NCBI RefSeq assembly: GCF_000422645.1
Contig: NZ_AUGL01000006.1
Span: 62,001 to 126,000, forward strand
Length of the DNA stretch: 64,000 bases
DNA from: Ferrimonas futtsuensis DSM 18154
GTDB lineage: Bacteria; Pseudomonadota; Gammaproteobacteria; Enterobacterales; Shewanellaceae
Direction: 5' to 3'
How positions within the stretch are numbered: position 1 is the first letter of the stretch; every line of letters starts with the position of its first letter. Shown piece by piece: positions 1-64,000 of the stretch. The position numbers and the translations under genes are program-made. The notes below the pieces were generated by a model. It saw only the letters and a program-made list of their open reading frames with translations. It did no database searches and had not been told where the DNA came from.

Positions 1-1454
1 TAGGTACTAAGAGCCACAACTATGTTGTGGGTTATACCATGTACAGACGGATGGATGAACACTGGCTGCAAGATGAGATGCAGGCGCGCTTCTATTCGAC
101 TGGGCCGGTATTAAAGACCAGAAGAGAGCTAACATGGCAATGGGAGCAAGACTGGCTGGCTAAGAATGAAGGCAAGGTGGTACTCAAATCGTTAAGGCGC
201 TCCTCTTCCGATCACCCGGCTAGTATTGGCTTACCCGATTCCAATGACCCGGTCGATCCCGCGGTTTATGGTAGAAACCTTGAAATACGTGCATTTAATG
301 TCAGAAATGATGTTTATCAGCCGGGGGTGATCACTGGCTTAGATGTCTATCTGTCATTAATGATTGACCATGGCATCGATATGGCATTGGCTTACTGGCC
401 AAGCACAGCCTCCAATGTGAAAGCAGACAGTTTCATTGTACAACGGATATTTGATTATAAGTCTGGGGGGTTCTCAGGAGTTTCAACCCGTTACTTTGTA
501 GCTGAAACACTTGATTTTAGTACCAATCCAAATTGTGCGTTAATGGGAACCAATGGCATGCCATCTACTTTATCTCCTTTCCGAGAAGGAGCTGAAGTCC
601 CTTGGCCAATGGCCGGTGGCTCTATTGATGAATGTCGTCGATTATTTAGTACAAGGCAGGGTAACGGTGGGTTAAATATTAACCATGATATGAGCAACGC
701 CGTGATTAACTACGGTATAGATATTATGGTATTAAATTATTCAACATTGAACACGCCTGACCTGGTTACGGACGAGAATTACCTTGGGTATTTAGGTGAT
801 AAGCACATATATCGCTCCGATTATGGCAGTTACGACATTAACACTTCCTGCGGTGAGAAACCGTGTATCCCCGTCACTTTGATCGAGCATAACATTGCAA
901 CAGAAGAAGCACCTGTCGGAAATGCGCCAGTTTTAGATAAGGAACACTTTGGTTGGAAAATGGCTGACTGTGCTTTGTGCCATAATGCAGAGAAAAACCC
1001 TCTAGGACACGGAGGTCAGTCATGGCCTGTTGACTCTGCTGCCGGTTTCAAGGAGATCCAACCCTATTATTGCGCAACCTGCCACGGTAGCAATGGAGCT
1101 CCTAAAAGACACAGCTACGATACATATTGTGTACAGTGCCACAACCCCAATAACACCGACCCAGACAAGTATGGCATAAACCCTAAAAACCATGGTGAGG
1201 TAAGTAATTTGTTTTTGCTGGAACCAGAAGATAACCGGGTGAATCAATTTACTGGAACAAACTTTGGCACGGACTCTCGTGGCGAAGCAGACTACACAAA
1301 ACATATTCCCCATGTAACTGAAAAGGCACCTACCAACCTTAGTGGTGAGATTGAACTATATCCAGCGTTTTGGGTTCCCCATAACAACGGTTACACGCTA
1401 AGTAAGTCATTTCCTGATCCTTTCTCTTGTACGACCTGTCACAAGAGTAATTAA
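1..1454 (+). CDS. Multiheme c-type cytochrome, 5' end outside window
   Basis: The reading frame is open back to the first bases, so the N-terminus, including any signal peptide, lies upstream; the GTG at 27 is only the first start-like codon inside the window. Four CxxCH haem-binding motifs are visible, at nt 969-983 (CALCH), 1071-1085 (CATCH), 1128-1142 (CVQCH) and 1428-1442 (CTTCH, three residues before the stop). About 310 residues without a haem motif precede them. Covalent c-haem is attached at such motifs in the periplasm, so the protein should act in periplasmic or extracellular electron transfer. The alternation of a haem-free stretch with a haem cluster recalls OmcA/MtrC-type cytochromes, but I cannot assign that family from the C-terminal part alone. 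Its base composition is clearly richer in A+T than the genes from 2.1 kb onward. Certain as a multiheme cytochrome, uncertain as to subfamily. Confidence 0.85.
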   Translation, partial: GTKSHNYVVGYTMYRRMDEHWLQDEMQARFYSTGPVLKTRRELTWQWEQDWLAKNEGKVVLKSLRRSSSDHPASIGLPDSNDPVDPAVYGRNLEIRAFNVRNDVYQPGVITGLDVYLSLMIDHGIDMALAYWPSTASNVKADSFIVQRIFDYKSGGFSGVSTRYFVAETLDFSTNPNCALMGTNGMPSTLSPFREGAEVPWPMAGGSIDECRRLFSTRQGNGGLNINHDMSNAVINYGIDIMVLNYSTLNTPDLVTDENYLGYLGDKHIYRSDYGSYDINTSCGEKPCIPVTLIEHNIATEEAPVGNAPVLDKEHFGWKMADCALCHNAEKNPLGHGGQSWPVDSAAGFKEIQPYYCATCHGSNGAPKRHSYDTYCVQCHNPNNTDPDKYGINPKNHGEVSNLFLLEPEDNRVNQFTGTNFGTDSRGEADYTKHIPHVTEKAPTNLSGEIELYPAFWVPHNNGYTLSKSFPDPFSCTTCHKSN

Positions 1455-1480
1455 GCTCTTCCAAGAAGAGTACAATTGAT

Positions 1481-1513
1481 AAAGCCCTGCAGATAAATTC
1501 AGGGCTTTTTTAA
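1481..1513 (+). terminator. Rho-independent terminator of the cytochrome gene
   Basis: The inverted repeat AAAGCCCTG / CAGGGCTTT has a 9-10 nt loop and is followed by a T run, 27 nt after the stop codon. Confidence 0.85.
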
Positions 1514-1831
1514 AGCATTGTTGCTGTTGATACTTTTGGCAACACTCTATCACTATTTGAGTAATTTCTTACGCTAACCGCACGCATTAACCGGATATGA
1601 TTTAGCTATAAATAACAAAAGCGAAGAGGATTTAATACATTAACGTATTTAAGTGACTGCATGTCAAGCCGAAAGGGAATGAATATTACTCTGTTGGGTG
1701 GCTTCTTCGAGACAACTTTTTCTAGATTCATTATATGGTATGAAAGTTTCCGTACCAACGACTCCTTTGTGGCGAATGGAGCCGTTATGGAAGTTCTGCA
1801 TTAGCCAAGGTATCAGAGCCAATGGTGAAGT

Positions 1832-1972
1832 TAACTGGACACCCACCCTAAGAGCTTTGGTTTTCGTTGCTTGTGACGTCCCTGCAAAGCTGGGACGGAT
1901 AGCAAGCAGATAGACAGTGATGGGGCTTCTCGAGATGGATACCCCCCGGATGCAAAGGTGGGTGTCCAGTTA
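1832..1972. repeat. MITE-like or REP-like inverted-repeat element, 141 bp
   Basis: The ends are perfect 16-bp inverted repeats: TAACTGGACACCCACC at 1832-1847 and its reverse complement at 1957-1972. The interior holds a smaller nested palindrome near 1868-1910 (GCTTG...GTCCC, loop, GGGAC...CAAGC), so the whole unit could fold as a cruciform. There is no transposase inside and no obvious target duplication at the flanks. This is the structure of a non-autonomous transposable element or of a REP-type palindrome mobilised in trans. The family is not identified. Confidence 0.6.
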
Positions 1973-2055
1973 GGCTCTGTTAAAGTCGTTTCCTATCTGC
2001 GCCAAAGTCTGAAGCAGACAGTCGTCGGCAAGTATCTGCTGCCCATTTCTATGCG

Positions 2056-2061
2056 TATAAT
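2056..2061 (+). promoter_or_regulatory. Possible -10 box (TATAAT) of the zinc peptidase gene
   Basis: A perfect TATAAT lies 40 nt before the start codon at 2102. No good -35 hexamer stands 16-18 nt upstream, so the call is tentative. Confidence 0.35.
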
Positions 2062-2101
2062 AATCGGTAGCTGCACAAATACTCATTACATAGCGATTTA
2101 A

Positions 2102-2791
2102 ATGTTCTGGATCATCATCTTACTCATCATCACATTATGCGTCTTCTTGCCGGGTATGTGGGTCAAACATGTGATGGAAAAGTACGAACAGCCGGCAGAC
2201 CGTTACCGCGAGCAGGGAAGCGGTGGTGAACTCGCACGCCACTTGCTCGACAGTTACGGCCTGGACGACGTCCAGGTAGAGGAGACTTCTGACGGTGATC
2301 ATTATGACCCGGCCGCTAAGGCTGTGCGTCTGACGCCGAAAAACTACTCAGGATACTCCTTGACGGCAGTGACTGTTGCCGCCCATGAGGTGGGGCATGC
2401 CATTCAGGATTCACGCGGCGAATCGCTGTTCCTGGCGCGGCAGAAACTCGTTAAGGCAGCAATGGTCGGCGAGCGCTTTGCTGGCATTATGCTAGTGGCG
2501 GCTCCGCTTATCCTTTTACTAACCCGCGTTCCGCAAGCGGGAGCATTAACGATTGTGATTGGCGTTGTTTCGATGGCACTAAGTACCTTGGTGCACCTGA
2601 TTACCCTTCCCGTTGAGTTCGATGCCAGTTATGGCAAGGCGCTGCCGCTCCTGAAGAATGGCGAGTACCTGCACGACGGTGACCTGAAGCATGCGGAGAT
2701 CATTCTCAAGGCGGCGGCACTGACCTATGTCGCTGCCTCGCTGACCAGCTTGTTAAATTTGGGACGATGGATCGCGGTGCTTCGTCGGTAA
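2102..2791 (+). CDS. Membrane zinc metallopeptidase, YugP-like (Zn_peptidase_2)
   Basis: The 229-residue protein has the size and layout of the neutral zinc metallopeptidase family typified by Bacillus YugP. An N-terminal membrane helix (about residues 1-20) is followed by a soluble part with the zinc-binding motif HEVGH at residues 95-99, preceded by AA and followed by AIQDSRGE. Two or three hydrophobic segments make up the C-terminal half. In HExxH-type enzymes the two histidines bind zinc and the glutamate is the general base. The substrate is unknown. The ATG at 2102 has no clear Shine-Dalgarno sequence. The gene stands alone, convergent with the DUF3299 gene that follows. Confidence 0.85.
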   Translation: MFWIIILLIITLCVFLPGMWVKHVMEKYEQPADRYREQGSGGELARHLLDSYGLDDVQVEETSDGDHYDPAAKAVRLTPKNYSGYSLTAVTVAAHEVGHAIQDSRGESLFLARQKLVKAAMVGERFAGIMLVAAPLILLLTRVPQAGALTIVIGVVSMALSTLVHLITLPVEFDASYGKALPLLKNGEYLHDGDLKHAEIILKAAALTYVAASLTSLLNLGRWIAVLRR

Positions 2792-2846
2792 GGTTAAAGA
2801 ATTCAGAGCAATGGAAGGCTTCAATGACCGCTATGTGGTGCACTCG

Positions 2847-3482
2847 TCAGTTGTAGTCTGCAACCAGGGAGGCCGTCATTCGGTAGCCCAGGGTCAAGTC
2901 TCTGTTGCCATCGACGATATAGAGATGTTCGGTTGAAAGCTTCGATGTTAGCGTTCCTTCAACCCAGACGGGATACTTGGTGTTTTTCAGCTTGTATCCC
3001 TCAGGAAAAGACACCAGTACGATCTGGTTGGCCGGCGGTGGTGGCATGTGAATACAGGCTCCGGCGTAAGGAACTAGCAGGAACTCGGTGACGATCATGG
3101 CTTCTGAGGCATATTCCAGGGGAATTAAGTAGCCGGGCATTCGTACTTGTTTGCCGTCAAATTGGTGCGTCAGGGTGGAGGCCGCCAGTTCTTGTTGTTC
3201 GATATACTTCTCCCTGAGCGCCAAAAGGTACTCTGTATCAATACCTTTGGAGGCCATGTCCGCTTCTAGTGATGCGGCAGCGGCCTGGCTTGAGGGTGTG
3301 GTGGAACTCTTGAGTTGCAAAAGCCGTTGTAGTTGGCGTTTTTGATCCCCGGTCAATGGAGGCAGGGGAACCGGCTGGACCTGGTGTTCAGGGCGAAGTT
3401 GCTGCCAATCCAGGTCAATGACCGACGCTTGCAGGCTTGCAGCAAGCAGCAGGGTAAGCATTGCCAGGCAGAGTTTTGTCAC
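2847..3482 (-). CDS. DUF3299 family exported protein
   Basis: The start is a GTG at 3482, supported by an AGGAG seven nt upstream on the coding strand. The first 19 or so residues (MTKLCLAMLTLLLAASLQA) form a signal peptide, so the protein is periplasmic or envelope-associated. The C-terminal half carries the DUF3299 signature: a GYLIPLEY segment, then FLLVPYAGACIHMPPPPANQ, then a short beta-rich end. Proteins of this domain family have no established biochemical role that I know of; the conserved cysteine/histidine CIHMP patch suggests metal binding. The gene lies 79 nt downstream of an exported amidohydrolase on the same strand and may be co-transcribed with it. Confidence 0.75.
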   Translation of the reverse strand: MTKLCLAMLTLLLAASLQASVIDLDWQQLRPEHQVQPVPLPPLTGDQKRQLQRLLQLKSSTTPSSQAAAASLEADMASKGIDTEYLLALREKYIEQQELAASTLTHQFDGKQVRMPGYLIPLEYASEAMIVTEFLLVPYAGACIHMPPPPANQIVLVSFPEGYKLKNTKYPVWVEGTLTSKLSTEHLYIVDGNRDLTLGYRMTASLVADYN

Positions 3483-3561
3483 AAGATTGCTCCTGGGAGT
3501 TGTGTGCTACACAGAGTCAACTGCGCCATCGCAAGCACCGCCGGTCTACAGCAGAGGTGCA

Positions 3562-4950
3562 TCAGGGTTTCAGGGTGTTCTTGTAGATCACACCGTCTTT
3601 CATAATCAGCTGGATGGTGTCAGGACTGGCAGGGCGGGGTTCGGCGTCGAACCATTTGGTTCCTGTGCCCACCACGGAGAAGTTCTCCAAAGGGTTTCCG
3701 TCCAATAACAGTATGTCTGCGTATGCGCCCTCTTCGATCACACCTAACTTTCCCTCAGGGTAGGGGTTGGTGAAATCGCCGGAAAGCCGCGCGATTTCAC
3801 CGCCTACGGAGGTCAAGGTAATCATTGACTGAAAGGCGCCGAAAAACTCGTGATTCAGGTGTTTTTCATAGGCAATCTGGATGTTGCACGCGTCGACCGA
3901 ACCGACGCAGTCTGTCTGGAATCCTCGTTTGACCGGGCACTTTTTCATGTTTGGAATGTAGTTGCGAAAAGTCTCGGTGGCAGACTTGGCTTTCGCCAGG
4001 CTGGCGGGAACATTCTTTACCGCCGGGATATCCAGAAGCCCGGGGTCGAAGGCGGTAAGATTGGTGGTGATGTACGCGCCTTTTTCGTTCATTACCTTGG
4101 CAATGTCGCAATCAAATGCGAAGCCATGTTCAATTGACTTCACCCCGGAATCCAGTGCACTGAGAATGGCTTCTTTACGGTAGGAGTGAGCCATCACATA
4201 ACTGCCGTAACTGTCGGCCACTTCGACCGCGGCAGCGATCTCTTCGGGGGAGCCAGCCAGCAATTGCCAGGGGTCGAAGGCGGACACCACGCCGCCTGAC
4301 TGCATGTATTTCAGCTGAGTGGCACCCATGCGAAAGTTGTTGCGACCATATTTTTTGACCTCTGCCACGCTGTCTACTTCCTGAGAAAGATTGAGGCGGC
4401 CAAAATTGGTTTCGGCACCCACAGGAGCGGAATAGTTAGCGAAGTCTGCATGGCCTCCCCGGGTGCTGAGAAAGGCTCCGGAGGGGTAAAAGCGCGGCCC
4501 GATGATGTCACCGGCATCAATGGCTCTGCGCAGGCCGCCGTTAGCCCCTCCTGCATCACGGAGGGTGGTGAAGCCTTGCATAAGATACATCTCGGCCATG
4601 CGCGATCCATGAATGGCAAAATCTTCCCAGGTGGTATTGGCTTCCATCGAGGGCAGGTTGGGGCCCATCAACATCAGGTGTGCATGATTTTCAATGAACC
4701 CTGGTGTCAGGGTTTTGCCTTTGCCATTAATCACCAGAGCATCCTCCCTTGCTGCAATCGCACTGGAGGAGATCGATTTAATCAGGTTGCCCTCCACGAG
4801 CACATAATGGTTTTTGTACAGCTTGTTTTCCGTACCATTAAAAATGTCGACATTGTTAAAGATGATTTGAGGTTTGAGGGTGCCTTCATCAGCGAATGTG
4901 AAGGATGAGACGGCAGCAAGTACCGAAAACAATGCAGTTTTTTTATTCAT
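3562..4950 (-). CDS. Exported amidohydrolase (imidazolonepropionase-like)
   Basis: The 462-residue product starts with a cleavable signal peptide (to about residue 20, SSFTFA-DEG). It has the amidohydrolase TIM-barrel motifs in order: HAH at residues 89-91, a lysine in KYMQSGG that fits the carboxylated metal-bridging lysine, a histidine in MAHSY, a histidine in IEHGF, and a TDC segment at the place of the usual GTD aspartate. The C-terminal composite domain ends in the typical GKLGVIEEGAYADILLLDGNPL region. Relatives hydrolyse cyclic amides or dipeptides, e.g. Xaa-Pro or Xaa-Arg dipeptidases; the substrate here cannot be read from sequence. Export points to scavenging of peptides or ring compounds in the periplasm. 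The loop around the final aspartate is cysteine-rich (CPVK, TDC, DAC), which is unusual. Confidence 0.8.
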   Translation of the reverse strand: MNKKTALFSVLAAVSSFTFADEGTLKPQIIFNNVDIFNGTENKLYKNHYVLVEGNLIKSISSSAIAAREDALVINGKGKTLTPGFIENHAHLMLMGPNLPSMEANTTWEDFAIHGSRMAEMYLMQGFTTLRDAGGANGGLRRAIDAGDIIGPRFYPSGAFLSTRGGHADFANYSAPVGAETNFGRLNLSQEVDSVAEVKKYGRNNFRMGATQLKYMQSGGVVSAFDPWQLLAGSPEEIAAAVEVADSYGSYVMAHSYRKEAILSALDSGVKSIEHGFAFDCDIAKVMNEKGAYITTNLTAFDPGLLDIPAVKNVPASLAKAKSATETFRNYIPNMKKCPVKRGFQTDCVGSVDACNIQIAYEKHLNHEFFGAFQSMITLTSVGGEIARLSGDFTNPYPEGKLGVIEEGAYADILLLDGNPLENFSVVGTGTKWFDAEPRPASPDTIQLIMKDGVIYKNTLKP

Positions 4951-5343
4951 TGCCGGTCAAAACCTTGTAGAAGATTCAGTCGATAGCAAGCTGTCTGGAA
5001 TCGCGTTCAGCTTGTTTGCACCAAGTCAGCTTAGAACACGGCGGAGTATTTTCCAGTGGTGCTGGTCATCGGTCACGGCAGGAGTTCAAGGTGTTCTGGT
5101 CAAGTGGGGGGGCGAACGCGGACACCTGGCTGACGGTATGTGTGTGATCATTTAGATGGCGCGAGCGAGCCGGAGCGTGTGCCCGGTAAGTGCTGATGAG
5201 CAAGCCGCGGAGTCTGAGCCTGGCTGGTGGGTGATGACACCTGCCCGAAGAAACCGGATTGATGCATCGAACCTGCCTGTTTGGCCTGGTAGGCGACCAA
5301 TTCACGACTATCCTGTTGAGTGGTCAAAACAGGAGTAACCACC
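4951..5343. other. Intergenic, no gene recognised
   Basis: This divergent gap of nearly 400 bp separates the amidohydrolase gene from the FG-GAP gene and must hold both promoters. I find no clear -35/-10 pair, RNA gene or long repeat. A run of seven G occurs near 5106-5112. An AGGAG at 5331-5335 serves the start at 5344. Confidence 0.5.
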
Positions 5344-7127
5344 ATGTTTCATTTAACAGCCGGAGATAGGGTCCTGCGGCCATGGGCTTCCTTGCTGACA
5401 AATGCTGCGCTGAGCCGCACAAGGATGATGGCCATCACGGTGGCGTTGGTCTGTTGCATCGCCACGGCGATTTCCCCCGCCAAGGCTGTGGTCATACAGC
5501 AGGAGGCCGGGGAGTTGCGCCCACCCGTTGCCGGTGAGACCACCCGCTTCGGTGGGTCCATCGCCGTAGACGGCAACTTGGTGCTGGTTGGGGACATTTT
5601 CGCAGGGGAGCGAGCGGGAGCGGCTTACCTGATCAAGCGCGATGACGACGGCAGCTGGCAGTGGCAAGCCAAGCTCGAGCAGCCGGCAGGCGATGATGAG
5701 GTCTACTTCGGCACTTCTGTGGCGTTGGATGGCGATCGTGTGCTGATCGGCGTATCGACAGCCGAGGGCATGGGGCTGGATACCGGGGTGGCCTATCTGT
5801 TTGAGCGCAATGCAATCGGCCACTGGGTCTTGGTGGCGACCCTTGCGGCCGACAATGGCGGCCCCTTTGAGCTGTTGGGGGGCAGGTTGCCATCAGCGGT
5901 GACTACGCCGCCGTCGGCGCCGTCGGTGCCGATGACCATGGTGAAGGGGCGGGGGCTGTCTACCTGTTTGAGCGCAATGGTGAAGGAGCGTGGCAGCAGG
6001 TCAGGCGGTTTATCGCCGATGATGGTCGACCGAAGGACTGGTTTGGCTCGGCGCTGGCGTTGTCCGGGAACCGGCTGCTGGTTGGCGCCCCAGGCGGGGT
6101 GTCGCAGGGACCCGGGGCGGTGTATCTGATTGAACGCGATGATCGCGGCAACTGGACGCAGTCCGACAAGTGGTCGGCTTGCGAGGACCGTTGCGGTTTT
6201 GGTGCGGCGTTGGCGTTATCCGGCAACCGGGCCGTCATTGGTGCTGTTCGGGGTCTTGCGGATGGGCAACACTCCGGAACGGCTTACCTGTACGAGTACG
6301 GTCAGGAGGGATGGCGACAAACCGCCGTTCTTTCTCCCAGTGATGGCGGCGATGGTCTCTCTTTTGGTTCTGCCGTCGCTTTGGGTGACGACCGGGTGTT
6401 GGTCGGGGCGCGACTCGATGACGATAATGGCCGTTTTGCGGGCGCGGTCTATCGCTACGAATACGATGGCATACAGTGGACCGAGGTGGGTAAGCTTCTC
6501 GGTTCAGATGGTGCCGAGTTCGATCAGATTGGCGCACAGACCAGTGTGGCGTTGATGGGTAATACCGCGTTATTGGGGGCCTACGGGCATCAGCACTCTG
6601 ACGGTGAAGAGGCCAGTGGTGGTGCGGTTTATCTGCATGATCTATCGACCCAGCCCCGGCCATCCATCGGGATCGTCGCCGGTGGGGCTCTGACTTCGCC
6701 GGCCGGGGCCTTGGTCAACAGTCCCGACTCGGCAGGCCAGGCTCAGTTTGCGCTGATGTCCCGACTGAGCGGCACCGACACCATTCCGCGAAGTACATTG
6801 AGGTTTAGTTTGAACAAGGGCGGGTTCGAGTTTCGATCGACCGACAGTGTGTGGTTATACAGCACCGGCACAAGCGCAAGGCTGGTCGGCAAAGGCGTGG
6901 TCAATGGTGGCGGGCGTTTCGAATACGCAGTGTCACTGACCAGTGGACGACGGGGAGACAGCGCCCCGGATAGCCTGCGTATACAGATATGGGACGAAGC
7001 GCACAGCGGACAAAAAGTGTATGACAATCAGCCGGGAGATCCGAAAAACCATCCCGCAACTGCGCCCATCGATCAAGGTGCCACTGTCATCCATGCCTCG
7101 CGTATAAAGGACAGACCCGGCAATTGA
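5344..7127 (+). pseudogene. FG-GAP beta-propeller exported protein, one frameshift
   Basis: The start at 5344 has an AGGAG eight nt upstream. A signal peptide ends near AISPAKA. Seven FG-GAP-like repeats follow, each with an FG-S-A/V-A-DG-VL-VG pattern, enough for one seven-bladed propeller. A C-terminal beta domain (about nt 6660-7100) with WLYSTGTSARLVGKG and LRIQIWDEA segments resembles a module often found at the end of secreted proteins. The frame changes once: repeats 1-2 are read in the start frame to about 5880, and repeats 3-7 from 5883 onward in another frame. One base is missing in the GGGGGG tract at 5877-5882; one extra G would restore the complete seven-repeat protein. It may be a recent pseudogene, a sequencing error or slippage. 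Such propellers usually bind ligands or calcium; the role is unknown. Confidence 0.75.
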
Positions 7128-7168
7128 ATGGCCCCTTCGTTGAAAGCACTAACGGCATCAGTCCAAAT

Positions 7169-7199
7169 AAAAACAGGAGCCCGGTTGGCTCCTGTTTTG
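7169..7199 (+). terminator. Rho-independent terminator after the FG-GAP gene
   Basis: The hairpin AAACAGGAGCC / GGCTCCTGTTT has a 5-nt loop and is followed by T residues, about 40 nt after the stop at 7127. It may also serve the opposite strand. Confidence 0.8.
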
Positions 7200-7249
7200 T
7201 GTTGTCTGAGTGCCTCACCTGACCTCTGAGCCAGACGCAGCAACCGCCG

Positions 7250-7753
7250 TTACTTCAGCAGCAGAGGGCGCTGTTTCACCAGCTTCAGGAACTGCTCCAT
7301 CTCAATCTTGTACAGCTCAGACAGCTGGCTGATGAACGCCTGGTGCTGCCAGCCGCCGCTGCGCTGCTCGGCGACCGCCTCCATCAGGGCAGAGGTGTTC
7401 TCTTGGTGCAGCTCCACCGGGCGCTCTCCCAGCAGCACGCCGGTCTCGGCATCAAACACCTGCAGCATCAGCGGCAGGCGGCCTTCGGTCAGCTCTGGCT
7501 CGACGAACTTGTCGCCCAGACTCTTGGCTTCGAAAGGACAGTCCATCACCAGGCCATTACCGAAATCGAAGGAGAGCAGCAGGGCAGGGGAGCGATAGAT
7601 CACGCCGGCCTTCACCTCGTGGCTGCCCTGGCCCAGTACCTGTTCCACCTCGGGGTGGCTGGGGGCTGGAATGGCAATCAGGATGCGGTTGGCTTCGCCG
7701 GTAAACAGGTCGACGGAGGCGCCTTCTGGCGGGATCTTGGTTGATTCGGTCAT
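7250..7753 (-). CDS. Conserved-looking hypothetical protein
   Basis: I chose the ATG at 7753 (MTESTKIPPEG, 167 residues), because the longer frame to 7852 begins with a stretch unlike a protein start, and a weak AGAGAG lies just before 7753. The product is soluble, without signal peptide or membrane helix. It has a beta-rich middle (GVIYRSPALLLSFDFGNGLVMDCPFE) and a charged helical C-terminus ending in KQRPLLLK. I do not recognise the family. Codon use matches the core genes, so it is likely a real gene of the resident genome. Confidence 0.6.
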   Translation of the reverse strand: MTESTKIPPEGASVDLFTGEANRILIAIPAPSHPEVEQVLGQGSHEVKAGVIYRSPALLLSFDFGNGLVMDCPFEAKSLGDKFVEPELTEGRLPLMLQVFDAETGVLLGERPVELHQENTSALMEAVAEQRSGGWQHQAFISQLSELYKIEMEQFLKLVKQRPLLLK

Positions 7754-7943
7754 GAACACTCTCTTAAGCGTGGTAGCGGTGTGCGCCAAGTGTACCAGAG
7801 CCGGGGGCACATGCCAGAGCTTGCATCCACTTGCGATGAAAGAGATGCCCAAAAATCAATCGCTTCAGAATTGGCTCCCCGAAATGTCCGTTGAACCCAC
7901 TGATTTTGGACTAGGCTAGAATGGCAACGGAGGAGGCCGAAAT

Positions 7944-8309
7944 ATGATGCGTAAGACATTCAAAACTGGCCTGGTTTTCTTGGTACTCACCGGATTGACC
8001 GGCTGCACCGAAGACAATCAGCAGAGAGTGGAGCTGGCTCTGACCGAGGCGGGGCAGGCGATGGAGATGCTGGGCAACAGCGCCTCTGAGCTGGCTCAGG
8101 TGGCCTGGCTGGAGGGGCAGTTGCTGTGGCAATCCGGGGAGAGTCTGGCGCGGGAGAAGCAACTGGCGTTCAATGAGTGGCGTCAGCCAGCCCAGCCGAT
8201 GAACCGCTATGGCGGCATGGAGCTGACTGAAGCCCAGCGGGTTACTGAGGTGCCAGAACCAGATCCGTCTCAGGCACACAACAACAAGGAAGAATCTCCT
8301 CACCCCTGA
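7944..8309 (+). CDS. Small lipoprotein of unknown function
   Basis: A strong GGAGGAGG stands seven nt before the ATG at 7944. The first 20 residues form a lipoprotein signal with lipobox LTGC at residues 18-21; residue +2 is Thr, so the Lol rules predict the outer membrane. The rest (about 100 residues) is helical and rich in Glu, Gln and Ala (VELALTEAGQAMEMLGNSASELAQ), perhaps a coiled coil, with a polar tail. No domain is recognised. Its 3' end overlaps the 3' end of yfaE on the other strand by 68 bp, so the tail is constrained by, or an accident of, the opposite gene. Confidence 0.65.
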   Translation: MMRKTFKTGLVFLVLTGLTGCTEDNQQRVELALTEAGQAMEMLGNSASELAQVAWLEGQLLWQSGESLAREKQLAFNEWRQPAQPMNRYGGMELTEAQRVTEVPEPDPSQAHNNKEESPHP

Positions 8310-8499
8310 CCAGGGCCATGGGGGTGGAGAGGTAGCGGACCCGGCCTTCGAGCAGCCGGGTCTTGCAGGCACCGCAGTAACCGCTGCGGCACTCACTGTA
8401 GTGACCCTCAAGGGTGGTGAGCAGAGGGGTGTTGTCACCCTGATGGCTGACGGCTGCCCGCTCACCGACCCGAACCTTGAAGGTTTTCCTATCCGCCAA
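8242..8499 (-). CDS. yfaE: 2Fe-2S ferredoxin YfaE, ribonucleotide reductase maintenance
   Basis: The product has 85 residues, as usual for YfaE. Cysteines at 37, 42 and 45 (ECRSGYCGAC) and a later CCC at 72-74 give the plant-type ferredoxin pattern C-x4-C-x2-C...C that holds one 2Fe-2S cluster. In E. coli YfaE supplies electrons to assemble or regenerate the diferric-tyrosyl cofactor of NrdB. The gene follows nrdB after 2 nt, which fits co-translation. The start appears to be TTG at 8499, with no strong ribosome binding site of its own, so translation is probably coupled to nrdB. The function is well supported by family and position. Confidence 0.9.
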   Translation of the reverse strand: MADRKTFKVRVGERAAVSHQGDNTPLLTTLEGHYSECRSGYCGACKTRLLEGRVRYLSTPMALVRGEEILPCCCVPETDLVLAPQ

Positions 8500-8501
8500 C
8501 C

Positions 8502-9638
8502 CTAGAGTTCAAACCCGGACAGATCGTCCTGGTCCACTTCGTTCTTGATCTGGTTGGTCAGGTAGGAGGAGACCTCCACTTCCTGAGGCGCCACCTGCAC
8601 CGCGTCACTCTCCAGCCATTTGCTCATCCAGGGCAGGGGATTGGAGCGCTTGGGGAACAGCTCTGGCAGGCCCAGGGCGTTCATCCGCTGGTTGGTGATG
8701 AACTCCACGTAGTCCTCGATGATCTTCTTGTTCAGCCCCAGCATGGAGCCATCCTTGAACAGGTAGGCGGCCCACTCCTTCTCCTGCTCGGCGGCGCGGC
8801 GGAAGATCTCTACCGACTCCTGGAAACACTCCACGGCGATCTCCGCCATCTCGTTGTCGTCCTGATTGGTGGCCATCAGGTTCAGCATGTGCTGAGTGCC
8901 CACCAGGTGCAACTGCTCATCCCGGGCGATAAAGCGGATGATCTTGGCGTTGCCCTCCATCACTTCACGTTCGGCAAAGGCGAAGGAGCAGGCGAAGGAG
9001 ACGTAGAAGCGGATCGCTTCCAGTACGTTGATGGAGACCAGGCACAGGTACAGTTTGCGCTTGAGTTCGCGGCGGCTGATGGTGAAGCTCTCTTCGCCCA
9101 CCTGATGCTCGCCCTCACCAAACTGCTGGTAGCGCTGGGTGTAGTCGATGAGTTCATCGTAGTACCCGGAGATGTCGCCGGCGCGCTTCTGAATCTCGCT
9201 GTTGGTGACGATGTCGTCGAACACCACCGAGGGATCGTTGACGATGTTGCGGATGATGTGGGTGTAGGAGCGCGAGTGGATGGTCTCATAGAAGGACCAG
9301 GTCTCAATCCAGGTCTCCAGCTCCGGCAGGGATACCAGCGGCAGCAAAGCCACGTTGGGGCTGCGCCCCTGGATGGAATCCAGCAGGGTCTGATACTTCA
9401 GGTTTGACAGGAAGATGTGTTTCTCGTGATCCGGCAGCTCGGCAAAGTCGATGCGGTCCTGGGTCACGTCCACCTCTTCCGGGCGCCAGAAGAAGGAGAG
9501 CTGCTTCTCAATCAGCTCCTCGAAGATGGGGTGCTTCTGCTGGTCGTAACGGGCAACGTTTACCGGGTTACCCAGGAACATCGGCTCTTGGAGGGCGTTG
9601 TTGGCTTCCCGGGAAAAGGTGCTGTATCTGTGGCTCAT
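8502..9638 (-). CDS. nrdB: Ribonucleoside-diphosphate reductase class Ia, beta subunit
   Basis: NrdB holds the di-iron centre and the stable tyrosyl radical that starts ribonucleotide reduction in NrdA. Sequence identity to E. coli NrdB is obvious ([28 protein letters not shown]). The segment [11 protein letters not shown] contains the iron ligands Glu and His and the radical Tyr, with the E. coli spacing E-x2-H-x3-Y. The ATG at 9638 (MSHRYSTF, 378 residues) is preferred over the ATG at 9644 because AAGGA lies seven nt before it. It lies between nrdA and yfaE on the same strand, with a stable hairpin in the nrdA-nrdB gap. Confidence 0.97.
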
Positions 9639-9661
9639 GATCATATCCTTGGCTGAGAGAG

Positions 9662-9677
9662 CGGCCCCGAAGGGCCG
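9662..9677 (-). other. Intercistronic hairpin with UUCG tetraloop between nrdA and nrdB
   Basis: On the mRNA (minus) strand the sequence is CGGCCC-TTCG-GGGCCG: six perfect pairs capped by a C(UUCG)G loop, one of the most stable tetraloops. It sits 5 nt after the nrdA stop and 23 nt before the nrdB start and has no T run, so it is more likely an mRNA stabiliser or processing site than a terminator. Confidence 0.7.
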
Positions 9678-9682
9678 TCCGC

Positions 9683-11959
9683 TTAAATCTTACAGGCGCC
9701 GCCGGCGCAGTCATCGGCTCCGTCGGTCTTACTGCTGGAGTCCGACTGGCCATCCCGGGTGTTCTGGTAATACAGGGTCTTGAGACCGTACTTGTAGGCC
9801 AGCATCAGGTCCTTGAGCAGTACGTTCATGGGCATCTTGTTCTCGACAAAGCGCCCCGGATCGTAGTTGGTGTTGGCGGAGATCGCCTGGTCGACGAATT
9901 TCTGCATGATCCCAACCAGCTGCAGGTAACCGGTGTTGTCGGGGATGTCCCACAGCAGCTCATACTGATTCTTCAGGGTTTCGATGCCGGGCACCACCTG
10001 TTTCATGATGCCGTCCTTGGAGCCTTTGACGCTCACCAGGCCACGAGGCGGCTCAATGCCGTTGGTGGCGTTGGAGATCTGTGAGCTGGTCTCCGACGGC
10101 ATCAGCGCAGACAGGGTGGAGTTGCGCAGTCCAAACTCCTGGATGTCGGCGCGAAGTGCTTCCCAGTCCAGGTGCAGCGGTTCTTCACAGAACTCATCCA
10201 CCGCCTTCTTGTAGGTGTCGATGGGCAGCAGGCCCTGGGCGTAGGTGGTCTCATTGAAACCGGGGCAGGCACCTTGCTCCCTGGCCAGCTTGTTGGAGGC
10301 CTTGAGCAGGTAATACTGAATCGCTTCGAACGCCTTGTGGGTCAGGCCATTGCCGCTGCCGTCGGAGTAACGGGCACCGTTTTTCGCCAGGTAGTAAGCG
10401 AAGTTGATCACGCCAATGCCCAGGGTACGGCGCTTCATGGATCCCAGTTCGGCGGCCGGTACCGGGTAGTCCTGATAGTCCAGCAGGCTGTCCAGGGCGC
10501 GTACTGCCAGCTCGGCCAGCTCCTCCAGCTCGCTCAGCTCGTCGATGGCGCCCAGGTTGAAGGCGGAGAGGGTGCACAGGGCAATCTCGCCATTGGGGTC
10601 GTCCAGGCTGTTCAGCGGCTTGGTGGGCAGGGCGATCTCCAGGCACAGGTTGGATTGCTTAACCGGGGCCACCTTGGGGTCGAAGGGGCTGTGGGTGTTG
10701 CAGTGGTCCACGTGCTGAATGTAGATGCGGCCGGTGGAGGCGCGCTCCTGCATCAGCAGGCCAAACAGGCTGACCGCTTTGACGGTCTTACGACGAATGC
10801 TGCTGTCTGCTTCATACTGGGCATAGAGGCGCTCAAACTCCTCCTGATCGGCGAAGAAGGCATCGTACAGGCCGGGGACGTCGGACGGTGAGAACAGGCT
10901 GATGTCGCCGCCGTCAATCAGGCGCTGGTACAGGGTGCGGTTGATCTGTACACCGTAGTCCAGGTGGCGGATACGGTTGGCGTCGGTCCCGCGATTGTTC
11001 TTCAGAACCAACAGCTCTTCCGCTTCCAGGTGCCACAGGGGATAGAACAGGGTCGCGGCTCCGCCGCGAACGCCGCCCTGGGAGCAGGACTTCACCGCCG
11101 TCTGGAAGTGCTTGAAGAAGGGCAGGCAACCGGTGTGGAAGGCTTCGCCGCCCCGGATGGGGCTGCCCAGGGCACGAATGCCGCCGCCGTTGATGCCGAT
11201 GCCGGCACGCTGGCTCACGTAGTTGACGATGGCCGCCGACGTGGCGTTGATGGAATCCAAGCTGTCACCACACTCGATCAGCACGCAGGAGCTGAATTGG
11301 CGGGTGGGGGTGCGCACGCCGGACATGATGGGCGTGGGCAGGGAGATTTTGAACTTGGAGGTGGCGTCGTAAAAGCGTTTCACGTAATCCAGACGCTCGC
11401 CTTTGGGGTAGTTGGCAAACAGGCAGGCGGACACCAGCATGTAGAGGAACTGGGCGCTCTCGAACACCTCACCGGTCACCCGGTTCTGCACCAGGTATTT
11501 GCCTTCCAACTGCTTCACTGCCGCATAGGAGAAGTCCATGTCGCGCCAGTGGTCGATGTGATCGTTCAGCTGGTTGAGCTCCTCACGGCTGTAATCGCTG
11601 AGGATGTGCGGATCGTACTTGCCCGTTTCCACCATCTTGGTGATGTGGTCGTACAAGTGGGGGGGCTCGAATCGACCGTAGGCTTTTTTGCGCAGGTGGA
11701 ATACCGCCAGGCGGGCAGCCAGGTACTGGTAATCCGGGGTCTCCTCGCTGATCAGATCAGCGGCGGCCTTGATGATGGTCTCGTGGATCGCCTCGGTGGT
11801 CATGCCATCGAAGAAGTGGATGTGACTGGCCAGTTCCACCTGGGAGACAGACACATTGTTCAGATCCTGAGCGGCCCAATAGATCACCCGATGGATCTTA
11901 TCCAGATCCAGGGGTTCCTGTTTACCACTTCGCTTAGTGATGAGGAGAGATTTAGTCAT
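9683..11959 (-). CDS. nrdA: Ribonucleoside-diphosphate reductase class Ia, alpha subunit
   Basis: The 758 residues match the E. coli length (761). An N-terminal ATP-cone ([18 protein letters not shown], about residues 5-95) gives allosteric on/off control by ATP/dATP. Catalytic residues are in place: Cys225 in FSSCVLIEC, the NLCLEI segment with Asn, the thiyl-radical Cys and Glu, the second redox Cys in IALCTLS, and the C-terminal pair in CAGGACKI that is re-reduced by thioredoxin or glutaredoxin. It reduces NDPs to dNDPs in the cytoplasm together with NrdB. It is the first gene of nrdA-nrdB-yfaE. The upstream region carries two NrdR boxes and DnaA boxes. Confidence 0.98.
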
Positions 11960-12064
11960 GTCCGATTTCTCGTCCCGGAGCCACCCACTGCGGCAAAGGT
12001 GATCCCTGAGACATTATCCTTTGTTTGAGTACCTGAGAACTGCCGATCACCGCCTGAACGGCAA

Positions 12065-12112
12065 TCACCCCTGATTGTGTGTATTTTTATAATCGGGCAC
12101 TACATGTAGTAG
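12065..12112 (-). promoter_or_regulatory. Pair of NrdR boxes upstream of nrdA
   Basis: The 16-mer at 12097-12112 (GCACTACATGTAGTAG) contains a perfect 12-bp palindrome and matches the NrdR consensus aCaCwAtATaTwGtgt at most positions. A weaker box lies at 12065-12080, whose right half ATTGTGT fits well. The centres are 32 bp apart, i.e. three helical turns, the usual geometry for cooperative NrdR binding. A -10-like TATAAA (minus strand, 12086-12091) lies in the gap between the boxes. NrdR represses RNR genes when dATP is high. The remaining 11960-12322 region shows no gene. Confidence 0.7.
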
Positions 12113-12181
12113 CGCCGATGGGTTGATCTACAAGATAAGGCGGTTTTCGGATCTGTGCAATAGATCCGGATGTGATCAAAT

Positions 12182-12202
12182 TGTGGGTAAGCTTGTGAAT
12201 AA
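12182..12202. promoter_or_regulatory. Two DnaA-box-like sites upstream of nrdA
   Basis: TGTGAATAA at 12194-12202 is the complement of TTATTCACA and fits the consensus TTATNCACA exactly. TGTGGGTAA at 12182-12190 differs from the strong box TGTGGATAA by one base. They are in tandem, 12 bp apart. In E. coli DnaA binds near nrdAB and links dNTP supply to replication initiation; the same is inferred here. Confidence 0.55.
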
Positions 12203-12286
12203 TTCAGCGGGGGAAAAGATGTGCTTCTGCTAAGCCTTACCACCATTGGGCTGAGGAAAATGCAAGTGTTTTTTTCACAAAAACAA

Positions 12287-12312
12287 CGGGGCAAAAAAAT
12301 TTTTTTGCCCCG
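12287..12312 (-). terminator. Terminator of the ubiG-phosphatase operon
   Basis: The perfect palindrome CGGGGCAAAAAAATTTTTTTGCCCCG starts 11 nt beyond the phosphatase stop. On the minus strand it is followed by GTTGTTTTTG, a T-rich tail. The A7/T7 core leaves part of the stem as A-T pairs. Confidence 0.75.
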
Positions 12313-12322
12313 GTTCGTATGA

Positions 12323-13000
12323 CTATTTTTGAGTCAGGTCGCGGATAAGATCGAACAGATCGTTTGGGCGATCGCAGCGGTGGTGCGCAGGCCAGGTGTG
12401 AGCCTGGTCCTCGTCACTGATGTAGCCCCAGAGCGCGGCGACGCTGATCATCCCGGCGCGGTTGGCGGCCACCACGTCGCGCTCGGCGTCACCGACATAA
12501 AGGATGGTTTCCGGTGCCAGAGACAAGGTTTCGGCGCCCAGCTGCAGCGGCGCCGGATCCGGCTTGGCCACCGCCAGGGTATCGCCGCCCACCAGCACCG
12601 CACTGCTGGACAGCTCCGGCTGCTGCTCCAGCAGCTGACGCGCCAGCCCTTCGGGTTTGTTGGTGATGATCCCCCAGGGCAACAGGTTCTCTTCCAGGTA
12701 GCCCAGCATGGAGGGGATGCCGTCATAGGGACGGGTGTGGTGACTGATGCGTTCGGCGTAGGCGGCCAGCAGGGTGTCGCGCATCGGGGTGATGTCGGTG
12801 CGGTGGAAGCTGTCGCCCAGCCCCGCCCTGAGCAGTCCCCTGGAGCCGTGGCTGGAGTAGAGGTAGGCCTGCTCGTCGGTGATGCCGGGGTAGCCGAACC
12901 TCGCCAGGGCCACGTTGGCGGCGTGACCGAGATCCAGGGCGGTGTCCAGTAGGGTGCCGTCGAGGTCGAACAGCACCCCTTTGATGGCAGCCCTACTCAC
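12323..13000 (-). CDS. HAD-IA phosphatase (phosphoglycolate or MurNAc-6-phosphate)
   Basis: The 225-residue protein has all HAD motifs: DLDGT near residue 12 (nucleophile Asp and acid/base Asp), the TNK of motif II, the KPDP of motif III, and GDAERD with the metal-binding acidic residues of motif IV. The cap region after residue 20 is of the C1 type used by phosphoglycolate phosphatase. It overlaps ubiG by 8 nt. In Pseudomonas the ubiG-adjacent HAD-IA enzyme is MupP, which removes phosphate from N-acetylmuramic acid 6-phosphate in peptidoglycan recycling; in E. coli Gph is encoded elsewhere. Position therefore favours a MupP-like or mixed role, but the sequence alone cannot separate the two. 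Confidence 0.8.
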   Translation of the reverse strand: MSRAAIKGVLFDLDGTLLDTALDLGHAANVALARFGYPGITDEQAYLYSSHGSRGLLRAGLGDSFHRTDITPMRDTLLAAYAERISHHTRPYDGIPSMLGYLEENLLPWGIITNKPEGLARQLLEQQPELSSSAVLVGGDTLAVAKPDPAPLQLGAETLSLAPETILYVGDAERDVVAANRAGMISVAALWGYISDEDQAHTWPAHHRCDRPNDLFDLIRDLTQK

Positions 13001-13703
13001 TGGGCTTGACCGCGTGGATCATGTAGTTGATGTCCATGCGGCTGGAGAGACGGAAGGTCTCGGTCAGCGGGTTGTAGAGGACACCGTCGGCGTGCTGAAC
13101 CCTCAGGCCGGCGCGCTCACACCACTGAATCAGCTGCGAAGGGCGCAGGAACTTGCTGTAGTCGTGGGTGCCCTTGGGCAGCACCTTGACGATCTGCTCG
13201 GCGCCGACAATGGTGGTCATGTAGGCCAGGGGGGTCTTGTTGATAGTGGACAGGTAGAGGTGGCCACCGGGCTTGACCATCTGGGCACAGGCGCGAACCA
13301 CGGATTCCGGGTCAGGCACGTGCTCCAGCATCTCCATGCAGGTCACCACGTCGTAGTGGGCGCCCTTGTGTTCGGCATGGGCCTCGGCGGTGCACAGCTG
13401 ATAGTCGATATCCAATTCGCTCTCCAGGGCGTGCAGCCTGGCGACCTCAATGGGCTCCTCGCCCATGTCCAGGCCGGTGGCGCGGCCACCGGATTTGGCC
13501 ATGGCTTCGGTCAGCAGGCCACCGCCACACCCCACATCCAGCACCTGCTTGCCAAACAGGCCATCGGCGTGACGCTCGATGTAGGCGGCGCGAAGGGGGT
13601 TGAGTTGGTGCAGGGGCTTGGAGTGTCCCATGGGATCCCACCAGGTGGAAGCCAGCTTCTCAAATTTGCCCACTTCTACGGGATCGACGTTTGACTGCTG
13701 CAT
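12993..13703 (-). CDS. ubiG: Ubiquinone biosynthesis O-methyltransferase
   Basis: UbiG performs both O-methylations of ubiquinone synthesis with S-adenosylmethionine. The 236-residue product shows FEKLASTWWDPMGHSKPLHQ near the N-terminus, a signature of UbiG, then SAM motif I DVGCGGG, the acidic GLDMG loop, CMEMLEHVPDP and the KPGGHLYLSTINKT motif. I chose ATG 13703 (MQQSNVDP) over 13718, because AAAGGA stands six nt before 13703. It forms a two-gene unit with the phosphatase and is divergent from gyrA, as in many gammaproteobacteria. Confidence 0.96.
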   Translation of the reverse strand: MQQSNVDPVEVGKFEKLASTWWDPMGHSKPLHQLNPLRAAYIERHADGLFGKQVLDVGCGGGLLTEAMAKSGGRATGLDMGEEPIEVARLHALESELDIDYQLCTAEAHAEHKGAHYDVVTCMEMLEHVPDPESVVRACAQMVKPGGHLYLSTINKTPLAYMTTIVGAEQIVKVLPKGTHDYSKFLRPSQLIQWCERAGLRVQHADGVLYNPLTETFRLSSRMDINYMIHAVKPSE

Positions 13704-13909
13704 TCTGTGTCCTTTCATTAGATCTTGCGTGCCTGCCTATCTGTCAGGAAGGCTCCGGTGACGCCAGTATACGATGGCACCGGATGGGGAGGAACCCGGG
13801 GTTGGGAGGAAAACACCGCAAACAGACACAAAATGGTACATTTTACCCACGCCTCCGCACGTTTTTTGGTCAGTTGTAAGCCGTTGTTTCCTTAGGCAAG
13901 AAACGCAGC

Positions 13910-13937
13910 TTTCCAACAGCTATCTCTGTGCTACAAT
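13910..13937 (+). promoter_or_regulatory. Probable sigma-70 promoter of gyrA
   Basis: TTTCCA (13910-13915) and TACAAT (13932-13937) are separated by 16 nt. The -10 differs from consensus at one base, the -35 at two. It would give a leader of about 80 nt before the gyrA start at 14021. The rest of the 13704-14020 gap shows no other feature. Confidence 0.5.
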
Positions 13938-14020
13938 GCCGAATTACCGTTTTTGCCGGCCTGGCCGGCTCGGCGGGGAAATTGGGATTCTCTGCCGCAT
14001 TTAGGGGACATTATCTGTCT

Positions 14021-16657
14021 ATGACTGATCTGGCTAACGAAATTACGCCGATTAATATCGAAGAGGAGTTGAAGAGCTCCTATCTCGACTATGCCATGAG
14101 CGTGATTGTCGGGCGTGCATTGCCCGACGTCCGGGACGGCCTTAAGCCTGTTCACCGTCGCACCCTGTTCGCGATGAACGGCCTGGGTAACGACTGGAAC
14201 AAACCCTACAAGAAATCCGCCCGTGTGGTGGGTGACGTTATCGGTAAATACCACCCCCACGGTGACAGTGCGGTCTACGACACCATTGTGCGTATGGCTC
14301 AGCCTTTCTCCCTGCGTTACTGCCTGGTGGACGGCCAGGGTAACTTCGGTTCCGTCGACGGCGACTCCGCGGCGGCAATGCGATACACCGAAGTGCGCAT
14401 GGCCAAGATCTCCCACGAGCTGCTGGCAGACTTGGACAAGGACACCGTGGACTACGTGCCCAACTACGATGGCACGGAACAGATTCCAGAGGTGCTGCCC
14501 ACCAAGGTACCGAACCTGCTGGTCAACGGCTCCAGTGGTATTGCGGTGGGCATGGCCACCAACATTCCGCCTCACAACCTCACCGAGGTGATCGACGGCT
14601 GTCTGGCCTTTATCGACAACGGCGACATCACCATCGATGAGCTGATTGAGATCATTCCCGGTCCCGACTTCCCCACCGGCGGCATCATCAATGGCCGCAA
14701 GGGGATCATCGACGCCTATAAGACCGGTCGCGGTAAGATCTACGTGCGCGCCCGGTCCGATGTGGAAACCAGCAGCACCGGCAAAGAGTCCATCATTGTT
14801 CACGAGCTGCCTTACCAGGTGAACAAGGCCCGCCTGATCGAGAAGATCGCCGAGCTGGTGAAGGACAAGAAGCTGGAGGGGATCTCCGGCCTGCGCGATG
14901 AGTCCGATAAGGACGGCATGCGCGTGGTGATTGAGCTCAAGCGTGGTGAAGTGCCGGAAGTGGTGCTGAACAACCTCTACGCTCAGACTCAGATGCAGAC
15001 GGTGTTCGGAATCAACATGGTGGCACTGGGCAACAACCAGCCCAAGCTGTTCAACCTGAAAGAGACTCTGGACGCCTTCGTGACTCACCGTCGCGAAGTG
15101 GTGACCCGTCGTACCGTGTACGAGCTGCGCAAGGCGCGCGAGCGGGCGCACATCCTCGAAGGTCTGGCCATCTCCCTGGCCAACATCGACCCGGTAATCG
15201 AACTGATTCGTCACTCACCGACCCCGGCAGAGGCCCGCGAAGCCTTGCTGTCCCGCGGTTGGGAGCTGGGTAATGTGGCCTCCATGCTGGAGAAGGCCGG
15301 TGATGACGCCGCCCGCCCGGACTGGCTGACCCCAGAGTTCGGCATCCGCGACGGCCTCTACTACCTGACCCAGACTCAGGCCCAGGCGATTCTGGATCTG
15401 CGTCTGCAGAAACTGACCGGCCTGGAACACGAGAAGATCCTGGACGAGTACCGGGAACTGTTGGATGTGATCGCCGAGCTGATGCACATTCTGGCCAGCC
15501 CAGAGCGCCTGATGGAAGTGATCCGTGAGGAGCTGGAAGCGATTCGCGCCGAGTATGGCGATGAGCGTAAGACCGAGATCAGCTCCGCCTCCGCGGACAT
15601 CTCTCTGGAAGACTTGATCACCGAAGAAGACGTAGTGGTGACCCTGTCCCACGCCGGATACTGCAAGTACCAGCCTCTGAGCGACTACGAAGCTCAGCGT
15701 CGTGGTGGTAAGGGTAAGGCGGCGGCCAAGATGAAGGATGAAGACTTCATCGAGCGTCTGCTGGTGGCCAACACCCACGACACCATTTTGTGCTTCTCCA
15801 ACGCCGGTAAGGTGTACTGGCTCAAGGTGTACCAGCTGCCTCTGGCCAGCCGTACTGCCCGTGGTAAGCCGATTGTGAATCTGCTGCCGCTGGACGAAGG
15901 CGAGGTGATTCAGGCGATTCTGCCGGTCCGGGAATACGACCCAAGCAAGTACATCGTGTTTGCCACCGCCAAGGGTACCGTCAAGAAGACCGCCCTGGAC
16001 GCCTACAGCCGTCCTCTGTCTTCCGGTATCCGCGCCATCAACCTCAACGAGGGTGATGAGCTGATCGCCGTGGACATCACCGATGGCAGCAACGAAGTGA
16101 TGCTGTTCTCCGACGCCGGTAAGGTGGTGCGTTTCGACGAGTCCAACGTCCGTTCCATGGGTCGTACCGCCACCGGTGTGCGCGGCATCGCCCTGGATGA
16201 CGTGGACCGTGTGGTCTCCATGATCGTGCCTCGTGACGATGGCGCCATCCTCACCGTGACCCAGAACGGTTACGGTAAGCGTACCGCCGAGTCCGAGTAC
16301 CCGACCAAGAGCCGGGCCACCAAGGGGGTTATCTCCATCAAGGTGAGCGAGCGTAACGGCGCCGTGGTGGGTGCGGTACAGGTGCAGGACAACGACGAGA
16401 TCATGCTGATCACCGACGGCGGCACCCTGGTGCGTACCCGGGTTCACGAGGTTTCCGAAGTGGGCCGTAACACCCAGGGTGTTACCATCATTCGCACCAT
16501 GGAGGGCGAACAGGTGGTGGGTCTGCAGCGCATCGATGAGATCGAAGAGCCTGAGCTGCCGGAAGGCGAGCTGGTTGACGGCGAGCAAGCGCAAGCAGCA
16601 GAGGGCGACGCCCCAGCCGCTGACGCGCCTGCGGCCGACGAGGCCGACGACGAGTAA
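14021..16657 (+). CDS. gyrA: DNA gyrase subunit A
   Basis: GyrA cleaves and rejoins DNA in the A2B2 gyrase that adds negative supercoils. The ATG at 14021 ([10 protein letters not shown]) aligns with the E. coli start; the open frame to 13928 is not coding. The product has 878 residues. The quinolone-resistance region reads [11 protein letters not shown], so the Ser83 and Asp87 equivalents are wild type. The catalytic Tyr is in [10 protein letters not shown]. The GyrA box QRRGGKG, needed for DNA wrapping, is present in the C-terminal pinwheel, whose repeats end in an acidic, Ala/Asp-rich tail ([13 protein letters not shown]). A terminator separates it from serC. Confidence 0.99.
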
Positions 16658-16682
16658 CCACTGCTTATCGCGCAATAACCGA

Positions 16683-16711
16683 AAACGGACGCCCAGGCGT
16701 CCGTTTTTTTA
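16683..16711 (+). terminator. Rho-independent terminator of gyrA
   Basis: AAACGGACGCC / GGCGTCCGTTT forms an 11-bp stem with a very short loop, followed by a seven-T run, 25 nt after the gyrA stop. Confidence 0.9.
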
Positions 16712-16772
16712 TTCCTTAGCCGGAGAAACTGGTGTTAAATGGGGTGTTTTGTCTAAACATAGGATCCGAGGA

Positions 16773-17837
16773 ATGAGCGTTTATAACTTTTGCGCCGGTC
16801 CGGCGATGTTGCCGACCGAAGTGATGGCCAAAGCCCAGAAAGAGCTGGTGGACTTTAACGGCCTGGGCGTATCGGTGATGGAGCTCAGCCACAGATCCAA
16901 GGAGTACCTGGCGGTGGCCGAGGCGGCCGAAGCCAACCTGCGCGAGCTGATGAACATCGGTGACGACTATGCGGTGCTGTTTACCCACGGCGGCGCCCGG
17001 GCCCATTTCTCCGCCATTCCCCAGAATCTGGTGGGGGCAGAGGATCAGGTGGATTACCTGATCTCCGGTCAGTGGTCTGCCGGTGCGGCCAAGGAAGCGG
17101 CCAAGTACGCCAGGGTCAACAGCATCGATCTGCGCAGCGGTAATGGCCTGGAGATGGCCAGGATCAGCGAGGCGGGGCAGGGGAGTTACCTGCATTACTG
17201 CCCCAACGAGACCGTCGACGGCGTGGCGATCTTCGAAGAGCCGGAGACCGACCAGCCACTGATTGCCGATTACTCCTCCTGCATCCTCGGCCGTGAAATC
17301 GACATCAACCGTTATGGGCTGATCTACGCCGGTGCCCAGAAGAACATCGGTCCTGCCGGTCTGGCGCTGGTGATCGTGCGCCGGGATCTCATCGGTCAGG
17401 CTCAGGCCACCACCCCCTCGATCCTGGATTACGCCTTGCTGGATAAGAGCGACTCCATGTACAACACCCCGCCCACCTACGCCTGGTACCTGGCCGGAGA
17501 AGTGTTCAAGTGGCTCAAGGCCCAGGGCGGTGTCGGTGCCATGGCCCAGTTGAACCGGCAGAAGGCGGCGCTGCTGTACGATTTTATTGACAGCAGTGAC
17601 TTCTACCAAAACCGGGTGGACCCAAGCCATCGCAGTGAGATGAATGTACCTTTCCAGTTGGTCAATCCGGATCTGGACGCCCAGTTCCTGGCACAGTCGC
17701 AGCAGGCTGGGCTGATGGCATTGAAGGGGCACCGCAGTGTGGGTGGTATGCGGGCCAGCATCTACAACGCCATGCCACTGGAAGGGGTTCAGGCCCTGGT
17801 GACCTTTATGAAAGCCTTCGAGCTGAACAACAAATAA
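16773..17837 (+). CDS. serC: Phosphoserine aminotransferase
   Basis: SerC is a PLP enzyme that makes 3-phosphoserine from 3-phosphohydroxypyruvate and glutamate and also serves pyridoxine synthesis. The ATG at 16773 ([14 protein letters not shown]) gives 354 residues, close to the usual 360; the frame extends into gyrA but lacks homology there. AGGA stands eight nt upstream. The PLP lysine is Lys190 in [10 protein letters not shown]. The start [15 protein letters not shown] and the end [20 protein letters not shown] are typical. The substrate loop reads [14 protein letters not shown] instead of the more common QGGAS form. It is followed by hisC after 22 nt. Confidence 0.97.
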
Positions 17838-17859
17838 GAACGAAGATAAGGAAGCACAA

Positions 17860-18960
17860 GTGTCAAATGAACTGACCAAGCTGGCCAACCCCGGTGTGGA
17901 GGGGTTGATGCCCTACCAGCCAGGCAAGCCGACGGAGGAGCTGGAGCGAGAGCTTGGGATCACCGACATCGTCAAGCTGGCCTCCAATGAAAATCCCCTG
18001 GGTCTGAGCCCTCTGGCCAAGGCCGCCATGGAGCGTGCCATGCCGGAGCTGGCCCGTTACCCGGACGCCAACGGTTACTACCTGAAGCAGAAGCTGTCTG
18101 AGCGCCTGGGCTGCGCCAGCAATCAGATCACCCTGGGCAATGGCTCCAATGAGGTGCTGGAGATCCTGTTCCGCACCTTCGTCGGTGCCGAGGACGAGGT
18201 GATCTTCGATGCCCATGCCTTCATCGTCTACCAGCTGCTGACCCAGTCCTGCGGTGCCACCGCGGTGAAAACCGCCGCCAAGAACTGGGGCCACGATCTG
18301 GACGCCATGCTGGCCGCCATCACCGAGCGCACCAAGCTGATCTGCATCGCCAACCCCAATAACCCCACCGGTACCTTCCTCACCCGCGACGAGCTCGAGG
18401 CCTTTATGGACAGGGTGCCTGCCGAGGTGCTGGTGGTGCTGGACGAAGCCTACTATGAGTACCTGGAGGCCGACCAACGCGCCCCCAGTATCCAATGGCT
18501 GGCCAAATACCCCAACCTGTGTGTCAGCCGTACCTTTTCCAAGGCCTATGGCCTGGCGGGTCTGCGGGTCGGATATCTGGTGGCGTCCGAGGCGATGACC
18601 GACCTGCTCAACCGGGTACGTGAGCCATTCAATAACAACTCCCTGGCCCTGGCGGCCGCCGAGGCGGTGCTGGAGGATGAGCAGTACCTGCAGCAAGGGA
18701 TTGACCTCAACAAGAGTGAAATGAGTCGTCTGGAAGCCTATTTCAGCGAGCGCGCCATCTCCTTTATCCCCAGTGTGGCCAACTTTATTACCATCGAAGT
18801 GGGCCAGGCGGGCGCCATCTATGAGGCACTGCTGAAAAAAGGGGTGATAGTGCGTCCCATTGCGGGTTATGGTATGCCTTCTCACCTGCGGGTGAGCATC
18901 GGTCTGGAGTGGGAAAACTCTCGATTTATGCAGGCTCTTGACGAGGTGATGGCCAAATAA
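17860..18960 (+). CDS. hisC: Histidinol-phosphate aminotransferase (HisC2 type)
   Basis: This fold-type I PLP aminotransferase of 366 residues starts at GTG 17860, with AAGGA seven nt before. The PLP lysine is Lys228 in RTFSKAYGLAGLR; SNENPLG near residue 41 and NPNNPTGT are the substrate and cofactor signatures of HisC. It converts imidazole-acetol phosphate to histidinol phosphate. Here it is not in a his operon but between serC and aroA, as hisC2 is in Pseudomonas, where pheA and tyrA also occur in the cluster; both are absent here. The enzyme may also transaminate aromatic keto acids. A terminator follows at once. Confidence 0.93.
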   Translation: MSNELTKLANPGVEGLMPYQPGKPTEELERELGITDIVKLASNENPLGLSPLAKAAMERAMPELARYPDANGYYLKQKLSERLGCASNQITLGNGSNEVLEILFRTFVGAEDEVIFDAHAFIVYQLLTQSCGATAVKTAAKNWGHDLDAMLAAITERTKLICIANPNNPTGTFLTRDELEAFMDRVPAEVLVVLDEAYYEYLEADQRAPSIQWLAKYPNLCVSRTFSKAYGLAGLRVGYLVASEAMTDLLNRVREPFNNNSLALAAAEAVLEDEQYLQQGIDLNKSEMSRLEAYFSERAISFIPSVANFITIEVGQAGAIYEALLKKGVIVRPIAGYGMPSHLRVSIGLEWENSRFMQALDEVMAK

Positions 18961-18984
18961 CCTCAAAGTCGTTAAAGCAGTTAC

Positions 18985-19014
18985 AAGGGGCCAAATGGCC
19001 CCTTTTCATTTTTA
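18985..19014 (+). terminator. Terminator between hisC and aroA
   Basis: AAGGGGCC / GGCCCCTT with a four-nt loop is followed by TTCATTTTT. It ends only about 15 nt before the aroA start, so partial read-through into aroA is likely. Confidence 0.75.
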
Positions 19015-19028
19015 TGCGGGAGTAGTCC

Positions 19029-20309
19029 ATGGAGCAGTTACACCTTTCTCCAATTTCCCGGGTTGATGGGGTCATCACCCTGCCCGGTTCCAAGAGCATC
19101 TCCAATCGTGCTCTGTTGCTGGCCACCCTGGCCAAAGGCACCACCAGACTGACCAATCTGCTGGACTCGGACGACATCCGCCACATGCTCAATGCCCTGG
19201 ATAGCCTGGGCGTGGGTTATCGCTACAACAAGGACGCGGCCACCATCGAAGTGGAGGGTCTGGGCGACCGTCTGGCCCGGGGCCAGCAAGTGGAGCTCTA
19301 TTTGGGCAATGCCGGTACCGCCATGCGCCCCCTGGCGGCGGCCCTGGCCATCGGCAGCGGCAAGTTCGTGCTGACCGGCGAGCCGAGGATGAAGGAGCGC
19401 CCCATCGGTCACCTGGTGGAGGCACTGGCCCCTCTGGGCGCCGACATTCGCTACCTGGAAAACCCCGGCTACCCACCCCTGGCCATCACTGCCGCCGAGC
19501 TCGAAGGCGGTGAAGTGGCGATAGACGGCTCCATCTCTTCTCAGTTCCTCACCGCGCTGCTGATGGTGGCGCCCCTGCTCAAGACGTCTCTGACCATCCG
19601 CGTCAAAGGGGAACTGGTCTCCAAACCCTACATCGACATCACCCTGGGGATGATGGCCCGCTTCGGGGTTGAGGTGCAGAACAACGACTATCAGAGCTTT
19701 GTGATCGGCGCTGGCCAGCAGTACGTCAGCCCCGGCGACTACCTGGTGGAGGGGGATGCAAGCTCCGCTTCCTATTTCCTGGCGGCGGCGGCCATTGGTG
19801 GCGGCAGCGTCGAGGTTCGCGGCGTCGGCACCGACAGCCTGCAGGGAGACAAGCACTTTGCCGATGTGTTGGAGGCGATGGGGGCCAAAGTGGAGTGGGG
19901 CAGGGATTTCATCCGTTGCAGCAGGGGCGATCTTAAAGGGGTGGACATGGACATGAATGCCATCCCGGATGCGGCGATGACCATTGCCACCACCGCGTTG
20001 TTTGCCAAAGGCCCCACCACCATCCGCAACATCTACAACTGGCGAGTGAAGGAGACCGACCGTCTTAGCGCCATGGCCACCGAGTTGCGCAAGGTGGGTG
20101 CCGTGGTGGAGGAGGGCGAGGATTACATCCGGGTGGACCCGGTTGCTGAACTCAGTCATGCCGAGATCGAGACCTACAACGATCACCGCATCGCCATGTG
20201 TTTCGCCATGCTGGCCGTCGGCGGCCAGGAGGTCACCATTCTGGACCCCGGCTGCACCGCCAAAACCTTCCCCGATTTCTTCGAGCGTCTTGCCGCCATC
20301 AGTCAGTAG
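19029..20309 (+). CDS. aroA: 5-Enolpyruvylshikimate-3-phosphate synthase
   Basis: AroA joins PEP and shikimate 3-phosphate, step six of the shikimate pathway. The 426 residues equal the class I length. The N-terminal [14 protein letters not shown] motif, the [11 protein letters not shown] motif with the glycine and proline of glyphosate-sensitive enzymes, [10 protein letters not shown] and the C-terminal [11 protein letters not shown] motif are all present. A GGGAG stands about nine nt before the ATG. It shares the serC-hisC-aroA transcription direction. Confidence 0.98.
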
Positions 20310-20337
20310 CAGCTGCTAAACTTGATGGTTTTCCCCA

Positions 20338-20362
20338 CCTCTGGGTCATTTTGACCCAGAGG
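20338..20362 (+). terminator. Hairpin after aroA, possible terminator
   Basis: CCTCTGGGTCA / TGACCCAGAGG is a perfect 11-bp stem with a three-T loop, 28 nt beyond the aroA stop. There is no T run after it, so it may be a rho-independent terminator only in part, or an mRNA 3'-end stabiliser. Confidence 0.5.
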
Positions 20363-20385
20363 ATTCAACAATTTAGCCCTAAGGG

Positions 20386-20413
20386 CTTACTTTAAGTCGG
20401 GAATCTGTATAAT
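20386..20413 (+). promoter_or_regulatory. Probable promoter of cmk-rpsA-ihfB
   Basis: A perfect TATAAT at 20408-20413 is preceded by a weak -35 (CTTACT, 20386-20391) with 16-nt spacing. It lies 88 nt before the cmk start. Confidence 0.55.
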
Positions 20414-20500
20414 AGGCCCGCTTTCCCGCCACCTGTGGTGATGGCAACCGTCAGGGTTATGGTCCTCTGGCGGAGAGAAAAAAGAATTTTGGAGACAAGC

Positions 20501-21184
20501 ATGCCTCAACAGGCCCCTGTGATTACCATTGACGGACCCGGTGGGGTAGGCAAAGGCACTGTGTGCCATCTGCTGGCTGAGAAGCTGGGTTGGCACCTGC
20601 TGGATTCAGGCGCCATTTACCGCGTTCTGGCTCTGGCGGCAATGCACCACAACATCGAGCTGGATAACGAAGAGGGCCTGGCCCTGACCGCCGCTCACCT
20701 GGACGTTTCCTTCAGCCCCGATGAAGAGGGCGGCATCAAAGTGGTGCTGGAAGGGGAAGTGGTCAGCCGGGAGATCCGCACCCAGGAGTGCGCCAACGCG
20801 GCGTCAAAAGTGGCGGCTTTTCCACGGGTTCGCGAAGCTCTGCTGCGCCGTCAAAGAGGATTTCGGGTGGATCCCGGCCTGATTGCCGACGGCCGCGACA
20901 TGGGAACAGTGGTGTTCCCTGACGCAGAGGCTAAAATCTTTATGACTGCCAGTGCACAAGAGCGCGCGCGCCGACGTTACTTGCAGTTGAAGGAGAAGGG
21001 CTTAGATGCTAGTATTGACCGCCTTTTGGCGGAGATACAGGAGCGCGATGAGCGCGATGCCAACCGTAAGGTGGCACCCATGAAGCCCGCTGAAGACGCA
21101 TTACTGATTGATACTACGGAGCTGTCCATCGACCAGGTGGTTGATAAGGTACTACGCTTCGTAGTGGAAAAACTGGGCCGATAA
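20501..21184 (+). CDS. cmk: Cytidylate kinase
   Basis: Cmk phosphorylates CMP and dCMP. The ATG at 20501 ([19 protein letters not shown]) aligns with the E. coli start and has GGAGA five nt upstream, giving 227 residues. The P-loop is [22 protein letters not shown] binds the nucleotide; [16 protein letters not shown] and the RDxxDxNR lid region (ERDERDANR) complete the fold. It is followed by rpsA after 102 nt, the conserved cmk-rpsA order. Confidence 0.98.
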
Positions 21185-21198
21185 CGGTCCGCATACCG

Positions 21199-21258
21199 CC
21201 CGTTTCAAGGAGTGAAGTGGGTTTTTGGCAACTACCCCATGTCCAGGATGGCACATGG
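21199..21258 (+). promoter_or_regulatory. Ribosomal protein S1 leader, GGA-loop hairpins
   Basis: The rpsA leader folds into two hairpins that expose GGA. The first (21199-21221) pairs CCCGTTTCA with TGAAGTGGG over an AGGAG loop. The second (21237-21258) pairs CCATGT with ACATGG, then CC with GG, over AGGAT. No Shine-Dalgarno sequence precedes the rpsA start at 21287; the sequence there is AT-rich. In E. coli the rpsA initiation region has just this design, giving efficient translation without SD and autorepression by S1. Confidence 0.7.
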
Positions 21259-21286
21259 ATGACCACTATATATTTGTTGATTAAAC

Positions 21287-22954
21287 ATGACTGAATCTTT
21301 TGCTCAACTGTTTGAAGAATCCCTCAAGGATCTGGAAACCCGCCCCGGTGCCATCGTTAAAGGTACCGTTGTTGCTATCGAGAACGGCATCGTTCTGGTT
21401 GACGCCGGCCTGAAATCCGAGTCCGCCATCCCTGCCGAGCAGTTCAAGAACGCTAAGGGCGAGCTGGAGATCAACGTAGGCGATTCCGTAGACGTTGCTC
21501 TGGACGCTGTTGAAGATGGCTTCGGTGAGACCCAGCTGTCTCGCGAAAAAGCCAAGCGTCACGAAGCATGGCTGCGTCTGGAAAAAGCCTACGAAGATGA
21601 AGAGACCGTTATCGGTATCATCAACGGCAAGGTTAAAGGCGGTTTCACCGTCGAGCTGGAAGGCATCCGTGCGTTCCTGCCTGGTTCTCTGGTAGACGTA
21701 CGTCCTGTACGTGACACCACTCACCTGGAAGGCAAAGAGCTGGAATTCAAGGTGATCAAGCTGGACCAGAAGCGCAACAACGTTGTTGTTTCCCGTCGTG
21801 CGGTTATCGAGTCTGAGAACAGCGTTGAGCGTGAGCAGCTGCTGGAGAACCTGCAAGAAGGTCAAGAAGTTAAGGGTATCGTTAAGAACCTGACCGACTA
21901 CGGTGCCTTCGTAGACCTGGGCGGCGTTGACGGCCTGCTGCACATCACTGACATGGCTTGGAAGCGCGTTAAGCATCCTTCCGAGATCGTGAACGTTGGC
22001 GACGAGATCAACGTTAAGGTGCTGAAGTTCGACCGTGAGCGTACTCGCGTATCTCTGGGTCTGAAGCAACTGGGTGAAGATCCATGGGTAGCCATCGCTG
22101 GCCGTTACCCAGAAGGTACCAAGCTGACCGGTCGCGTGACCAACCTGACTGACTACGGCTGCTTCGTTGAGATCGAAGAGGGCGTTGAAGGTCTGGTACA
22201 CGTATCCGAAATGGATTGGACCAACAAGAACATCCACCCATCCAAGGTTGTTAGCCTGGGCGACAGCGTTGAAGTTATGGTTCTGGACATCGACGAAGAG
22301 CGTCGTCGTATCTCCCTGGGTCTGAAGCAGTGTAAAGCTAACCCATGGGATGAGTTCGCCTCCAACTTCAACAAGGGCGACAAGGTTTCCGGTAAGATCA
22401 AGTCCATCACCGACTTCGGTATCTTCATCGGCCTGGAAGGCGGCATCGACGGTCTGGTTCACCTGTCCGACATCTCTTGGAACGTTGCTGGCGAAGAAGC
22501 CGTTCGCGACTACAAGAAGGGCGAAGAGATCTCCGCTGTTGTTCTGTCTGTAGACCCTGAGCGTGAGCGCATCAGCCTGGGTGTTAAGCAGATTGAAGAA
22601 GATCCCTTTAACAAGTACCTGTCTGACAACAAAAAAGGTGCTATTGTTAAAGGTACCATCACTGCAGTTGACGCCAAGGGCGCCACTGTAGAGCTGGGCG
22701 AGAGCGTTGAAGGTTACATCCGTGTAGCTGACATCTCTCGTGATCGCATTGAAGATGCTTCCACCGTGCTGTCCGCCGGTGAAGAAGTAGAAGCCAAGTT
22801 TATGGGCGTTGATCGTAAGAACCGCACCATCAGCCTGTCCATCCGTGCTAAGGATGAGGCCGATGAGAAGGAAGCTATCGATACCCTGAACCAGCGTGAA
22901 GAAGCCACCTTCTCCAGCGCTATGGCTGAAGCCTTCAAAGCTGCTAAACAATAA
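21287..22954 (+). CDS. rpsA: 30S ribosomal protein S1
   Basis: S1 unfolds mRNA and delivers it to the 30S subunit. The 555 residues hold six S1 (OB-fold) domains, starting at about residues 20, 105, 190, 275, 362 and 449. Domains 3-6 show the clear RNA-binding pattern, e.g. [34 protein letters not shown] and [17 protein letters not shown]; domains 1-2 are the divergent ribosome-docking pair. The start has no SD but is preceded by the S1 leader hairpins. Codon use is strongly biased, as expected for a highly expressed gene. A structured spacer separates it from ihfB. Confidence 0.99.
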
Positions 22955-22955
22955 T

Positions 22956-22994
22956 CGCCTGTTACATGGGGAACCTCGGTTCCCCATAAAGGCG
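22956..22994 (+). other. Intercistronic hairpin between rpsA and ihfB
   Basis: ATGGGGAAC pairs with GTTCCCCAT (22966-22987) across a four-nt loop; an outer CGCC/GGCG pairing (22956-22959 with 22991-22994) extends it. There is no T run, so it is more likely an attenuating or 3'-protecting structure than a full stop. Confidence 0.6.
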
Positions 22995-23022
22995 ACTGGT
23001 ATTGGCTTTTAGGAGAGCGAGG

Positions 23023-23313
23023 ATGACCAAGTCCGAACTTATCGAGAGATTGGCCAGTAAACAGTCGCACCTGTCCGGTAAGGAAGTGGAAGGTGCAATA
23101 AAAGAGATGCTGGAGCAGATGGCAACCACGCTGGAGCAGGGGGATCGCATTGAGATCCGCGGCTTCGGCAGCTTTTCGCTTCATTATCGGGCTCCTCGGG
23201 TTGGCCGTAACCCCAAGACTGGGGATGCCGTTGAGCTGACTGGCAAATACGTACCTCATTTCAAACCGGGCAAAGAGTTGCGCGAACGCGTCAACCAAAG
23301 CCTACAGGGTTGA
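23023..23313 (+). CDS. ihfB: Integration host factor subunit beta
   Basis: IhfB with IhfA bends DNA at specific sites. The ATG at 23023 ([17 protein letters not shown]) gives 96 residues and aligns with E. coli IhfB; AGGAG precedes it. The DNA-binding arm region [22 protein letters not shown] with the intercalating proline is intact. It is the last gene of cmk-rpsA-ihfB. Confidence 0.98.
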
Positions 23314-23320
23314 TTAAATA

Positions 23321-23347
23321 AAAGCCTCCGCATTGCGGAGGCTTTTT
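23321..23347 (+). terminator. Rho-independent terminator of the rpsA-ihfB unit
   Basis: AAAGCCTCCG / CGGAGGCTTT with a four-nt loop and a T run starts 8 nt after the ihfB stop. Confidence 0.9.
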
Positions 23348-23576
23348 AGTATCTGGCGCCTGCAAACAGAGTCGTTTATTACCCTGTGCTTTGCGGTGTC
23401 GGAATATGGGATCGTGTTCGTATCGTTTGTATTCGGGCGAAGGCCAACCGCGTCCGCCATCAGGCTCGTCGATGGGTTGCCGTCACTCCCGAACAAATTC
23501 TCCAACCACGCCCTAGCCATGATTTTCTTTTTATAAGATAATCTTATTCCCTGTCTGATGCTCATGAGGAGCCACA

Positions 23577-23864
23577 GTGAAAGCCCTGCTTATCACGGCA
23601 CTGATTGCTGTCTTCTTCATTGTTGCCATGGCCTTCGGCGCTCGCAACGATGAGGTGATCACCCTGAACTACTTTATTGCTCGCGGTGAATTCTCACTGC
23701 CCATGGTATTGGCGGTGACCTTCTTCAGCGGTTTTGTGATCAGCTGGCTGATCACCATGGCACTGATGCTGGGTCAAAGATTCAAATTGAGAAGAATCTA
23801 TGCCCGTAACCAGCAACTGGAGAAGCGGTTAGCCGAGCTCGAGTCCAACAACACCAATGCTTGA
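23577..23864 (+). CDS. lapA: LapA family inner-membrane protein (YciS)
   Basis: LapA works with LapB in lipopolysaccharide assembly control. The start is GTG at 23577 with GAGGA nearby upstream. The 95 residues contain two membrane helices (about 3-21 and 42-64) and a C-terminal helix with coiled-coil character (RIYARNQQLEKRLAELES). Size and the RNDEVITLNYF segment after helix 1 fit the DUF1049/LapA family. It overlaps lapB by 8 nt. Confidence 0.93.
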   Translation: MKALLITALIAVFFIVAMAFGARNDEVITLNYFIARGEFSLPMVLAVTFFSGFVISWLITMALMLGQRFKLRRIYARNQQLEKRLAELESNNTNA

Positions 23865-25014
23865 GCTGTTTTTCCTACTTCTGCCCATCGCCGCCGCCTA
23901 CGGCTGGTACATGGGCCAGCGCAGCGCCGGTCAGACCGAGCGCAAGCGCAGCCGTGCTCTCTCCAAGAATTACTACGATGGCCTGAACTACCTGCTGTCA
24001 GACCAGCCGGATAAGGCGGTCGATCTTTTTATCGAACTGCTGCAAGTCGATGAAGAGACCTTCGAAACGCACCTCTCCCTTGGAAACCTGTTTCGTAAGC
24101 GGGGCGAGGTTGACCGTTCCATCCGCATCCACCAGAACCTCATCGCCCGGCCTCACCTGACCACAGAGCAGAGGGATGCGGCGATGATGGAGCTGGGTAA
24201 GGATTACCTGGCTGCCGGTCTGTACGATCGGGCCGAAGATCTGTTCCTGAAGCTGGTGAAAGAGCCGGATCACAGTCAGGATGCCGAGCGCCAGTTGCTC
24301 TCCATCTACCAGGCCACCAAGGAGTGGTGGAAGGCGATCAAGGTGGCGCGCAAGTTTGGTCGAGTCAGTCGCAAGGAGCTCAAGCCTGTGGTGGCCCACT
24401 ACTACTGTGAGCTTGCCCAACAGGCATCCGAGCCCGCCGAGCGGATGAAGCTGTTGGACAAGGCGCTCTCCACCGACAGCCACTGCGTCCGTGCCATGGT
24501 GGAAAAGATCCGGGTCCTGGAAGGTAAGGATAACGCCGGAGCGGCCAAGTTGGTGAACCAACTGGTGGCGGCGGCGCCGGACATGTTGCCCGAAGTGCTG
24601 GATGATGCCGAGGCCATTTTCCATCAACTGGGGCTGGACGATCAATTTGTGGCTCTGCTGCACTCGGTGATGGAACGTGACGGCAACGTCAGTACCCTGC
24701 TGAAGCTGGTGGACATCACCGCTCAGACCTCGGGCGCCGATCAGGCGGAGATGCTGCTTCTGGAGCAGCTCAAGCGTCAGCCCACCATGCGTGGCTTCCA
24801 CCATCTGATGAAGTTGCAGATGGAGCAGGCGGATCTCGGCGCCGGTAAGGAGCGTATTGAGATGCTCTCCAAGTTGGTGGAAGCGCAGATAAAACTCAGG
24901 CCCATCTACCGTTGTCGCCGTTGCGGTTTTCCCTCCCACAGCCTCTACTGGCACTGCCCCTCCTGTAAGAGTTGGGGGGAGGGCAAACGTATCCGCGGCC
25001 TCGATGGCGAATAG
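23857..25014 (+). CDS. lapB: Lipopolysaccharide assembly protein B (YciM)
   Basis: LapB anchors by one N-terminal helix (residues 1-19) and acts in the cytoplasm, where it brings FtsH to LpxC and so limits LPS synthesis. The 385 residues show an array of TPR repeats from about residue 35 (e.g. YYDGLNYLLSDQPDKAVDLFIELL) and a C-terminal rubredoxin-type metal site, CRRCGF and CPSCKSW, which is essential in E. coli LapB. The lapA-lapB-pyrF order is the same as in E. coli. Confidence 0.97.
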   Translation: MLELFFLLLPIAAAYGWYMGQRSAGQTERKRSRALSKNYYDGLNYLLSDQPDKAVDLFIELLQVDEETFETHLSLGNLFRKRGEVDRSIRIHQNLIARPHLTTEQRDAAMMELGKDYLAAGLYDRAEDLFLKLVKEPDHSQDAERQLLSIYQATKEWWKAIKVARKFGRVSRKELKPVVAHYYCELAQQASEPAERMKLLDKALSTDSHCVRAMVEKIRVLEGKDNAGAAKLVNQLVAAAPDMLPEVLDDAEAIFHQLGLDDQFVALLHSVMERDGNVSTLLKLVDITAQTSGADQAEMLLLEQLKRQPTMRGFHHLMKLQMEQADLGAGKERIEMLSKLVEAQIKLRPIYRCRRCGFPSHSLYWHCPSCKSWGEGKRIRGLDGE

Positions 25015-25086
25015 ATCAGCTGCGCCGGTGCGCAGCAAACTCCAATACTAAGAACTACCGATAACACCCTACAACCGGAGACACCC

Positions 25087-25785
25087 ATGCAAAATGACCC
25101 TAAGGTGCTGATCGCACTGGACTTCAATGACGCAGAGACCGCACTGAGCTTTGTCTCTGATCTGGATGCCTCCCAATGTCGACTCAAAGTGGGTAAAGAG
25201 CTGTTTACCTCTTTCGGCCCTCAGTTTGTTAAAAGCCTGATAGATCAAGGCTTCGACGTTTTCCTGGACCTCAAGTTTCACGACATTCCCAACACCGTGG
25301 CCAAGGCGGTGGCCGCCGCAGCCGAGCTGGGGGTGTGGATGGTGAACGTGCACGCCGGCGGGGGCAGCCGCATGATGACAGCCGCCGCCGACGCCCTCAG
25401 GCCCTATGGCGACCAGGCCCCGCTGCTGATTGCCGTGACCATGCTGACCTCCATGGAGGAGAGCGAACTGGCCGAACTGGGGGTGGCCCGCAGCGCCGAG
25501 GAGCACGTACTGGCTCTGGCCAAGCTGGCAAAAGCCAGTGGCCTGGATGGGGTGGTGTGCTCCGCCCGCGAAGCGTCCATGCTCAAAACCGAACTGGGCA
25601 GCGATTTTAAGCTGGTGACCCCGGGCATTCGTCCCGCAGGCGCCGACAAGGGCGATCAGAAGCGGGTAATGACCCCGGCCGAAGCCGTGGCCGCCGGCAG
25701 TGATTACCTGGTGATTGGCCGTCCCATCACCAAGGCTGAGTCTCCTGTCAAGGCGCTGGAAGAGATTAACGTCACTCTGTCTTAA
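25087..25785 (+). CDS. pyrF: Orotidine-5'-phosphate decarboxylase
   Basis: PyrF makes UMP from OMP, the last step of de novo pyrimidine synthesis. The 232-residue protein has the catalytic Lys-x-x-Asp-Ile region [17 protein letters not shown], the N-terminal VLIALDFND and the C-terminal phosphate-binding [18 protein letters not shown] and YLVIGRPIT segments. CGGAGA stands about seven nt before the ATG. It is followed by a terminator. Confidence 0.98.
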
Positions 25786-25803
25786 GCAGAATCAGGCTGC
25801 CAG

Positions 25804-25830
25804 GGGCGACTCAGTTGAGTCGCCTTTTTT
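25804..25830 (+). terminator. Rho-independent terminator of pyrF
   Basis: GGCGACTCA / TGAGTCGCC with a very short loop is followed by six T. Confidence 0.9.
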
Positions 25831-25866
25831 ATTTTTCACCGGGAAACTGCGACTCTCACTTGTCAA

Positions 25867-25884
25867 ACCAAGCAAACGCTTGGT
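25867..25884. promoter_or_regulatory. Palindromic operator upstream of the BKACE gene
   Basis: ACCAAGC-AAAC-GCTTGGT is a perfect 7-4-7 inverted repeat, 31 nt before the start codon at 25916. Its size and sequence resemble operators of TetR-family regulators of fatty-acid and amino-acid catabolic genes. The regulator is not encoded in this window. Confidence 0.55.
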
Positions 25885-25915
25885 ACGTTAGCCTAACTAA
25901 TGACCAGGAGGGTTT

Positions 25916-26770
25916 ATGACGCACAAGGCCGTGATCACCTGCGCCCTGACCGGGGTGCTCACCGACCCCAGCCGCCACCCGGTGCCGGTCACCCCAGCAC
26001 AGATGGCAGCCGAGGCCAAGTCGGCCTTTGATGCCGGTGCCAGCATCATGCACATCCACTTTCGCCGCCAGCAGCCAGGCAAAGGCCACCTGCCCAGCTG
26101 GGAGCCCCAGGTTGCCCAGGAGATCGCCGAGGCGATACGCCACGCCTGTCCCGGGGTGCTGCTGAACTTCACCACCGGAGTGATCGGACGGGATCAATCA
26201 GGCCCCCTGGCTTGCCTCGAACAGAGCCGCCCGGAGATTGCCGCCTGTAATGCCGGCAGCCTCAACTACCTCAAGGTCACCTCTGACGGAAACTGGGCCT
26301 GGCCGCCGATGCTGTTCGACAATCCCGCCGACAAGGTGGAGGAGATGGTCAGTCACTGCCAGCGCTGGGCCATTCGCCCCGAATTCGAATGTTTCGATCT
26401 GGGCATAGTGCGCAGCGTCGCCATGTATCAGCAGGTAGGCATGGTGACACGACCCAACTACAACCTGGTGATGGGGGTGGCCTCCGGCATGCCGGCTGAT
26501 CCGGATCTGTTGCCCCTGCTCAGGCGCTATATGTTGCCCGAGGCCCTGTGGCAGACCACGGTGATCGGTCGCCGGGAGATCTGGCCGGTCCATCGCAGGA
26601 CCGCCGAGTTGGGCGGGCATCTTCGCACCGGCCTGGAAGACAGCTTCTATCTGCCCGATGGCAGCCGGGCCAGGGGCAACGGCGAGATGATTTCCGCCCT
26701 GGCGACACTGGCCGAGGAAACCGGGCGGAGCATCGCCAGTCCTGAGGAGGCCAGGGCCATCTATCTTTAG
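25916..26770 (+). CDS. BKACE family beta-keto acid cleavage enzyme (DUF849)
   Basis: BKACE enzymes condense a beta-keto acid with acetyl-CoA and split it into a CoA ester and acetoacetate; the founding member is 3-keto-5-aminohexanoate cleavage enzyme Kce. The 284-residue barrel begins VITCALTGVLTD and has the zinc ligands HIHFR in the second strand, the FTTGV strand, and the PEFECFDLG and YNLVMGVASGMP segments typical of the family. AGGAGG stands before the ATG. Specificity differs widely within BKACE and cannot be read here. It is followed after 80 nt by an acyl-CoA ligase on the same strand, so the two may handle one keto acid or a product of its cleavage. Confidence 0.85.
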   Translation: MTHKAVITCALTGVLTDPSRHPVPVTPAQMAAEAKSAFDAGASIMHIHFRRQQPGKGHLPSWEPQVAQEIAEAIRHACPGVLLNFTTGVIGRDQSGPLACLEQSRPEIAACNAGSLNYLKVTSDGNWAWPPMLFDNPADKVEEMVSHCQRWAIRPEFECFDLGIVRSVAMYQQVGMVTRPNYNLVMGVASGMPADPDLLPLLRRYMLPEALWQTTVIGRREIWPVHRRTAELGGHLRTGLEDSFYLPDGSRARGNGEMISALATLAEETGRSIASPEEARAIYL

Positions 26771-26850
26771 ATTGAGCTTGGTTTTGTGGGGGAGGTGGTA
26801 AGAGCCCTGTAAATCGGTCGGCGCCGTCGCCGCACTACCTGGAGGGATCC

Positions 26851-28413
26851 ATGCAACTGACCCAGATGATAAAGCGCAACGCGGCGCTTTATCCCAATAA
26901 GACCGCCACCCTCTGTGGCTCCCGACATCACAGCTGGTCCCAGCTGACACAGCGAGTGGCCAAGGCGGCGTCACTGCTCAGTGGCTGCGGCGCCGGTGAG
27001 GGCGACAGAGTCGCGGTGCTGGCTTTGAACAGCGACCGCTACTACGAGCAGTTCTTTGCGGTGCCCTGGTCGGGTTCCGTGCTGGTGCCGCTCAATATCC
27101 GCTGGTCAGTCAAAGAGAACCTGTTTGCCCTGAAGGACTCCGGCGCCAAGGTGCTGGTGGTGGACGATGCCTTTCTCCCTGCCGCCGAAGCGATTCTCGC
27201 CGGGGACAGCATGGTGGAGCGGGTGATTCACATCGGCGACGCTGCCACACCTCACGGCATGGTCGACTACGCCGCCGAGCTCGAGGGTCAAACGCCGATG
27301 GAAGACGTCGGCAGGGGCGGGGAGGCACTGGCCGGGATCTATTACACCGGCGGCACCACCGGGTTTCCCAAGGGGGTGATGCTCAGCCACCACAACCTGT
27401 GGATCTCCAGCGTGTCCGCCTCCCTGGGGCTGGACTTGGCGCACCCTGACGTGCGCTATTTGCACGCGGCGCCGATGTTTCATGCGGCGGATATCGCCAT
27501 GTCCTATGCCACCACCATCTGCAGTGCCGCCCAGGTGTTCATACCCGCTTTTGATTGCCAGGCCCTGGTGGCCGCCATCGCCGAGCACCGAGTCACCCAC
27601 ACCCTGCTGGTGCCCACCATGATCACCATGCTGTTGGGATCCGGGGTGATCCAGGGGGCCGATCTCTCCAGCTTGCAATCCATTGTCTATGGGGCGTCGC
27701 CCATGCCCGAGGGCACGCTGCGCCAGGCGTTGGCGGACCTGGCTGGGGTGGGATTTATCCAGGCCTACGGCCAGACAGAGCTGGCGCCGCTGGCCACCAT
27801 ACTGCCGGCTCGTTACCACGTCCTCGACGGTCCCTTTGCCGGCAAGCTGCGTTCTGCCGGGCAGGCGGTGAGCTGCGTGGAACTGGAGGTGATTGACCCC
27901 ACAGGCGTGCCAGTGCCCTGTGGCCAGGTGGGCGAGGTGCGGGTCCGTGGTGGCAACGCCATGCAGGGGTACTGGAACCGGCCCGAAGAGAGCGCGGCGG
28001 TGATGGTCGACGGCTGGATCCACACCGGCGATGCCGGATACCTGGATAACGACGGCTTCCTGTTCCTGGTGGACAGGGTGAAGGACATGATCGTCACCGG
28101 CGGGGAGAATGTTTACTCCGCCGAGGTGGAAAGTGCCCTGTCCCGCCATCCGGCGGTGGCCGAAGTGGTGGTCATTGGCATCCCCAGTGACCGCTGGGGG
28201 GAGCAGGTGCACGCCCTGGTGCGTCTCAAGCCGGATCAGCGTCTGCAGGAGGGCGAGCTCATCCGCTTCTGTCAGGGTGAAATTGCCGGCTACAAGTGCC
28301 CGCGCAGCGTGGAGGTTCGCACCAACCCCTTCCCGGTGACCGGTGCCGGTAAGCTGCGTAAGGGGGATCTGCGTGCGCCATACTGGGAAGGGCACCAGAG
28401 ACGGGTGAACTGA
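26851..28413 (+). CDS. AMP-forming acyl-CoA synthetase
   Basis: This ANL-superfamily ligase of 520 residues activates a carboxylic acid as acyl-AMP, then as the CoA thioester. Motifs: the P-loop YYTGGTTGFPKGV at about residue 164, AYGQTEL near 306, HTGDAGYLDNDGF near 390, DRVKDMIVTGGENVYSAEVE near 408, and the C-terminal catalytic lysine in GAGKLRKGD near 501. It resembles medium/long-chain or fatty-acid ligases rather than acetyl-CoA synthetase; no signal or membrane segment is visible. GGAGG precedes the ATG. Its partner is the BKACE gene upstream. Confidence 0.88.
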   Translation: MQLTQMIKRNAALYPNKTATLCGSRHHSWSQLTQRVAKAASLLSGCGAGEGDRVAVLALNSDRYYEQFFAVPWSGSVLVPLNIRWSVKENLFALKDSGAKVLVVDDAFLPAAEAILAGDSMVERVIHIGDAATPHGMVDYAAELEGQTPMEDVGRGGEALAGIYYTGGTTGFPKGVMLSHHNLWISSVSASLGLDLAHPDVRYLHAAPMFHAADIAMSYATTICSAAQVFIPAFDCQALVAAIAEHRVTHTLLVPTMITMLLGSGVIQGADLSSLQSIVYGASPMPEGTLRQALADLAGVGFIQAYGQTELAPLATILPARYHVLDGPFAGKLRSAGQAVSCVELEVIDPTGVPVPCGQVGEVRVRGGNAMQGYWNRPEESAAVMVDGWIHTGDAGYLDNDGFLFLVDRVKDMIVTGGENVYSAEVESALSRHPAVAEVVVIGIPSDRWGEQVHALVRLKPDQRLQEGELIRFCQGEIAGYKCPRSVEVRTNPFPVTGAGKLRKGDLRAPYWEGHQRRVN

Positions 28414-28430
28414 GGATTTACGCGTTAATA

Positions 28431-28459
28431 AAAAAGCCAGCCCACTTGGGCTGGCTTTT
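28431..28459. terminator. Bidirectional terminator between the ligase gene and metG
   Basis: AAAAAGCCAGCCC / GGGCTGGCTTTT with a four-nt loop has an A run on one side and a T run on the other, so it can stop transcription from both converging genes. Confidence 0.85.
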
Positions 28460-28479
28460 CGCAATTGCGATGACCGGGT

Positions 28480-30534
28480 TTACTTAATGCGCATACCGGG
28501 CTTGGCGCCGGAGTCCGGGGAGAGGATGTAGAGTTCATCCTTGCCGGGGCCGGCGGCCAGCACCATGCCTTCGGAGACACCGAACTTCATCTCCCGTGGC
28601 GCCAGGTTGGCCACCATCACGGTCAGGCGGCCCTCCAGATCTTCCGGCGCATAGGCGGACTTGATGCCGGCGAACACCTGCTTGGTTTCACCGCCCAGAT
28701 CCAGGGTCAGCTTCAGCAGTTTCTTGGCTTTTTCAACGTGCTCCGCCTTGGCGATGCGAGCGACGCGCAGGTCCACCTTCATGAAGTCGTCGAAGCTGCA
28801 GGTGTCGCCAATGGGATCCTTGGCCAGCTCGTCGTTGGCGCCGTCGTCGGCGGCGGCTTCGGGCTCGGCCTGGGTTTCCACCAGGTTCTCCTTGGAGGCG
28901 TCGACCATGGCGGCCACCTTGTCCATCTCGATGCGCTGGATCAGCGGCTTGAACTTGTTGATGCCGTGACCGGCCAGGGTGGTGTGAATGCCTTTCCAGC
29001 TCAGCTCGGACGCCAGGAACTCCTCGACGGCGGCGGCCATCACAGGCAGTACCGGCTTAAGGTAGATCATCAGCACACGGAACAGGTGGATGCCCATGGA
29101 GCACACCTCGTGGGCCTTCTGCTCCATGCCGTCCTGCTTGACCAGCTGCCAGGGCGCGGCGTCGGCGATGTAACCGTTGGCCTTGTCCGCCAGGGCCATG
29201 ATTTCACGCATGGCGCGGCCAAACTCGCGATCTTCGTAGTACTGGGCGATGGTGGCGTCGGCATCCTGGAACTCCTTCAGCAGCTCTGGAGCGTCAATGG
29301 CGTCGGCCAGTTTGCCGTCATAGCGCTTGGCGATGAAGCCGGCGGTACGGGAGGCGATGTTCACCAGCTTGCCCACGACGTCGGAGTTCACCCGCTGGGC
29401 AAAATCTTCCAGGTTCAGATCCAGGTCATCGATGCGGTTGTTCAGCTTGGCGGCGTAGTAGTAGCGCAGGTACTCGGGATTCAGGTGATCCAGGTAGGTG
29501 CGCGCCTTGATGAAGGTGCCGCGGGACTTGGACATCTTGGCACCGTTGACGGTGACATAGCCGTGAGCAAACACGTTGGTGGGTTTGCGGAAACCGGCGC
29601 CGTCCAGCATGGCGGGCCAGAACAGGCTGTGGAAATAGATGATGTCCTTACCGATGAAGTGGTACAGCTCTGCGTCGGAGTCGGCGGCAAAGTAGTCGTC
29701 GAAGTTGAGATCGTCACGCTTGTCGCACAGGTTTTTGAACGAGCCCATGTAGCCGATGGGGGCGTCCAGCCAGACGTAGAAGAACTTCTCGCCGTTGGTG
29801 CCGGGGATCTCGAAGCCGAAGTAGGGCTTGTCGCGGCTGATGTCCCACTGCTGCAGGCCCTGTTCAAACCATTCATTGAGCTTGTTGGCCATCTCCTCCT
29901 GCAGGGAGCCGCTGCGGGTCCAGGCTTCCAGCATCTCCTTGAAGGCGGGCAGGTCGAAGAAGTAATGCTCGGAATCCTTCAGTACCGGCGTGGCGCCGGA
30001 GACCACGGATTTGGGGTTCTTCAGATCCGTGGGGCTGTAGGTGGCACCGCAGTTATCGCAGTTGTCACCGTTCTGATCTTCGCTGTCGCACTTGGGGCAG
30101 GTGCCCTTGACGAAGCGGTCAGGCAGGAACATCTGCTTTTCCGGATCGAACAGCTGGCTGATGGTGCTGGTCTTGATGTGGCCGGCATCGTTCAGGCGGG
30201 TGTAGATCAGGGTCGCCAGTTCGCGGTTCTCATCGCTGTGGGTGGAGTGGTAGTTGTCAAACGCCACATTGAACTCGGCAAAGTCCGCCTGGTGCTCCTC
30301 GGATACCTGGGCAATCATCTCCTCCGGGGTCATGCCCAACTGCTGAGCCTTGAGCATGATGGGGGTGCCGTGGGCGTCATCGGCGCACACATAGGTGCAG
30401 TGATGACCGCGCAGCTTCTGGAAGCGTACCCAGATGTCGGTTTGGATGTACTCCAGCATGTGGCCAAGATGGATGGGACCGTTGGCGTAGGGGAGGGCGC
30501 TGGTTACCAGGATCTTTCTTTGTGGAGATGCCAT
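28480..30534 (-). CDS. metG: Methionyl-tRNA synthetase
   Basis: MetG charges tRNA-Met and initiator tRNA. The ATG at 30534 ([19 protein letters not shown]) is chosen over 30573, where the extra residues do not fit the family; AAGAGA lies just upstream. Class I motifs: HLGH in the HIGH position, KMSKS in [10 protein letters not shown], and a zinc knuckle with CPKC and CDNC pairs. The C-terminal 110 residues form the tRNA-binding (EMAP-like) dimerisation domain, joined by an acidic linker ([13 protein letters not shown]). It is divergent from apbC, as in E. coli. Confidence 0.98.
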
Positions 30535-30692
30535 TTTATCTCTTGCGTGCAATGGATTACGGAATTCGGGCAAGTTTAACTGATAGGAGACGCATTTTCA
30601 CCCATACAGGATGCCGTTGAACGCATTATGCGCATGCGAATGTTCAGAGTTCTGGTACACTTGGCGAAATATCTCTATGACGGAGCCTGAGC

Positions 30693-31805
30693 GTGAGCCC
30701 AAATCCCATCCAAGATAAGCTACCGGAAGCCCTTTCCGGGCAAGTCCTTGAGATCCTCTCCCAACAGCAAGACCCCTATCTTCAGCAAAACCTGGTCGAA
30801 GCCGGCGTCGTTCGCAGCCTGGACATCGACGGCCGTTGCCTGAAGCTGGGGCTGGTATACCCCTATCCCTGTCAGAGCAAGTATCGCCAGCGAGTGATGG
30901 GCCTGACCAATGCTCTGGCCAAACTGGACGCCATCGAAGAGGTGGAGTGTGAGATTGGCCTGCAGGTGCCCAGCATCACCGCCGCAGGACAGGCGGAGCA
31001 GGTGAAGGGGGTGAAGAACATCATCGCCGTGTCTTCAGGCAAAGGTGGTGTCGGTAAGTCCACCACCGCCATCAACCTGGCTCTGGCCCTGGCAGCCGAA
31101 GGGGCAAGGGTGGGCGTTCTGGATGCGGACATCCACGGCCCCTCCGTGCCCATCATGCTGGGCGTAAAAGAGTTTCAGCCGGTGAGCACCGACGGCAAAA
31201 CCATGGAGCCGGCCATCGCCCACGGTATGGCGGCGATGTCCATCGGCTTTATGGTGACCGAAGATCAGGCCACCGTGTGGCGTGGCCCCATGGCGGCCGG
31301 CGCCCTGGTTCAGCTGCTGAACGAAACCAACTGGCCGGATCTGGATTACCTGGTGATCGACATGCCACCGGGCACCGGTGACATTCAATTGACCCTGTCT
31401 CAGCAGGTGCCGGTAGCCGGCGCCGTGGTGGTGACCACCCCTCAGGATATTGCCACCGCCGACGCCCGTAAGGGGATCACCATGTTCAACAAAGTGAACA
31501 TCCCGGTCCTGGGCATTGTGGAGAACATGAGCTACCACGTCTGTTCCCAGTGTGGCAGCAAGGAGCATCCTTTCGGTTCCGGCGGCGGTCAGGCCACGGC
31601 GGAACGCTATAATGTGCCTTTGCTGGGCGACCTGCCGCTGAATGTGGCGATCCGCGAAGCGGTAGACAGCGGTAACCCCACTGTGGTGGCCGACCCCGAA
31701 GGGGAGCTGACGGCTCAGTATAAGAGCATTGCCCGCAAGAGCGCCGCCGCGCTGGTGAATCTGTCCGTGCCGACCGGGCTGGAGATCGAGATTTGCGACG
31801 AGTAG
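30693..31805 (+). CDS. apbC: Iron-sulfur cluster carrier protein ApbC/Mrp
   Basis: ApbC is a P-loop ATPase that carries Fe-S clusters to apoproteins. The start is GTG at 30693 with GGAG upstream. An N-terminal MIP18-like domain (to about residue 90) precedes the deviant Walker [14 protein letters not shown] near residue 115, the DADIHGPS switch I and the DMPPGTGD switch II. The CSQCG motif near residue 285 gives the shared cluster site in the dimer. Its place next to metG is conserved in gammaproteobacteria. Confidence 0.96.
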
Positions 31806-31854
31806 GCCCGCCTGCCGTCACCCGTTTCTATTAACGTTAATTGAAGTACAAGTC

Positions 31855-32496
31855 ATGGCTAACCAACAACAATGCGTCATCATCGGCATCGCCGGTGCGT
31901 CCGCCTCGGGGAAGAGCTTGATTGCTCGAACCATCTGTGACGATCTGCGCCAGGATATGGGCACGGATCAGATCGCGATGATCACCGAGGATTGCTACTA
32001 CAAGGATCAGGGTCACCTGTCCATGGAGGAGCGCGTCAAGACCAACTACGACCACCCCAGTGCCCTGGACCATGAGCTGCTGTGTCAGCACCTGGAGCAA
32101 CTGCGCGCCGGTGAGTCCTGTGAAGTGCCGGTCTACAGCTACGTTGAGCACACCCGTATGCCTCAGACCACCAAGGTGACGCCGAAGCGGGTGATCATCA
32201 TCGAAGGCATTCTGCTGCTGACCGATCCTAATCTGCGCGAGCAGATGCACGCTTCCATCTTCATGGACACCCCGCTGGACATCTGCCTGCTGCGTCGTCT
32301 GCGTCGTGACGTGGAGGAGCGCGGCCGTACCATGGACTCGGTACTGGAGCAGTATAAGCAGACGGTCCGTCCGATGTTTTTGCAGTTCATTGAACCGTCC
32401 AAGCAGCACGCTGACCTGATCGTGCCGCGCGGTGGCAAGAACCGCATCGCCATCGACTTCCTGAAAGCCAAAATTCGTCAGCTGGCCAGCGACTAA
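31855..32496 (+). CDS. udk: Uridine kinase
   Basis: Udk phosphorylates uridine and cytidine for salvage. The 213-residue protein matches E. coli Udk closely: P-loop [21 protein letters not shown] with the catalytic Asp, [18 protein letters not shown], and the end [31 protein letters not shown]. It follows apbC after 49 nt; dcd follows after 51 nt. udk-dcd next to each other is also seen in E. coli. Confidence 0.98.
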
Positions 32497-32547
32497 AACA
32501 ATAAAAAAACAAACGACTTGTACCCAAAGGTTTTAGGGATAGAGAAC

Positions 32548-33132
32548 ATGCGTCTTACCGATATCGAGATTGAACAACACCTGGACCGGGGCCAGATCAG
32601 CATTGATCCCCGCCCGGACCAGAACCGAATTTCCGGCGTCAGCGTTGACGTCACCCTGGGCGATCGTTTCCGCGTCTTCCGGGATCACACCGCCGCGTCC
32701 ATCGACCTGTCCGGCCCCCGGGATGAGGTGCAAAAGGCCCTCAACAGCGTGATGAGCGAGGAGATCGCCATCGGCGATGGCGAAGCCTTCTATCTGCATC
32801 CCGGAGAGCTGGCCCTGGGCGCCACCTTCGAGTCTCTGACCCTGCCAGCCGACATTGTCGGCTGGCTGGATGGCCGCTCCTCCCTGGCTCGTCTGGGTCT
32901 GATGGTGCACGTGACCGCCCACCGAATTGATCCTGGCTGGTCCGGTCAGATTGTTCTCGAGTTCTACAACAGTGGCAAACTGCCCCTGGCCCTGCGCCCG
33001 GGGATGACCATCGGTGCCCTGAACTTCGAGAAACTGGCGATGGAGTGTGCCCGGCCATACAACAAGCGCAGCAATGCCAAGTATCGTGACCAACAGGGCG
33101 CGGTGGCCAGTCGCATCACTCAGGATGGCTGA
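32548..33132 (+). CDS. dcd: dCTP deaminase
   Basis: Dcd converts dCTP to dUTP, the main source of dTMP in many gammaproteobacteria. The ATG at 32548 ([15 protein letters not shown]) gives 194 residues, one more than E. coli. The conserved core [32 protein letters not shown], with the nucleotide-binding Arg-Ser-Ser and the catalytic Glu, is intact. The stop codon shares a base with the pabC start (TGATG). Confidence 0.97.
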
Positions 33133-33941
33133 TGAACAGCTGGATTGACGGTGTACCCACCCAGTCCCTGGGGGTGTCCGACCGGGGCCTGAACCTGGCG
33201 GATGGCCACTTCACCACCATGCTGGTGCGTGAGGGGGAGGTTGCGCTGTGGTCACTGCACCGTCAACGACTGAGTCAGGCGTGCAGCAGGCTGCTGATGG
33301 CCCAGCCCGACTGGGACCAGGTGGAAGCCACCCTGAAACAGGCGACGTCCGGCCAGCAAGGCCTGATGGTGGCCAAATTGCTGTTTACCCGCGGAGAGCA
33401 GGGCAGAGGCTATGCGGCTTCCCTGCATCAGCCTCCCAGGATCATCCTCACCCTGCATCCCTATCCTGTACACTATCTTCAGTGGCAAACGCAGGGGATA
33501 CGTGTCGGCCTCGCCGATTTGGTGCTGGGCAATCAACCTGCCCTGGCGGGCCTGAAAACACTGGGGCGGACCGAGCAGGTGCTGCATCGTGCCGAGGTGG
33601 ATGCCTGCTCAGCCGATGAACTCGTGGCTCTGGACCCTCAGGGGCGGATCCTGGAGACCAGTGCCGCCAACCTGTTTCTTTGCCAGGGCAGGGTCCTGAT
33701 GACTCCGTCGCTGCACCGGGGCGGTGTGGCCGGCGTGATGCGTCAGCAGATTCTGCGGCTGGCCCCGGAGCTTGGTTGGCGGATAGAGGTTCGGGACCTG
33801 TCTCGCCCTGATCTGCTCCAGGCCGAGGCGGCCTTTATCAGTAACTCACTGATGGGGCTGGTTCCCATCACTGAACTGGCGGGTCGCGAATTGACGGAGT
33901 CCGCCGCACTCAGGAGCCTGCAGGAGGCGTTGGCACTATGA
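33132..33941 (+). CDS. pabC: Aminodeoxychorismate lyase
   Basis: PabC removes pyruvate from aminodeoxychorismate to give p-aminobenzoate for folate. It is a fold-type IV PLP enzyme of 269 residues; Lys142 in GLKTLGRTEQ is the PLP lysine, and ILETSAANLFL and ISNSLMGLVPI are typical. It overlaps dcd by 1 nt and mltG by 4 nt (ATGA). The usual fabF or acpP upstream of pabC is absent; dcd takes that place. Confidence 0.94.
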   Translation: MNSWIDGVPTQSLGVSDRGLNLADGHFTTMLVREGEVALWSLHRQRLSQACSRLLMAQPDWDQVEATLKQATSGQQGLMVAKLLFTRGEQGRGYAASLHQPPRIILTLHPYPVHYLQWQTQGIRVGLADLVLGNQPALAGLKTLGRTEQVLHRAEVDACSADELVALDPQGRILETSAANLFLCQGRVLMTPSLHRGGVAGVMRQQILRLAPELGWRIEVRDLSRPDLLQAEAAFISNSLMGLVPITELAGRELTESAALRSLQEALAL

Positions 33942-34948
33942 AGAGATGGATGGTTGGCCTGGCACTCTCCCTGGCCAGTCTGGCTTTGGCCGCGGTGATC
34001 GCGGCAGCGTACATGGTTCATCGCCTGGACAAGGAGATGGCCGCGCCGCTGAATCTGGCGAAAGCCACCGAGTGGCAACTGCCCGTGGGCGCCTCCACCG
34101 TCCGGGTCGCCAACCTCTGGTCTCAACAGGGGTGGATCTCAACCTCCTTGTGGATAAAGCTGGCAGTGCGCATGGAGCCCACTCTGGCCAACATCAAGGC
34201 GGGCACCTACCTGCTGGAACCTCAGATGAGCGTGCGAGACGCACTGCAGTTGTTGATGGACGGCAGGCAGATGGCGTTTCGACTGACCCTGGTGGAGGGC
34301 GAAACCCTGAAACAGGCCCTGGCCCGGGTTTCCGGCCACCCCAAGTTGTCCCAACCTGCCCGGGGCATGGACGGCCTGCTGGCCGCCATCGAGTTTGACG
34401 GCGCCAACCCCGAGGGGATGCTGTTCCCGGACACCTATCAGTTTCATGCCGGCGATTCTGCGGAAGCCCTGGTGCGCCGTGCCGCCAGCCGGATGCGCCG
34501 CGAGATTGAACAGGCCTGGAGCCAATGCCAGCCGGGGCTGCCCCTTGAGAGCGACTACCAGATGGTGATCCTGGCCTCCATCATCGAGAAGGAGACCGCC
34601 CTGGCCGAGGAGCGTCCGCTGATTGGATCGGTGTTCATCAACCGCCTGAATCGCGGTATGCGGCTGCAGACCGACCCGACGGTGATCTACGGCATGGGTG
34701 AGCGCTTTGATGGCAACATCACCAAGGCGGATCTGTTGGAGAGAACCCCTTATAACACCTACCGAATTCGAGGCCTGCCGCCCACGCCCATCTCTCTGGT
34801 GGGGCAGGAAGCGCTGCAGGCCGCCTGCCAACCGGCTCAGAGCAAGTATTATTACTTTGTCTCCAAAGGCGACGGCAGCCATCATTTTTCCCGGACCCTG
34901 AAGGAGCACAACAGGGCCGTCAATAAGTACATCAGAAAGAGATCATGA
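33938..34948 (+). CDS. mltG: Endolytic murein transglycosylase MltG
   Basis: MltG cuts nascent glycan strands in the periplasm and helps set their length. The 336-residue protein has one N-terminal membrane helix (residues 5-27), a LysM-like region, and the YceG catalytic domain with the catalytic Glu in [14 protein letters not shown], followed by [23 protein letters not shown]. The end [22 protein letters not shown] is typical. It overlaps pabC and tmk by 4 nt each. Confidence 0.97.
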
Positions 34949-35571
34949 GTCAGACTGGAAAATTCATCGTCATCGAAGGCCTGGAAGGGGCGGGAAAGAG
35001 TTCCGCCATTGAGCGGGTCAACGCCTGGTTCGAGCGCCATTTTGCCGGACAGGAACGGGTCAACACCCGGGAGCCGGGCGGCACCCCGCTGGCCGAGGAG
35101 ATCCGCGAGATCTGGAAACGCCCCAGAGAGGAGCCCATGGCCAACATGACCGAGTTGCTGATGGTCTATGCCTGCCGCGCCCAATTGGTGGAGACGGTGA
35201 TCAAGCCCGCGCTGTCCCGGGGCTGCTGGGTCATCGGTGATCGCCACAACCTCTCCTCCCTCGCCTACCAGGGCGCCGGTCGTGGCCTGTCCAAGGAGGT
35301 GGAAGGGCTGTCGGAGATCACCTTGGGCGATTTCAAACCCCACCTGACCCTCTATCTGGACATTGACCCCAAGGTCGGACTGGAGCGCGCCCGCGGTCGC
35401 GGAGAGCTGGATCGAATCGAGCTGGAGAGCCTGGACTTCTTCGAGCGTGCCCGACAGCGCTACCTGAGCCACGCCACCACCGATGCCAGCATTCGGACCA
35501 TCGATGCTTCCCAGCCCATGGAGAAGGTGCAGCGGGACATCGAGGACGCTCTGGCTGAGGCACTGCTGTGA
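34945..35571 (+). CDS. tmk: Thymidylate kinase
   Basis: Tmk phosphorylates dTMP. The 208-residue P-loop kinase shows [10 protein letters not shown], the [14 protein letters not shown] motif with the dTMP-binding Arg, the [17 protein letters not shown] segment, and a lid region [11 protein letters not shown]. It overlaps mltG by 4 nt (ATGA) and holB by 3 nt. With dcd and the RNR genes in the same window it belongs to dTTP supply. Confidence 0.97.
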
Positions 35572-36464
35572 CCCTACCCAAGGCGCTCACCGCCATGCCC
35601 TGGCTTCAGCGGAGCTGGCAGTTGTGGCAGCAGAGCCTGAACAGTGGGCGTCTTACCCATGGCTGGCTGATCTGCGGTGCCCAGGGGATTGGAAAAACCG
35701 ATTTGGCCCTTGCTCTGGCGGACTCTCTGCTGTGTGACCAGGGAACCGGCTGTGGCCTGTGCCGTGGCTGCCAGTTGTTGGCGGCTGGCAATCACCCGGA
35801 TCGTCTGGTGATCCAGCCTGACCCCAGGGTGATCAAAGTTGAGCAGATCCGCGAGCTGATCCACGCGCTCGAAGGCACCGCCCATCAAGGGGGACGGCGG
35901 GTGGTGGTGATTCATCAGGCCGACGCCATGAACACCGCGGCCGCCAACGCCCTGCTGAAAACCCTGGAGGAGCCCGCCCCAGGGGTCCACCTGTTACTGA
36001 TCAGCGATGCGCCAAACCGTCTGCCGGCCACCATTATCAGTCGCTGTCAGCGTCTGCTGGTGGCCTCTCCCTCTCGGCAGCAGTCGCTGCAATGGCTGGG
36101 GGAGGGGCGGGTGGCCCCCCAGCAGATTGATGGCCTGTTGCGCCTGTTTGGCGGGCCGCTCAAGCTGGCCGAGGCGCTGGAGTCGGGGCAACTGGAGACC
36201 ATAGAGTCCTGGCGCTCCGGCTGGCAGAGAAGCCTGGAGAGTGGCGTGCTGGACCCTGTGCTTTTTGGTCTGGATGATGCCCAGGCGGCGCAGGCACTGA
36301 AGTTGCTCTATATTGATCTTGTTGCCGATCCTCGGGCCTATGTTGCGTCGCTAAGCCGTTATCAGAGCCTGGCCCGGGAGGTGGCGGAGCTGCATCAGCG
36401 GTTTGAGACCCAACCCGGGCTGAACGCGGTGGCGGTGTTTCAGCAGTTGTTGCTCCACGACTAG
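35568..36464 (+). CDS. holB: DNA polymerase III subunit delta prime
   Basis: HolB is the stator of the clamp loader. The 298 residues contain a degenerate AAA+ fold with [11 protein letters not shown] in the Walker A position, a zinc module [14 protein letters not shown], the [13 protein letters not shown] strand-helix, and the SRC motif SRCQRLLV. The GTG at 35568 overlaps the tmk stop; the ATG at 35595 (MPWLQRSW) also aligns with known HolB starts and may be the true one. Walker A is more complete than in E. coli delta prime. Confidence 0.95.
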
Positions 36465-36508
36465 GCGCGGCGGAGCACCGGCGTTCAGGTTAGCCAGAGG
36501 GAGATTCA

Positions 36509-36835
36509 ATGACCACCAGATTGATCCACAGCTTCGACTCCCTCAATGAGCTGCGTCTGGCCTATATGGCCTTTCTAAAATCCGGTGGTCTGTTCATCCC
36601 CTGTGAGCCAGATTTTGAACTGGGTGACCGGGTTGAACTTCTCTACTCCCTGCCCGGGGAGAGCGACCCTATCCGGGTGTTCGGCCAGGTGGTGTGGCTC
36701 AATCCTCAGGCCGACAGTCAGCGTCCACCAGGCGTGGGCATCGCCTTTTCCCCGGAGGACGATCCTCGTCGTGAGGGGATAGAGCAGCTGTTGGCCGATC
36801 AGCTGGGCAGTGGCCAATTGACCTGGACCCTTTAA
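36509..36835 (+). CDS. pilZ: PilZ domain protein, type IV pilus PilZ type
   Basis: The 108 residues form a single PilZ domain (FLKSGGLFIPCEPDFELGDRVELLYSLP, then GQVVWLNP and PPGVGIAFSPED). It lacks the RxxxR motif and the D/NxSxxG motif that bind cyclic di-GMP, like Pseudomonas and Xanthomonas PilZ, which works in pilus assembly through FimX/PilB. AGGGAG precedes the ATG. It lies between holB and tatD, the conserved place for pilZ in Pseudomonas. No pilus structural gene is in the window. Confidence 0.9.
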   Translation: MTTRLIHSFDSLNELRLAYMAFLKSGGLFIPCEPDFELGDRVELLYSLPGESDPIRVFGQVVWLNPQADSQRPPGVGIAFSPEDDPRREGIEQLLADQLGSGQLTWTL

Positions 36836-36877
36836 CCACTTAAGCTCTGCGGCTTCGAAATTTTCCGGAGTGAAGTT

Positions 36878-37639
36878 GTGCTTATCGATTCCCATTGCCA
36901 CCTTGATCGCCTGGCGGAAGACGCCAACCCCGAGTCGCTCAGACCCGTCGTAGAGCGCGCCAGGGCAGCCGGTGTCAAGGAGATGCTCTGTGTGTCTGTT
37001 TCTCAGAAAGGCTACGAGCCCATGCGCAGGGCGGCCGAGCCGTTCGAGGAGGTGGTGTTCTCCTGTGGCGTCCACCCGTTGGACATCAAGGAGGGTTTCG
37101 ATCAGGGCTGGCTCAGGCAGCATGCCCAGGATGCTCGAGTGGTGGCCGTCGGTGAGACCGGCCTGGATTACTACTACAGCAAGGACAACATCGCCGATCA
37201 GCAGCGTGCCTTCGCCGAACACATCGAGGTCGCCAGAGAGCTGGATAAGCCGGTGATTGTTCACACCCGTGATGCCCGAACGGATACCCTGGAGATCCTG
37301 CGCGATGGCCAGGGTGTGGAAGGGGTACTCCACTGTTTCACCGAAAACTGGGCGATGGCAAAGGGCGCCCTGGACCTGGGTCTTTACATCTCAATCTCCG
37401 GCATCGTCACTTTCCGCAATGCCGAGATGCTCAGGGACGTGGTGCGTCAGTTGCCCATGGACCGGCTTCTGGTGGAAACCGACTCCCCCTATCTGGCGCC
37501 GGTTCCCTATCGTGGCAAGCAGAATCAGCCCGCGTACGTGCGCGAGGTGGCCCAGTATGTGGCCGATCTGAAGCACTGCTCCTACGATGAGCTTTGCCGA
37601 CAAACGGCTGAGAACTACCGCAGACTGTTTCGACGCTGA
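36878..37639 (+). CDS. TatD family metal-dependent DNase (YcfH)
   Basis: The start is GTG at 36878, with GGAG about seven nt before. The 253-residue TIM-barrel has DSHCHLD at the N-terminus, a catalytic Glu in AVGETGLDYYY, HTRDA, HCFTE and ETDSPYLAP at the end of successive strands, the full metal-binding set of TatD hydrolases. E. coli YcfH is the counterpart after holB. The exact substrate is not settled for this subgroup. Confidence 0.94.
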   Translation: MLIDSHCHLDRLAEDANPESLRPVVERARAAGVKEMLCVSVSQKGYEPMRRAAEPFEEVVFSCGVHPLDIKEGFDQGWLRQHAQDARVVAVGETGLDYYYSKDNIADQQRAFAEHIEVARELDKPVIVHTRDARTDTLEILRDGQGVEGVLHCFTENWAMAKGALDLGLYISISGIVTFRNAEMLRDVVRQLPMDRLLVETDSPYLAPVPYRGKQNQPAYVREVAQYVADLKHCSYDELCRQTAENYRRLFRR

Positions 37640-37643
37640 TAAT

Positions 37644-37668
37644 GAAAGGAGCCACGGGCTCCTTTTTT
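37644..37668 (+). terminator. Rho-independent terminator of the tatD operon
   Basis: AAAGGAGCC / GGCTCCTTT with a three-nt loop and a T run begins 5 nt after the stop. Confidence 0.9.
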
Positions 37669-37905
37669 GCGGTTGGGGGCAGGGCGCAACGGTCGTTGTC
37701 CGGATTGAGCCTGAAAAAGGCGCAAAAAAAAAGCCCATAACCACTCCAAGTTGTCACAGGCTTAGGGGAACTGGCGGGCGCAGTGTGGCCGCGCCCTTGT
37801 CAAAGCTCCAATAAAGGTAGACCAAAAATCAACCACCCGCCAAACGGTGAACGAGGTTTTGTCGCTGATCCGACCTTTCAGGCAACAGGGTTCGCCAGTT
37901 CTCAG

Positions 37906-39318
37906 TTAAACCTTGGCGACATTGTCCCTGACCAGCTCCCGTGGCAGTGAGTTTTTCAACTTGTTGCCCACCCATTTGGCCAATCCCAGTGGCACGCCCT
38001 GCCAGCGTACCAATACCTCGCCTTTGTTGTTGGCACCGTTGTCTCTGGGGAGATCGCGTCCCATCAGGTAGGTCACCGCCTCATCGTCATTGATCTCAAC
38101 GGCTTTGCCCGCGTCGGCGCCCAGCAACATCAGGGATTCATGGCTGACTTTGAAGCCATGCTTGGCCTCTTCAGCCAGCTTGACTCCCAGGCGCTGCATG
38201 CGAATGGCCGGAATAAACTGGTCGCAGCCGTGTGGGAACAGCCACAGCTCCTTGTCTCTGGCCATCAGGGTTCCCTCGGGTAGGGACAGGCCGAAGGTGG
38301 CTTCAAGGTGGCCGGACAACGCTTCCTGCTGTTTGCGAGAGGCGCGGGTGAAGGGAAAGCGGCCCAGTCGCGGAGGACGATGCTCGCTCGCTACCGAAGC
38401 GGTTTTGCGAAGGGCGGCGACAAAGAAGCCCTCACTGTCGTAGATCTGCGGCCAGATGTGCAGGAACCCCTCCGGCGTGACCGCTTTGCTGGCGTCAGTG
38501 AACAGGGAGGAGAGATCCACAAACTCAATGGCGTCACCAAACAGGGTTTTAAGGTGAAGGCAGACCTCCTGGTTCTCCTGGCGACTCAGGGTGCAGGTGG
38601 AGTAGACCATCACGCCACCGGGCTTCAGGGCGTGAAACCCGGACTCGATGAGTCCGCGCTGGACCTCGGCGATGCTCTCCACCGCCGCCAGACTCCAGTT
38701 GCTCAGGGCATCCGGATCCTTGCGCAGAGTGCCTTCTCCGGAACAGGGAGCATCCAACAGGATGGCGTCGAAGGTCTCCGGCAGGGTATGGCCAAATACC
38801 TGGGCATCGAAGTGGGTCAGTACCGTGTTGGCCACCCCCATTCGACTCAGGTTGGCGTGCAAGCCTTTAAGCCGTGTGGAGGAGTATTCGTTGGCCATCA
38901 GCAGCCCACGGTTGTCCATCCAGGCCGCCAGCTGAGTGGTTTTTGACCCCGGGGCCGCTGCCATATCCAGCAGAGTGTCCGGTGGGTCGATCAATGACGC
39001 CATCACATAGGGGGGCATCATAGAGGAGGCTTCCTGGATGTAGAACAGCCCGGCAAGGTGCTCCAGGGTGTTGCCCAGCTGCACACTCTCATCGTCGCGG
39101 GTCAGCCAGTAGCCCTGGGGACACCAGGGAATCGCCTCGAAGTGCCACCCCTTGGCCGTCATCCGCCCGATGAAGGTGTCGCAGTCGATCTTTAAGGTGT
39201 TGATGCGGATGGAGGGGCGCAGTGGTTGGCTGTTGTAATGAACAAACTCTTCAAGGCTCAGGTGACTTGGCAAAATCTCACTGATAGAGTTGAGGAATTC
39301 CTGCTTGATGTTCGCCAT
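37906..39318 (-). CDS. rsmF: 16S rRNA (cytosine-1407-C5)-methyltransferase RsmF
   Basis: RsmF (YebU) methylates C1407 of 16S rRNA. The 470 residues comprise the RsmB/NOL1 methyltransferase core, with DMAAAPGSKTTQLA (SAM motif I), DAPCSGEGT and YSTCTLS (the two cysteines of m5C enzymes), and a C-terminal PUA-like region ending in NSLPRELVRDN, the part that marks RsmF against RsmB. It is one of the yebR/yebS/yebT/yebU genes that cluster here as in E. coli. It is divergent from the SpmA-SpmB fusion gene, whose start is about 70 nt away. Confidence 0.96.
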   Translation of the reverse strand: MANIKQEFLNSISEILPSHLSLEEFVHYNSQPLRPSIRINTLKIDCDTFIGRMTAKGWHFEAIPWCPQGYWLTRDDESVQLGNTLEHLAGLFYIQEASSMMPPYVMASLIDPPDTLLDMAAAPGSKTTQLAAWMDNRGLLMANEYSSTRLKGLHANLSRMGVANTVLTHFDAQVFGHTLPETFDAILLDAPCSGEGTLRKDPDALSNWSLAAVESIAEVQRGLIESGFHALKPGGVMVYSTCTLSRQENQEVCLHLKTLFGDAIEFVDLSSLFTDASKAVTPEGFLHIWPQIYDSEGFFVAALRKTASVASEHRPPRLGRFPFTRASRKQQEALSGHLEATFGLSLPEGTLMARDKELWLFPHGCDQFIPAIRMQRLGVKLAEEAKHGFKVSHESLMLLGADAGKAVEINDDEAVTYLMGRDLPRDNGANNKGEVLVRWQGVPLGLAKWVGNKLKNSLPRELVRDNVAKV

Positions 39319-39387
39319 AACGGCTTCCGGCTGATGGAAAATGGCGGCAAATATAGCACAGACAAAAATGAAAAAGGTGATGCTCAG

Positions 39388-40617
39388 GTGCTAAATCGGT
39401 TGTGGCTGGCGCTGTTTTTTCTGGGAGGGGCCGGTGGCCTGTGGCAATGGCTGATACTGGGCAATGATCAGGTGCTGCCACAGATGATCGCCAGCCTGTT
39501 TGAAATGGCCAAACTGTCGGTGGAGATCCTCATCGGTCTGCTCGGGGTGCTGGCATTGTGGTTGGGGCTGATGCGCATCGGCGAACAGACTGGCCTGATC
39601 CAGGCTCTGTCGCGGTTGCTGACGCCACTGTTCTCCAGACTGATGCCCGAGGTGCCGGCGGGGCATCCCGCCCTGGGATCGGTGACCCTGAACCTGGCCG
39701 CCAATGCCCTGGGGCTGGACAACGCCGCCACCCCCATGGGGCTGAAGGCGATGAAGGATCTGCAGAGCCTCAACCCCAATCCCTCGGTGGCCACCAACGC
39801 CCAGATCCTGTTTTTGGTGCTCAATACCTCGTCGGTGACCCTGCTGCCTGTGACCGTGTTTATGTACCGGGCTCAGCAGGGGGCGGCGCACCCCACGGAT
39901 GTGTTTATCCCGATACTGCTGGCGACCTGTGCCTCGACCCTGGCCGGCCTGTTGGCGGTGTCCCTGGTTCAGCGAATCAATCTGGCGGACCGGGTGGTGT
40001 TGCTGTGGGGCGGCGGCCTGATAGCCGGATTGCTGGCCCTGGTGGCCTACCTGATGACCCTGTCTGCCGAGGGGCTGCAACAGTTCTCCACCCAATCCAG
40101 CGCCCTGGTGCTGTTTGCGGTGGTGATGGGGTTTCTGGGGCTGGCCTGGTACCGGGGCGTCAACGCTTACGACGCCTTTGTCAGCGGGGCCGGGGAGGGG
40201 GTGAAGCTGGTGGTTACCCTGTTGCCCTACCTGCTGGCAATGCTGTTGGCCATCGGCTGGGTCAGGGGATCCGGGGCCCTGGAGGCGCTGCTCGATGCCA
40301 TTCGAGCCCTGTGCGCCGCGGTGGGGGCGGACGCACGCTTCGTGGATGCGTTGCCCACGGCGATGATGAAACCCTTGAGTGGCTCCGGCGCCAGGGCGAT
40401 GATGGTGGAGACAATGAATCACCACGGGGCCGATTCCTTCGCCGGGCGTCTGGCCGCCATGTTCCAGGGCTCCACCGAGACCACCTTCTATGTCCTGGCG
40501 GTCTATTTCGGCTCAGTGGGCATACGCAACGGACGCCATGCGGTGGCCTGCGGTTTGACCGCCGACGCCGCCGCCATTCTCACCGCCATCGCCGTGGCCT
40601 ACCTGTTCTACGGCTGA
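39388..40617 (+). CDS. SpmA-SpmB fusion membrane protein (Gate domains)
   Basis: The product joins two nucleoside-recognition (Gate) domains that are separate proteins SpmA and SpmB in Bacillus. The N-terminal half has LGSVTLNLAANALGLDNAATPMGLKAM, an SpmA signature; the C-terminal half has TALPTAMMKPLSGSGARAM-like and FQGSTETTFYVLAVYFG segments of SpmB. About eight to ten membrane helices are visible. I chose GTG 39388 (MLNRLWLALFF), with AAGG ten nt before; ATG 39334 is in frame but its extra 18 residues are polar, and further upstream the frame overlaps rsmF. The role in non-sporulating bacteria is unknown; transport is likely. Confidence 0.85.
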   Translation: MLNRLWLALFFLGGAGGLWQWLILGNDQVLPQMIASLFEMAKLSVEILIGLLGVLALWLGLMRIGEQTGLIQALSRLLTPLFSRLMPEVPAGHPALGSVTLNLAANALGLDNAATPMGLKAMKDLQSLNPNPSVATNAQILFLVLNTSSVTLLPVTVFMYRAQQGAAHPTDVFIPILLATCASTLAGLLAVSLVQRINLADRVVLLWGGGLIAGLLALVAYLMTLSAEGLQQFSTQSSALVLFAVVMGFLGLAWYRGVNAYDAFVSGAGEGVKLVVTLLPYLLAMLLAIGWVRGSGALEALLDAIRALCAAVGADARFVDALPTAMMKPLSGSGARAMMVETMNHHGADSFAGRLAAMFQGSTETTFYVLAVYFGSVGIRNGRHAVACGLTADAAAILTAIAVAYLFYG

Positions 40618-40638
40618 GGATGTCAGGCCAGAACTAAC

Positions 40639-40663
40639 AAGGCCCGCCGATGGCGGGCCTTGT
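40639..40663. terminator. Hairpin between convergent spmAB and letB
   Basis: AAGGCCCGCC / GGCGGGCCTT with a three-nt loop lies between the two stop codons (40617 and 40669). It has only a short T stretch, but is strong and placed to serve both genes. Confidence 0.7.
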
Positions 40664-40668
40664 CAGGT

Positions 40669-43263
40669 TCAGAACACCGGCTTCCATTCGAGCCAGGTGT
40701 CTCTGGAACTCTCATGGAGGGGAAAACGGTCCAGGGTGGAGGCCCGGTTGCCGTCGTCGGTACTCTCCTGGGTGGCAAAGGCGATGCCCCCCATCAGCAG
40801 GGTATCCAGCGACTCGGTGTGGATCTCGGCGCCGCTGAACAGCCCCAGTTTCACCGTCAGGCCGCTGGCGTTCCAGAAGCGGCTCGAGCGGTTGACCAGG
40901 TGACGGTACTGGGGCTCCAGTTCGATGGTGATCTCCACCTGGGTGGCGTCCTCGGCCAGCCCTTGCTTGACCACCTTGCCCACCGGGATCTGCCGGTAGA
41001 GCACCGGACTGCCGATTCGCACAGATCCCAGCTGAGGCTGGGTCAGCACCAGGCGCAGCGCCTGGGATCGGGCGTCCGGCGCGGGTTCGCTGGGCAGGGC
41101 GGTAAACCGGGTTTGCCCTTGAGCGCCGACCGGGCCGGGCAGGGCAGCCAGGTGGTTGCCCAGTACCAGGTTGGAGAGGTTCTTGGTGTTGCCAAATCCG
41201 ATCTCCGCTTCGGCCAGGTAATAGCGCGCGCCGTCGACGGCGAAACGGTCAGCCCACTTGGGATCCAGCGCCAGGGTGGCGGTCAGGGTCGACAATTCGG
41301 CATTGAGGCTGACCCGCTCAACCTTACCCAACCTCTGCTGGTGGTACTTCACCGGCGCTCCGGGCTGAAGATCGGCATCGGCCCCCAGGGTGATCTGAAT
41401 GCGCATGGCGGGCGTCAGCGCGTCATCTCGGTTGGCATAGAGCCAGCGATCGCGTTGCGGCTGTTCCATCCCTTCGAGGTTATCGAAGGCGATACCACCG
41501 CGCAGCAGAGCCATGGCCGCGGCAGTGTCCACCTCGAAATCGGTCAATGAGCCTTGGATGCGAACCCCGGAGTAGCGCCAGAATCGACTGGCGTTGGAGA
41601 ACAGCCTGGCGTAGTCGCCATCCAGGGTGAGGCTCACCTGGAACCCCTCCTTGGCCAGGCGCACCTTTTCAACCTGACCCACCTCCAGTTGGCGGTAGTA
41701 AACCGGGGCGCCGGGGGCCAAACCATCGGCCTGATCTGCGGTGAGCCTGAGCCACAAGGGCTGGGTGGACTGTTGCGAGCCGGGACGGTCCAGCAGCGGG
41801 TAGCCGCCCTCCCGGGCCTGAGTGTCCGCCTGGCCCTTGGAAAAGGCGATGCCGCCGGAGACAAGCTGCTGCAGCGGATCGGCTTCCACGGTCAGGGTGG
41901 ACAGATCCGCCTGCACCCGAACGCCCTGGGTCAGCCAAAACTGACTGTCACTGCCCAGCAAGGCGTCATAGGGGGCATTCAGCCAGAGCTTGACGCTGAT
42001 TCTGTCCTGTTGGTCCAGGCCCAGGCTCAGCACTTCGCCCACCTGCAGCTGGTTGTAGTGCACCGGGGAGCCTTCACTCAGGCCGGCCGCGTCCCGCCGG
42101 AACAGGGTGACGGCCTGGCCCTGGCGGGCTTCGTCCGGCTTGCTGGCTTCGAGCAGGAACTGGTCCTGAGGGGCGCCGCTGCCGACAGCAACATTAATGA
42201 AATCCCCCAGCACCAGGTTGCCCAGGTGCCGGACACCGCGCAGGGACAGCTGGCCCTTGACCTGCCAGAAACGGGTACCCGTCACCAGAATGTGGCGGTA
42301 ACTGTCGCGGATGGCGCCGGTGAGGGAGACGCGGTTGCCGTTGACGCGGATATCGGTCAGTTCGCCGACGTCCACCCCCAGCAGTCGGATCTTGCTGCCC
42401 ACCTTAAGCCCTTCGGCGCTGGCGGCGTCAAAGTCGACGAATTGGTCCTGGGTGGCCGCGTCTCTGTTTTCATAGAGGCGGAAGCTGCTGCCACTCCTGG
42501 CCTGGGGGCTGGCTTCCGGGGAGTCAAAGGCAACCCCGCCGGTCAGCAGGCTGGCGATGCTCTCGAGCTCCAGCTTGACGCCGGCGAGAGAGGCGTTGGC
42601 GGACAGCCCCGAGACGTTCCAGAAGTGGGAGCTCTCCTTCACCAGCGGGGCGTAGTTGGCATCAATCTGGGCGGTGACCCGTACCTTTTTGCTCTGGGGA
42701 TCCAGCCGGGACTGGAGGATGCTGCCTACCTTGATCTGCTGGAAGTAGACCCCGGAACCCGCATCCAGAGAGCCGCCTTTATCGGCAATCAGCTGAATCA
42801 GGGTGGAGTCTTCCTCGGACGTGGGGGCCATGATGTCCGCCTCAAACCGGAGCAGCCTGTCCCCCTCGCCGGGTTTCATGGCGATGTAGTTACCGGAGAA
42901 CAGCGCATCGAGTCCCTCGACGCCGGTCAGTGAAGCCTTGGGGCTCACCAGCCAGAAGCGAGTCTGGTCCCTGAGCAGGTCATCCACCGTGTGCTCCATC
43001 TTGACGGTAACGTTCACCGACAGGCGATCGGGGTTGAGGGAGACCTCCTGCACCATACCCACCACCAGGCCCTGGAACTTCACCAGAGTCTTGCGGGCCT
43101 CGATGCCGTTAGCGTCGGGGAAGCGAATGGTGATCTCCGTGCCCTGCTGCTTAACGTAGGTAAAAAGCAGCCAGGCGCCCAGTACCGTGGCCAATATGGG
43201 CAGGATCCAGATGGGGGAGAGCAGACGCTTGCGTCGCACCCGGGCTGACTGGTTATTGTTCAT
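40669..43263 (-). CDS. letB: Lipid transport protein LetB, seven MCE domains
   Basis: LetB (YebT) forms a hexameric tunnel of stacked MCE rings that bridges the periplasm for lipids. The 864 residues start with an RKR patch and one membrane helix (about 15-37), then seven MCE domains, each with a (V/I)-G-V-x-(V/L) core such as LVKFQGLVVGMVQEV, VYFQQIKVGSIL, IRLLGVDVGELTDI, VHYNQLQVGEVLSL, VYYRQLEVGQVEKV, VKYHQQRLGKVERV and VLYRQIPVGKVVKQ. Seven domains and the length equal E. coli LetB (877). It overlaps the upstream letA half by 11 nt. Confidence 0.95.
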   Translation of the reverse strand: MNNNQSARVRRKRLLSPIWILPILATVLGAWLLFTYVKQQGTEITIRFPDANGIEARKTLVKFQGLVVGMVQEVSLNPDRLSVNVTVKMEHTVDDLLRDQTRFWLVSPKASLTGVEGLDALFSGNYIAMKPGEGDRLLRFEADIMAPTSEEDSTLIQLIADKGGSLDAGSGVYFQQIKVGSILQSRLDPQSKKVRVTAQIDANYAPLVKESSHFWNVSGLSANASLAGVKLELESIASLLTGGVAFDSPEASPQARSGSSFRLYENRDAATQDQFVDFDAASAEGLKVGSKIRLLGVDVGELTDIRVNGNRVSLTGAIRDSYRHILVTGTRFWQVKGQLSLRGVRHLGNLVLGDFINVAVGSGAPQDQFLLEASKPDEARQGQAVTLFRRDAAGLSEGSPVHYNQLQVGEVLSLGLDQQDRISVKLWLNAPYDALLGSDSQFWLTQGVRVQADLSTLTVEADPLQQLVSGGIAFSKGQADTQAREGGYPLLDRPGSQQSTQPLWLRLTADQADGLAPGAPVYYRQLEVGQVEKVRLAKEGFQVSLTLDGDYARLFSNASRFWRYSGVRIQGSLTDFEVDTAAAMALLRGGIAFDNLEGMEQPQRDRWLYANRDDALTPAMRIQITLGADADLQPGAPVKYHQQRLGKVERVSLNAELSTLTATLALDPKWADRFAVDGARYYLAEAEIGFGNTKNLSNLVLGNHLAALPGPVGAQGQTRFTALPSEPAPDARSQALRLVLTQPQLGSVRIGSPVLYRQIPVGKVVKQGLAEDATQVEITIELEPQYRHLVNRSSRFWNASGLTVKLGLFSGAEIHTESLDTLLMGGIAFATQESTDDGNRASTLDRFPLHESSRDTWLEWKPVF

Positions 43264-43876
43264 GGTGATATTCGAGGTCCCAGAGTAAGCGTGTGTCGAT
43301 GGATTTGGCGGCCAGTTGGGTAAACAGGATCACCATGGCAAAGAAGGTGGCGGCGGGCGCCGGCTTGGCATCCAGCAACTGCCCCATGTTGATCAGGCTG
43401 GCAACGATGCCAATGACAAAGAGGTCCAGCATCGACCAACGGCCGATAAATTCGATTACGTGGTAGAAGATCATCAACCAGCGTCGTGATAGCCGCAGCT
43501 TCAGGGTGATGGCCACCAGGATGATGCTCAGGCCAACGATCTTCATTACCGGCACCAGAATACTGGCAATGAACACGATGATGGCGATCCCCACCATCTC
43601 CGATTCCACCAGAGAGATGATGCCGCTGAATATGGTGTCGTAACCGGTCACCCCCTGGTTGGTCACCTGGGTGATGGGGTAGAAGTTGGCCGGGAAGATC
43701 ATGATGACCGCGGTGACCAGCAAGGCCCAGGCATACTGCAGGCTGTAGGGGCGTCGCGGGTTGACCTGGGTGTGGCAACGGGGACAGTAGTCGGTGGCGA
43801 CCACGATGTTGTGGCAGCCCCGGCACAGTGTCCAGCTGCGGTCGATGCCCCGCTCAGAGAAGGAATTGCTCTTCAT
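43253..43876 (-). CDS. LetA second half (PqiA domain, membrane)
   Basis: In E. coli LetA (YebS) is one 427-residue protein with two PqiA domains; here each is its own gene, and this 207-residue product is the C-terminal one. It has its own zinc-ribbon CxxC pairs (CRGC near residue 18 and CPRC near 31) and four membrane helices, with IFPANFYPITQV in the first and the MLDLFVIGIVASLINMGQL helix typical of the domain. It overlaps letB by 11 nt and the other half by 23 nt, so all three are translated as a unit. LetA is the inner-membrane partner of LetB. Confidence 0.88.
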   Translation of the reverse strand: MKSNSFSERGIDRSWTLCRGCHNIVVATDYCPRCHTQVNPRRPYSLQYAWALLVTAVIMIFPANFYPITQVTNQGVTGYDTIFSGIISLVESEMVGIAIIVFIASILVPVMKIVGLSIILVAITLKLRLSRRWLMIFYHVIEFIGRWSMLDLFVIGIVASLINMGQLLDAKPAPAATFFAMVILFTQLAAKSIDTRLLWDLEYHHEQ

Positions 43877-44465
43877 ACTTCTGCCACATCAGGTCTCGGT
43901 TATATTCATACTGCACGTAGAACACCATTATAAACAGCAGCATAAAGCAAAAAGTTCCCCACCCGAAGTGGAGGTCGGCGAAGTCGCCCAACTTGAATGC
44001 CGCCACAAAGAAACTGATGAGGTACACCTCCAGCATGGCCACCTCGTCCAACATGGGGTGCCACTTGATCAGTTGCCTGAGTGCGGTTTTGCCTGTGCCC
44101 AGCTTAAGCAGAACCAGTTGCAACAGTATGGAGGTCAGCAGCAGCAGCGGCGCCAACACCCCGGCAACGAAGATGGCGGTGCCCACCAGCCAGAACCCCT
44201 GCTCGAAGGTGATGACGGCGCCAAAGGCGATGGTGGCCTGGCGGACGCTGCCCAGCAGAGTCACTTCCAGAATCGGCAACAGGTTGGCGGGAATGAACAG
44301 CAGCAGGGCAGTGATCACCAGGGCGGTCAGGGCGTCCAGATCGCAGTAGGGAGAGTCGACCAGCCTGCTGTGGCAGCGGGGACAGAACAGCCTCATCCCT
44401 TTGGGCAGGGCACGACGACGGACAATCTGGTCGCAATGCGGGCACAAAATGGAGCAATTTGACAA
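43854..44465 (-). CDS. LetA first half (PqiA domain, membrane)
   Basis: The 203 residues hold zinc-ribbon pairs CPHC and CPRC at the N-terminus (residues 8-31) and four membrane helices; LLLFIPANLLPILEV and HPMLDEVAMLEVYLISFFVA are the PqiA signatures. The start appears to be TTG at 44465; no ATG in frame would keep the first zinc pair, and there is no clear ribosome site, so the start is uncertain. Being separate from the second half is not a frameshift artefact: the two frames overlap and each carries a full domain with its own zinc ribbon. Confidence 0.85.
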   Translation of the reverse strand: MSNCSILCPHCDQIVRRRALPKGMRLFCPRCHSRLVDSPYCDLDALTALVITALLLFIPANLLPILEVTLLGSVRQATIAFGAVITFEQGFWLVGTAIFVAGVLAPLLLLTSILLQLVLLKLGTGKTALRQLIKWHPMLDEVAMLEVYLISFFVAAFKLGDFADLHFGWGTFCFMLLFIMVFYVQYEYNRDLMWQKYEEQFLL

Positions 44466-44578
44466 AGTTTACCGCCACTTAGCTGTGATTAACTCCACTA
44501 TGATAGCGAACTCAATGGCAAATTCGTCACTTTTTACCCAAATACCCCGGTAAATTTGGTCGAACCAGTGTTGCGGGC

Positions 44579-44607
44579 TTGACTGACTTGGCAGAAACTG
44601 GGTTAAT
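44579..44607 (+). promoter_or_regulatory. Probable promoter of msrC
   Basis: TTGACT (44579-44584) and GTTAAT (44602-44607) are 17 nt apart. The -35 matches consensus at five of six bases and the -10 at four. It lies 31 nt before the msrC start. Confidence 0.55.
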
Positions 44608-44638
44608 GACAACCTTATGTGAATGAACCGCCGAAAAG

Positions 44639-45121
44639 ATGTCCAGTTCCAATCAGAATCCCTATGCCACTTTGGCTAAACAGGCCGAAGCGCTGATCGA
44701 GGGTGAACCCAATCTCATCGCCAACCTGGCTAATATCTCCGCACTGATATTCAACTCCGTATCCGACCTCAACTGGGCCGGATTTTATTTATTGGAGGAT
44801 CAGGATACGCTGGTGTTGGGGCCATTCCAGGGTCAGGTCGCCTGTGTTCGCATCCCAGTGGGACGCGGCGTGTGTGGCACTGCCGTTGCCGAAGACGCAA
44901 CACAGTTGGTGGAAGATGTGCACGCCTTCCCGGGACACATCGCTTGCGATGCCGCCAGTAACTCTGAGATTGTGGTGCCTGTGCACTGTCAGGGGAAGGT
45001 GATTGGGGTACTGGATATCGACAGCCCGGTGCATGGCCGGTTCAAAGAGGAGGAACGTGTAGGCTTCGAAGCCCTGGTTTCTGCTCTGGAACAACACCTG
45101 AATAAGGTGGGCCTGAAGTGA
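44639..45121 (+). CDS. msrC: Free methionine-(R)-sulfoxide reductase
   Basis: This GAF-domain enzyme (YebR) reduces free methionine-R-sulfoxide with electrons from thioredoxin. The 160 residues fit the family length. The cysteines lie in QVACVRIPVGRGVCGTAV and GHIACDAASNSEIVVPV, the redox and catalytic positions of fRMsr; LNWAGFYLL and GVLDIDSP complete the signature. It is divergent from letA and followed, with a 4-nt overlap, by a small acidic unknown gene. Confidence 0.93.
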   Translation: MSSSNQNPYATLAKQAEALIEGEPNLIANLANISALIFNSVSDLNWAGFYLLEDQDTLVLGPFQGQVACVRIPVGRGVCGTAVAEDATQLVEDVHAFPGHIACDAASNSEIVVPVHCQGKVIGVLDIDSPVHGRFKEEERVGFEALVSALEQHLNKVGLK

Positions 45122-45417
45122 AGGAGCTGGTAACCATTCACAGCTACCTCGCCGACCCCGAAGGGGTGGGCGATTGGGAAGGCGAAGAGGAACTGGCGGC
45201 AGATAACCTCAATCGCCTCTATCATGCAGTTTATGACGCGGCCGATGACGACATGGATCCCGCTTCCTTGGAAGCGATGCTGGAAACCATCTGGCCCTAT
45301 TGGCAACACAATCCCGAACTTACGGAGTTGGATGATGAGATGATCGAGGGGTTTGTCGATTCCCTCTACGAGCATTTCAACAACAGTTCGGGTCAGGATG
45401 AATTTGATGACTACTGA
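45118..45417 (+). CDS. Small acidic protein of unknown function
   Basis: The GTG at 45118 overlaps the msrC stop (GTGA), and the 3' end overlaps proQ by 11 nt, so the gene is embedded in a translationally coupled unit. The 99-residue product is very acidic (DDDMDPASLEAMLETIWPYW, EFDDY tail), soluble and mostly helical, with no cysteine and no signal. I do not recognise a family. Codon use is like its neighbours, and the coupling on both sides makes it very probably a real gene. A partner role for msrC or ProQ would be a guess. Confidence 0.75.
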   Translation: MKELVTIHSYLADPEGVGDWEGEEELAADNLNRLYHAVYDAADDDMDPASLEAMLETIWPYWQHNPELTELDDEMIEGFVDSLYEHFNNSSGQDEFDDY

Positions 45418-46054
45418 GAACCAAACCAAGCTTTCCGACATCAAGGCGGTAATCGCCTTTCTGTGTGAAAAGTTCCCTAACTGCTTCAGTCAGGAAGGCG
45501 ATGCCAAACCGCTGAAGATCGGCCTGTTTCAGGAGCTGGCGGAGAACCTGGCAGACGACGAGCGCGTGAGCAAGACTCAGCTGCGCCAGGCGATGCGTCG
45601 CTACACCAACAGCTGGCGCTACCTGCGTTCCGTTAAAGAGGGTGTACAGCGGGTGGACCTGGAGGGTAACCCCTGCGGCGAGATCGACGCTCAGCACGTC
45701 GAACACGCACAGCAGGCTCTGAAAGAGAGCCAGGAACGTGCCAAAGAGCGCAAGGCTGCACAAAAGCCTCAGGGTGACAAAGGAACCCCGGCGGCAAATA
45801 AACGGTCTAAGCTGAAGGGTAAACCTTCCGGCGCCCCGCGCAACAAGCCTGAAGGTGCCAAACGTCCCGCGAAACCGCGCCCCGAACTGAAGAGTGTCGA
45901 GGTCGGTGCCTTAAGCGTGGACCAGAAAGTTAAAGTTCAGCTGGGCCGAGCTCCGGCAAACGGTGTGGTGGTAGACATCAACAAAGATGACGTTCAGGTT
46001 CGCCTGGATTCCGGGATGACCATTAAGGTTAAAGCGTCCCACATCCGCATCTAA
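45407..46054 (+). CDS. proQ: RNA chaperone ProQ
   Basis: ProQ binds structured small RNAs and mRNA 3' ends. The ATG at 45407 (MTTENQTKLSDIK) has AGGA eight nt before and gives 215 residues. The N-terminal FinO/ProQ domain (about 1-115) has AFLCEKFPNCFS, LKIGLFQEL and RRYTNSWRYLRSV; a basic, Lys/Pro-rich linker follows (KRSKLKGKPSGAPRNK); the C-terminal Tudor-like domain ends VQVRLDSGMTIKVKASHIRI. It is followed by prc after 31 nt, as in E. coli. Confidence 0.97.
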   Translation: MTTENQTKLSDIKAVIAFLCEKFPNCFSQEGDAKPLKIGLFQELAENLADDERVSKTQLRQAMRRYTNSWRYLRSVKEGVQRVDLEGNPCGEIDAQHVEHAQQALKESQERAKERKAAQKPQGDKGTPAANKRSKLKGKPSGAPRNKPEGAKRPAKPRPELKSVEVGALSVDQKVKVQLGRAPANGVVVDINKDDVQVRLDSGMTIKVKASHIRI

Positions 46055-46085
46055 AACCGAGTCGGCTTTAAGGAGTAAAGCACTT

Positions 46086-48149
46086 ATGGTGAAAACGAGT
46101 CTCAAGATGACAACATTGGCCACCTTGTTCACTGGCGCCCTGTTCAGTGTCCAGGCCCTGGCCCTCTCCCCGGTCATCTCTGAGGAGGAGATTCCTGTCC
46201 TGAGCCAGGAGGCGCAACATAAGGTCGCCAGCAAACGGATCACCAATCTGTTTACTCGTTCCCACTACCGTAAGTTCGCCATGGACCAGGCGTTCTCCGG
46301 TGAGATCTTTGATCGTTACCTGGAGCAGCTCGACTACAACAAGAGCATCTTTACCCAGGCCGACATCGATGGCTTCCGCCAATATCGAAACACCTTCGGC
46401 AGCGTGATTGCCAAGGGTGAAATGAAGGACGCCTACGCCATCTATCAGCAGGCGCTGGATAAGCGTTACCAGAGATTCAGCTATGCCCTGAAGCTTCTGG
46501 AGTCTCCCTTTGATTTCACCAAAGAGGGCGACAAATACTACTTCGACCGTGAAGAGTCTCCCTGGGCCTCCAGTGAAGCCCAGTTGGATGAACTTTGGCG
46601 TCAGCGCGTCAAAAACGACGCCCTGAACCTGAAGATGACCGGCAAAGAGTGGCCTGAGATCAAAGAGATACTTGGAAAGCGTTACAACAACGCTCTCAAG
46701 CGCCTGAGTCAGACCCACAGCGAAGACGTGTTCCAGAATGTGATGGGCGCCTTTGCCTATACCATTGAGCCCCACACAAGCTACCTGTCTCCCCGCAATG
46801 CGGATCGTTTCCAGACCGAGATGAACCTGTCCCTGGAAGGGATTGGTGCCGTATTGCAGGTGGAGGATGACTACACCACCATCCGCTCCCTGGTGCCAGG
46901 CGGCCCCGCGGACAAGAGCGGTGGCGTCAAACCCGAGGATCGCATCATCAGTGTGGGTCAGGAGGGTGAGAAGCCGGTGGATGTGATCGGCTGGCGCCTG
47001 GATGATGTGGTTGACCTCATCAAGGGTCCCAAGGGCACCAAGGTGACTCTGGAGATCCTGCCCAAGAAGGGCGGTAACAACGCCAAGCCCAAGTCGGTGG
47101 TGATTGTCCGCGACAAGGTGAAGCTGGAAGACCGCGCGGTGAAGTCCGAGGTTTACGTTCCCGACCAGGGTCCGAACCAGGGACGCCGTATCGGTGTCAT
47201 CGAGATCCCCAGCTTCTACGTGAACATCAGCCAGGATGTGTCCAAGGAGCTTGAGAAACTGGAGCAGGAGAACGTCGAAGCGATTCTCATCGATCTGAGG
47301 AACAACGGCGGTGGCTCCCTGTCTGAAGCGACTCTGCTGACCGGCCTGTTTATTTCTCAGGGCCCGGTGGTTCAGATTCGCGATCAGCGTGGCCGCATCA
47401 ACATCAACCGTGACAGTGACGGTCGCATCAGCTACGACGGTCCCCTGACCGTGCTGGTGAACCGCTACAGTGCGTCTGCGTCCGAGATCTTCGCGGCGGC
47501 GATGCAGGACTACGGCCGGGCCATGGTGATTGGCGAGCCCACCTTCGGTAAGGGAACGGTTCAGCAGCACCGCAGCCTGGGCAAATCCTACGACCTGTTT
47601 GAAAAGCCCATGGGCCACGTGCAGTACACCATTGCTCGTTTCTACCGCATCAATGGTGGCAGCACTCAGATCAAGGGGGTGACCCCGGACATCGAGTTCC
47701 CCAGCTTCTTCGAGCCCGGTGAGTATGGAGAGTCTCAGGAGGACAATGCGCTGCCGTGGGATACCGTCCCCAAGGCCAGTTACCAATCCCTGAACCTGGT
47801 GCCTCAAACCATGGTGTCCAGTCTCAGCGACAACTATGCGAAGCGCACCGAGTCCAATCCCGAGTTCGGTTACCTGGCGGAGGATATTGCCACCTACCGG
47901 GTCGAGAAGGACAAAGGTTATGTCTCGCTGGTCCTTGCCGAGCGTAAGGCCAAGGAGCAGGAGGAGGACGACCAGGCCCTGGCCCGCATCAACGAGCGTC
48001 GCGCCCGTAACGATGAGGCGCCCATCAAGTCCCTGGACGATGAACCAGAGACAGACAGTGATGAGCAGGATAACGACTACCTGCTGGCGGAGTCCGCCAA
48101 CATCACCCTGGACATGGTGGACTGGACCCGACTCGCCAAACAGAAGTGA
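46086..48149 (+). CDS. prc: Tail-specific carboxy-terminal protease Prc
   Basis: Prc is a periplasmic protease that degrades ssrA-tagged proteins and, with NlpI, the murein hydrolase MepS. The 687 residues start with a signal peptide (to about residue 26), then a helical N-domain, one PDZ domain (about 249-330, with LSLEGIGAVLQVEDD) and the S41 protease core. The catalytic Ser464 in SASASEIF, Asp475 in MQDYG and Lys489 in FGKGTVQ have the same spacing as Ser452/Asp463/Lys477 of E. coli. The C-terminus is acidic (ETDSDEQDND) before a last helix. Confidence 0.98.
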   Translation: MVKTSLKMTTLATLFTGALFSVQALALSPVISEEEIPVLSQEAQHKVASKRITNLFTRSHYRKFAMDQAFSGEIFDRYLEQLDYNKSIFTQADIDGFRQYRNTFGSVIAKGEMKDAYAIYQQALDKRYQRFSYALKLLESPFDFTKEGDKYYFDREESPWASSEAQLDELWRQRVKNDALNLKMTGKEWPEIKEILGKRYNNALKRLSQTHSEDVFQNVMGAFAYTIEPHTSYLSPRNADRFQTEMNLSLEGIGAVLQVEDDYTTIRSLVPGGPADKSGGVKPEDRIISVGQEGEKPVDVIGWRLDDVVDLIKGPKGTKVTLEILPKKGGNNAKPKSVVIVRDKVKLEDRAVKSEVYVPDQGPNQGRRIGVIEIPSFYVNISQDVSKELEKLEQENVEAILIDLRNNGGGSLSEATLLTGLFISQGPVVQIRDQRGRININRDSDGRISYDGPLTVLVNRYSASASEIFAAAMQDYGRAMVIGEPTFGKGTVQQHRSLGKSYDLFEKPMGHVQYTIARFYRINGGSTQIKGVTPDIEFPSFFEPGEYGESQEDNALPWDTVPKASYQSLNLVPQTMVSSLSDNYAKRTESNPEFGYLAEDIATYRVEKDKGYVSLVLAERKAKEQEEDDQALARINERRARNDEAPIKSLDDEPETDSDEQDNDYLLAESANITLDMVDWTRLAKQK

Positions 48150-48163
48150 TGCTCTGTTGATTG

Positions 48164-48190
48164 AAAAAAGGCCGCTTAGCGGCCTTTTTT
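48164..48190 (+). terminator. Rho-independent terminator of prc
   Basis: AAAAAAGGCCGC / GCGGCCTTTTTT with a three-nt loop, 14 nt after the stop. Confidence 0.92.
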
Positions 48191-48434
48191 ACGTCTGCAG
48201 GGATCGTTTGTGATCCTGCTCTCATTCCGACGCCCGCGCCATGGGGGCTCGCCAGGTCAGACGATGTCACTGGCCCTTGCCTCACCGGATGGGGGTTTCT
48301 CCTGCCAAGTCGCCATGCGTCCGCCTAGTCAGGGAGCAACAGCTATGGTAAAGCTATAATAAATAAACAATATATTAACAAAAATCGCCGGGTGCATGCC
48401 CATGCAGCGAGGTCGCGGCGGAGGGAGTCACAAG

Positions 48435-49802
48435 ATGTCTGAGATTCACGGAAGGTGGTCCAATCGATTTACCTACATACTGGCTGCCACCGGCGCCGCG
48501 GTCGGACTGGGTAACATCTGGAAGTTTCCCTACATCATGGGAGAGAACGGCGGTGGCGCGTTCGTTCTTGTCTACCTGGTGTGCATCGCCCTCATTGGTG
48601 TCCCGGTTATGATGGCCGAGGTGATGATCGGCAAGTACGGCCGACTGGCCCCCTCCAAGTCGGTGATCAAGCTGGCCAAGGATTCCGGTCGGTCGAGCGC
48701 CTGGCGTGTGACCGGCTGGGGCGGGGTGATCGCCGGCTTCCTGATCCTCTCCTTCTATGTGGTGATCGCCGGTTGGGCGGTGGCCTACACCTGGTACGGC
48801 TTTACCGGCAGTTTCACCGGCCGTAGTGCCGATGAGATTGGTCAGTTGTTTACCAATCTCAACGCCAGCCCCTATCCGCTGCTCGGCTGGAGCGGGGTGA
48901 TCGTCCTGGGCACCATCCTGGTGGTGGGCAAGGGGGTTCAGAAGGGGCTGGAGAGAGCGGTCAACTACATGATGCCCATTCTGTTCGTTCTGTTGACCAT
49001 CATGGTGCTCTACGCCGCCAATACCGGTGAGTTTGCCGAGGCGGTGCGCTTCATGTTTGAGCCGGACTTCTCCAAACTTAGCTGGAACGGCGTGCTGATT
49101 GCCCTGGGCCACAGCTTCTTTACCCTGTCTCTGGCCTCGGGGATCATGATCATGTACGGCGCCTATCTGCCGGAGGGCACCTCCCTGGTCAAGACCTCGG
49201 TCTACATCGCTCTGATGGACACGTTGGTGGCGTTGATGGCCGGCCTGGCCATCTTCCCCGTGGTCTTCGCCAACGGGTTGCCCGCCGGGGCGGGACCGGG
49301 CCTCATCTTCCAGAGCCTGCCCATCGCCTTCGGCCAGATGCCACTGGGGGCGCTGTTCGGCGGCAGCTTCTTCCTGATGGTGGTGGTCGCGGCCTTTACC
49401 TCCTCCATCGCCCTGATTGAGTCCAGTGTGGCCTGGCTTGTAGAGCATCGGGGTTTGATGCGCTGGCAGGCGGCGTCCCTGGCCGGGCTTGCCATCTGGC
49501 TGATGAGCCTGCTGACGGTGTTCTCCCTCACCGGCGCCGAGTGGAGCGTGGTGTCGCTGTGGGGCGACATCAGAATGAGTTACTTTGATCTGCTGGATTA
49601 CATTACCGCCAACATCATGTTGCCGCTGGGAGGCCTGATCATCTCTGTATTCAGTGCCTGGGCAGTAAAGGAGGAGATCAGCCGTAAGATGCTGGACACC
49701 GAGCCCGCGCTCTATCTTCTGTGGCAGAGCTGCCTGAGATACATCGCGCCGGTGGCCATCGTCCTGGTGTTCCTCAACCTGATTGGGGTGCTCAACCTGT
49801 AG
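48435..49802 (+). CDS. Sodium-dependent transporter, NSS/SNF family
   Basis: The ATG at 48435 (MSEIHGRWSNRFTYI) follows a GGAGGGAG; the frame further upstream is not homologous. The 455 residues form about eleven membrane helices. TM1 has the unwound NSS signature AAVGLGNIWKFPYIMGENGGGAFVLVYL, which binds sodium and substrate; TM6 has LGHSFFTLSLASGIMIMYGAY. Bacterial members such as LeuT and MhsT move amino acids. The residues seen do not tell which one. It is a single-gene unit between two terminators. Confidence 0.93.
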   Translation: MSEIHGRWSNRFTYILAATGAAVGLGNIWKFPYIMGENGGGAFVLVYLVCIALIGVPVMMAEVMIGKYGRLAPSKSVIKLAKDSGRSSAWRVTGWGGVIAGFLILSFYVVIAGWAVAYTWYGFTGSFTGRSADEIGQLFTNLNASPYPLLGWSGVIVLGTILVVGKGVQKGLERAVNYMMPILFVLLTIMVLYAANTGEFAEAVRFMFEPDFSKLSWNGVLIALGHSFFTLSLASGIMIMYGAYLPEGTSLVKTSVYIALMDTLVALMAGLAIFPVVFANGLPAGAGPGLIFQSLPIAFGQMPLGALFGGSFFLMVVVAAFTSSIALIESSVAWLVEHRGLMRWQAASLAGLAIWLMSLLTVFSLTGAEWSVVSLWGDIRMSYFDLLDYITANIMLPLGGLIISVFSAWAVKEEISRKMLDTEPALYLLWQSCLRYIAPVAIVLVFLNLIGVLNL

Positions 49803-49836
49803 TCGCAGCCGCTTATCGCTGTGCAATTCTAAAGCA

Positions 49837-49872
49837 AACGCGCCGCCTCAATCTGGGGCGGCGCGTTTTATT
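49837..49872 (+). terminator. Rho-independent terminator of the transporter gene
   Basis: AACGCGCCGCC / GGCGGCGCGTT with a loop of about 8 nt, then TTTATTG. Confidence 0.85.
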
Positions 49873-49962
49873 GTTATAATGGCCCACGATTCATTTTTCC
49901 GGGCGATCACCGACACGGATTCGGTGGCGACCTCCGTCCGGCCAGCTCCCAGGAGAACAACC

Positions 49963-52542
49963 ATGTCGCAGCCGACAGCCCGCCACCGACTGGATTATCA
50001 GGCCAGTCCGTTTCAGATTGACACCCTTCACCTGACAGTGCAGCTGGAGGACCATGCCACCTTGGTGACCGCCGAGAGTGCCATCCGGCGCACCCAGGCG
50101 GGTGCGGCCGAGCTGGCGCTGGTGGGCGAGGAGCTGGCGCTGGTCTCCGTTTCCATCGATGAGGTTGCCTTGTCGGCAGACGAGTATCGCCTGGAAGAGG
50201 GCAAGCTGGTGCTGCCCATGGACAGGGATAGCGCGCGTCTGACCCTGGTTACCCGCATCGACCCGGCCAACAATACCGCCCTGGAAGGGTTGTATAAGTC
50301 CGAAGGCACTTTCTGTACCCAATGTGAAGCGGAAGGGTTCAGGCGCATCACCTATTTCCTGGACCGACCGGATGTGCTGGCGCGGTACACCACCCGAATC
50401 GAAGCGGATAAGGCGGCCTATCCCTACCTGTTGGCCAACGGCAACAAGGTGGACAGCGGCGATCTGGACGGCGGACGCCACTTTGCCACCTGGGTGGACC
50501 CTTTCCCCAAGCCCAGTTACCTGTTTGCCCTGGTGGCCGGTGACTTCGATCTGCTGGAGGACAGTTTTACCACCGCCAGTGGCCGCGACGTGGCCTTGCA
50601 GCTGTTTGTCGACAAGGGCCAGAAAGGGCGGGGGCACCACGCCCTGGCCAGCCTGAAACGGGCGATGAAGTGGGACGAGGAGAGGTTTAACCTGGAGTAC
50701 GACCTCGACATCTACATGGTGGTGGCGGTGGACTTCTTTAACATGGGGGCCATGGAGAACAAGGGCCTGAACGTGTTCAACTCCAAGTGTGTGCTGGCCG
50801 ACAGTGACAGCGCCACCGATGCCGAGTTTGACCGCATCGAGTCGATCATCGGCCATGAGTATTTCCACAACTGGACCGGCAACCGCATTACCTGCCGCGA
50901 CTGGTTCCAGCTGAGCCTGAAAGAGGGACTGACCGTATTCCGTGATCAGGAGTTTTCCTCGGATCTCGGCAGCCGGGCGGTGCACCGCATCGAAGCGGTT
51001 AAGGTGATCCGTGGCATTCAATTTGCTGAAGACGCAGGCCCAATGGCCCATCCGATCAGGCCCGACAAGGTGATCGAGATGAACAACTTCTACACGGTAA
51101 CCGTGTATGACAAGGGCGCCGAGATCATCCGCATGATGCACACTCTGTTGGGTGAGCAGGGGTTTCAGAAAGGGATGGCCCTCTATGTTGAGAGGCACGA
51201 CGGTCAGGCGGTCACCTGCGACGACTTTGTTCAGGCGATGGAAGAGGCCAGTGGCGTGGATCTGACCCTGTTCCGTCGTTGGTACAGCCAGTCCGGGACC
51301 CCGGTCCTGACCGTGGAGGAGGAGTTCGATGCCGAGGCGGCTCAGTACAAGTTGCATCTGCGCCAACACACCCCGGCCACGGCCGATCAGGCCCAGAAAC
51401 AGCCTCTGCACCTGCCGGTGAGACTGGAGCTGCTGAGCACCTCAGGCCAGGCCCTCGAATTGACTCTCGATGGTCAGCCCTTCGACGGCCTCTACAGCCT
51501 GACCGAACCACAGGCAACCCTGACCTTTGATGGGGTGAACGCCAAGCCTGTGGCCTCCTTGCTGCAGGAGTTCTCTGCGCCGGTGAAGCTCAGCTTTGCC
51601 CAGAGTGAGGCCGAGCAGATTCATCTGATGAGTTACGCCAATAACGCGGTGGCCCGTTGGGATGCCGCACAGGGGATCCTGGCCAACGCGGTATTCGTCA
51701 CCCTGGAGGGCGACACGCCGGACAGCGATGCCCTGGCACGCGCCTTTGGCCAGATCCTGGCCGATGACCGCCTGGACGCCGCTCTGGTGGCCCAGATGTT
51801 GACGCTGCCTTCGGTCTCCACCCTGATGGAGATGCACAGCGGCTGCGACGTGGTGGCGCTGCACCAGGCCCGTCGTCAATTGCAGACGACTCTGGGCAGT
51901 GCCCTGGCAGCTGAGATGGAACTGGCGTATCAGCGCTGCGTGGCGGCGAACGACGCCCCTCACCGTGCGTTGAAGAACCTGTTGCTGGAGTTTAAGGCTC
52001 TGTGCGGGGAGTCCGAGCGGGTGCTGGCCCAATATGAGCAGGCCAGCAACATGACTGAAACCCTGGGGGCGCTGCGTGCAGCCAACCAGGGACTGTTGCC
52101 ACAACGTCGGCAGATGATGACCGACTTTGAGGTCAAATGGCGCCACGATCCCTTGGTGATGGACAAATACTTCAGCCAGCTGGCCACCACCCCCATGGAG
52201 GTGGTGCCGCTGCTCGAGGAGATCAATCGGGCGATGTCACACGCCGCGTTCGACATCGGCAACCCCAACCGGGTCCGTGCCCTTGTGGGTGCCTTTGCCG
52301 ATGGTAACCCCAAGGCGTTCCACGATGCCTCCGGCGCCGGGTATCGCTTCCTGACCGAGCAGTTAATCAAATTGAACGGCATCAACCCTCAGTGCGCCGC
52401 GCGCATCATCACGCCTCTGATTGGCTTTAAGCAGCACACGGGGGAGCGTCAGCAGCAGATGCGTCAGTGCCTGGAGCAGCTGATGGCATTGGAGGATCTC
52501 TCTAAGGATCTGTATGAAAAGGTCAGCAAGAGTCTGAGTTAA
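49963..52542 (+). CDS. pepN: Aminopeptidase N
   Basis: PepN is the main cytoplasmic aminopeptidase (M1 family, zinc). The ATG at 49963 (MSQPTARHRLDYQASPF) has AGGAG seven nt upstream and gives 859 residues, close to the E. coli 870. GAMEN at 262-266 recognises the free N-terminus; HEYFHNW at 298-304 with the later Glu in LKEGLTVFRDQEF forms the zinc site. The C-terminal DUF3458 and helical domains are complete. A DUF2835 gene follows after 36 nt. Confidence 0.98.
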   Translation: MSQPTARHRLDYQASPFQIDTLHLTVQLEDHATLVTAESAIRRTQAGAAELALVGEELALVSVSIDEVALSADEYRLEEGKLVLPMDRDSARLTLVTRIDPANNTALEGLYKSEGTFCTQCEAEGFRRITYFLDRPDVLARYTTRIEADKAAYPYLLANGNKVDSGDLDGGRHFATWVDPFPKPSYLFALVAGDFDLLEDSFTTASGRDVALQLFVDKGQKGRGHHALASLKRAMKWDEERFNLEYDLDIYMVVAVDFFNMGAMENKGLNVFNSKCVLADSDSATDAEFDRIESIIGHEYFHNWTGNRITCRDWFQLSLKEGLTVFRDQEFSSDLGSRAVHRIEAVKVIRGIQFAEDAGPMAHPIRPDKVIEMNNFYTVTVYDKGAEIIRMMHTLLGEQGFQKGMALYVERHDGQAVTCDDFVQAMEEASGVDLTLFRRWYSQSGTPVLTVEEEFDAEAAQYKLHLRQHTPATADQAQKQPLHLPVRLELLSTSGQALELTLDGQPFDGLYSLTEPQATLTFDGVNAKPVASLLQEFSAPVKLSFAQSEAEQIHLMSYANNAVARWDAAQGILANAVFVTLEGDTPDSDALARAFGQILADDRLDAALVAQMLTLPSVSTLMEMHSGCDVVALHQARRQLQTTLGSALAAEMELAYQRCVAANDAPHRALKNLLLEFKALCGESERVLAQYEQASNMTETLGALRAANQGLLPQRRQMMTDFEVKWRHDPLVMDKYFSQLATTPMEVVPLLEEINRAMSHAAFDIGNPNRVRALVGAFADGNPKAFHDASGAGYRFLTEQLIKLNGINPQCAARIITPLIGFKQHTGERQQQMRQCLEQLMALEDLSKDLYEKVSKSLS

Positions 52543-52578
52543 GTCGGGAAGGGCGGCTGGTAACGGCCGCCCACATCT

Positions 52579-52797
52579 ATGCAATACATCTTCGATCTCG
52601 CCATCGGTTGGCAACAGATGCAGCGCTACTACCAGGGGCAGGCCCAGGTGGTGGTGGTGCGGTGTTTGCGGGGCAGGGTGATCCATCTGCACCCCAGATA
52701 TCTGCGCCCCTTCCTCTCCGCCCGAGGCATCCATGGGCGCTTTCAACTGACCCTCGACAGCCAGGGCCAATTCCTGAATTTGCAACGATTTGAATAA
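52579..52797 (+). CDS. DUF2835 family small protein
   Basis: The 72-residue product has the pattern of the DUF2835 family: FDLAIGWQQMQRYYQG, then VVVVRCLRGRVIHLHPRYLRPFL and GIHGRFQLTLD. It is soluble, probably a small beta-rich fold. No function is known for the family to my knowledge. It is likely co-transcribed with pepN; DUF2835 genes often follow pepN in these bacteria, as far as I recall. Confidence 0.8.
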   Translation: MQYIFDLAIGWQQMQRYYQGQAQVVVVRCLRGRVIHLHPRYLRPFLSARGIHGRFQLTLDSQGQFLNLQRFE

Positions 52798-53099
52798 CAA
52801 CCCATTAATAGAGCAATAACTTCAAACGGGTGTTGTAATTCTAACTTGCCGACCTTTTCCTGATAAAGCCCGATGAATTCAATGGTTTACGCAGTTGCTG
52901 AAACTGAATGTGTGACATGAATCAAATTTACCCCTGTGAATTCGGGCAAAACTTTACTTAACCTCCTAAAAATTCAGCGGATTCTCTCTCCTAAAAAGGT
53001 TGCTCCCTTACCGTCGTTGTTGTAACAATGGGGTTAATGTGTCGTTACACTGACGGCGCACAACAAAACTATAAATTCAGGGAAGGGAGAACCGCGACA
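52798..53099. other. Regulatory gap before the envelope operon
   Basis: No gene is seen. The gap is AT-rich compared with its flanks. It holds a possible CRP site at 52911-52926 and a weak TTGCTC-17-TAACAA promoter at 53000-53028. A GGGAGA before 53100 is the ribosome site of the DUF1302 gene. Confidence 0.5.
52911..52926. promoter_or_regulatory. Possible CRP binding site
   Basis: TGTGACATGAATCAAA fits TGTGA-N6-TCACA fully in the left half and in three of five bases on the right. It lies about 190 nt before the start at 53100. This is a motif reading only. Confidence 0.3.
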
Positions 53100-55175
53100 A
53101 TGAGACAAGGCGCTAAGGTTTTTCGCCGCTCCGCGCTGGCAGCCAGCATCTGTACGGTGTTAGCCGCTCCGGCCTCAGCAGTTACCTTTAATTGGGGAGA
53201 GATAGAGGGGAGTTTTGACTCCACCTGGACAGTCGGTGCGGCCTGGCGGGTCGAAGACCGCGATTATGGCAAAGTGGCCAAATCCAGTCAGCCCGGTCTG
53301 GACTGGACTGGCTATGGATTTGATTTCGCTGGTGGTGGCTTCAATGAGGTCTACGCTGGCGATCAGCTGTTTGCCCTGCCAGGGTCCTATTCCGCCAACC
53401 AGGATCTGGGCAACCTGCTCTATGATCAGGGCGACACCTTTACCGAGGTGTTTAAAGGCCTGCACGAGCTGGAACTGGTGTACGACAACATGGGTGTGTT
53501 CATCCGTGGCATGTACTTCTATGACAAGCGACTCGAAGACTCGGACTTCGATTACCGCAACCCGGTTTCCGGTGCCAAGTACGACGTGTGTGAAGATTCC
53601 AAGGCGGCAGAGTACGCCTGTTCCGACATCCGTCTGCTGGATGCCTACTTCTTCGCCGACTGGGATCTGGGTGACATGCCCCTCTCCATTCGAATCGGTG
53701 AACAGGTGGTCAGCTGGGGCGAGAGCACCCTGATCGCCCACGGCATCAACTCCATCAACCCCGTTGACCTTGCCCGCCTGCAGGCACCGGGAGCCGAACT
53801 CAAAGAAGCCTTCATTCCCGTGGGCATGGTATGGGCCTCCCTGGGCCTGACCGAAAACCTCAACGTAGAGGCGTTCTACCAATACCGCTGGGAGCAGACC
53901 CGTCTGCCGGTAACCGGCACCTACTTCTCCAGCAATGACTTTGCAGGAGCGGGTGGTTACGTAAACAACGCCCAACTGGGTTTCACCTCCAACCCGGACA
54001 ATACCCTGGACTGGGTACTCGAGCAGTACGCGCAGCTCAGCGCAGTCGCCGCGCAGAGCCTGGAAGCCGGTGGCCCAGCCGCTCTGGCCGGCCTGGGCAC
54101 TGCCGCCATCGCCTACCCAACCAAGGTGACCCTGATCAACTATGAGCAGGAGCCCGATGACCAGGGGCAATACGGTATCAAGCTCGGGTACTTCGCCCCG
54201 GAGCTGAATGACACCGAATTTGGCTTCTACTACATGAACTACCACAGCCGTCGTCCGCTGATCAGTGGCCAAACCGCCAACTTCGGCGCCGAGGCCGTTG
54301 GGGCGGATCTGGCCACATTGGCGGGTCTGGACGGCGAGGTGTCTCGTAATGATCTTCTGCAGCTTAACTCCTTCTCCAAGGCAACCCTGGAGTACCCGGA
54401 AGACATCAAGCTGTACGGCATCTCCTTCAACACTACGGTCGGTGACACATCGGTAGCCGGTGAAATTGCCTACCGTCAGGATGAGCCGCTGCAGATCGAT
54501 GACGTTGAGCTGTTGTTCGCAGCCATGCCGGAGCAGTTGTACAACGCAGACCCCGAAGCTTTCGCCATCTTCGAAAACCTGTCTCAGTACGTGAAGCCGG
54601 ATGGCACCAAGGTAGGACCCGGCGAATACGCGCCAGGCTATGTGCTGACCGACAGCACTCAGGCGCAGATGACCCTGACACACATCTTCGGCCCGACCAT
54701 GGGCGCCGACAACTTCCTGATGCTGGCCGAAGTGGGTGGTGTCTGGTTGCACGACATGCCTGACTCTGCGGTATTGCGGATGAACGGTCCGGGGACGGAG
54801 CGTGCCGGCGCGGAAGGTCGCGAAGATAACCTGGCGGTGCTGGATATTCTGCACAACGGCCCGGAAGAGGATGCCTTCCCCACAGACAATGCCTGGGGCT
54901 ATCGTCTGGTGGCCAAGTGGGATTACTCCAATGTGGCCTTCGGTTGGAACCTGTCACCCCGAGTGGTGTTCTCTCACGACGTGAGCGGTACCACGCCGGA
55001 CCCACTGTTCCTGTTTGTCGAAGATCGTAAGTCCGCCTCGGTGACCTTCGCCTTCGACTATCAGAGCCGTTGGTCCGCTGACCTGGCCTACAACGCTTTC
55101 TGGGATGGAAAGGGTTCTACCAACTCTATGGACGACAAAGATTTTGTCTCCTTTAACCTGAAGTTCTCAATCTAA
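53100..55175 (+). CDS. DUF1302 family outer-membrane protein
   Basis: The ATG at 53100 (MRQGAKVFRRSALAAS) follows GGGAGA; ATG 53028 is in frame but lacks a site. The 691 residues begin with a signal peptide (to about residue 27, APASA) and then show alternating polar/hydrophobic strands throughout, e.g. GSFDSTWTVGAAWRV and LSIRIGEQVVSWGEST, ending with a strand DFVSFNLKFSI with a terminal hydrophobic residue before Ile, as in outer-membrane beta-barrels. It belongs to the DUF1302 family, which occurs with DUF1329, YCF48-like and MMPL genes in many gammaproteobacteria. The cargo is unknown; a hydrophobic compound is likely given its RND partner. Confidence 0.85.
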   Translation: MRQGAKVFRRSALAASICTVLAAPASAVTFNWGEIEGSFDSTWTVGAAWRVEDRDYGKVAKSSQPGLDWTGYGFDFAGGGFNEVYAGDQLFALPGSYSANQDLGNLLYDQGDTFTEVFKGLHELELVYDNMGVFIRGMYFYDKRLEDSDFDYRNPVSGAKYDVCEDSKAAEYACSDIRLLDAYFFADWDLGDMPLSIRIGEQVVSWGESTLIAHGINSINPVDLARLQAPGAELKEAFIPVGMVWASLGLTENLNVEAFYQYRWEQTRLPVTGTYFSSNDFAGAGGYVNNAQLGFTSNPDNTLDWVLEQYAQLSAVAAQSLEAGGPAALAGLGTAAIAYPTKVTLINYEQEPDDQGQYGIKLGYFAPELNDTEFGFYYMNYHSRRPLISGQTANFGAEAVGADLATLAGLDGEVSRNDLLQLNSFSKATLEYPEDIKLYGISFNTTVGDTSVAGEIAYRQDEPLQIDDVELLFAAMPEQLYNADPEAFAIFENLSQYVKPDGTKVGPGEYAPGYVLTDSTQAQMTLTHIFGPTMGADNFLMLAEVGGVWLHDMPDSAVLRMNGPGTERAGAEGREDNLAVLDILHNGPEEDAFPTDNAWGYRLVAKWDYSNVAFGWNLSPRVVFSHDVSGTTPDPLFLFVEDRKSASVTFAFDYQSRWSADLAYNAFWDGKGSTNSMDDKDFVSFNLKFSI

Positions 55176-55190
55176 GAGGGGAGAGGAGTA

Positions 55191-56555
55191 ATGCAAGTAA
55201 AACCACTATTCGCGGCCATGCTGGCCCTGAGCTGCAGCTTTGGCGCCATGGCTAAGGTGACCCCGGAACAGGCTAAGGCCCTGGGTGACACTCTGACGCC
55301 TGTGGGCGCCGAGAAGGCCGGCAACGCAGACGGTTCCATTCCAGCCTGGACGGGCGGGATCACCGAAGCGCCTGCCGGATACAAGCCCGGCGACTTTCAC
55401 GCCGATCCCTATGCCGGCGATCAGGCGCTCTATACCATTACCGCCCAAAACATGGGCCAATATGGCGAGCTTCTGACCCCCGGGGTGAAGAAGATGTTCG
55501 AGATGTACCCGGACACCTTCAAGATGACCGTCTATCCGACCCATCGAAGCGCGTCCTATCCGCAGTTTATCTATGATGCCTCCATCGCCAACGCCAGCAC
55601 CGCCGAACTGGTGGCCGGGGGCAACGGCTTGAAGAACGCCGCCATTGGTGTGCCGTTCCCGATGCCGCAAAATGGCCTGGAAGCGATCTGGAACCACATC
55701 CTGCGCTATCGTGGTGCCGATGCCCAGATCCTCCGGGGTCAGGCTGCGCCCACCGCCGGCGGCAGCTACACCCTGGTGAAGACCGATGAGAAGATCAAGT
55801 TCCTCTACTCCCGCCCGGATGCCAACGCCGAACAGCTGCAGAAAGACAACCTGCTGTTCTACTTCAAGCAGGTGGTGACCTCTCCGGCCCGTCTGGCGGG
55901 GACCGCTCTGCTGGTTCACGAGACCATGGATCAGGAGAAGGAGCCTCGTAAGGCCTGGACCTACAACACGGGTCAGCGCCGGGTACGTCGTGCGCCCAAT
56001 GTGGCGTTCGATACCCCTGGCACCGCGTCCGACGGCATGCGAACTACCGATGACTTCGACATGTACAACGGCTCCCCCTCCCGTTACAACTGGGAACTCA
56101 AGGGCAAGAAGGAGATCCTCATCCCCTACAACAACTACAAGTTGCACGGGGCCGATGTGAAGTATAAGGACATCCTTAAGCCTGGCCACATCAACATGGA
56201 CCTGGTTCGCTGGGAGAAGCACAGGGTGTGGGAGGTGGAAGCGACCCTCAAAGACGGCATCAGCCACCTGTACAAGACCCGTACCTTCTACCTGGACGAG
56301 GACAGCTGGCAGGTGAGCCTGGTGGACCTGTATGACAAGCGTGACCAGCTCTATCGCGTCGGCATGGCCCATGCGGTGAACTACTACGACCTGCCCACTC
56401 TGTGGACCACCCTGGAGGTGTTCTACGATCTGAGCTCCCGCCGCTACCTGGCCATGGGCCTGGATAATGAAGATGGCGTGGCCAGCTTCGAGGAGGAGTT
56501 CAGCGTTCAGAAGGAGTTCACCACTAACGCTCTGCGTCGCAGCGGTCGGCGCTAA
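55191..56555 (+). CDS. DUF1329 family exported protein
   Basis: The 454-residue protein has a signal peptide (to about residue 21, SFGAMA-KVTPEQAKALG) and the DUF1329 layout: an N-terminal segment GGITEAPAGYKPGD, a middle part rich in beta-strands, and the core RKAWTYNTGQRRVRRAPNVAFDTP followed by DDFDMYNG and KKEILIPYNNYKLH. The core has the order of strands of LolA/LolB-like lipid carriers, a relation suggested for this family; it is inferred, not shown here. The gene follows DUF1302 after 15 nt and is likely its periplasmic partner. Confidence 0.85.
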   Translation: MQVKPLFAAMLALSCSFGAMAKVTPEQAKALGDTLTPVGAEKAGNADGSIPAWTGGITEAPAGYKPGDFHADPYAGDQALYTITAQNMGQYGELLTPGVKKMFEMYPDTFKMTVYPTHRSASYPQFIYDASIANASTAELVAGGNGLKNAAIGVPFPMPQNGLEAIWNHILRYRGADAQILRGQAAPTAGGSYTLVKTDEKIKFLYSRPDANAEQLQKDNLLFYFKQVVTSPARLAGTALLVHETMDQEKEPRKAWTYNTGQRRVRRAPNVAFDTPGTASDGMRTTDDFDMYNGSPSRYNWELKGKKEILIPYNNYKLHGADVKYKDILKPGHINMDLVRWEKHRVWEVEATLKDGISHLYKTRTFYLDEDSWQVSLVDLYDKRDQLYRVGMAHAVNYYDLPTLWTTLEVFYDLSSRRYLAMGLDNEDGVASFEEEFSVQKEFTTNALRRSGRR

Positions 56556-56573
56556 ATCTTAAAACTACAATAA

Positions 56574-56593
56574 GGGGGCAGGTAACTGCCCCC
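56574..56593 (+). other. Intercistronic hairpin with GNRA loop
   Basis: GGGGGCAG / CTGCCCCC is a perfect eight-pair stem with a GTAA (GNRA) loop, between the DUF1329 stop and the YCF48-like start, only 3 nt before that start. It leaves little room for a ribosome site, so it may lower translation of the third gene or protect the mRNA of the first two. Confidence 0.65.
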
Positions 56594-56596
56594 GGT

Positions 56597-57631
56597 ATGG
56601 ATACCACTATGCGGTTAATGATGTTGATTCCGCTTGCCCTGATGGGTGGTCACGCCATGGCGGAGCCACCGGCTCCCACCCCCCTGGCGGCGATCCAAGC
56701 CCCCAAAGCCCAAACCAGTCCAATGATGAGCCTTTCCCCGGCGGGAGACGCTCTGGTGGCCGTAGGCAGTCGGGGACAGGCGCTGGTCAAGACAAGCGGA
56801 AATGAGGAATGGCAACAGGCCGAAGTGCCGGTGAGTACGCTGTTGACTCGAGTGTTTATGCTCAATGATCAGCAGGGGTGGGCGGTTGGCCACGATGCCG
56901 CAATACTTCACACCACCGACGGTGGCCAAAGCTGGAGCCTGCAACAGTGGCGCCCGGATCTGGAAGTGCCTCTGCTGGACATCCATTTCCAGAATGAAAG
57001 GCAAGGGGTGGCCGTGGGCGCCTACGGCCAGTTGTTCCGAACCCGGGATGGGGGAAAATCCTGGCAGTTTGAGTTCCTTGACAGCCTGCTGATTGAGGAC
57101 GACCGCCTCTACCTGGAGGAGATACGCGCCGACAGTGAAGAGGATTACCTGGCGGAGCGCGCGGCCATGCTGCCACACATCAATCGGATCCTGCCTCTGC
57201 CCGGGGGCGATCTGTTCGCCGTTGGGGAGATGGGGTTGATGGCACGTTCCAGTGATTATGGCCGTACCTGGCAACGACTTCCTGAGATCTATTTTGGCTC
57301 CCTGTCTGATATGGCCATGGGCGCAGATGGACGCTGGGTGGTCGTGGGGTTGCGCGGCAATGTGTTTGAGAGTCGCGATCAGGGAGAGAACTGGACCCCC
57401 GTGGAGATGGGGACCCAGGGCACGTTTAACAGCATCCGGCGGCTGTCCGATGGCACCCTGGTGATGGTGGCCAATGGCGGCGACCTTGCCTATCGCAGAC
57501 CTGGAGACGCGGACTTTACCCTAGTCCGCGTGGCCAAGGGGCAGGACCTGGTTGATCTCGTGGAAAACGGCGAGGGCAACCTGTGGTTGGCCGGCAGTCA
57601 CGGCGTTCAACCATTCACCATTAAGAAGTAA
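56597..57631 (+). CDS. YCF48-like beta-propeller, exported
   Basis: The 344 residues carry a signal peptide (MLIPLALMGGHAMA) and repeated BNR/Asp-box-like units: GWAVGHDAAILHTTDGGQSW, GVAVGAYGQLFRTRDGGKSW, LMARSSDYGRTW and NVFESRDQGENW. These build a propeller of the YCF48 (photosystem II assembly factor) type, which in bacteria is found outside photosynthesis next to RND transporters. The start could be 56597 or the Met at 56609; the hairpin just upstream argues for 56609. It is followed by the RND gene after 9 nt. Confidence 0.8.
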   Translation: MDTTMRLMMLIPLALMGGHAMAEPPAPTPLAAIQAPKAQTSPMMSLSPAGDALVAVGSRGQALVKTSGNEEWQQAEVPVSTLLTRVFMLNDQQGWAVGHDAAILHTTDGGQSWSLQQWRPDLEVPLLDIHFQNERQGVAVGAYGQLFRTRDGGKSWQFEFLDSLLIEDDRLYLEEIRADSEEDYLAERAAMLPHINRILPLPGGDLFAVGEMGLMARSSDYGRTWQRLPEIYFGSLSDMAMGADGRWVVVGLRGNVFESRDQGENWTPVEMGTQGTFNSIRRLSDGTLVMVANGGDLAYRRPGDADFTLVRVAKGQDLVDLVENGEGNLWLAGSHGVQPFTIKK

Positions 57632-57640
57632 GGAGCTGTT

Positions 57641-60004
57641 ATGACCACAAGGATGGTGAACTGGGTTGAACAGGTGCTGTTCCGCAGCAGAAAGACCGTT
57701 GTTATCCTATTTGCGCTGGCGACTGTCGCCTTGGGCTACAGTGCCGGCCAGCTGAAAATGGACGCGGCGTTCACTAAGAATATCCCCCTTAATCACCCCT
57801 ATATGGAGACCTACCTCAAGCATCGCGAGCAGTTTGGCGGCGCCAACAGCATCATGGTGGCGGTAGAGGACTCCAGCGGCAACATCTTCAACCCCAAGTT
57901 CTTCGAAGTGCTGCGAGAGATTCACGATCAGCTGTTCTTCATCGAAGGGGTGAATCGCAGCCAGGTAAAATCCCTCTATTCGCCGTCGACCCGCTTCACC
58001 GAAGTGGTGGAAGACGGCTTCCAGGGAGGACCGGTGATCCCCGCCGATTTCCGTCCCACCGAGGAGGGGCTGGCCATTGTCCGCGCCAACATCGAGAAGG
58101 CCGGGGCGGTAGGCCGGTTGGTGGCGGATGACTTCAGTGCGGCCATGGTCAGCGCCCAGCTGATGGACAGGATCTCCCTGAATGAAGAGGAGCGGGCGCA
58201 AGCCCAGGCTCAGGATCGTACCGAGATGACCAAGCCGCTGGATGTGCTTGCCCTGGCCGACACCCTGGAACGGGAGCTTCGGGAAAAGTACCAGGATGAG
58301 TCCATCAAGGTACACATCATCGGATTTGCCAAGATGGCCGGAGACGTGGCCGAAGGGGCCGCCGGAGTGGTGGGTTTCTTTGCTGTGGCTCTGGTGATCA
58401 CCGCCTTGATGGTGTACTACTTCTGTCACTGCCCCAAGCTGACGATACTGCCGCTTCTGTGTTCTCTGGTGGCTGTGGTGTGGCAGCTCGGCGGCCTGAC
58501 CGTGCTGGGCTTCGGCCTGGATCCCATGTCCATTCTAGTGCCCTTTTTGGTATTCGCCATCGGCGTCAGTCACGGGGTGCAGATGATCAACGCCGTCGGT
58601 CATAAGGTGGCCGAAGGCCAGAGCGCCAAGGGTGCGGCTCAGCTGGCGTTTCGCAGCCTGCTGGTGCCCGGCGGTGTGGCTCTGCTGTCGGACACCATAG
58701 GTTTTTTGACCCTGCTCTCCATCGACATCGGCATCATCCGTGAGCTGGCCATTACCGCGTCCCTTGGGGTGGCGGTAATCATCCTAACCAACCTGGTGCT
58801 GCTGCCCATCCTGCTCTCCTATGTGAATTTCGGTGAACGCTATCTGGACCGGGTGAGGGCAGAGCATGCCAAGGTGTCGCCGGTATGGAAGGCGATCTCG
58901 GTGTTTGCCTCCAAACCCTGGGCCCTGGTGATCGTCGTGATTGCCGCCATCGCCTACCTGGCGGGGTATGAAAAGTCCCAGGAGATGAAGATAGGTGACC
59001 TGCACGCCGGTGCGCCGGCACTGAAGTCAGACAGCCGATATAACCTGGACACGGCGTTCATTACCGATAACTTCACCATCACCACCGACGTGTTGACGGT
59101 GATTGTCGAAGGGTTCCCCGAGGCCTGCACCTACCACCATGTACTGGAGCGCATCGAACGTTTCCAGTGGCAGATGGAAAATGTCCCGGGGGTGGAGTCG
59201 GCGGCCAGCCTGGCCTCGGTGGCCAAGGTGGTCAATGGTGGCTTCAATGAGGGCAACCCAAGATGGCGGGTGTTGCCGCGCACCACCGCCACCCTGGTGC
59301 AGTCGGTGGGCCGGGTCCCCACCTCCACCGGGCTGCTCAATAACGACTGTTCAGTGATGCCGGTGTATCTGTTCCTCAAGGACCACAAGGCGGTCACCAT
59401 CAACACCGTGGTGGCCGAGGTCAAGAAACTGCAGGGGGAGTACGACACCGATGAGCTGAAGTTCCGGCTGGCCTCGGGTCCTGTCGGGGTGATGGCGGCC
59501 ACCAATGAAGCGGTGGAAGAGGCACAGGGCCCAATGATGCTCTACGTTTACAGCGCGGTATTCCTGCTGTGTCTGATTAGCTTCCGCTCCATTCGTGCCA
59601 CCATCTCGGTGATAGTGCCTCTGTATCTGGTGTCCACTCTGGCCCAGGCATTGATGAGTGCACTGGAGATCGGCCTGACGGTGAGCACCCTGCCGGTAAT
59701 CGCCCTGGGTGTGGGCATCGGTGTGGATTACGGCATCTATATCCTGTCGAGCATGTCCTCGATGTTGCGGGGAGGCCACTCGGTTCAGGAGGCCTATCTC
59801 AAGGCGTTGTGCGATCGGGGCAATGCCGTGGTCTTTACCGGCATCACTCTGGCAGTAGGGGTGAGTACCTGGGTGTTCTCCGCCCTGAAGTTTCAGATGG
59901 ATATGGGGATAATGTTGACGTTTATGTTCCTAGTGAACATGTTAGCCGCGATTATTCTCCTACCGGCAATGGTTAAGTTGTTGTGGTTTAATCGAAAAGC
60001 CTGA
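57641..60004 (+). CDS. RND superfamily (MMPL-type) transporter
   Basis: The 787 residues have the twelve-helix RND plan: TM1 near 18-35, a large periplasmic loop (about 40-225), five helices with FLVFAIGVSHGVQMINA, TM7, a second loop (about 430-610), and five more helices with GVGIGVDYGIYILSSM, whose Asp sits where MMPL and HpnN proteins carry a proton-relay residue. It lacks the long loops of drug-efflux RND pumps, so it belongs to the MMPL/patched-like branch that exports lipids and other hydrophobic molecules. AAGGAG stands before the ATG. It closes the operon; a terminator follows. Confidence 0.88.
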   Translation: MTTRMVNWVEQVLFRSRKTVVILFALATVALGYSAGQLKMDAAFTKNIPLNHPYMETYLKHREQFGGANSIMVAVEDSSGNIFNPKFFEVLREIHDQLFFIEGVNRSQVKSLYSPSTRFTEVVEDGFQGGPVIPADFRPTEEGLAIVRANIEKAGAVGRLVADDFSAAMVSAQLMDRISLNEEERAQAQAQDRTEMTKPLDVLALADTLERELREKYQDESIKVHIIGFAKMAGDVAEGAAGVVGFFAVALVITALMVYYFCHCPKLTILPLLCSLVAVVWQLGGLTVLGFGLDPMSILVPFLVFAIGVSHGVQMINAVGHKVAEGQSAKGAAQLAFRSLLVPGGVALLSDTIGFLTLLSIDIGIIRELAITASLGVAVIILTNLVLLPILLSYVNFGERYLDRVRAEHAKVSPVWKAISVFASKPWALVIVVIAAIAYLAGYEKSQEMKIGDLHAGAPALKSDSRYNLDTAFITDNFTITTDVLTVIVEGFPEACTYHHVLERIERFQWQMENVPGVESAASLASVAKVVNGGFNEGNPRWRVLPRTTATLVQSVGRVPTSTGLLNNDCSVMPVYLFLKDHKAVTINTVVAEVKKLQGEYDTDELKFRLASGPVGVMAATNEAVEEAQGPMMLYVYSAVFLLCLISFRSIRATISVIVPLYLVSTLAQALMSALEIGLTVSTLPVIALGVGIGVDYGIYILSSMSSMLRGGHSVQEAYLKALCDRGNAVVFTGITLAVGVSTWVFSALKFQMDMGIMLTFMFLVNMLAAIILLPAMVKLLWFNRKA

Positions 60005-60027
60005 TTGCTTAAATAGCACTCCTGAAT

Positions 60028-60054
60028 AAAAAGGCCGCATATGCGGCCTTTTTT
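60028..60054 (+). terminator. Rho-independent terminator of the envelope operon
   Basis: AAAAAGGCCGC / GCGGCCTTTTTT with a four-nt loop, 24 nt after the stop. Confidence 0.92.
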
Positions 60055-60257
60055 GCATAGAAAGCGTACATTATTGACGCTTTTTTCAGAACTTCCTCAT
60101 TAACCACTTATAAAGCCCAATTTCGAAAGTGGATTCCGCTCACAGTTCCCGATAAATGGTGATACACTTCGCTGCATCCGAGGTGCCGAAGGGGCGCCGA
60201 TACGGAGCTAAAAAACTACAAAAATCTGGTGCCATAGCAGCAGAGGGAATCAGCAAC

Positions 60258-63200
60258 ATGGCTAATAACGACACTATCCCTTCCGTCCTACTCGAAAACG
60301 TTGTGGGTCTCATCCACAGCAACCTCCCCAAGCAGGATGCCATCCTGCTCGAACGATTTGCCCACGCACTGTATGGAACCCTGTCCCGGGACGATCTCTA
60401 CGCCCGCAGCGACAGCGATCTTTACGGTGCTATTCTCAGCCTGTGGAACAGCCTGAATCAGGTTTCAGGCGGCAAGGCCTTCAGTCGGGTATTTAACCCA
60501 CTGCAGAGCACTCATGGTTGGCAGTCCAACCATACGGTGATTGAGATGATTCAACCGGATATGCCGTTTTTGGTGGATTCGGTCTCCATGGCGTTCAACC
60601 GCCTGGGGGTGACCTCTCACCTGATGATCCATGTGCCCCTGGCGATTCAGAGAGATAAAAAGGGCAGGGTGGTCGAACTGCGCTCCCTGGCTGAAGCCAA
60701 GGCCAACGATGAACGCATCGCCGTCTTTCTGATGGAGGTGGACAGCCTTTCCACTGAAGATGAGGTCAACACCGTCCATCAAGAGCTGAACTCAGTGGTC
60801 ACCGACGTCGCGGCGTCGGTGAATGACTGGGATGCCATGCGTGCTCAACTGGGCGCCACCGTCAGGGAGATGGAGGAGAACGATGAGCAGGGTCAACACG
60901 GTGAAGCCACCGAGTTCCTCAAGTTCCTGCTCAATCACCACTTTACTCTGTTGGGGTTCCGTCGTTACGACCTGATTCCCGTTTCCGGAGACGTTGAACT
61001 CTCTCCCCAGATGGAAACCGGCCTGGGCATGATGCGGAGCAAGGGCGACACCAGCCGTCATCTGCTGCTCTCCACTCTGCCCGAATCTGCCCGAAAGGAA
61101 GCCCTGGGACCTGCGCCGCTGGTGCTGACCAAGACCAACTCCAAGAGCCGGGTGCACCGTCCTGCCTACATCGACTACATCGGTGTTAAGCGTTTCGACA
61201 AAGAGGGCCGGGTGGTGGGCGAAGACCGGTTCATCGGTCTGTACGCCAGCTCAGTGTATAACCGCAGCCCCCGTGAGATCCCTCTGCTCTCCGGCAAGCT
61301 CAACCGGGTGATGGAGCGTTCGCGGCTGGCGCCACGCTCCCACGACTTCAAGGCGCTGCTTAACGTGCTGGAGACCTATCCCCGGGATGAACTGATCCAG
61401 GCGACCGAACAGGAGCTGCTGGAGATCGGTCTGGGCGTTTTGCAGATGCAGGACAGGGACAAGGTGCGTCTGTTCCTGCGCAAGGATCTGTTTGGCCGCT
61501 TTATCTCTGCCATGGTGTATGTCTCCAAAGACAGGTACAACACCCAGCTGCGGGTGAACACTCAGAAGTTGCTGGCGGAGTACTTCAATGCCGAGGAGGA
61601 GGTGGAGTTCACGACCTTCTTCTCCGAGTCGATACTGGCTCGAACTCACTACTTGGTAAAAGTTGAAGATAACGATATGGATATTGATGTTCCTGCGCTG
61701 GAGAACAACCTGGTGGAACTGACCCGCTCCTGGGAAGACAAGGTAGACAGCGCTCTGCGTAAGACCTTCGGTCAGGCCAAGGGCAAGGCCATCGCCAACA
61801 ACTACCTTCCCGGTTTCCCTCGCAGCTACAAAGAGGATGTGTTGCCCTCGGCCGCAGTGGTGGATGTGGCCAAGCTGGAGAAGCTGAACGACTCCGATCA
61901 ACTGGGCATGCTGTTCTATCAGCCTCAGGAAGCGGTACTGGACGCCAACCAGGTACGCCTGAAGCTGTTCCACAAGGATGAACCCATCCACCTGTCCGAC
62001 GTCCTGCCCATGCTGGAGAACTTCGGTCTGCGGGTGATTGGCGAGCGACCCTACTGCATCAATACCGCCGACGGACAGGTTTACTGGGTGCTCGACTTCA
62101 ACATGACCCTGTCGGGCAAGACAGAAGTGGACATCAATGCGGCTCAGGCACGTTTCCAGGAAGCGTTCGCCAAGGTGTGGGCCAGGGATCTTGAGGATGA
62201 TGGCTTCAACCGGCTGATCCTCTCTGCGGGCATGACCGGTCGCGAGGCCAGTGTGCTGCGCTCCTACGCCAAATATATGCGTCAGATCGACGGCACTTTC
62301 TCGCAGACCTACGTCGAGGAGACGCTGGCCGAGTACCCTCACATCGCCTCTCTGCTGGTGAAGATGTTCGATCGCAAGTTCAACCCAGGCTCCAAAGCCA
62401 AGCGGGATCTGGAAAAGCAGATCGACCAGGCCAACACCTATCTGGATGACGTGTCCAATCTGGATGACGATCGCATTATCCGTCGTTACATCGCCCTGAT
62501 TCAGGCGACCTTGCGGACCAACTTCTATCAGCACGATGACCAGGGCCAACCCAAGAGCTACGTCTCCTACAAGTTCTCCCCGGCGGAGATCCCGGAGATG
62601 CCGCTGCCGCTGCCCAAGTTTGAGATCTTTGTCTACTCTCCCCGGGTCGAGGGTGTCCACCTGCGCGGTGCCAAGGTGGCCCGGGGCGGCCTGCGCTGGT
62701 CCGATCGCCGCGAAGACTTCCGTACCGAGGTGCTTGGTCTGGTCAAGGCCCAGCAGGTGAAGAACACCGTGATTGTGCCTTCCGGCGCCAAAGGCGGCTT
62801 CGTGTGCAAGAACCTGCCCACCGACCGCGACGGCATGCTGGCGGAAGGTCAGGCCTGCTATAAGATTTTCATCAGTGCTTTGCTGGACATTACCGACAAC
62901 ATTGTGGCCGGCCAACTGACGCCGCCGGATCGGGTGATTCGCCACGATGAGGATGACCCCTACCTGGTGGTGGCGGCGGATAAGGGCACAGCGACCTTCT
63001 CCGACATCGCCAATGCCATCTCTGAAAGCTACGACTTCTGGCTGGGCGATGCCTTCGCCTCCGGTGGTCAGTATGGTTATGACCATAAGAAGATGGGCAT
63101 CACCGCCCGCGGCGCCTGGGAGTCGGTCAAACGCCACTTCCGCGAGCTGGGTGTCAACTGCCAGACCACAGATTTCACCGTGTTGGGCGTGGGTGACATG

Positions 63201-64000
63201 GGGGGCGATGTATTTGGTAACGGCATGCTGCTCTCCAGGCACATTCGTCTGCAGGCCGCCTTCAACCACATGCACATCTTCATCGACCCCAACCCGGATT
63301 CAGCCAGCTCCTACGCCGAGCGTGAGCGTCTGTTCAAGCTTCCCCGTTCCACCTGGGAGGACTACAACGGCGAGCTGATCTCCGAAGGGGGCGGTGTTTT
63401 CAACCGCAGCGCCAAGTCGATCAAGCTGACGCCTCAGATTAAGGCGATGATCGGCACCAACAAGAACCAGATGGCCCCCAATGAACTGATTCGGCAGCTG
63501 CTGATGATGGAGGTCGATCTGTTGTGGAACGGTGGCATCGGTACCTACGTCAAGGCCGTGACCGAGACCGACGTCGATGTGGGGGACCGTGCCAACGACG
63601 TGCTGCGGGTCAATGGCAGTGAACTGCGCGCCAAGGTGGTGGGCGAGGGTGGCAACCTGGGTCTGACTCAGCTGGGCCGCATCGAGTACGCCAAGCGTGG
63701 CGGTCGCATCAACACCGACTTCATCGACAATGTTGGAGGCGTGGACTGTTCCGATAACGAAGTGAACATCAAGATTCTGCTGAATCAGCTGGTGGCCCAA
63801 GGCGATCTCACCATCAAGCAGCGCAACCAGCTGCTGGAGAAGATGACCGATGAGGTGGCCGAGATTGTATTGCAGGATTGTCGCGACCAGGCTCAGTCCA
63901 TCTCCGTCACCGAGGTGCTCAACTCGGATCAGCTCAAGGAACAGATCCGCTTTATGCAGCACCTGGAGAAGGCGGGCAAGCTGGACCGTGCCCTGGAGTT
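60258..64000 (+). CDS. NAD-dependent glutamate dehydrogenase, large type, 3' end cut
   Basis: The frame opens at ATG 60258 (MANNDTIPSVLLENVVG) and has no stop before the window end, so 1247 residues are seen of about 1600 usual for the GDH-180 class. Members convert glutamate to 2-oxoglutarate, mainly for glutamate or arginine catabolism, as large homo-oligomers in the cytoplasm. The long N-terminal regulatory region has ACT-like parts (MPFLVDSVSMAFNRLGV). The catalytic domain begins near RGGLRWSDRREDFRTEVLGL, and AKGGF with the catalytic Lys at about residue 845 follows. The NAD-binding domain starts with TVLGVGDMGGDVFGNGML. About 350 residues at the C-terminus lie beyond the window. A possible promoter (CTCACA-18-TACACT, 60139-60168) is weak. 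Confidence 0.95.
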   Translation, partial: MANNDTIPSVLLENVVGLIHSNLPKQDAILLERFAHALYGTLSRDDLYARSDSDLYGAILSLWNSLNQVSGGKAFSRVFNPLQSTHGWQSNHTVIEMIQPDMPFLVDSVSMAFNRLGVTSHLMIHVPLAIQRDKKGRVVELRSLAEAKANDERIAVFLMEVDSLSTEDEVNTVHQELNSVVTDVAASVNDWDAMRAQLGATVREMEENDEQGQHGEATEFLKFLLNHHFTLLGFRRYDLIPVSGDVELSPQMETGLGMMRSKGDTSRHLLLSTLPESARKEALGPAPLVLTKTNSKSRVHRPAYIDYIGVKRFDKEGRVVGEDRFIGLYASSVYNRSPREIPLLSGKLNRVMERSRLAPRSHDFKALLNVLETYPRDELIQATEQELLEIGLGVLQMQDRDKVRLFLRKDLFGRFISAMVYVSKDRYNTQLRVNTQKLLAEYFNAEEEVEFTTFFSESILARTHYLVKVEDNDMDIDVPALENNLVELTRSWEDKVDSALRKTFGQAKGKAIANNYLPGFPRSYKEDVLPSAAVVDVAKLEKLNDSDQLGMLFYQPQEAVLDANQVRLKLFHKDEPIHLSDVLPMLENFGLRVIGERPYCINTADGQVYWVLDFNMTLSGKTEVDINAAQARFQEAFAKVWARDLEDDGFNRLILSAGMTGREASVLRSYAKYMRQIDGTFSQTYVEETLAEYPHIASLLVKMFDRKFNPGSKAKRDLEKQIDQANTYLDDVSNLDDDRIIRRYIALIQATLRTNFYQHDDQGQPKSYVSYKFSPAEIPEMPLPLPKFEIFVYSPRVEGVHLRGAKVARGGLRWSDRREDFRTEVLGLVKAQQVKNTVIVPSGAKGGFVCKNLPTDRDGMLAEGQACYKIFISALLDITDNIVAGQLTPPDRVIRHDEDDPYLVVAADKGTATFSDIANAISESYDFWLGDAFASGGQYGYDHKKMGITARGAWESVKRHFRELGVNCQTTDFTVLGVGDMGGDVFGNGMLLSRHIRLQAAFNHMHIFIDPNPDSASSYAERERLFKLPRSTWEDYNGELISEGGGVFNRSAKSIKLTPQIKAMIGTNKNQMAPNELIRQLLMMEVDLLWNGGIGTYVKAVTETDVDVGDRANDVLRVNGSELRAKVVGEGGNLGLTQLGRIEYAKRGGRINTDFIDNVGGVDCSDNEVNIKILLNQLVAQGDLTIKQRNQLLEKMTDEVAEIVLQDCRDQAQSISVTEVLNSDQLKEQIRFMQHLEKAGKLDRALE

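Follow-up and report, generated by a model that had tools for sequence, protein, structure and literature searches.

Four genes that follow one another on the same strand in Ferrimonas futtsuensis DSM 18154, between pepN/DUF2835 and gdhB, raise the question of whether they encode a single envelope system and, if so, what this system may carry and in which direction. The analysed stretch of DNA, 64,000 nucleotides long, is referred to below as the window, and the four genes as A, B, C and D. The families and the order given in the initial annotation, with co-directional genes and gaps of 15, 41 and 9 nt, were confirmed by the coordinates of the open reading frames and by Pfam, all four matches being above the cut-offs (Table 1). 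The assignments of A as a barrel, B as a LolA-like protein, C as a propeller and D as an RND transporter also support the proposal that the parts span both membranes and the periplasm. Among the named matches, the closest DUF1329 relative was that of Ferrimonas sediminicola (93% identical).

Table 1 Features of the four-gene locus and its neighbours (positions in the window).
Feature	Position	Strand	Details
pepN (M1 aminopeptidase)	49783..52542	+	Pfam; upstream neighbour, outside the system
DUF2835 small protein	52576..52797	+	Pfam; neighbour, outside the system
Promoter-like block, TTGCTC (53000-53005) - 17 nt - TAACAA (53023-53028)	53000..53028	+	Upstream alignments
A, DUF1302 outer-membrane beta-barrel	53100..55175	+	691 aa, signal peptide by eye; Pfam PF06980, 566.9 bits
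B, DUF1329 periplasmic LolA-like protein	55191..56555	+	454 aa, signal peptide by eye; Pfam PF07044, 518.9 bits
Intercistronic hairpin GGGGGCAG-GTAA-CTGCCCCC between modules AB and CD	56574..56593	+	
C, YCF48/BNR-like exported beta-propeller	56597..57631	+	344 aa, signal peptide by eye; Pfam PSII_BNR, 96.1 bits
D, MMPL/HAE3-type RND inner-membrane transporter	57641..60004	+	787 aa; Pfam MMPL, 76.4 bits
Rho-independent terminator of the operon	60028..60053	+	Perfect 13+13 nt inverted repeat, T tract at end
gdhB, NAD-glutamate dehydrogenase	60258..64000	+	Pfam Bac_GDH_CD; extends past the window edge; neighbour, outside the system

In the mechanical list of open reading frames, gene A starts at 53028. 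We took 53100 as its start, since a purine-rich stretch immediately 5' of this position is kept in 8 Ferrimonas-type sequences of the upstream alignment, and since 53028 lies inside a conserved promoter-like block. This block was seen when upstream regions were aligned, 8 of the Ferrimonas type and 14 from Shewanella/Parashewanella, the Shewanella regions having a comparable block that ends at or near TGTAACAAT; it is a putative promoter of the operon and was not among the predictions of a sigma-70 scan. The true start of pepN is probably inside the listed frame. A site like those of the fatty-acid regulator PsrA, TTCAAACGGGTGTTGTAA, lies upstream of the operon at a position that shifts among relatives; with up to 2 mismatches, the pattern occurs at 24 places in the genome versus 15 for the reversed control, and the available passages of the PsrA regulon literature do not name the four genes (PMC3223726, PMC5343134). 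At the other end, the terminator after D was found as annotated and was absent from the output of a consensus terminator scan, probably because its T tract is base-paired to the A tract in the opposite arm. The statement that the operon has one terminator was, however, incomplete, since a second strong hairpin lies inside it, between the B and C genes.

The set had been put forward as poorly described, a view that did not survive comparison with the literature, which is cited here from titles, abstracts and passages under open licence. These four families, likewise in the order DUF1302-DUF1329-COG4447-COG1033 and in one direction, form AmeABCD of Castellaniella defragrans, published in 2018 with a deletion phenotype and connected with monoterpene tolerance (Puentes-Cala and Harder 2018, PMC6394551). 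The likeness to the window set is one of family content, order and lengths (DUF1329 protein, 451 aa vs 454 aa in the window; pump, 787 vs 787 aa), the AmeD sequence being outside our pump trees, and the barrels differ, with 605 aa in AmeABCD and 691 aa in the window. Monoterpenes induce AmeABCD, which is part of a monoterpene island, whereas the window set is flanked by pepN, DUF2835 and gdhB, without genes of monoterpene metabolism at the locus; we therefore file it under the AmeABCD system type and not as a monoterpene exporter.

Further relatives are described from organisms with specialised carbon sources. In Pseudomonas putida, the AB and CD modules are tied to one growth phenotype, all four genes (PP_0765/PP_0766 and PP_2018/PP_2019) being needed on Tween 20; the contacts predicted by co-folding were strong for C-D and weak for B-D and B-A, and a new transport system was proposed (PMC10866462). 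These modules occupy two loci, unlike the single operon of the window with its hairpin at the module boundary. The four genes are contained in the AphR/AphS/AphT aromatic regulons of betaproteobacteria (PMC6449761), and an expressed 'Nanopod' cluster of the benzene-degrading ORM2a, compared here by description, comprises a porin-like protein, DUF1329, a YCF48-related protein and an MMPL transporter, but with two extra genes in between and in an anaerobic member of Desulfobacterota (PMC13101534). Deletion of a DUF1329 gene in Delftia led to poorer growth on phenanthrene (cited in PMC13101534). A table for an oil isolate lists DUF1302, DUF1329, RND and 'glycosyl hydrolase' genes together (PMC7145413), and a phenol-hydroxylase cluster of Zoogloea includes DUF1302 and DUF1329 genes (PMC7012976). 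Single DUF1302 members have been reported with possible MetJ sites that are not conserved in relatives (Kangiella, PMC3228920) and as a laminin binder (P. aeruginosa, PMC6890786). No study of the four-gene set of Shewanella or Ferrimonas was recognised in the titles, abstracts and passages covered.

To judge linkage, 151 DUF1329 copies in 135 sequences were used, namely the window, 54 named loci and 80 picked stretches; the 54 loci came from a DUF1329 profile search of genome contigs, among whose matches C. defragrans and P. putida KT2440 did not appear. The exact order A-B-C-D on one strand, with gaps of at most 600 nt, was observed for 94 of the 151 copies, so the arrangement is not a product of chance. 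The other copies comprised 30 lone B genes, 16 AB pairs and 11 sets that were partial or in another order. Copies most like that of the window, with a profile score of at least 650 and hereafter called core, had this order in 70 of 72 cases, compared with 6 of 21 at scores of 560-650 and 18 of 58 below 560. These counts are lower bounds, because some stretches end at contig edges.

When linkage was ignored, B was present in 111, A in 110, D in 110 and C in 109 of 295 genomes of the order (E-value thresholds of 1e-30, 1e-20, 1e-100 and 1e-15, respectively). All four families were found in 107 genomes, three in 4 and none in 184, and at these thresholds A, C and D never occurred outside the 111 genomes with B. 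As the genomes are related, the counts are not independent events; by genus they amount to 34-35 of 99. The genomes with three families lack A (G221), D (G187, with a weaker D) or C (G294 and G310, whose assemblies are 88 and 60% complete). In each of the 11 genomes of genus g179, AB and CD lie apart and both pairs are kept, more than 100 kb from each other on one contig in 6 and on different contigs in 5, with C immediately 5' of D in all 3 examined. At two other loci, the pairs are divergent (L156) or about 4 kb apart (L169). Within the window's family, B is present in 21 of 22 genomes. The exception, G436 (genus code g178), is 100% complete and has pepN, DUF2835 and gdhB in succession, the last two being separated by about 400 nt and A-D being absent; other g178 members group with Shewanella in the pump tree. 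Presence or absence as a block, together with the retention of both halves where the set is split, argues for one four-part system, and all-or-none presence and the absence of the whole block from G436 carry this part of our reading. The earlier claim of a linked, single system was thus borne out: what the window contains is a genuine system, single and complete, of a type with published members.

A tree of 85 pumps, from which 22 named loci, mostly near-duplicates, had been removed beforehand, places the window pump in a clade of 39 rows that all adjoin pepN (SH-aLRT 100) and that come from Ferrimonas, Shewanella, Parashewanella, Alteromonas, Psychrosphaera and relatives. One carrier of the core set is the laboratory strain Shewanella ANA-3 (L041). 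Among the 35 named core loci, 33 have pepN upstream, and the remaining two are truncated at contig edges; in a second, more widely picked set, pepN was found upstream at 19 of 36 core loci. A separate clade of 13 rows (support 100) includes pumps of Alteromonas lipolytica, Pseudomonas and Paraburkholderia, along with a second copy found in the family of the window. When 8 plasmid pumps were added, 6 joined this second clade with the split genus, and two (L223, L226) fell elsewhere. One pepN-linked pump, L148, stands in the second clade on a long branch, and its placement does not fit a simple division into two lineages.

The surroundings of the non-core copies are often catabolic. Among five hand-picked loci, L064 adjoins a XylR-type activator, a catechol-dioxygenase-like gene and an acyl-CoA dehydrogenase; L120 has AMP-binding (acyl-CoA-ligase-type), BKACE, TauD and alcohol dehydrogenase genes; and L079 has aldehyde dehydrogenase, GMC oxidoreductase and enoyl-CoA hydratase genes. 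P450 and SDR genes adjoin both AB and lone B copies at L069, and LysR, SDR and also urate oxidase genes are found at L071. Of 39 plasmid records, 8 regions were viewed; profiles placed all four families side by side in 7 of these, 5 in the A-B-C-D order, with B in two frames in the A-B-C-D set of L222, and L219 carries C and D only. Their neighbours include genes for 4-hydroxybenzoate monooxygenase (L221), protocatechuate dioxygenase (L224), acyl-CoA dehydrogenase (L222), 4-hydroxy-2-oxovalerate aldolase and long-chain acyl-CoA synthetase (L223), a fatty-acid CoA ligase (L225), and arylsulfatase and methylamine dehydrogenase (L226). In the window, no catabolic genes stand beside the operon. 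The window copy belongs to the core lineage, which is mostly found beside pepN and is distinct from the lineage of plasmids and catabolic islands.

The hairpin between B and C lies at the boundary between the modules. A hairpin with a stem of at least 7 pairs, at least 5 of them G-C and at most 1 G-U, within 75 nt after the B stop codon was present at 57 of 70 core four-gene loci. Applied elsewhere, this criterion picked out 2 of 70 loci downstream of A, 0 of 70 downstream of C, 3 of 70 within B and 0.9 of 70 for shuffled sequences; downstream of D, a place where a terminator would be expected, it picked out 45 of 69. Among the 57 hairpins there are 47 distinct sequences, meaning that the structure and not the sequence is kept. 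The folding z between B and C was < -2 in 66 of the 99 copies that have C after B, versus 11 and 9 of 99 for two control windows inside B. Of the 13 core loci that failed the criterion, 6 have a strong hairpin that, on inspection by eye, misses the criterion through extra G-U pairs or by one pair, and 7 have none, all 7 being from other orders of the class; the hairpin is also absent from 3 of 4 plasmid cassettes examined. Because of these gaps, we ascribe the hairpin to the core lineage within the order and to some relatives, and not to the family as a whole. A T-rich run (at least 5 T in 8) lies 3' of 20 of the 57 hairpins, so that some of them are terminator-like, and is absent at the window hairpin.

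The hairpin may act as a partial terminator or as a 3' protector, either of which would leave more AB than CD message. The boundary is also where the set breaks in P. putida (PMC10866462) and in genus g179. In the table of a benzene consortium, the first number column gives 106 and 158 for the porin-like and DUF1329 proteins and 65 and 60 for YCF48 and MMPL (PMC13101534); these values, from one distant organism, would fit an excess of AB over CD.

The suspicion that DUF1329 has a LolA/LolB-like fold was followed up by structure prediction and was borne out by the model. In the AlphaFold2 model of B (pLDDT 88.7), residues of about 158-452 adopt a LolA-like fold (Foldseek, VIA-align). The predicted domain matches LolA3 of P. 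gingivalis (9tp6) with Z 22.6, rmsd 2.4 and 237 aligned residues, D. piger DUF1329 (4z48) with Z 20.0 and 3bk5 with Z 19.9, and the classical LolA proteins of E. coli, P. aeruginosa and Francisella with Z 7.7 to 8.8. When solved structures were searched by sequence with B, the 3 matches (best E 0.03) were two nanobody-type binders and a lectin. B differs from LolA/LolB in that about 130 mature N-terminal residues, with many invariant positions, lie outside the LolA-like domain, and in having an RND pump as its genetic partner. The AmeABCD authors regarded B and C as membrane-fusion proteins and also noted the LolA superfamily assignment (PMC6394551); in our view, the predicted fold of B fits a carrier better. 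The model of A (AlphaFold2, pLDDT 77.2) is a barrel of about 18 strands, as counted in the model. Its nearest solved barrels belong to the Occ/OprD family (Z 23.2, rmsd 3.4, 311 aligned) and AlgE (Z 21.6), so it would be a barrel of the Occ/AlgE class, a likeness that does not give the direction of transport. One of the Occ channels nearest A holds bound vanillate.

The propeller C gave 98.9 bits against the Ycf48 equivalog model, whose cut-off is 326, and was rejected as a photosystem II assembly factor. The best NCBIfam match of D was HAE3 (TIGR00921, 154.4 bits, below the cut-off of 351.9). Its scores against the HpnN models (TIGR03480, 65.2 of 751.85; NF052374, 15.4 of 1100) are far under both cut-offs, and D was rejected as an HpnN hopanoid transporter. 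A tripartite HAE1 pump of the AcrAB-TolC type was likewise dismissed, as membrane-fusion and TolC-type families are absent from the four genes and B is LolA-like. A search with the first half of D had only HAE1-type pumps (7 sequences) among its listed matches.

The LolA/LolB fold of B and the naming of the C family after a photosystem assembly factor could also be taken to mean that the operon sorts or assembles proteins, B being a lipoprotein chaperone of the LolA type, C an assembly factor and the RND protein a SecDF-like motor. We consider this highly improbable: no LolCDE or Sec genes are among the immediate neighbours of the operon, the matches of D to SecDF models were marginal, and growth of the AmeABCD mutant was normal on acetate as well as on oxygenated terpenoids, which indicates that the mutant has no general envelope defect (PMC6394551).

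In the transmembrane motifs of D, GVSHGVQ in TM4 (His311) has Ser-His at the positions equivalent to the Asp-Tyr of GVDYGIY in TM10 (Asp696). This pairing of Ser-His with Asp-Tyr was found in all 85 aligned pumps of the D family and in all 11 extra pumps from plasmids and split loci. Pumps of the MmpL3 and HpnN types have Asp in both halves, as does another RND protein in the window's genome, next to a LolA_like gene (VVDSIH and SVDFAIH, by eye). The D family has the proton-relay Asp in its second half only, which would make the relay one-sided; the accessible passages of the AmeABCD paper do not mention the SH motif of the pump (PMC6394551). A second set in the same genome (L195) resembles that of the window in having an MMPL-type RND gene followed by genes for a LolA_like protein (PF17131) and a predicted barrel, and differs in that none of its three proteins is a propeller, the LolA-like protein is much smaller, and the RND Asp is present in both TM4 and TM10. 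The combination of RND, LolA_like protein and predicted barrel suggests a general design.

The reading that we favour, with a probability of roughly 0.65, is that the operon represents the core chromosomal lineage of an AmeABCD-type four-part envelope transporter for lipophilic molecules and works as a lipophile exporter. A hydrophobic cargo had been proposed from the outset and is judged the likeliest, given the LolA-like fold of B, the Occ/AlgE-like barrel of A, the MMPL/HAE3 type of pump, the occurrence of the four families in AmeABCD order, and the catabolic genes that often adjoin second-lineage relatives. To this are added the phenotypes, that is, poorer growth on apolar, non-functionalised monoterpenes after AmeABCD deletion (PMC6394551) and the need for both the AB and the CD homologues of P. 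putida on Tween 20. Counting against it, the neighbours pepN, DUF2835 and gdhB are uninformative on lipids, D lies under the HAE3 cut-off, and urate oxidase (L071) and methylamine dehydrogenase (L226) genes stand beside non-core copies.

In such an exporter, D, driven by protons through the single Asp-Tyr site of its second half, would extract the lipophile from the inner membrane, with C docked on the pump. B would receive the lipophile and carry it across the periplasm to A, which would accept it and release it at or through the outer membrane. The hairpin would probably keep A and B more abundant than C and D. The cargo of the core lineage might perhaps be free fatty acids or other membrane-disturbing lipids.

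As for direction, the growth defects on lipophiles count against export in so far as they are equally compatible with import. Accumulation of Nile Red differed slightly between the AmeABCD mutant and the wild type, only in limonene-grown cells treated with CCCP, and real-time efflux was almost equal (PMC6394551), so that these data point weakly to export by AmeABCD. The four proteins might instead work as an importer, in which A admits a lipophilic nutrient, B carries it inward and D delivers it to the inner membrane; the published phenotypes of AmeABCD, P. putida and the benzene-cluster literature are, after all, losses of growth on a lipophilic carbon source, and Occ channels, including the one with vanillate, are among the barrels nearest A. 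We regard this direction as quite unlikely. Known RND pumps move their substrates out or towards the outer membrane, and the exporter AlgE is also among the barrels nearest A. With acetate, moreover, growth of the AmeABCD mutant is restored as long as limonene does not exceed 5 mM, but not at higher concentrations, which resembles toxicity (PMC6394551).

The distribution of the core lineage bears on a further possibility, namely that the set transfers a native lipid between the membranes, from inner to outer, comparable to HpnN and hopanoids, and that the catabolic versions were recruited for foreign lipophiles. In Ferrimonas, Shewanella, Alteromonas, Psychrosphaera and others, its core clade keeps one site next to pepN, the set is kept in nearly all genomes of the window's family, catabolic genes are missing beside the operon in the window, and D is distantly akin to the HpnN-type models. 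Loss is nonetheless tolerated, as the block is absent from one complete genome of the same family and from 184 of the 295 genomes of the order, and no lipid-synthesis genes are among the immediate neighbours; we find an endogenous envelope-lipid route of this sort rather doubtful. Its most far-reaching form, speculative and in our estimate unlikely, would have the core lineage provide many marine gammaproteobacteria with a hitherto unrecognised native route for lipids between the membranes, comparable in importance to Lol, Lpt or Mla. An RND pump with a one-sided relay would there pass an endogenous lipid to a LolA-like carrier that serves an Occ/AlgE-like barrel, the conserved hairpin would set the unequal dosage of the modules, and the versions on plasmids and catabolic islands would be recruitments for foreign lipophiles.

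What the present analysis adds to the AmeABCD type of system is the core lineage, mostly beside pepN, the hairpin that splits the modules, and a proton-relay Asp that is confined to the second half of the pump. In the open-licence literature covered, work on the four-part set has been restricted to bacteria specialised in degrading terpenes, aromatics and detergents. Because the set is regularly present in the tractable genera Shewanella and Ferrimonas, its cargo, its direction and the hand-over to the carrier are directly testable there, and the one-sided proton-relay motif and the module-splitting hairpin are concrete handles for mutation. Should the cargo of the core version prove to be a native lipid, the short list of known inter-membrane lipid transport systems would gain one more route.

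The proton-relay-type positions of the operon's MMPL/HAE3-type RND pump are invariant: in all 85 pumps aligned, the TM4 relay position reads Ser-His and its TM10 equivalent reads Asp-Tyr, and the same pattern was found in 11 of 11 additional pumps.

Upstream of the operon lies a conserved, promoter-like block with a palindrome, the Shewanella counterpart of which has a palindrome of the CTGTAACAATG type. A CRP-like candidate site further upstream was present in 8 of the 36 upstream regions scanned, its position being the same to within a few bases, and its TCAAA/TCAAAT half is more widely conserved in these regions than the whole site. Within the operon, an intercistronic hairpin separates the DUF1329 gene from the propeller gene; it is kept in relatives while its sequence changes (57/70 core loci, those with the DUF1329 protein most like the window copy).

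Features of the operon and of a second RND set in the same genome
Feature	Location	Details
CRP-like candidate site	window, about 52911-52926	TGTGACATGAATCAAA, 2 mismatches; 219 nt 5' of the aligned start of the DUF1302 gene
Promoter-like block, conserved	window 53000-53040	palindrome TTGTTGTAACAA (Ferrimonas); 5' of the operon
Intercistronic hairpin	window 56574-56593	
RND pump	window 57641-60004	His311 and Asp696
Second RND, LolA_like and barrel set	L195 3603-8234	window's own genome, contig C3

In G436, a complete genome of the window's family, the entire four-gene block is absent between DUF2835 and gdhB (locus L229). At locus L148, from a distant class member, the four-gene set is linked to pepN, yet it forms a long branch within the second lineage of pumps.

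The second set, at locus L195, is a related but smaller version of the four-gene design. It comprises an MMPL-type RND of 851 aa, a protein of the LolA_like family (PF17131) and a predicted barrel of 427 aa that matches no Pfam family.
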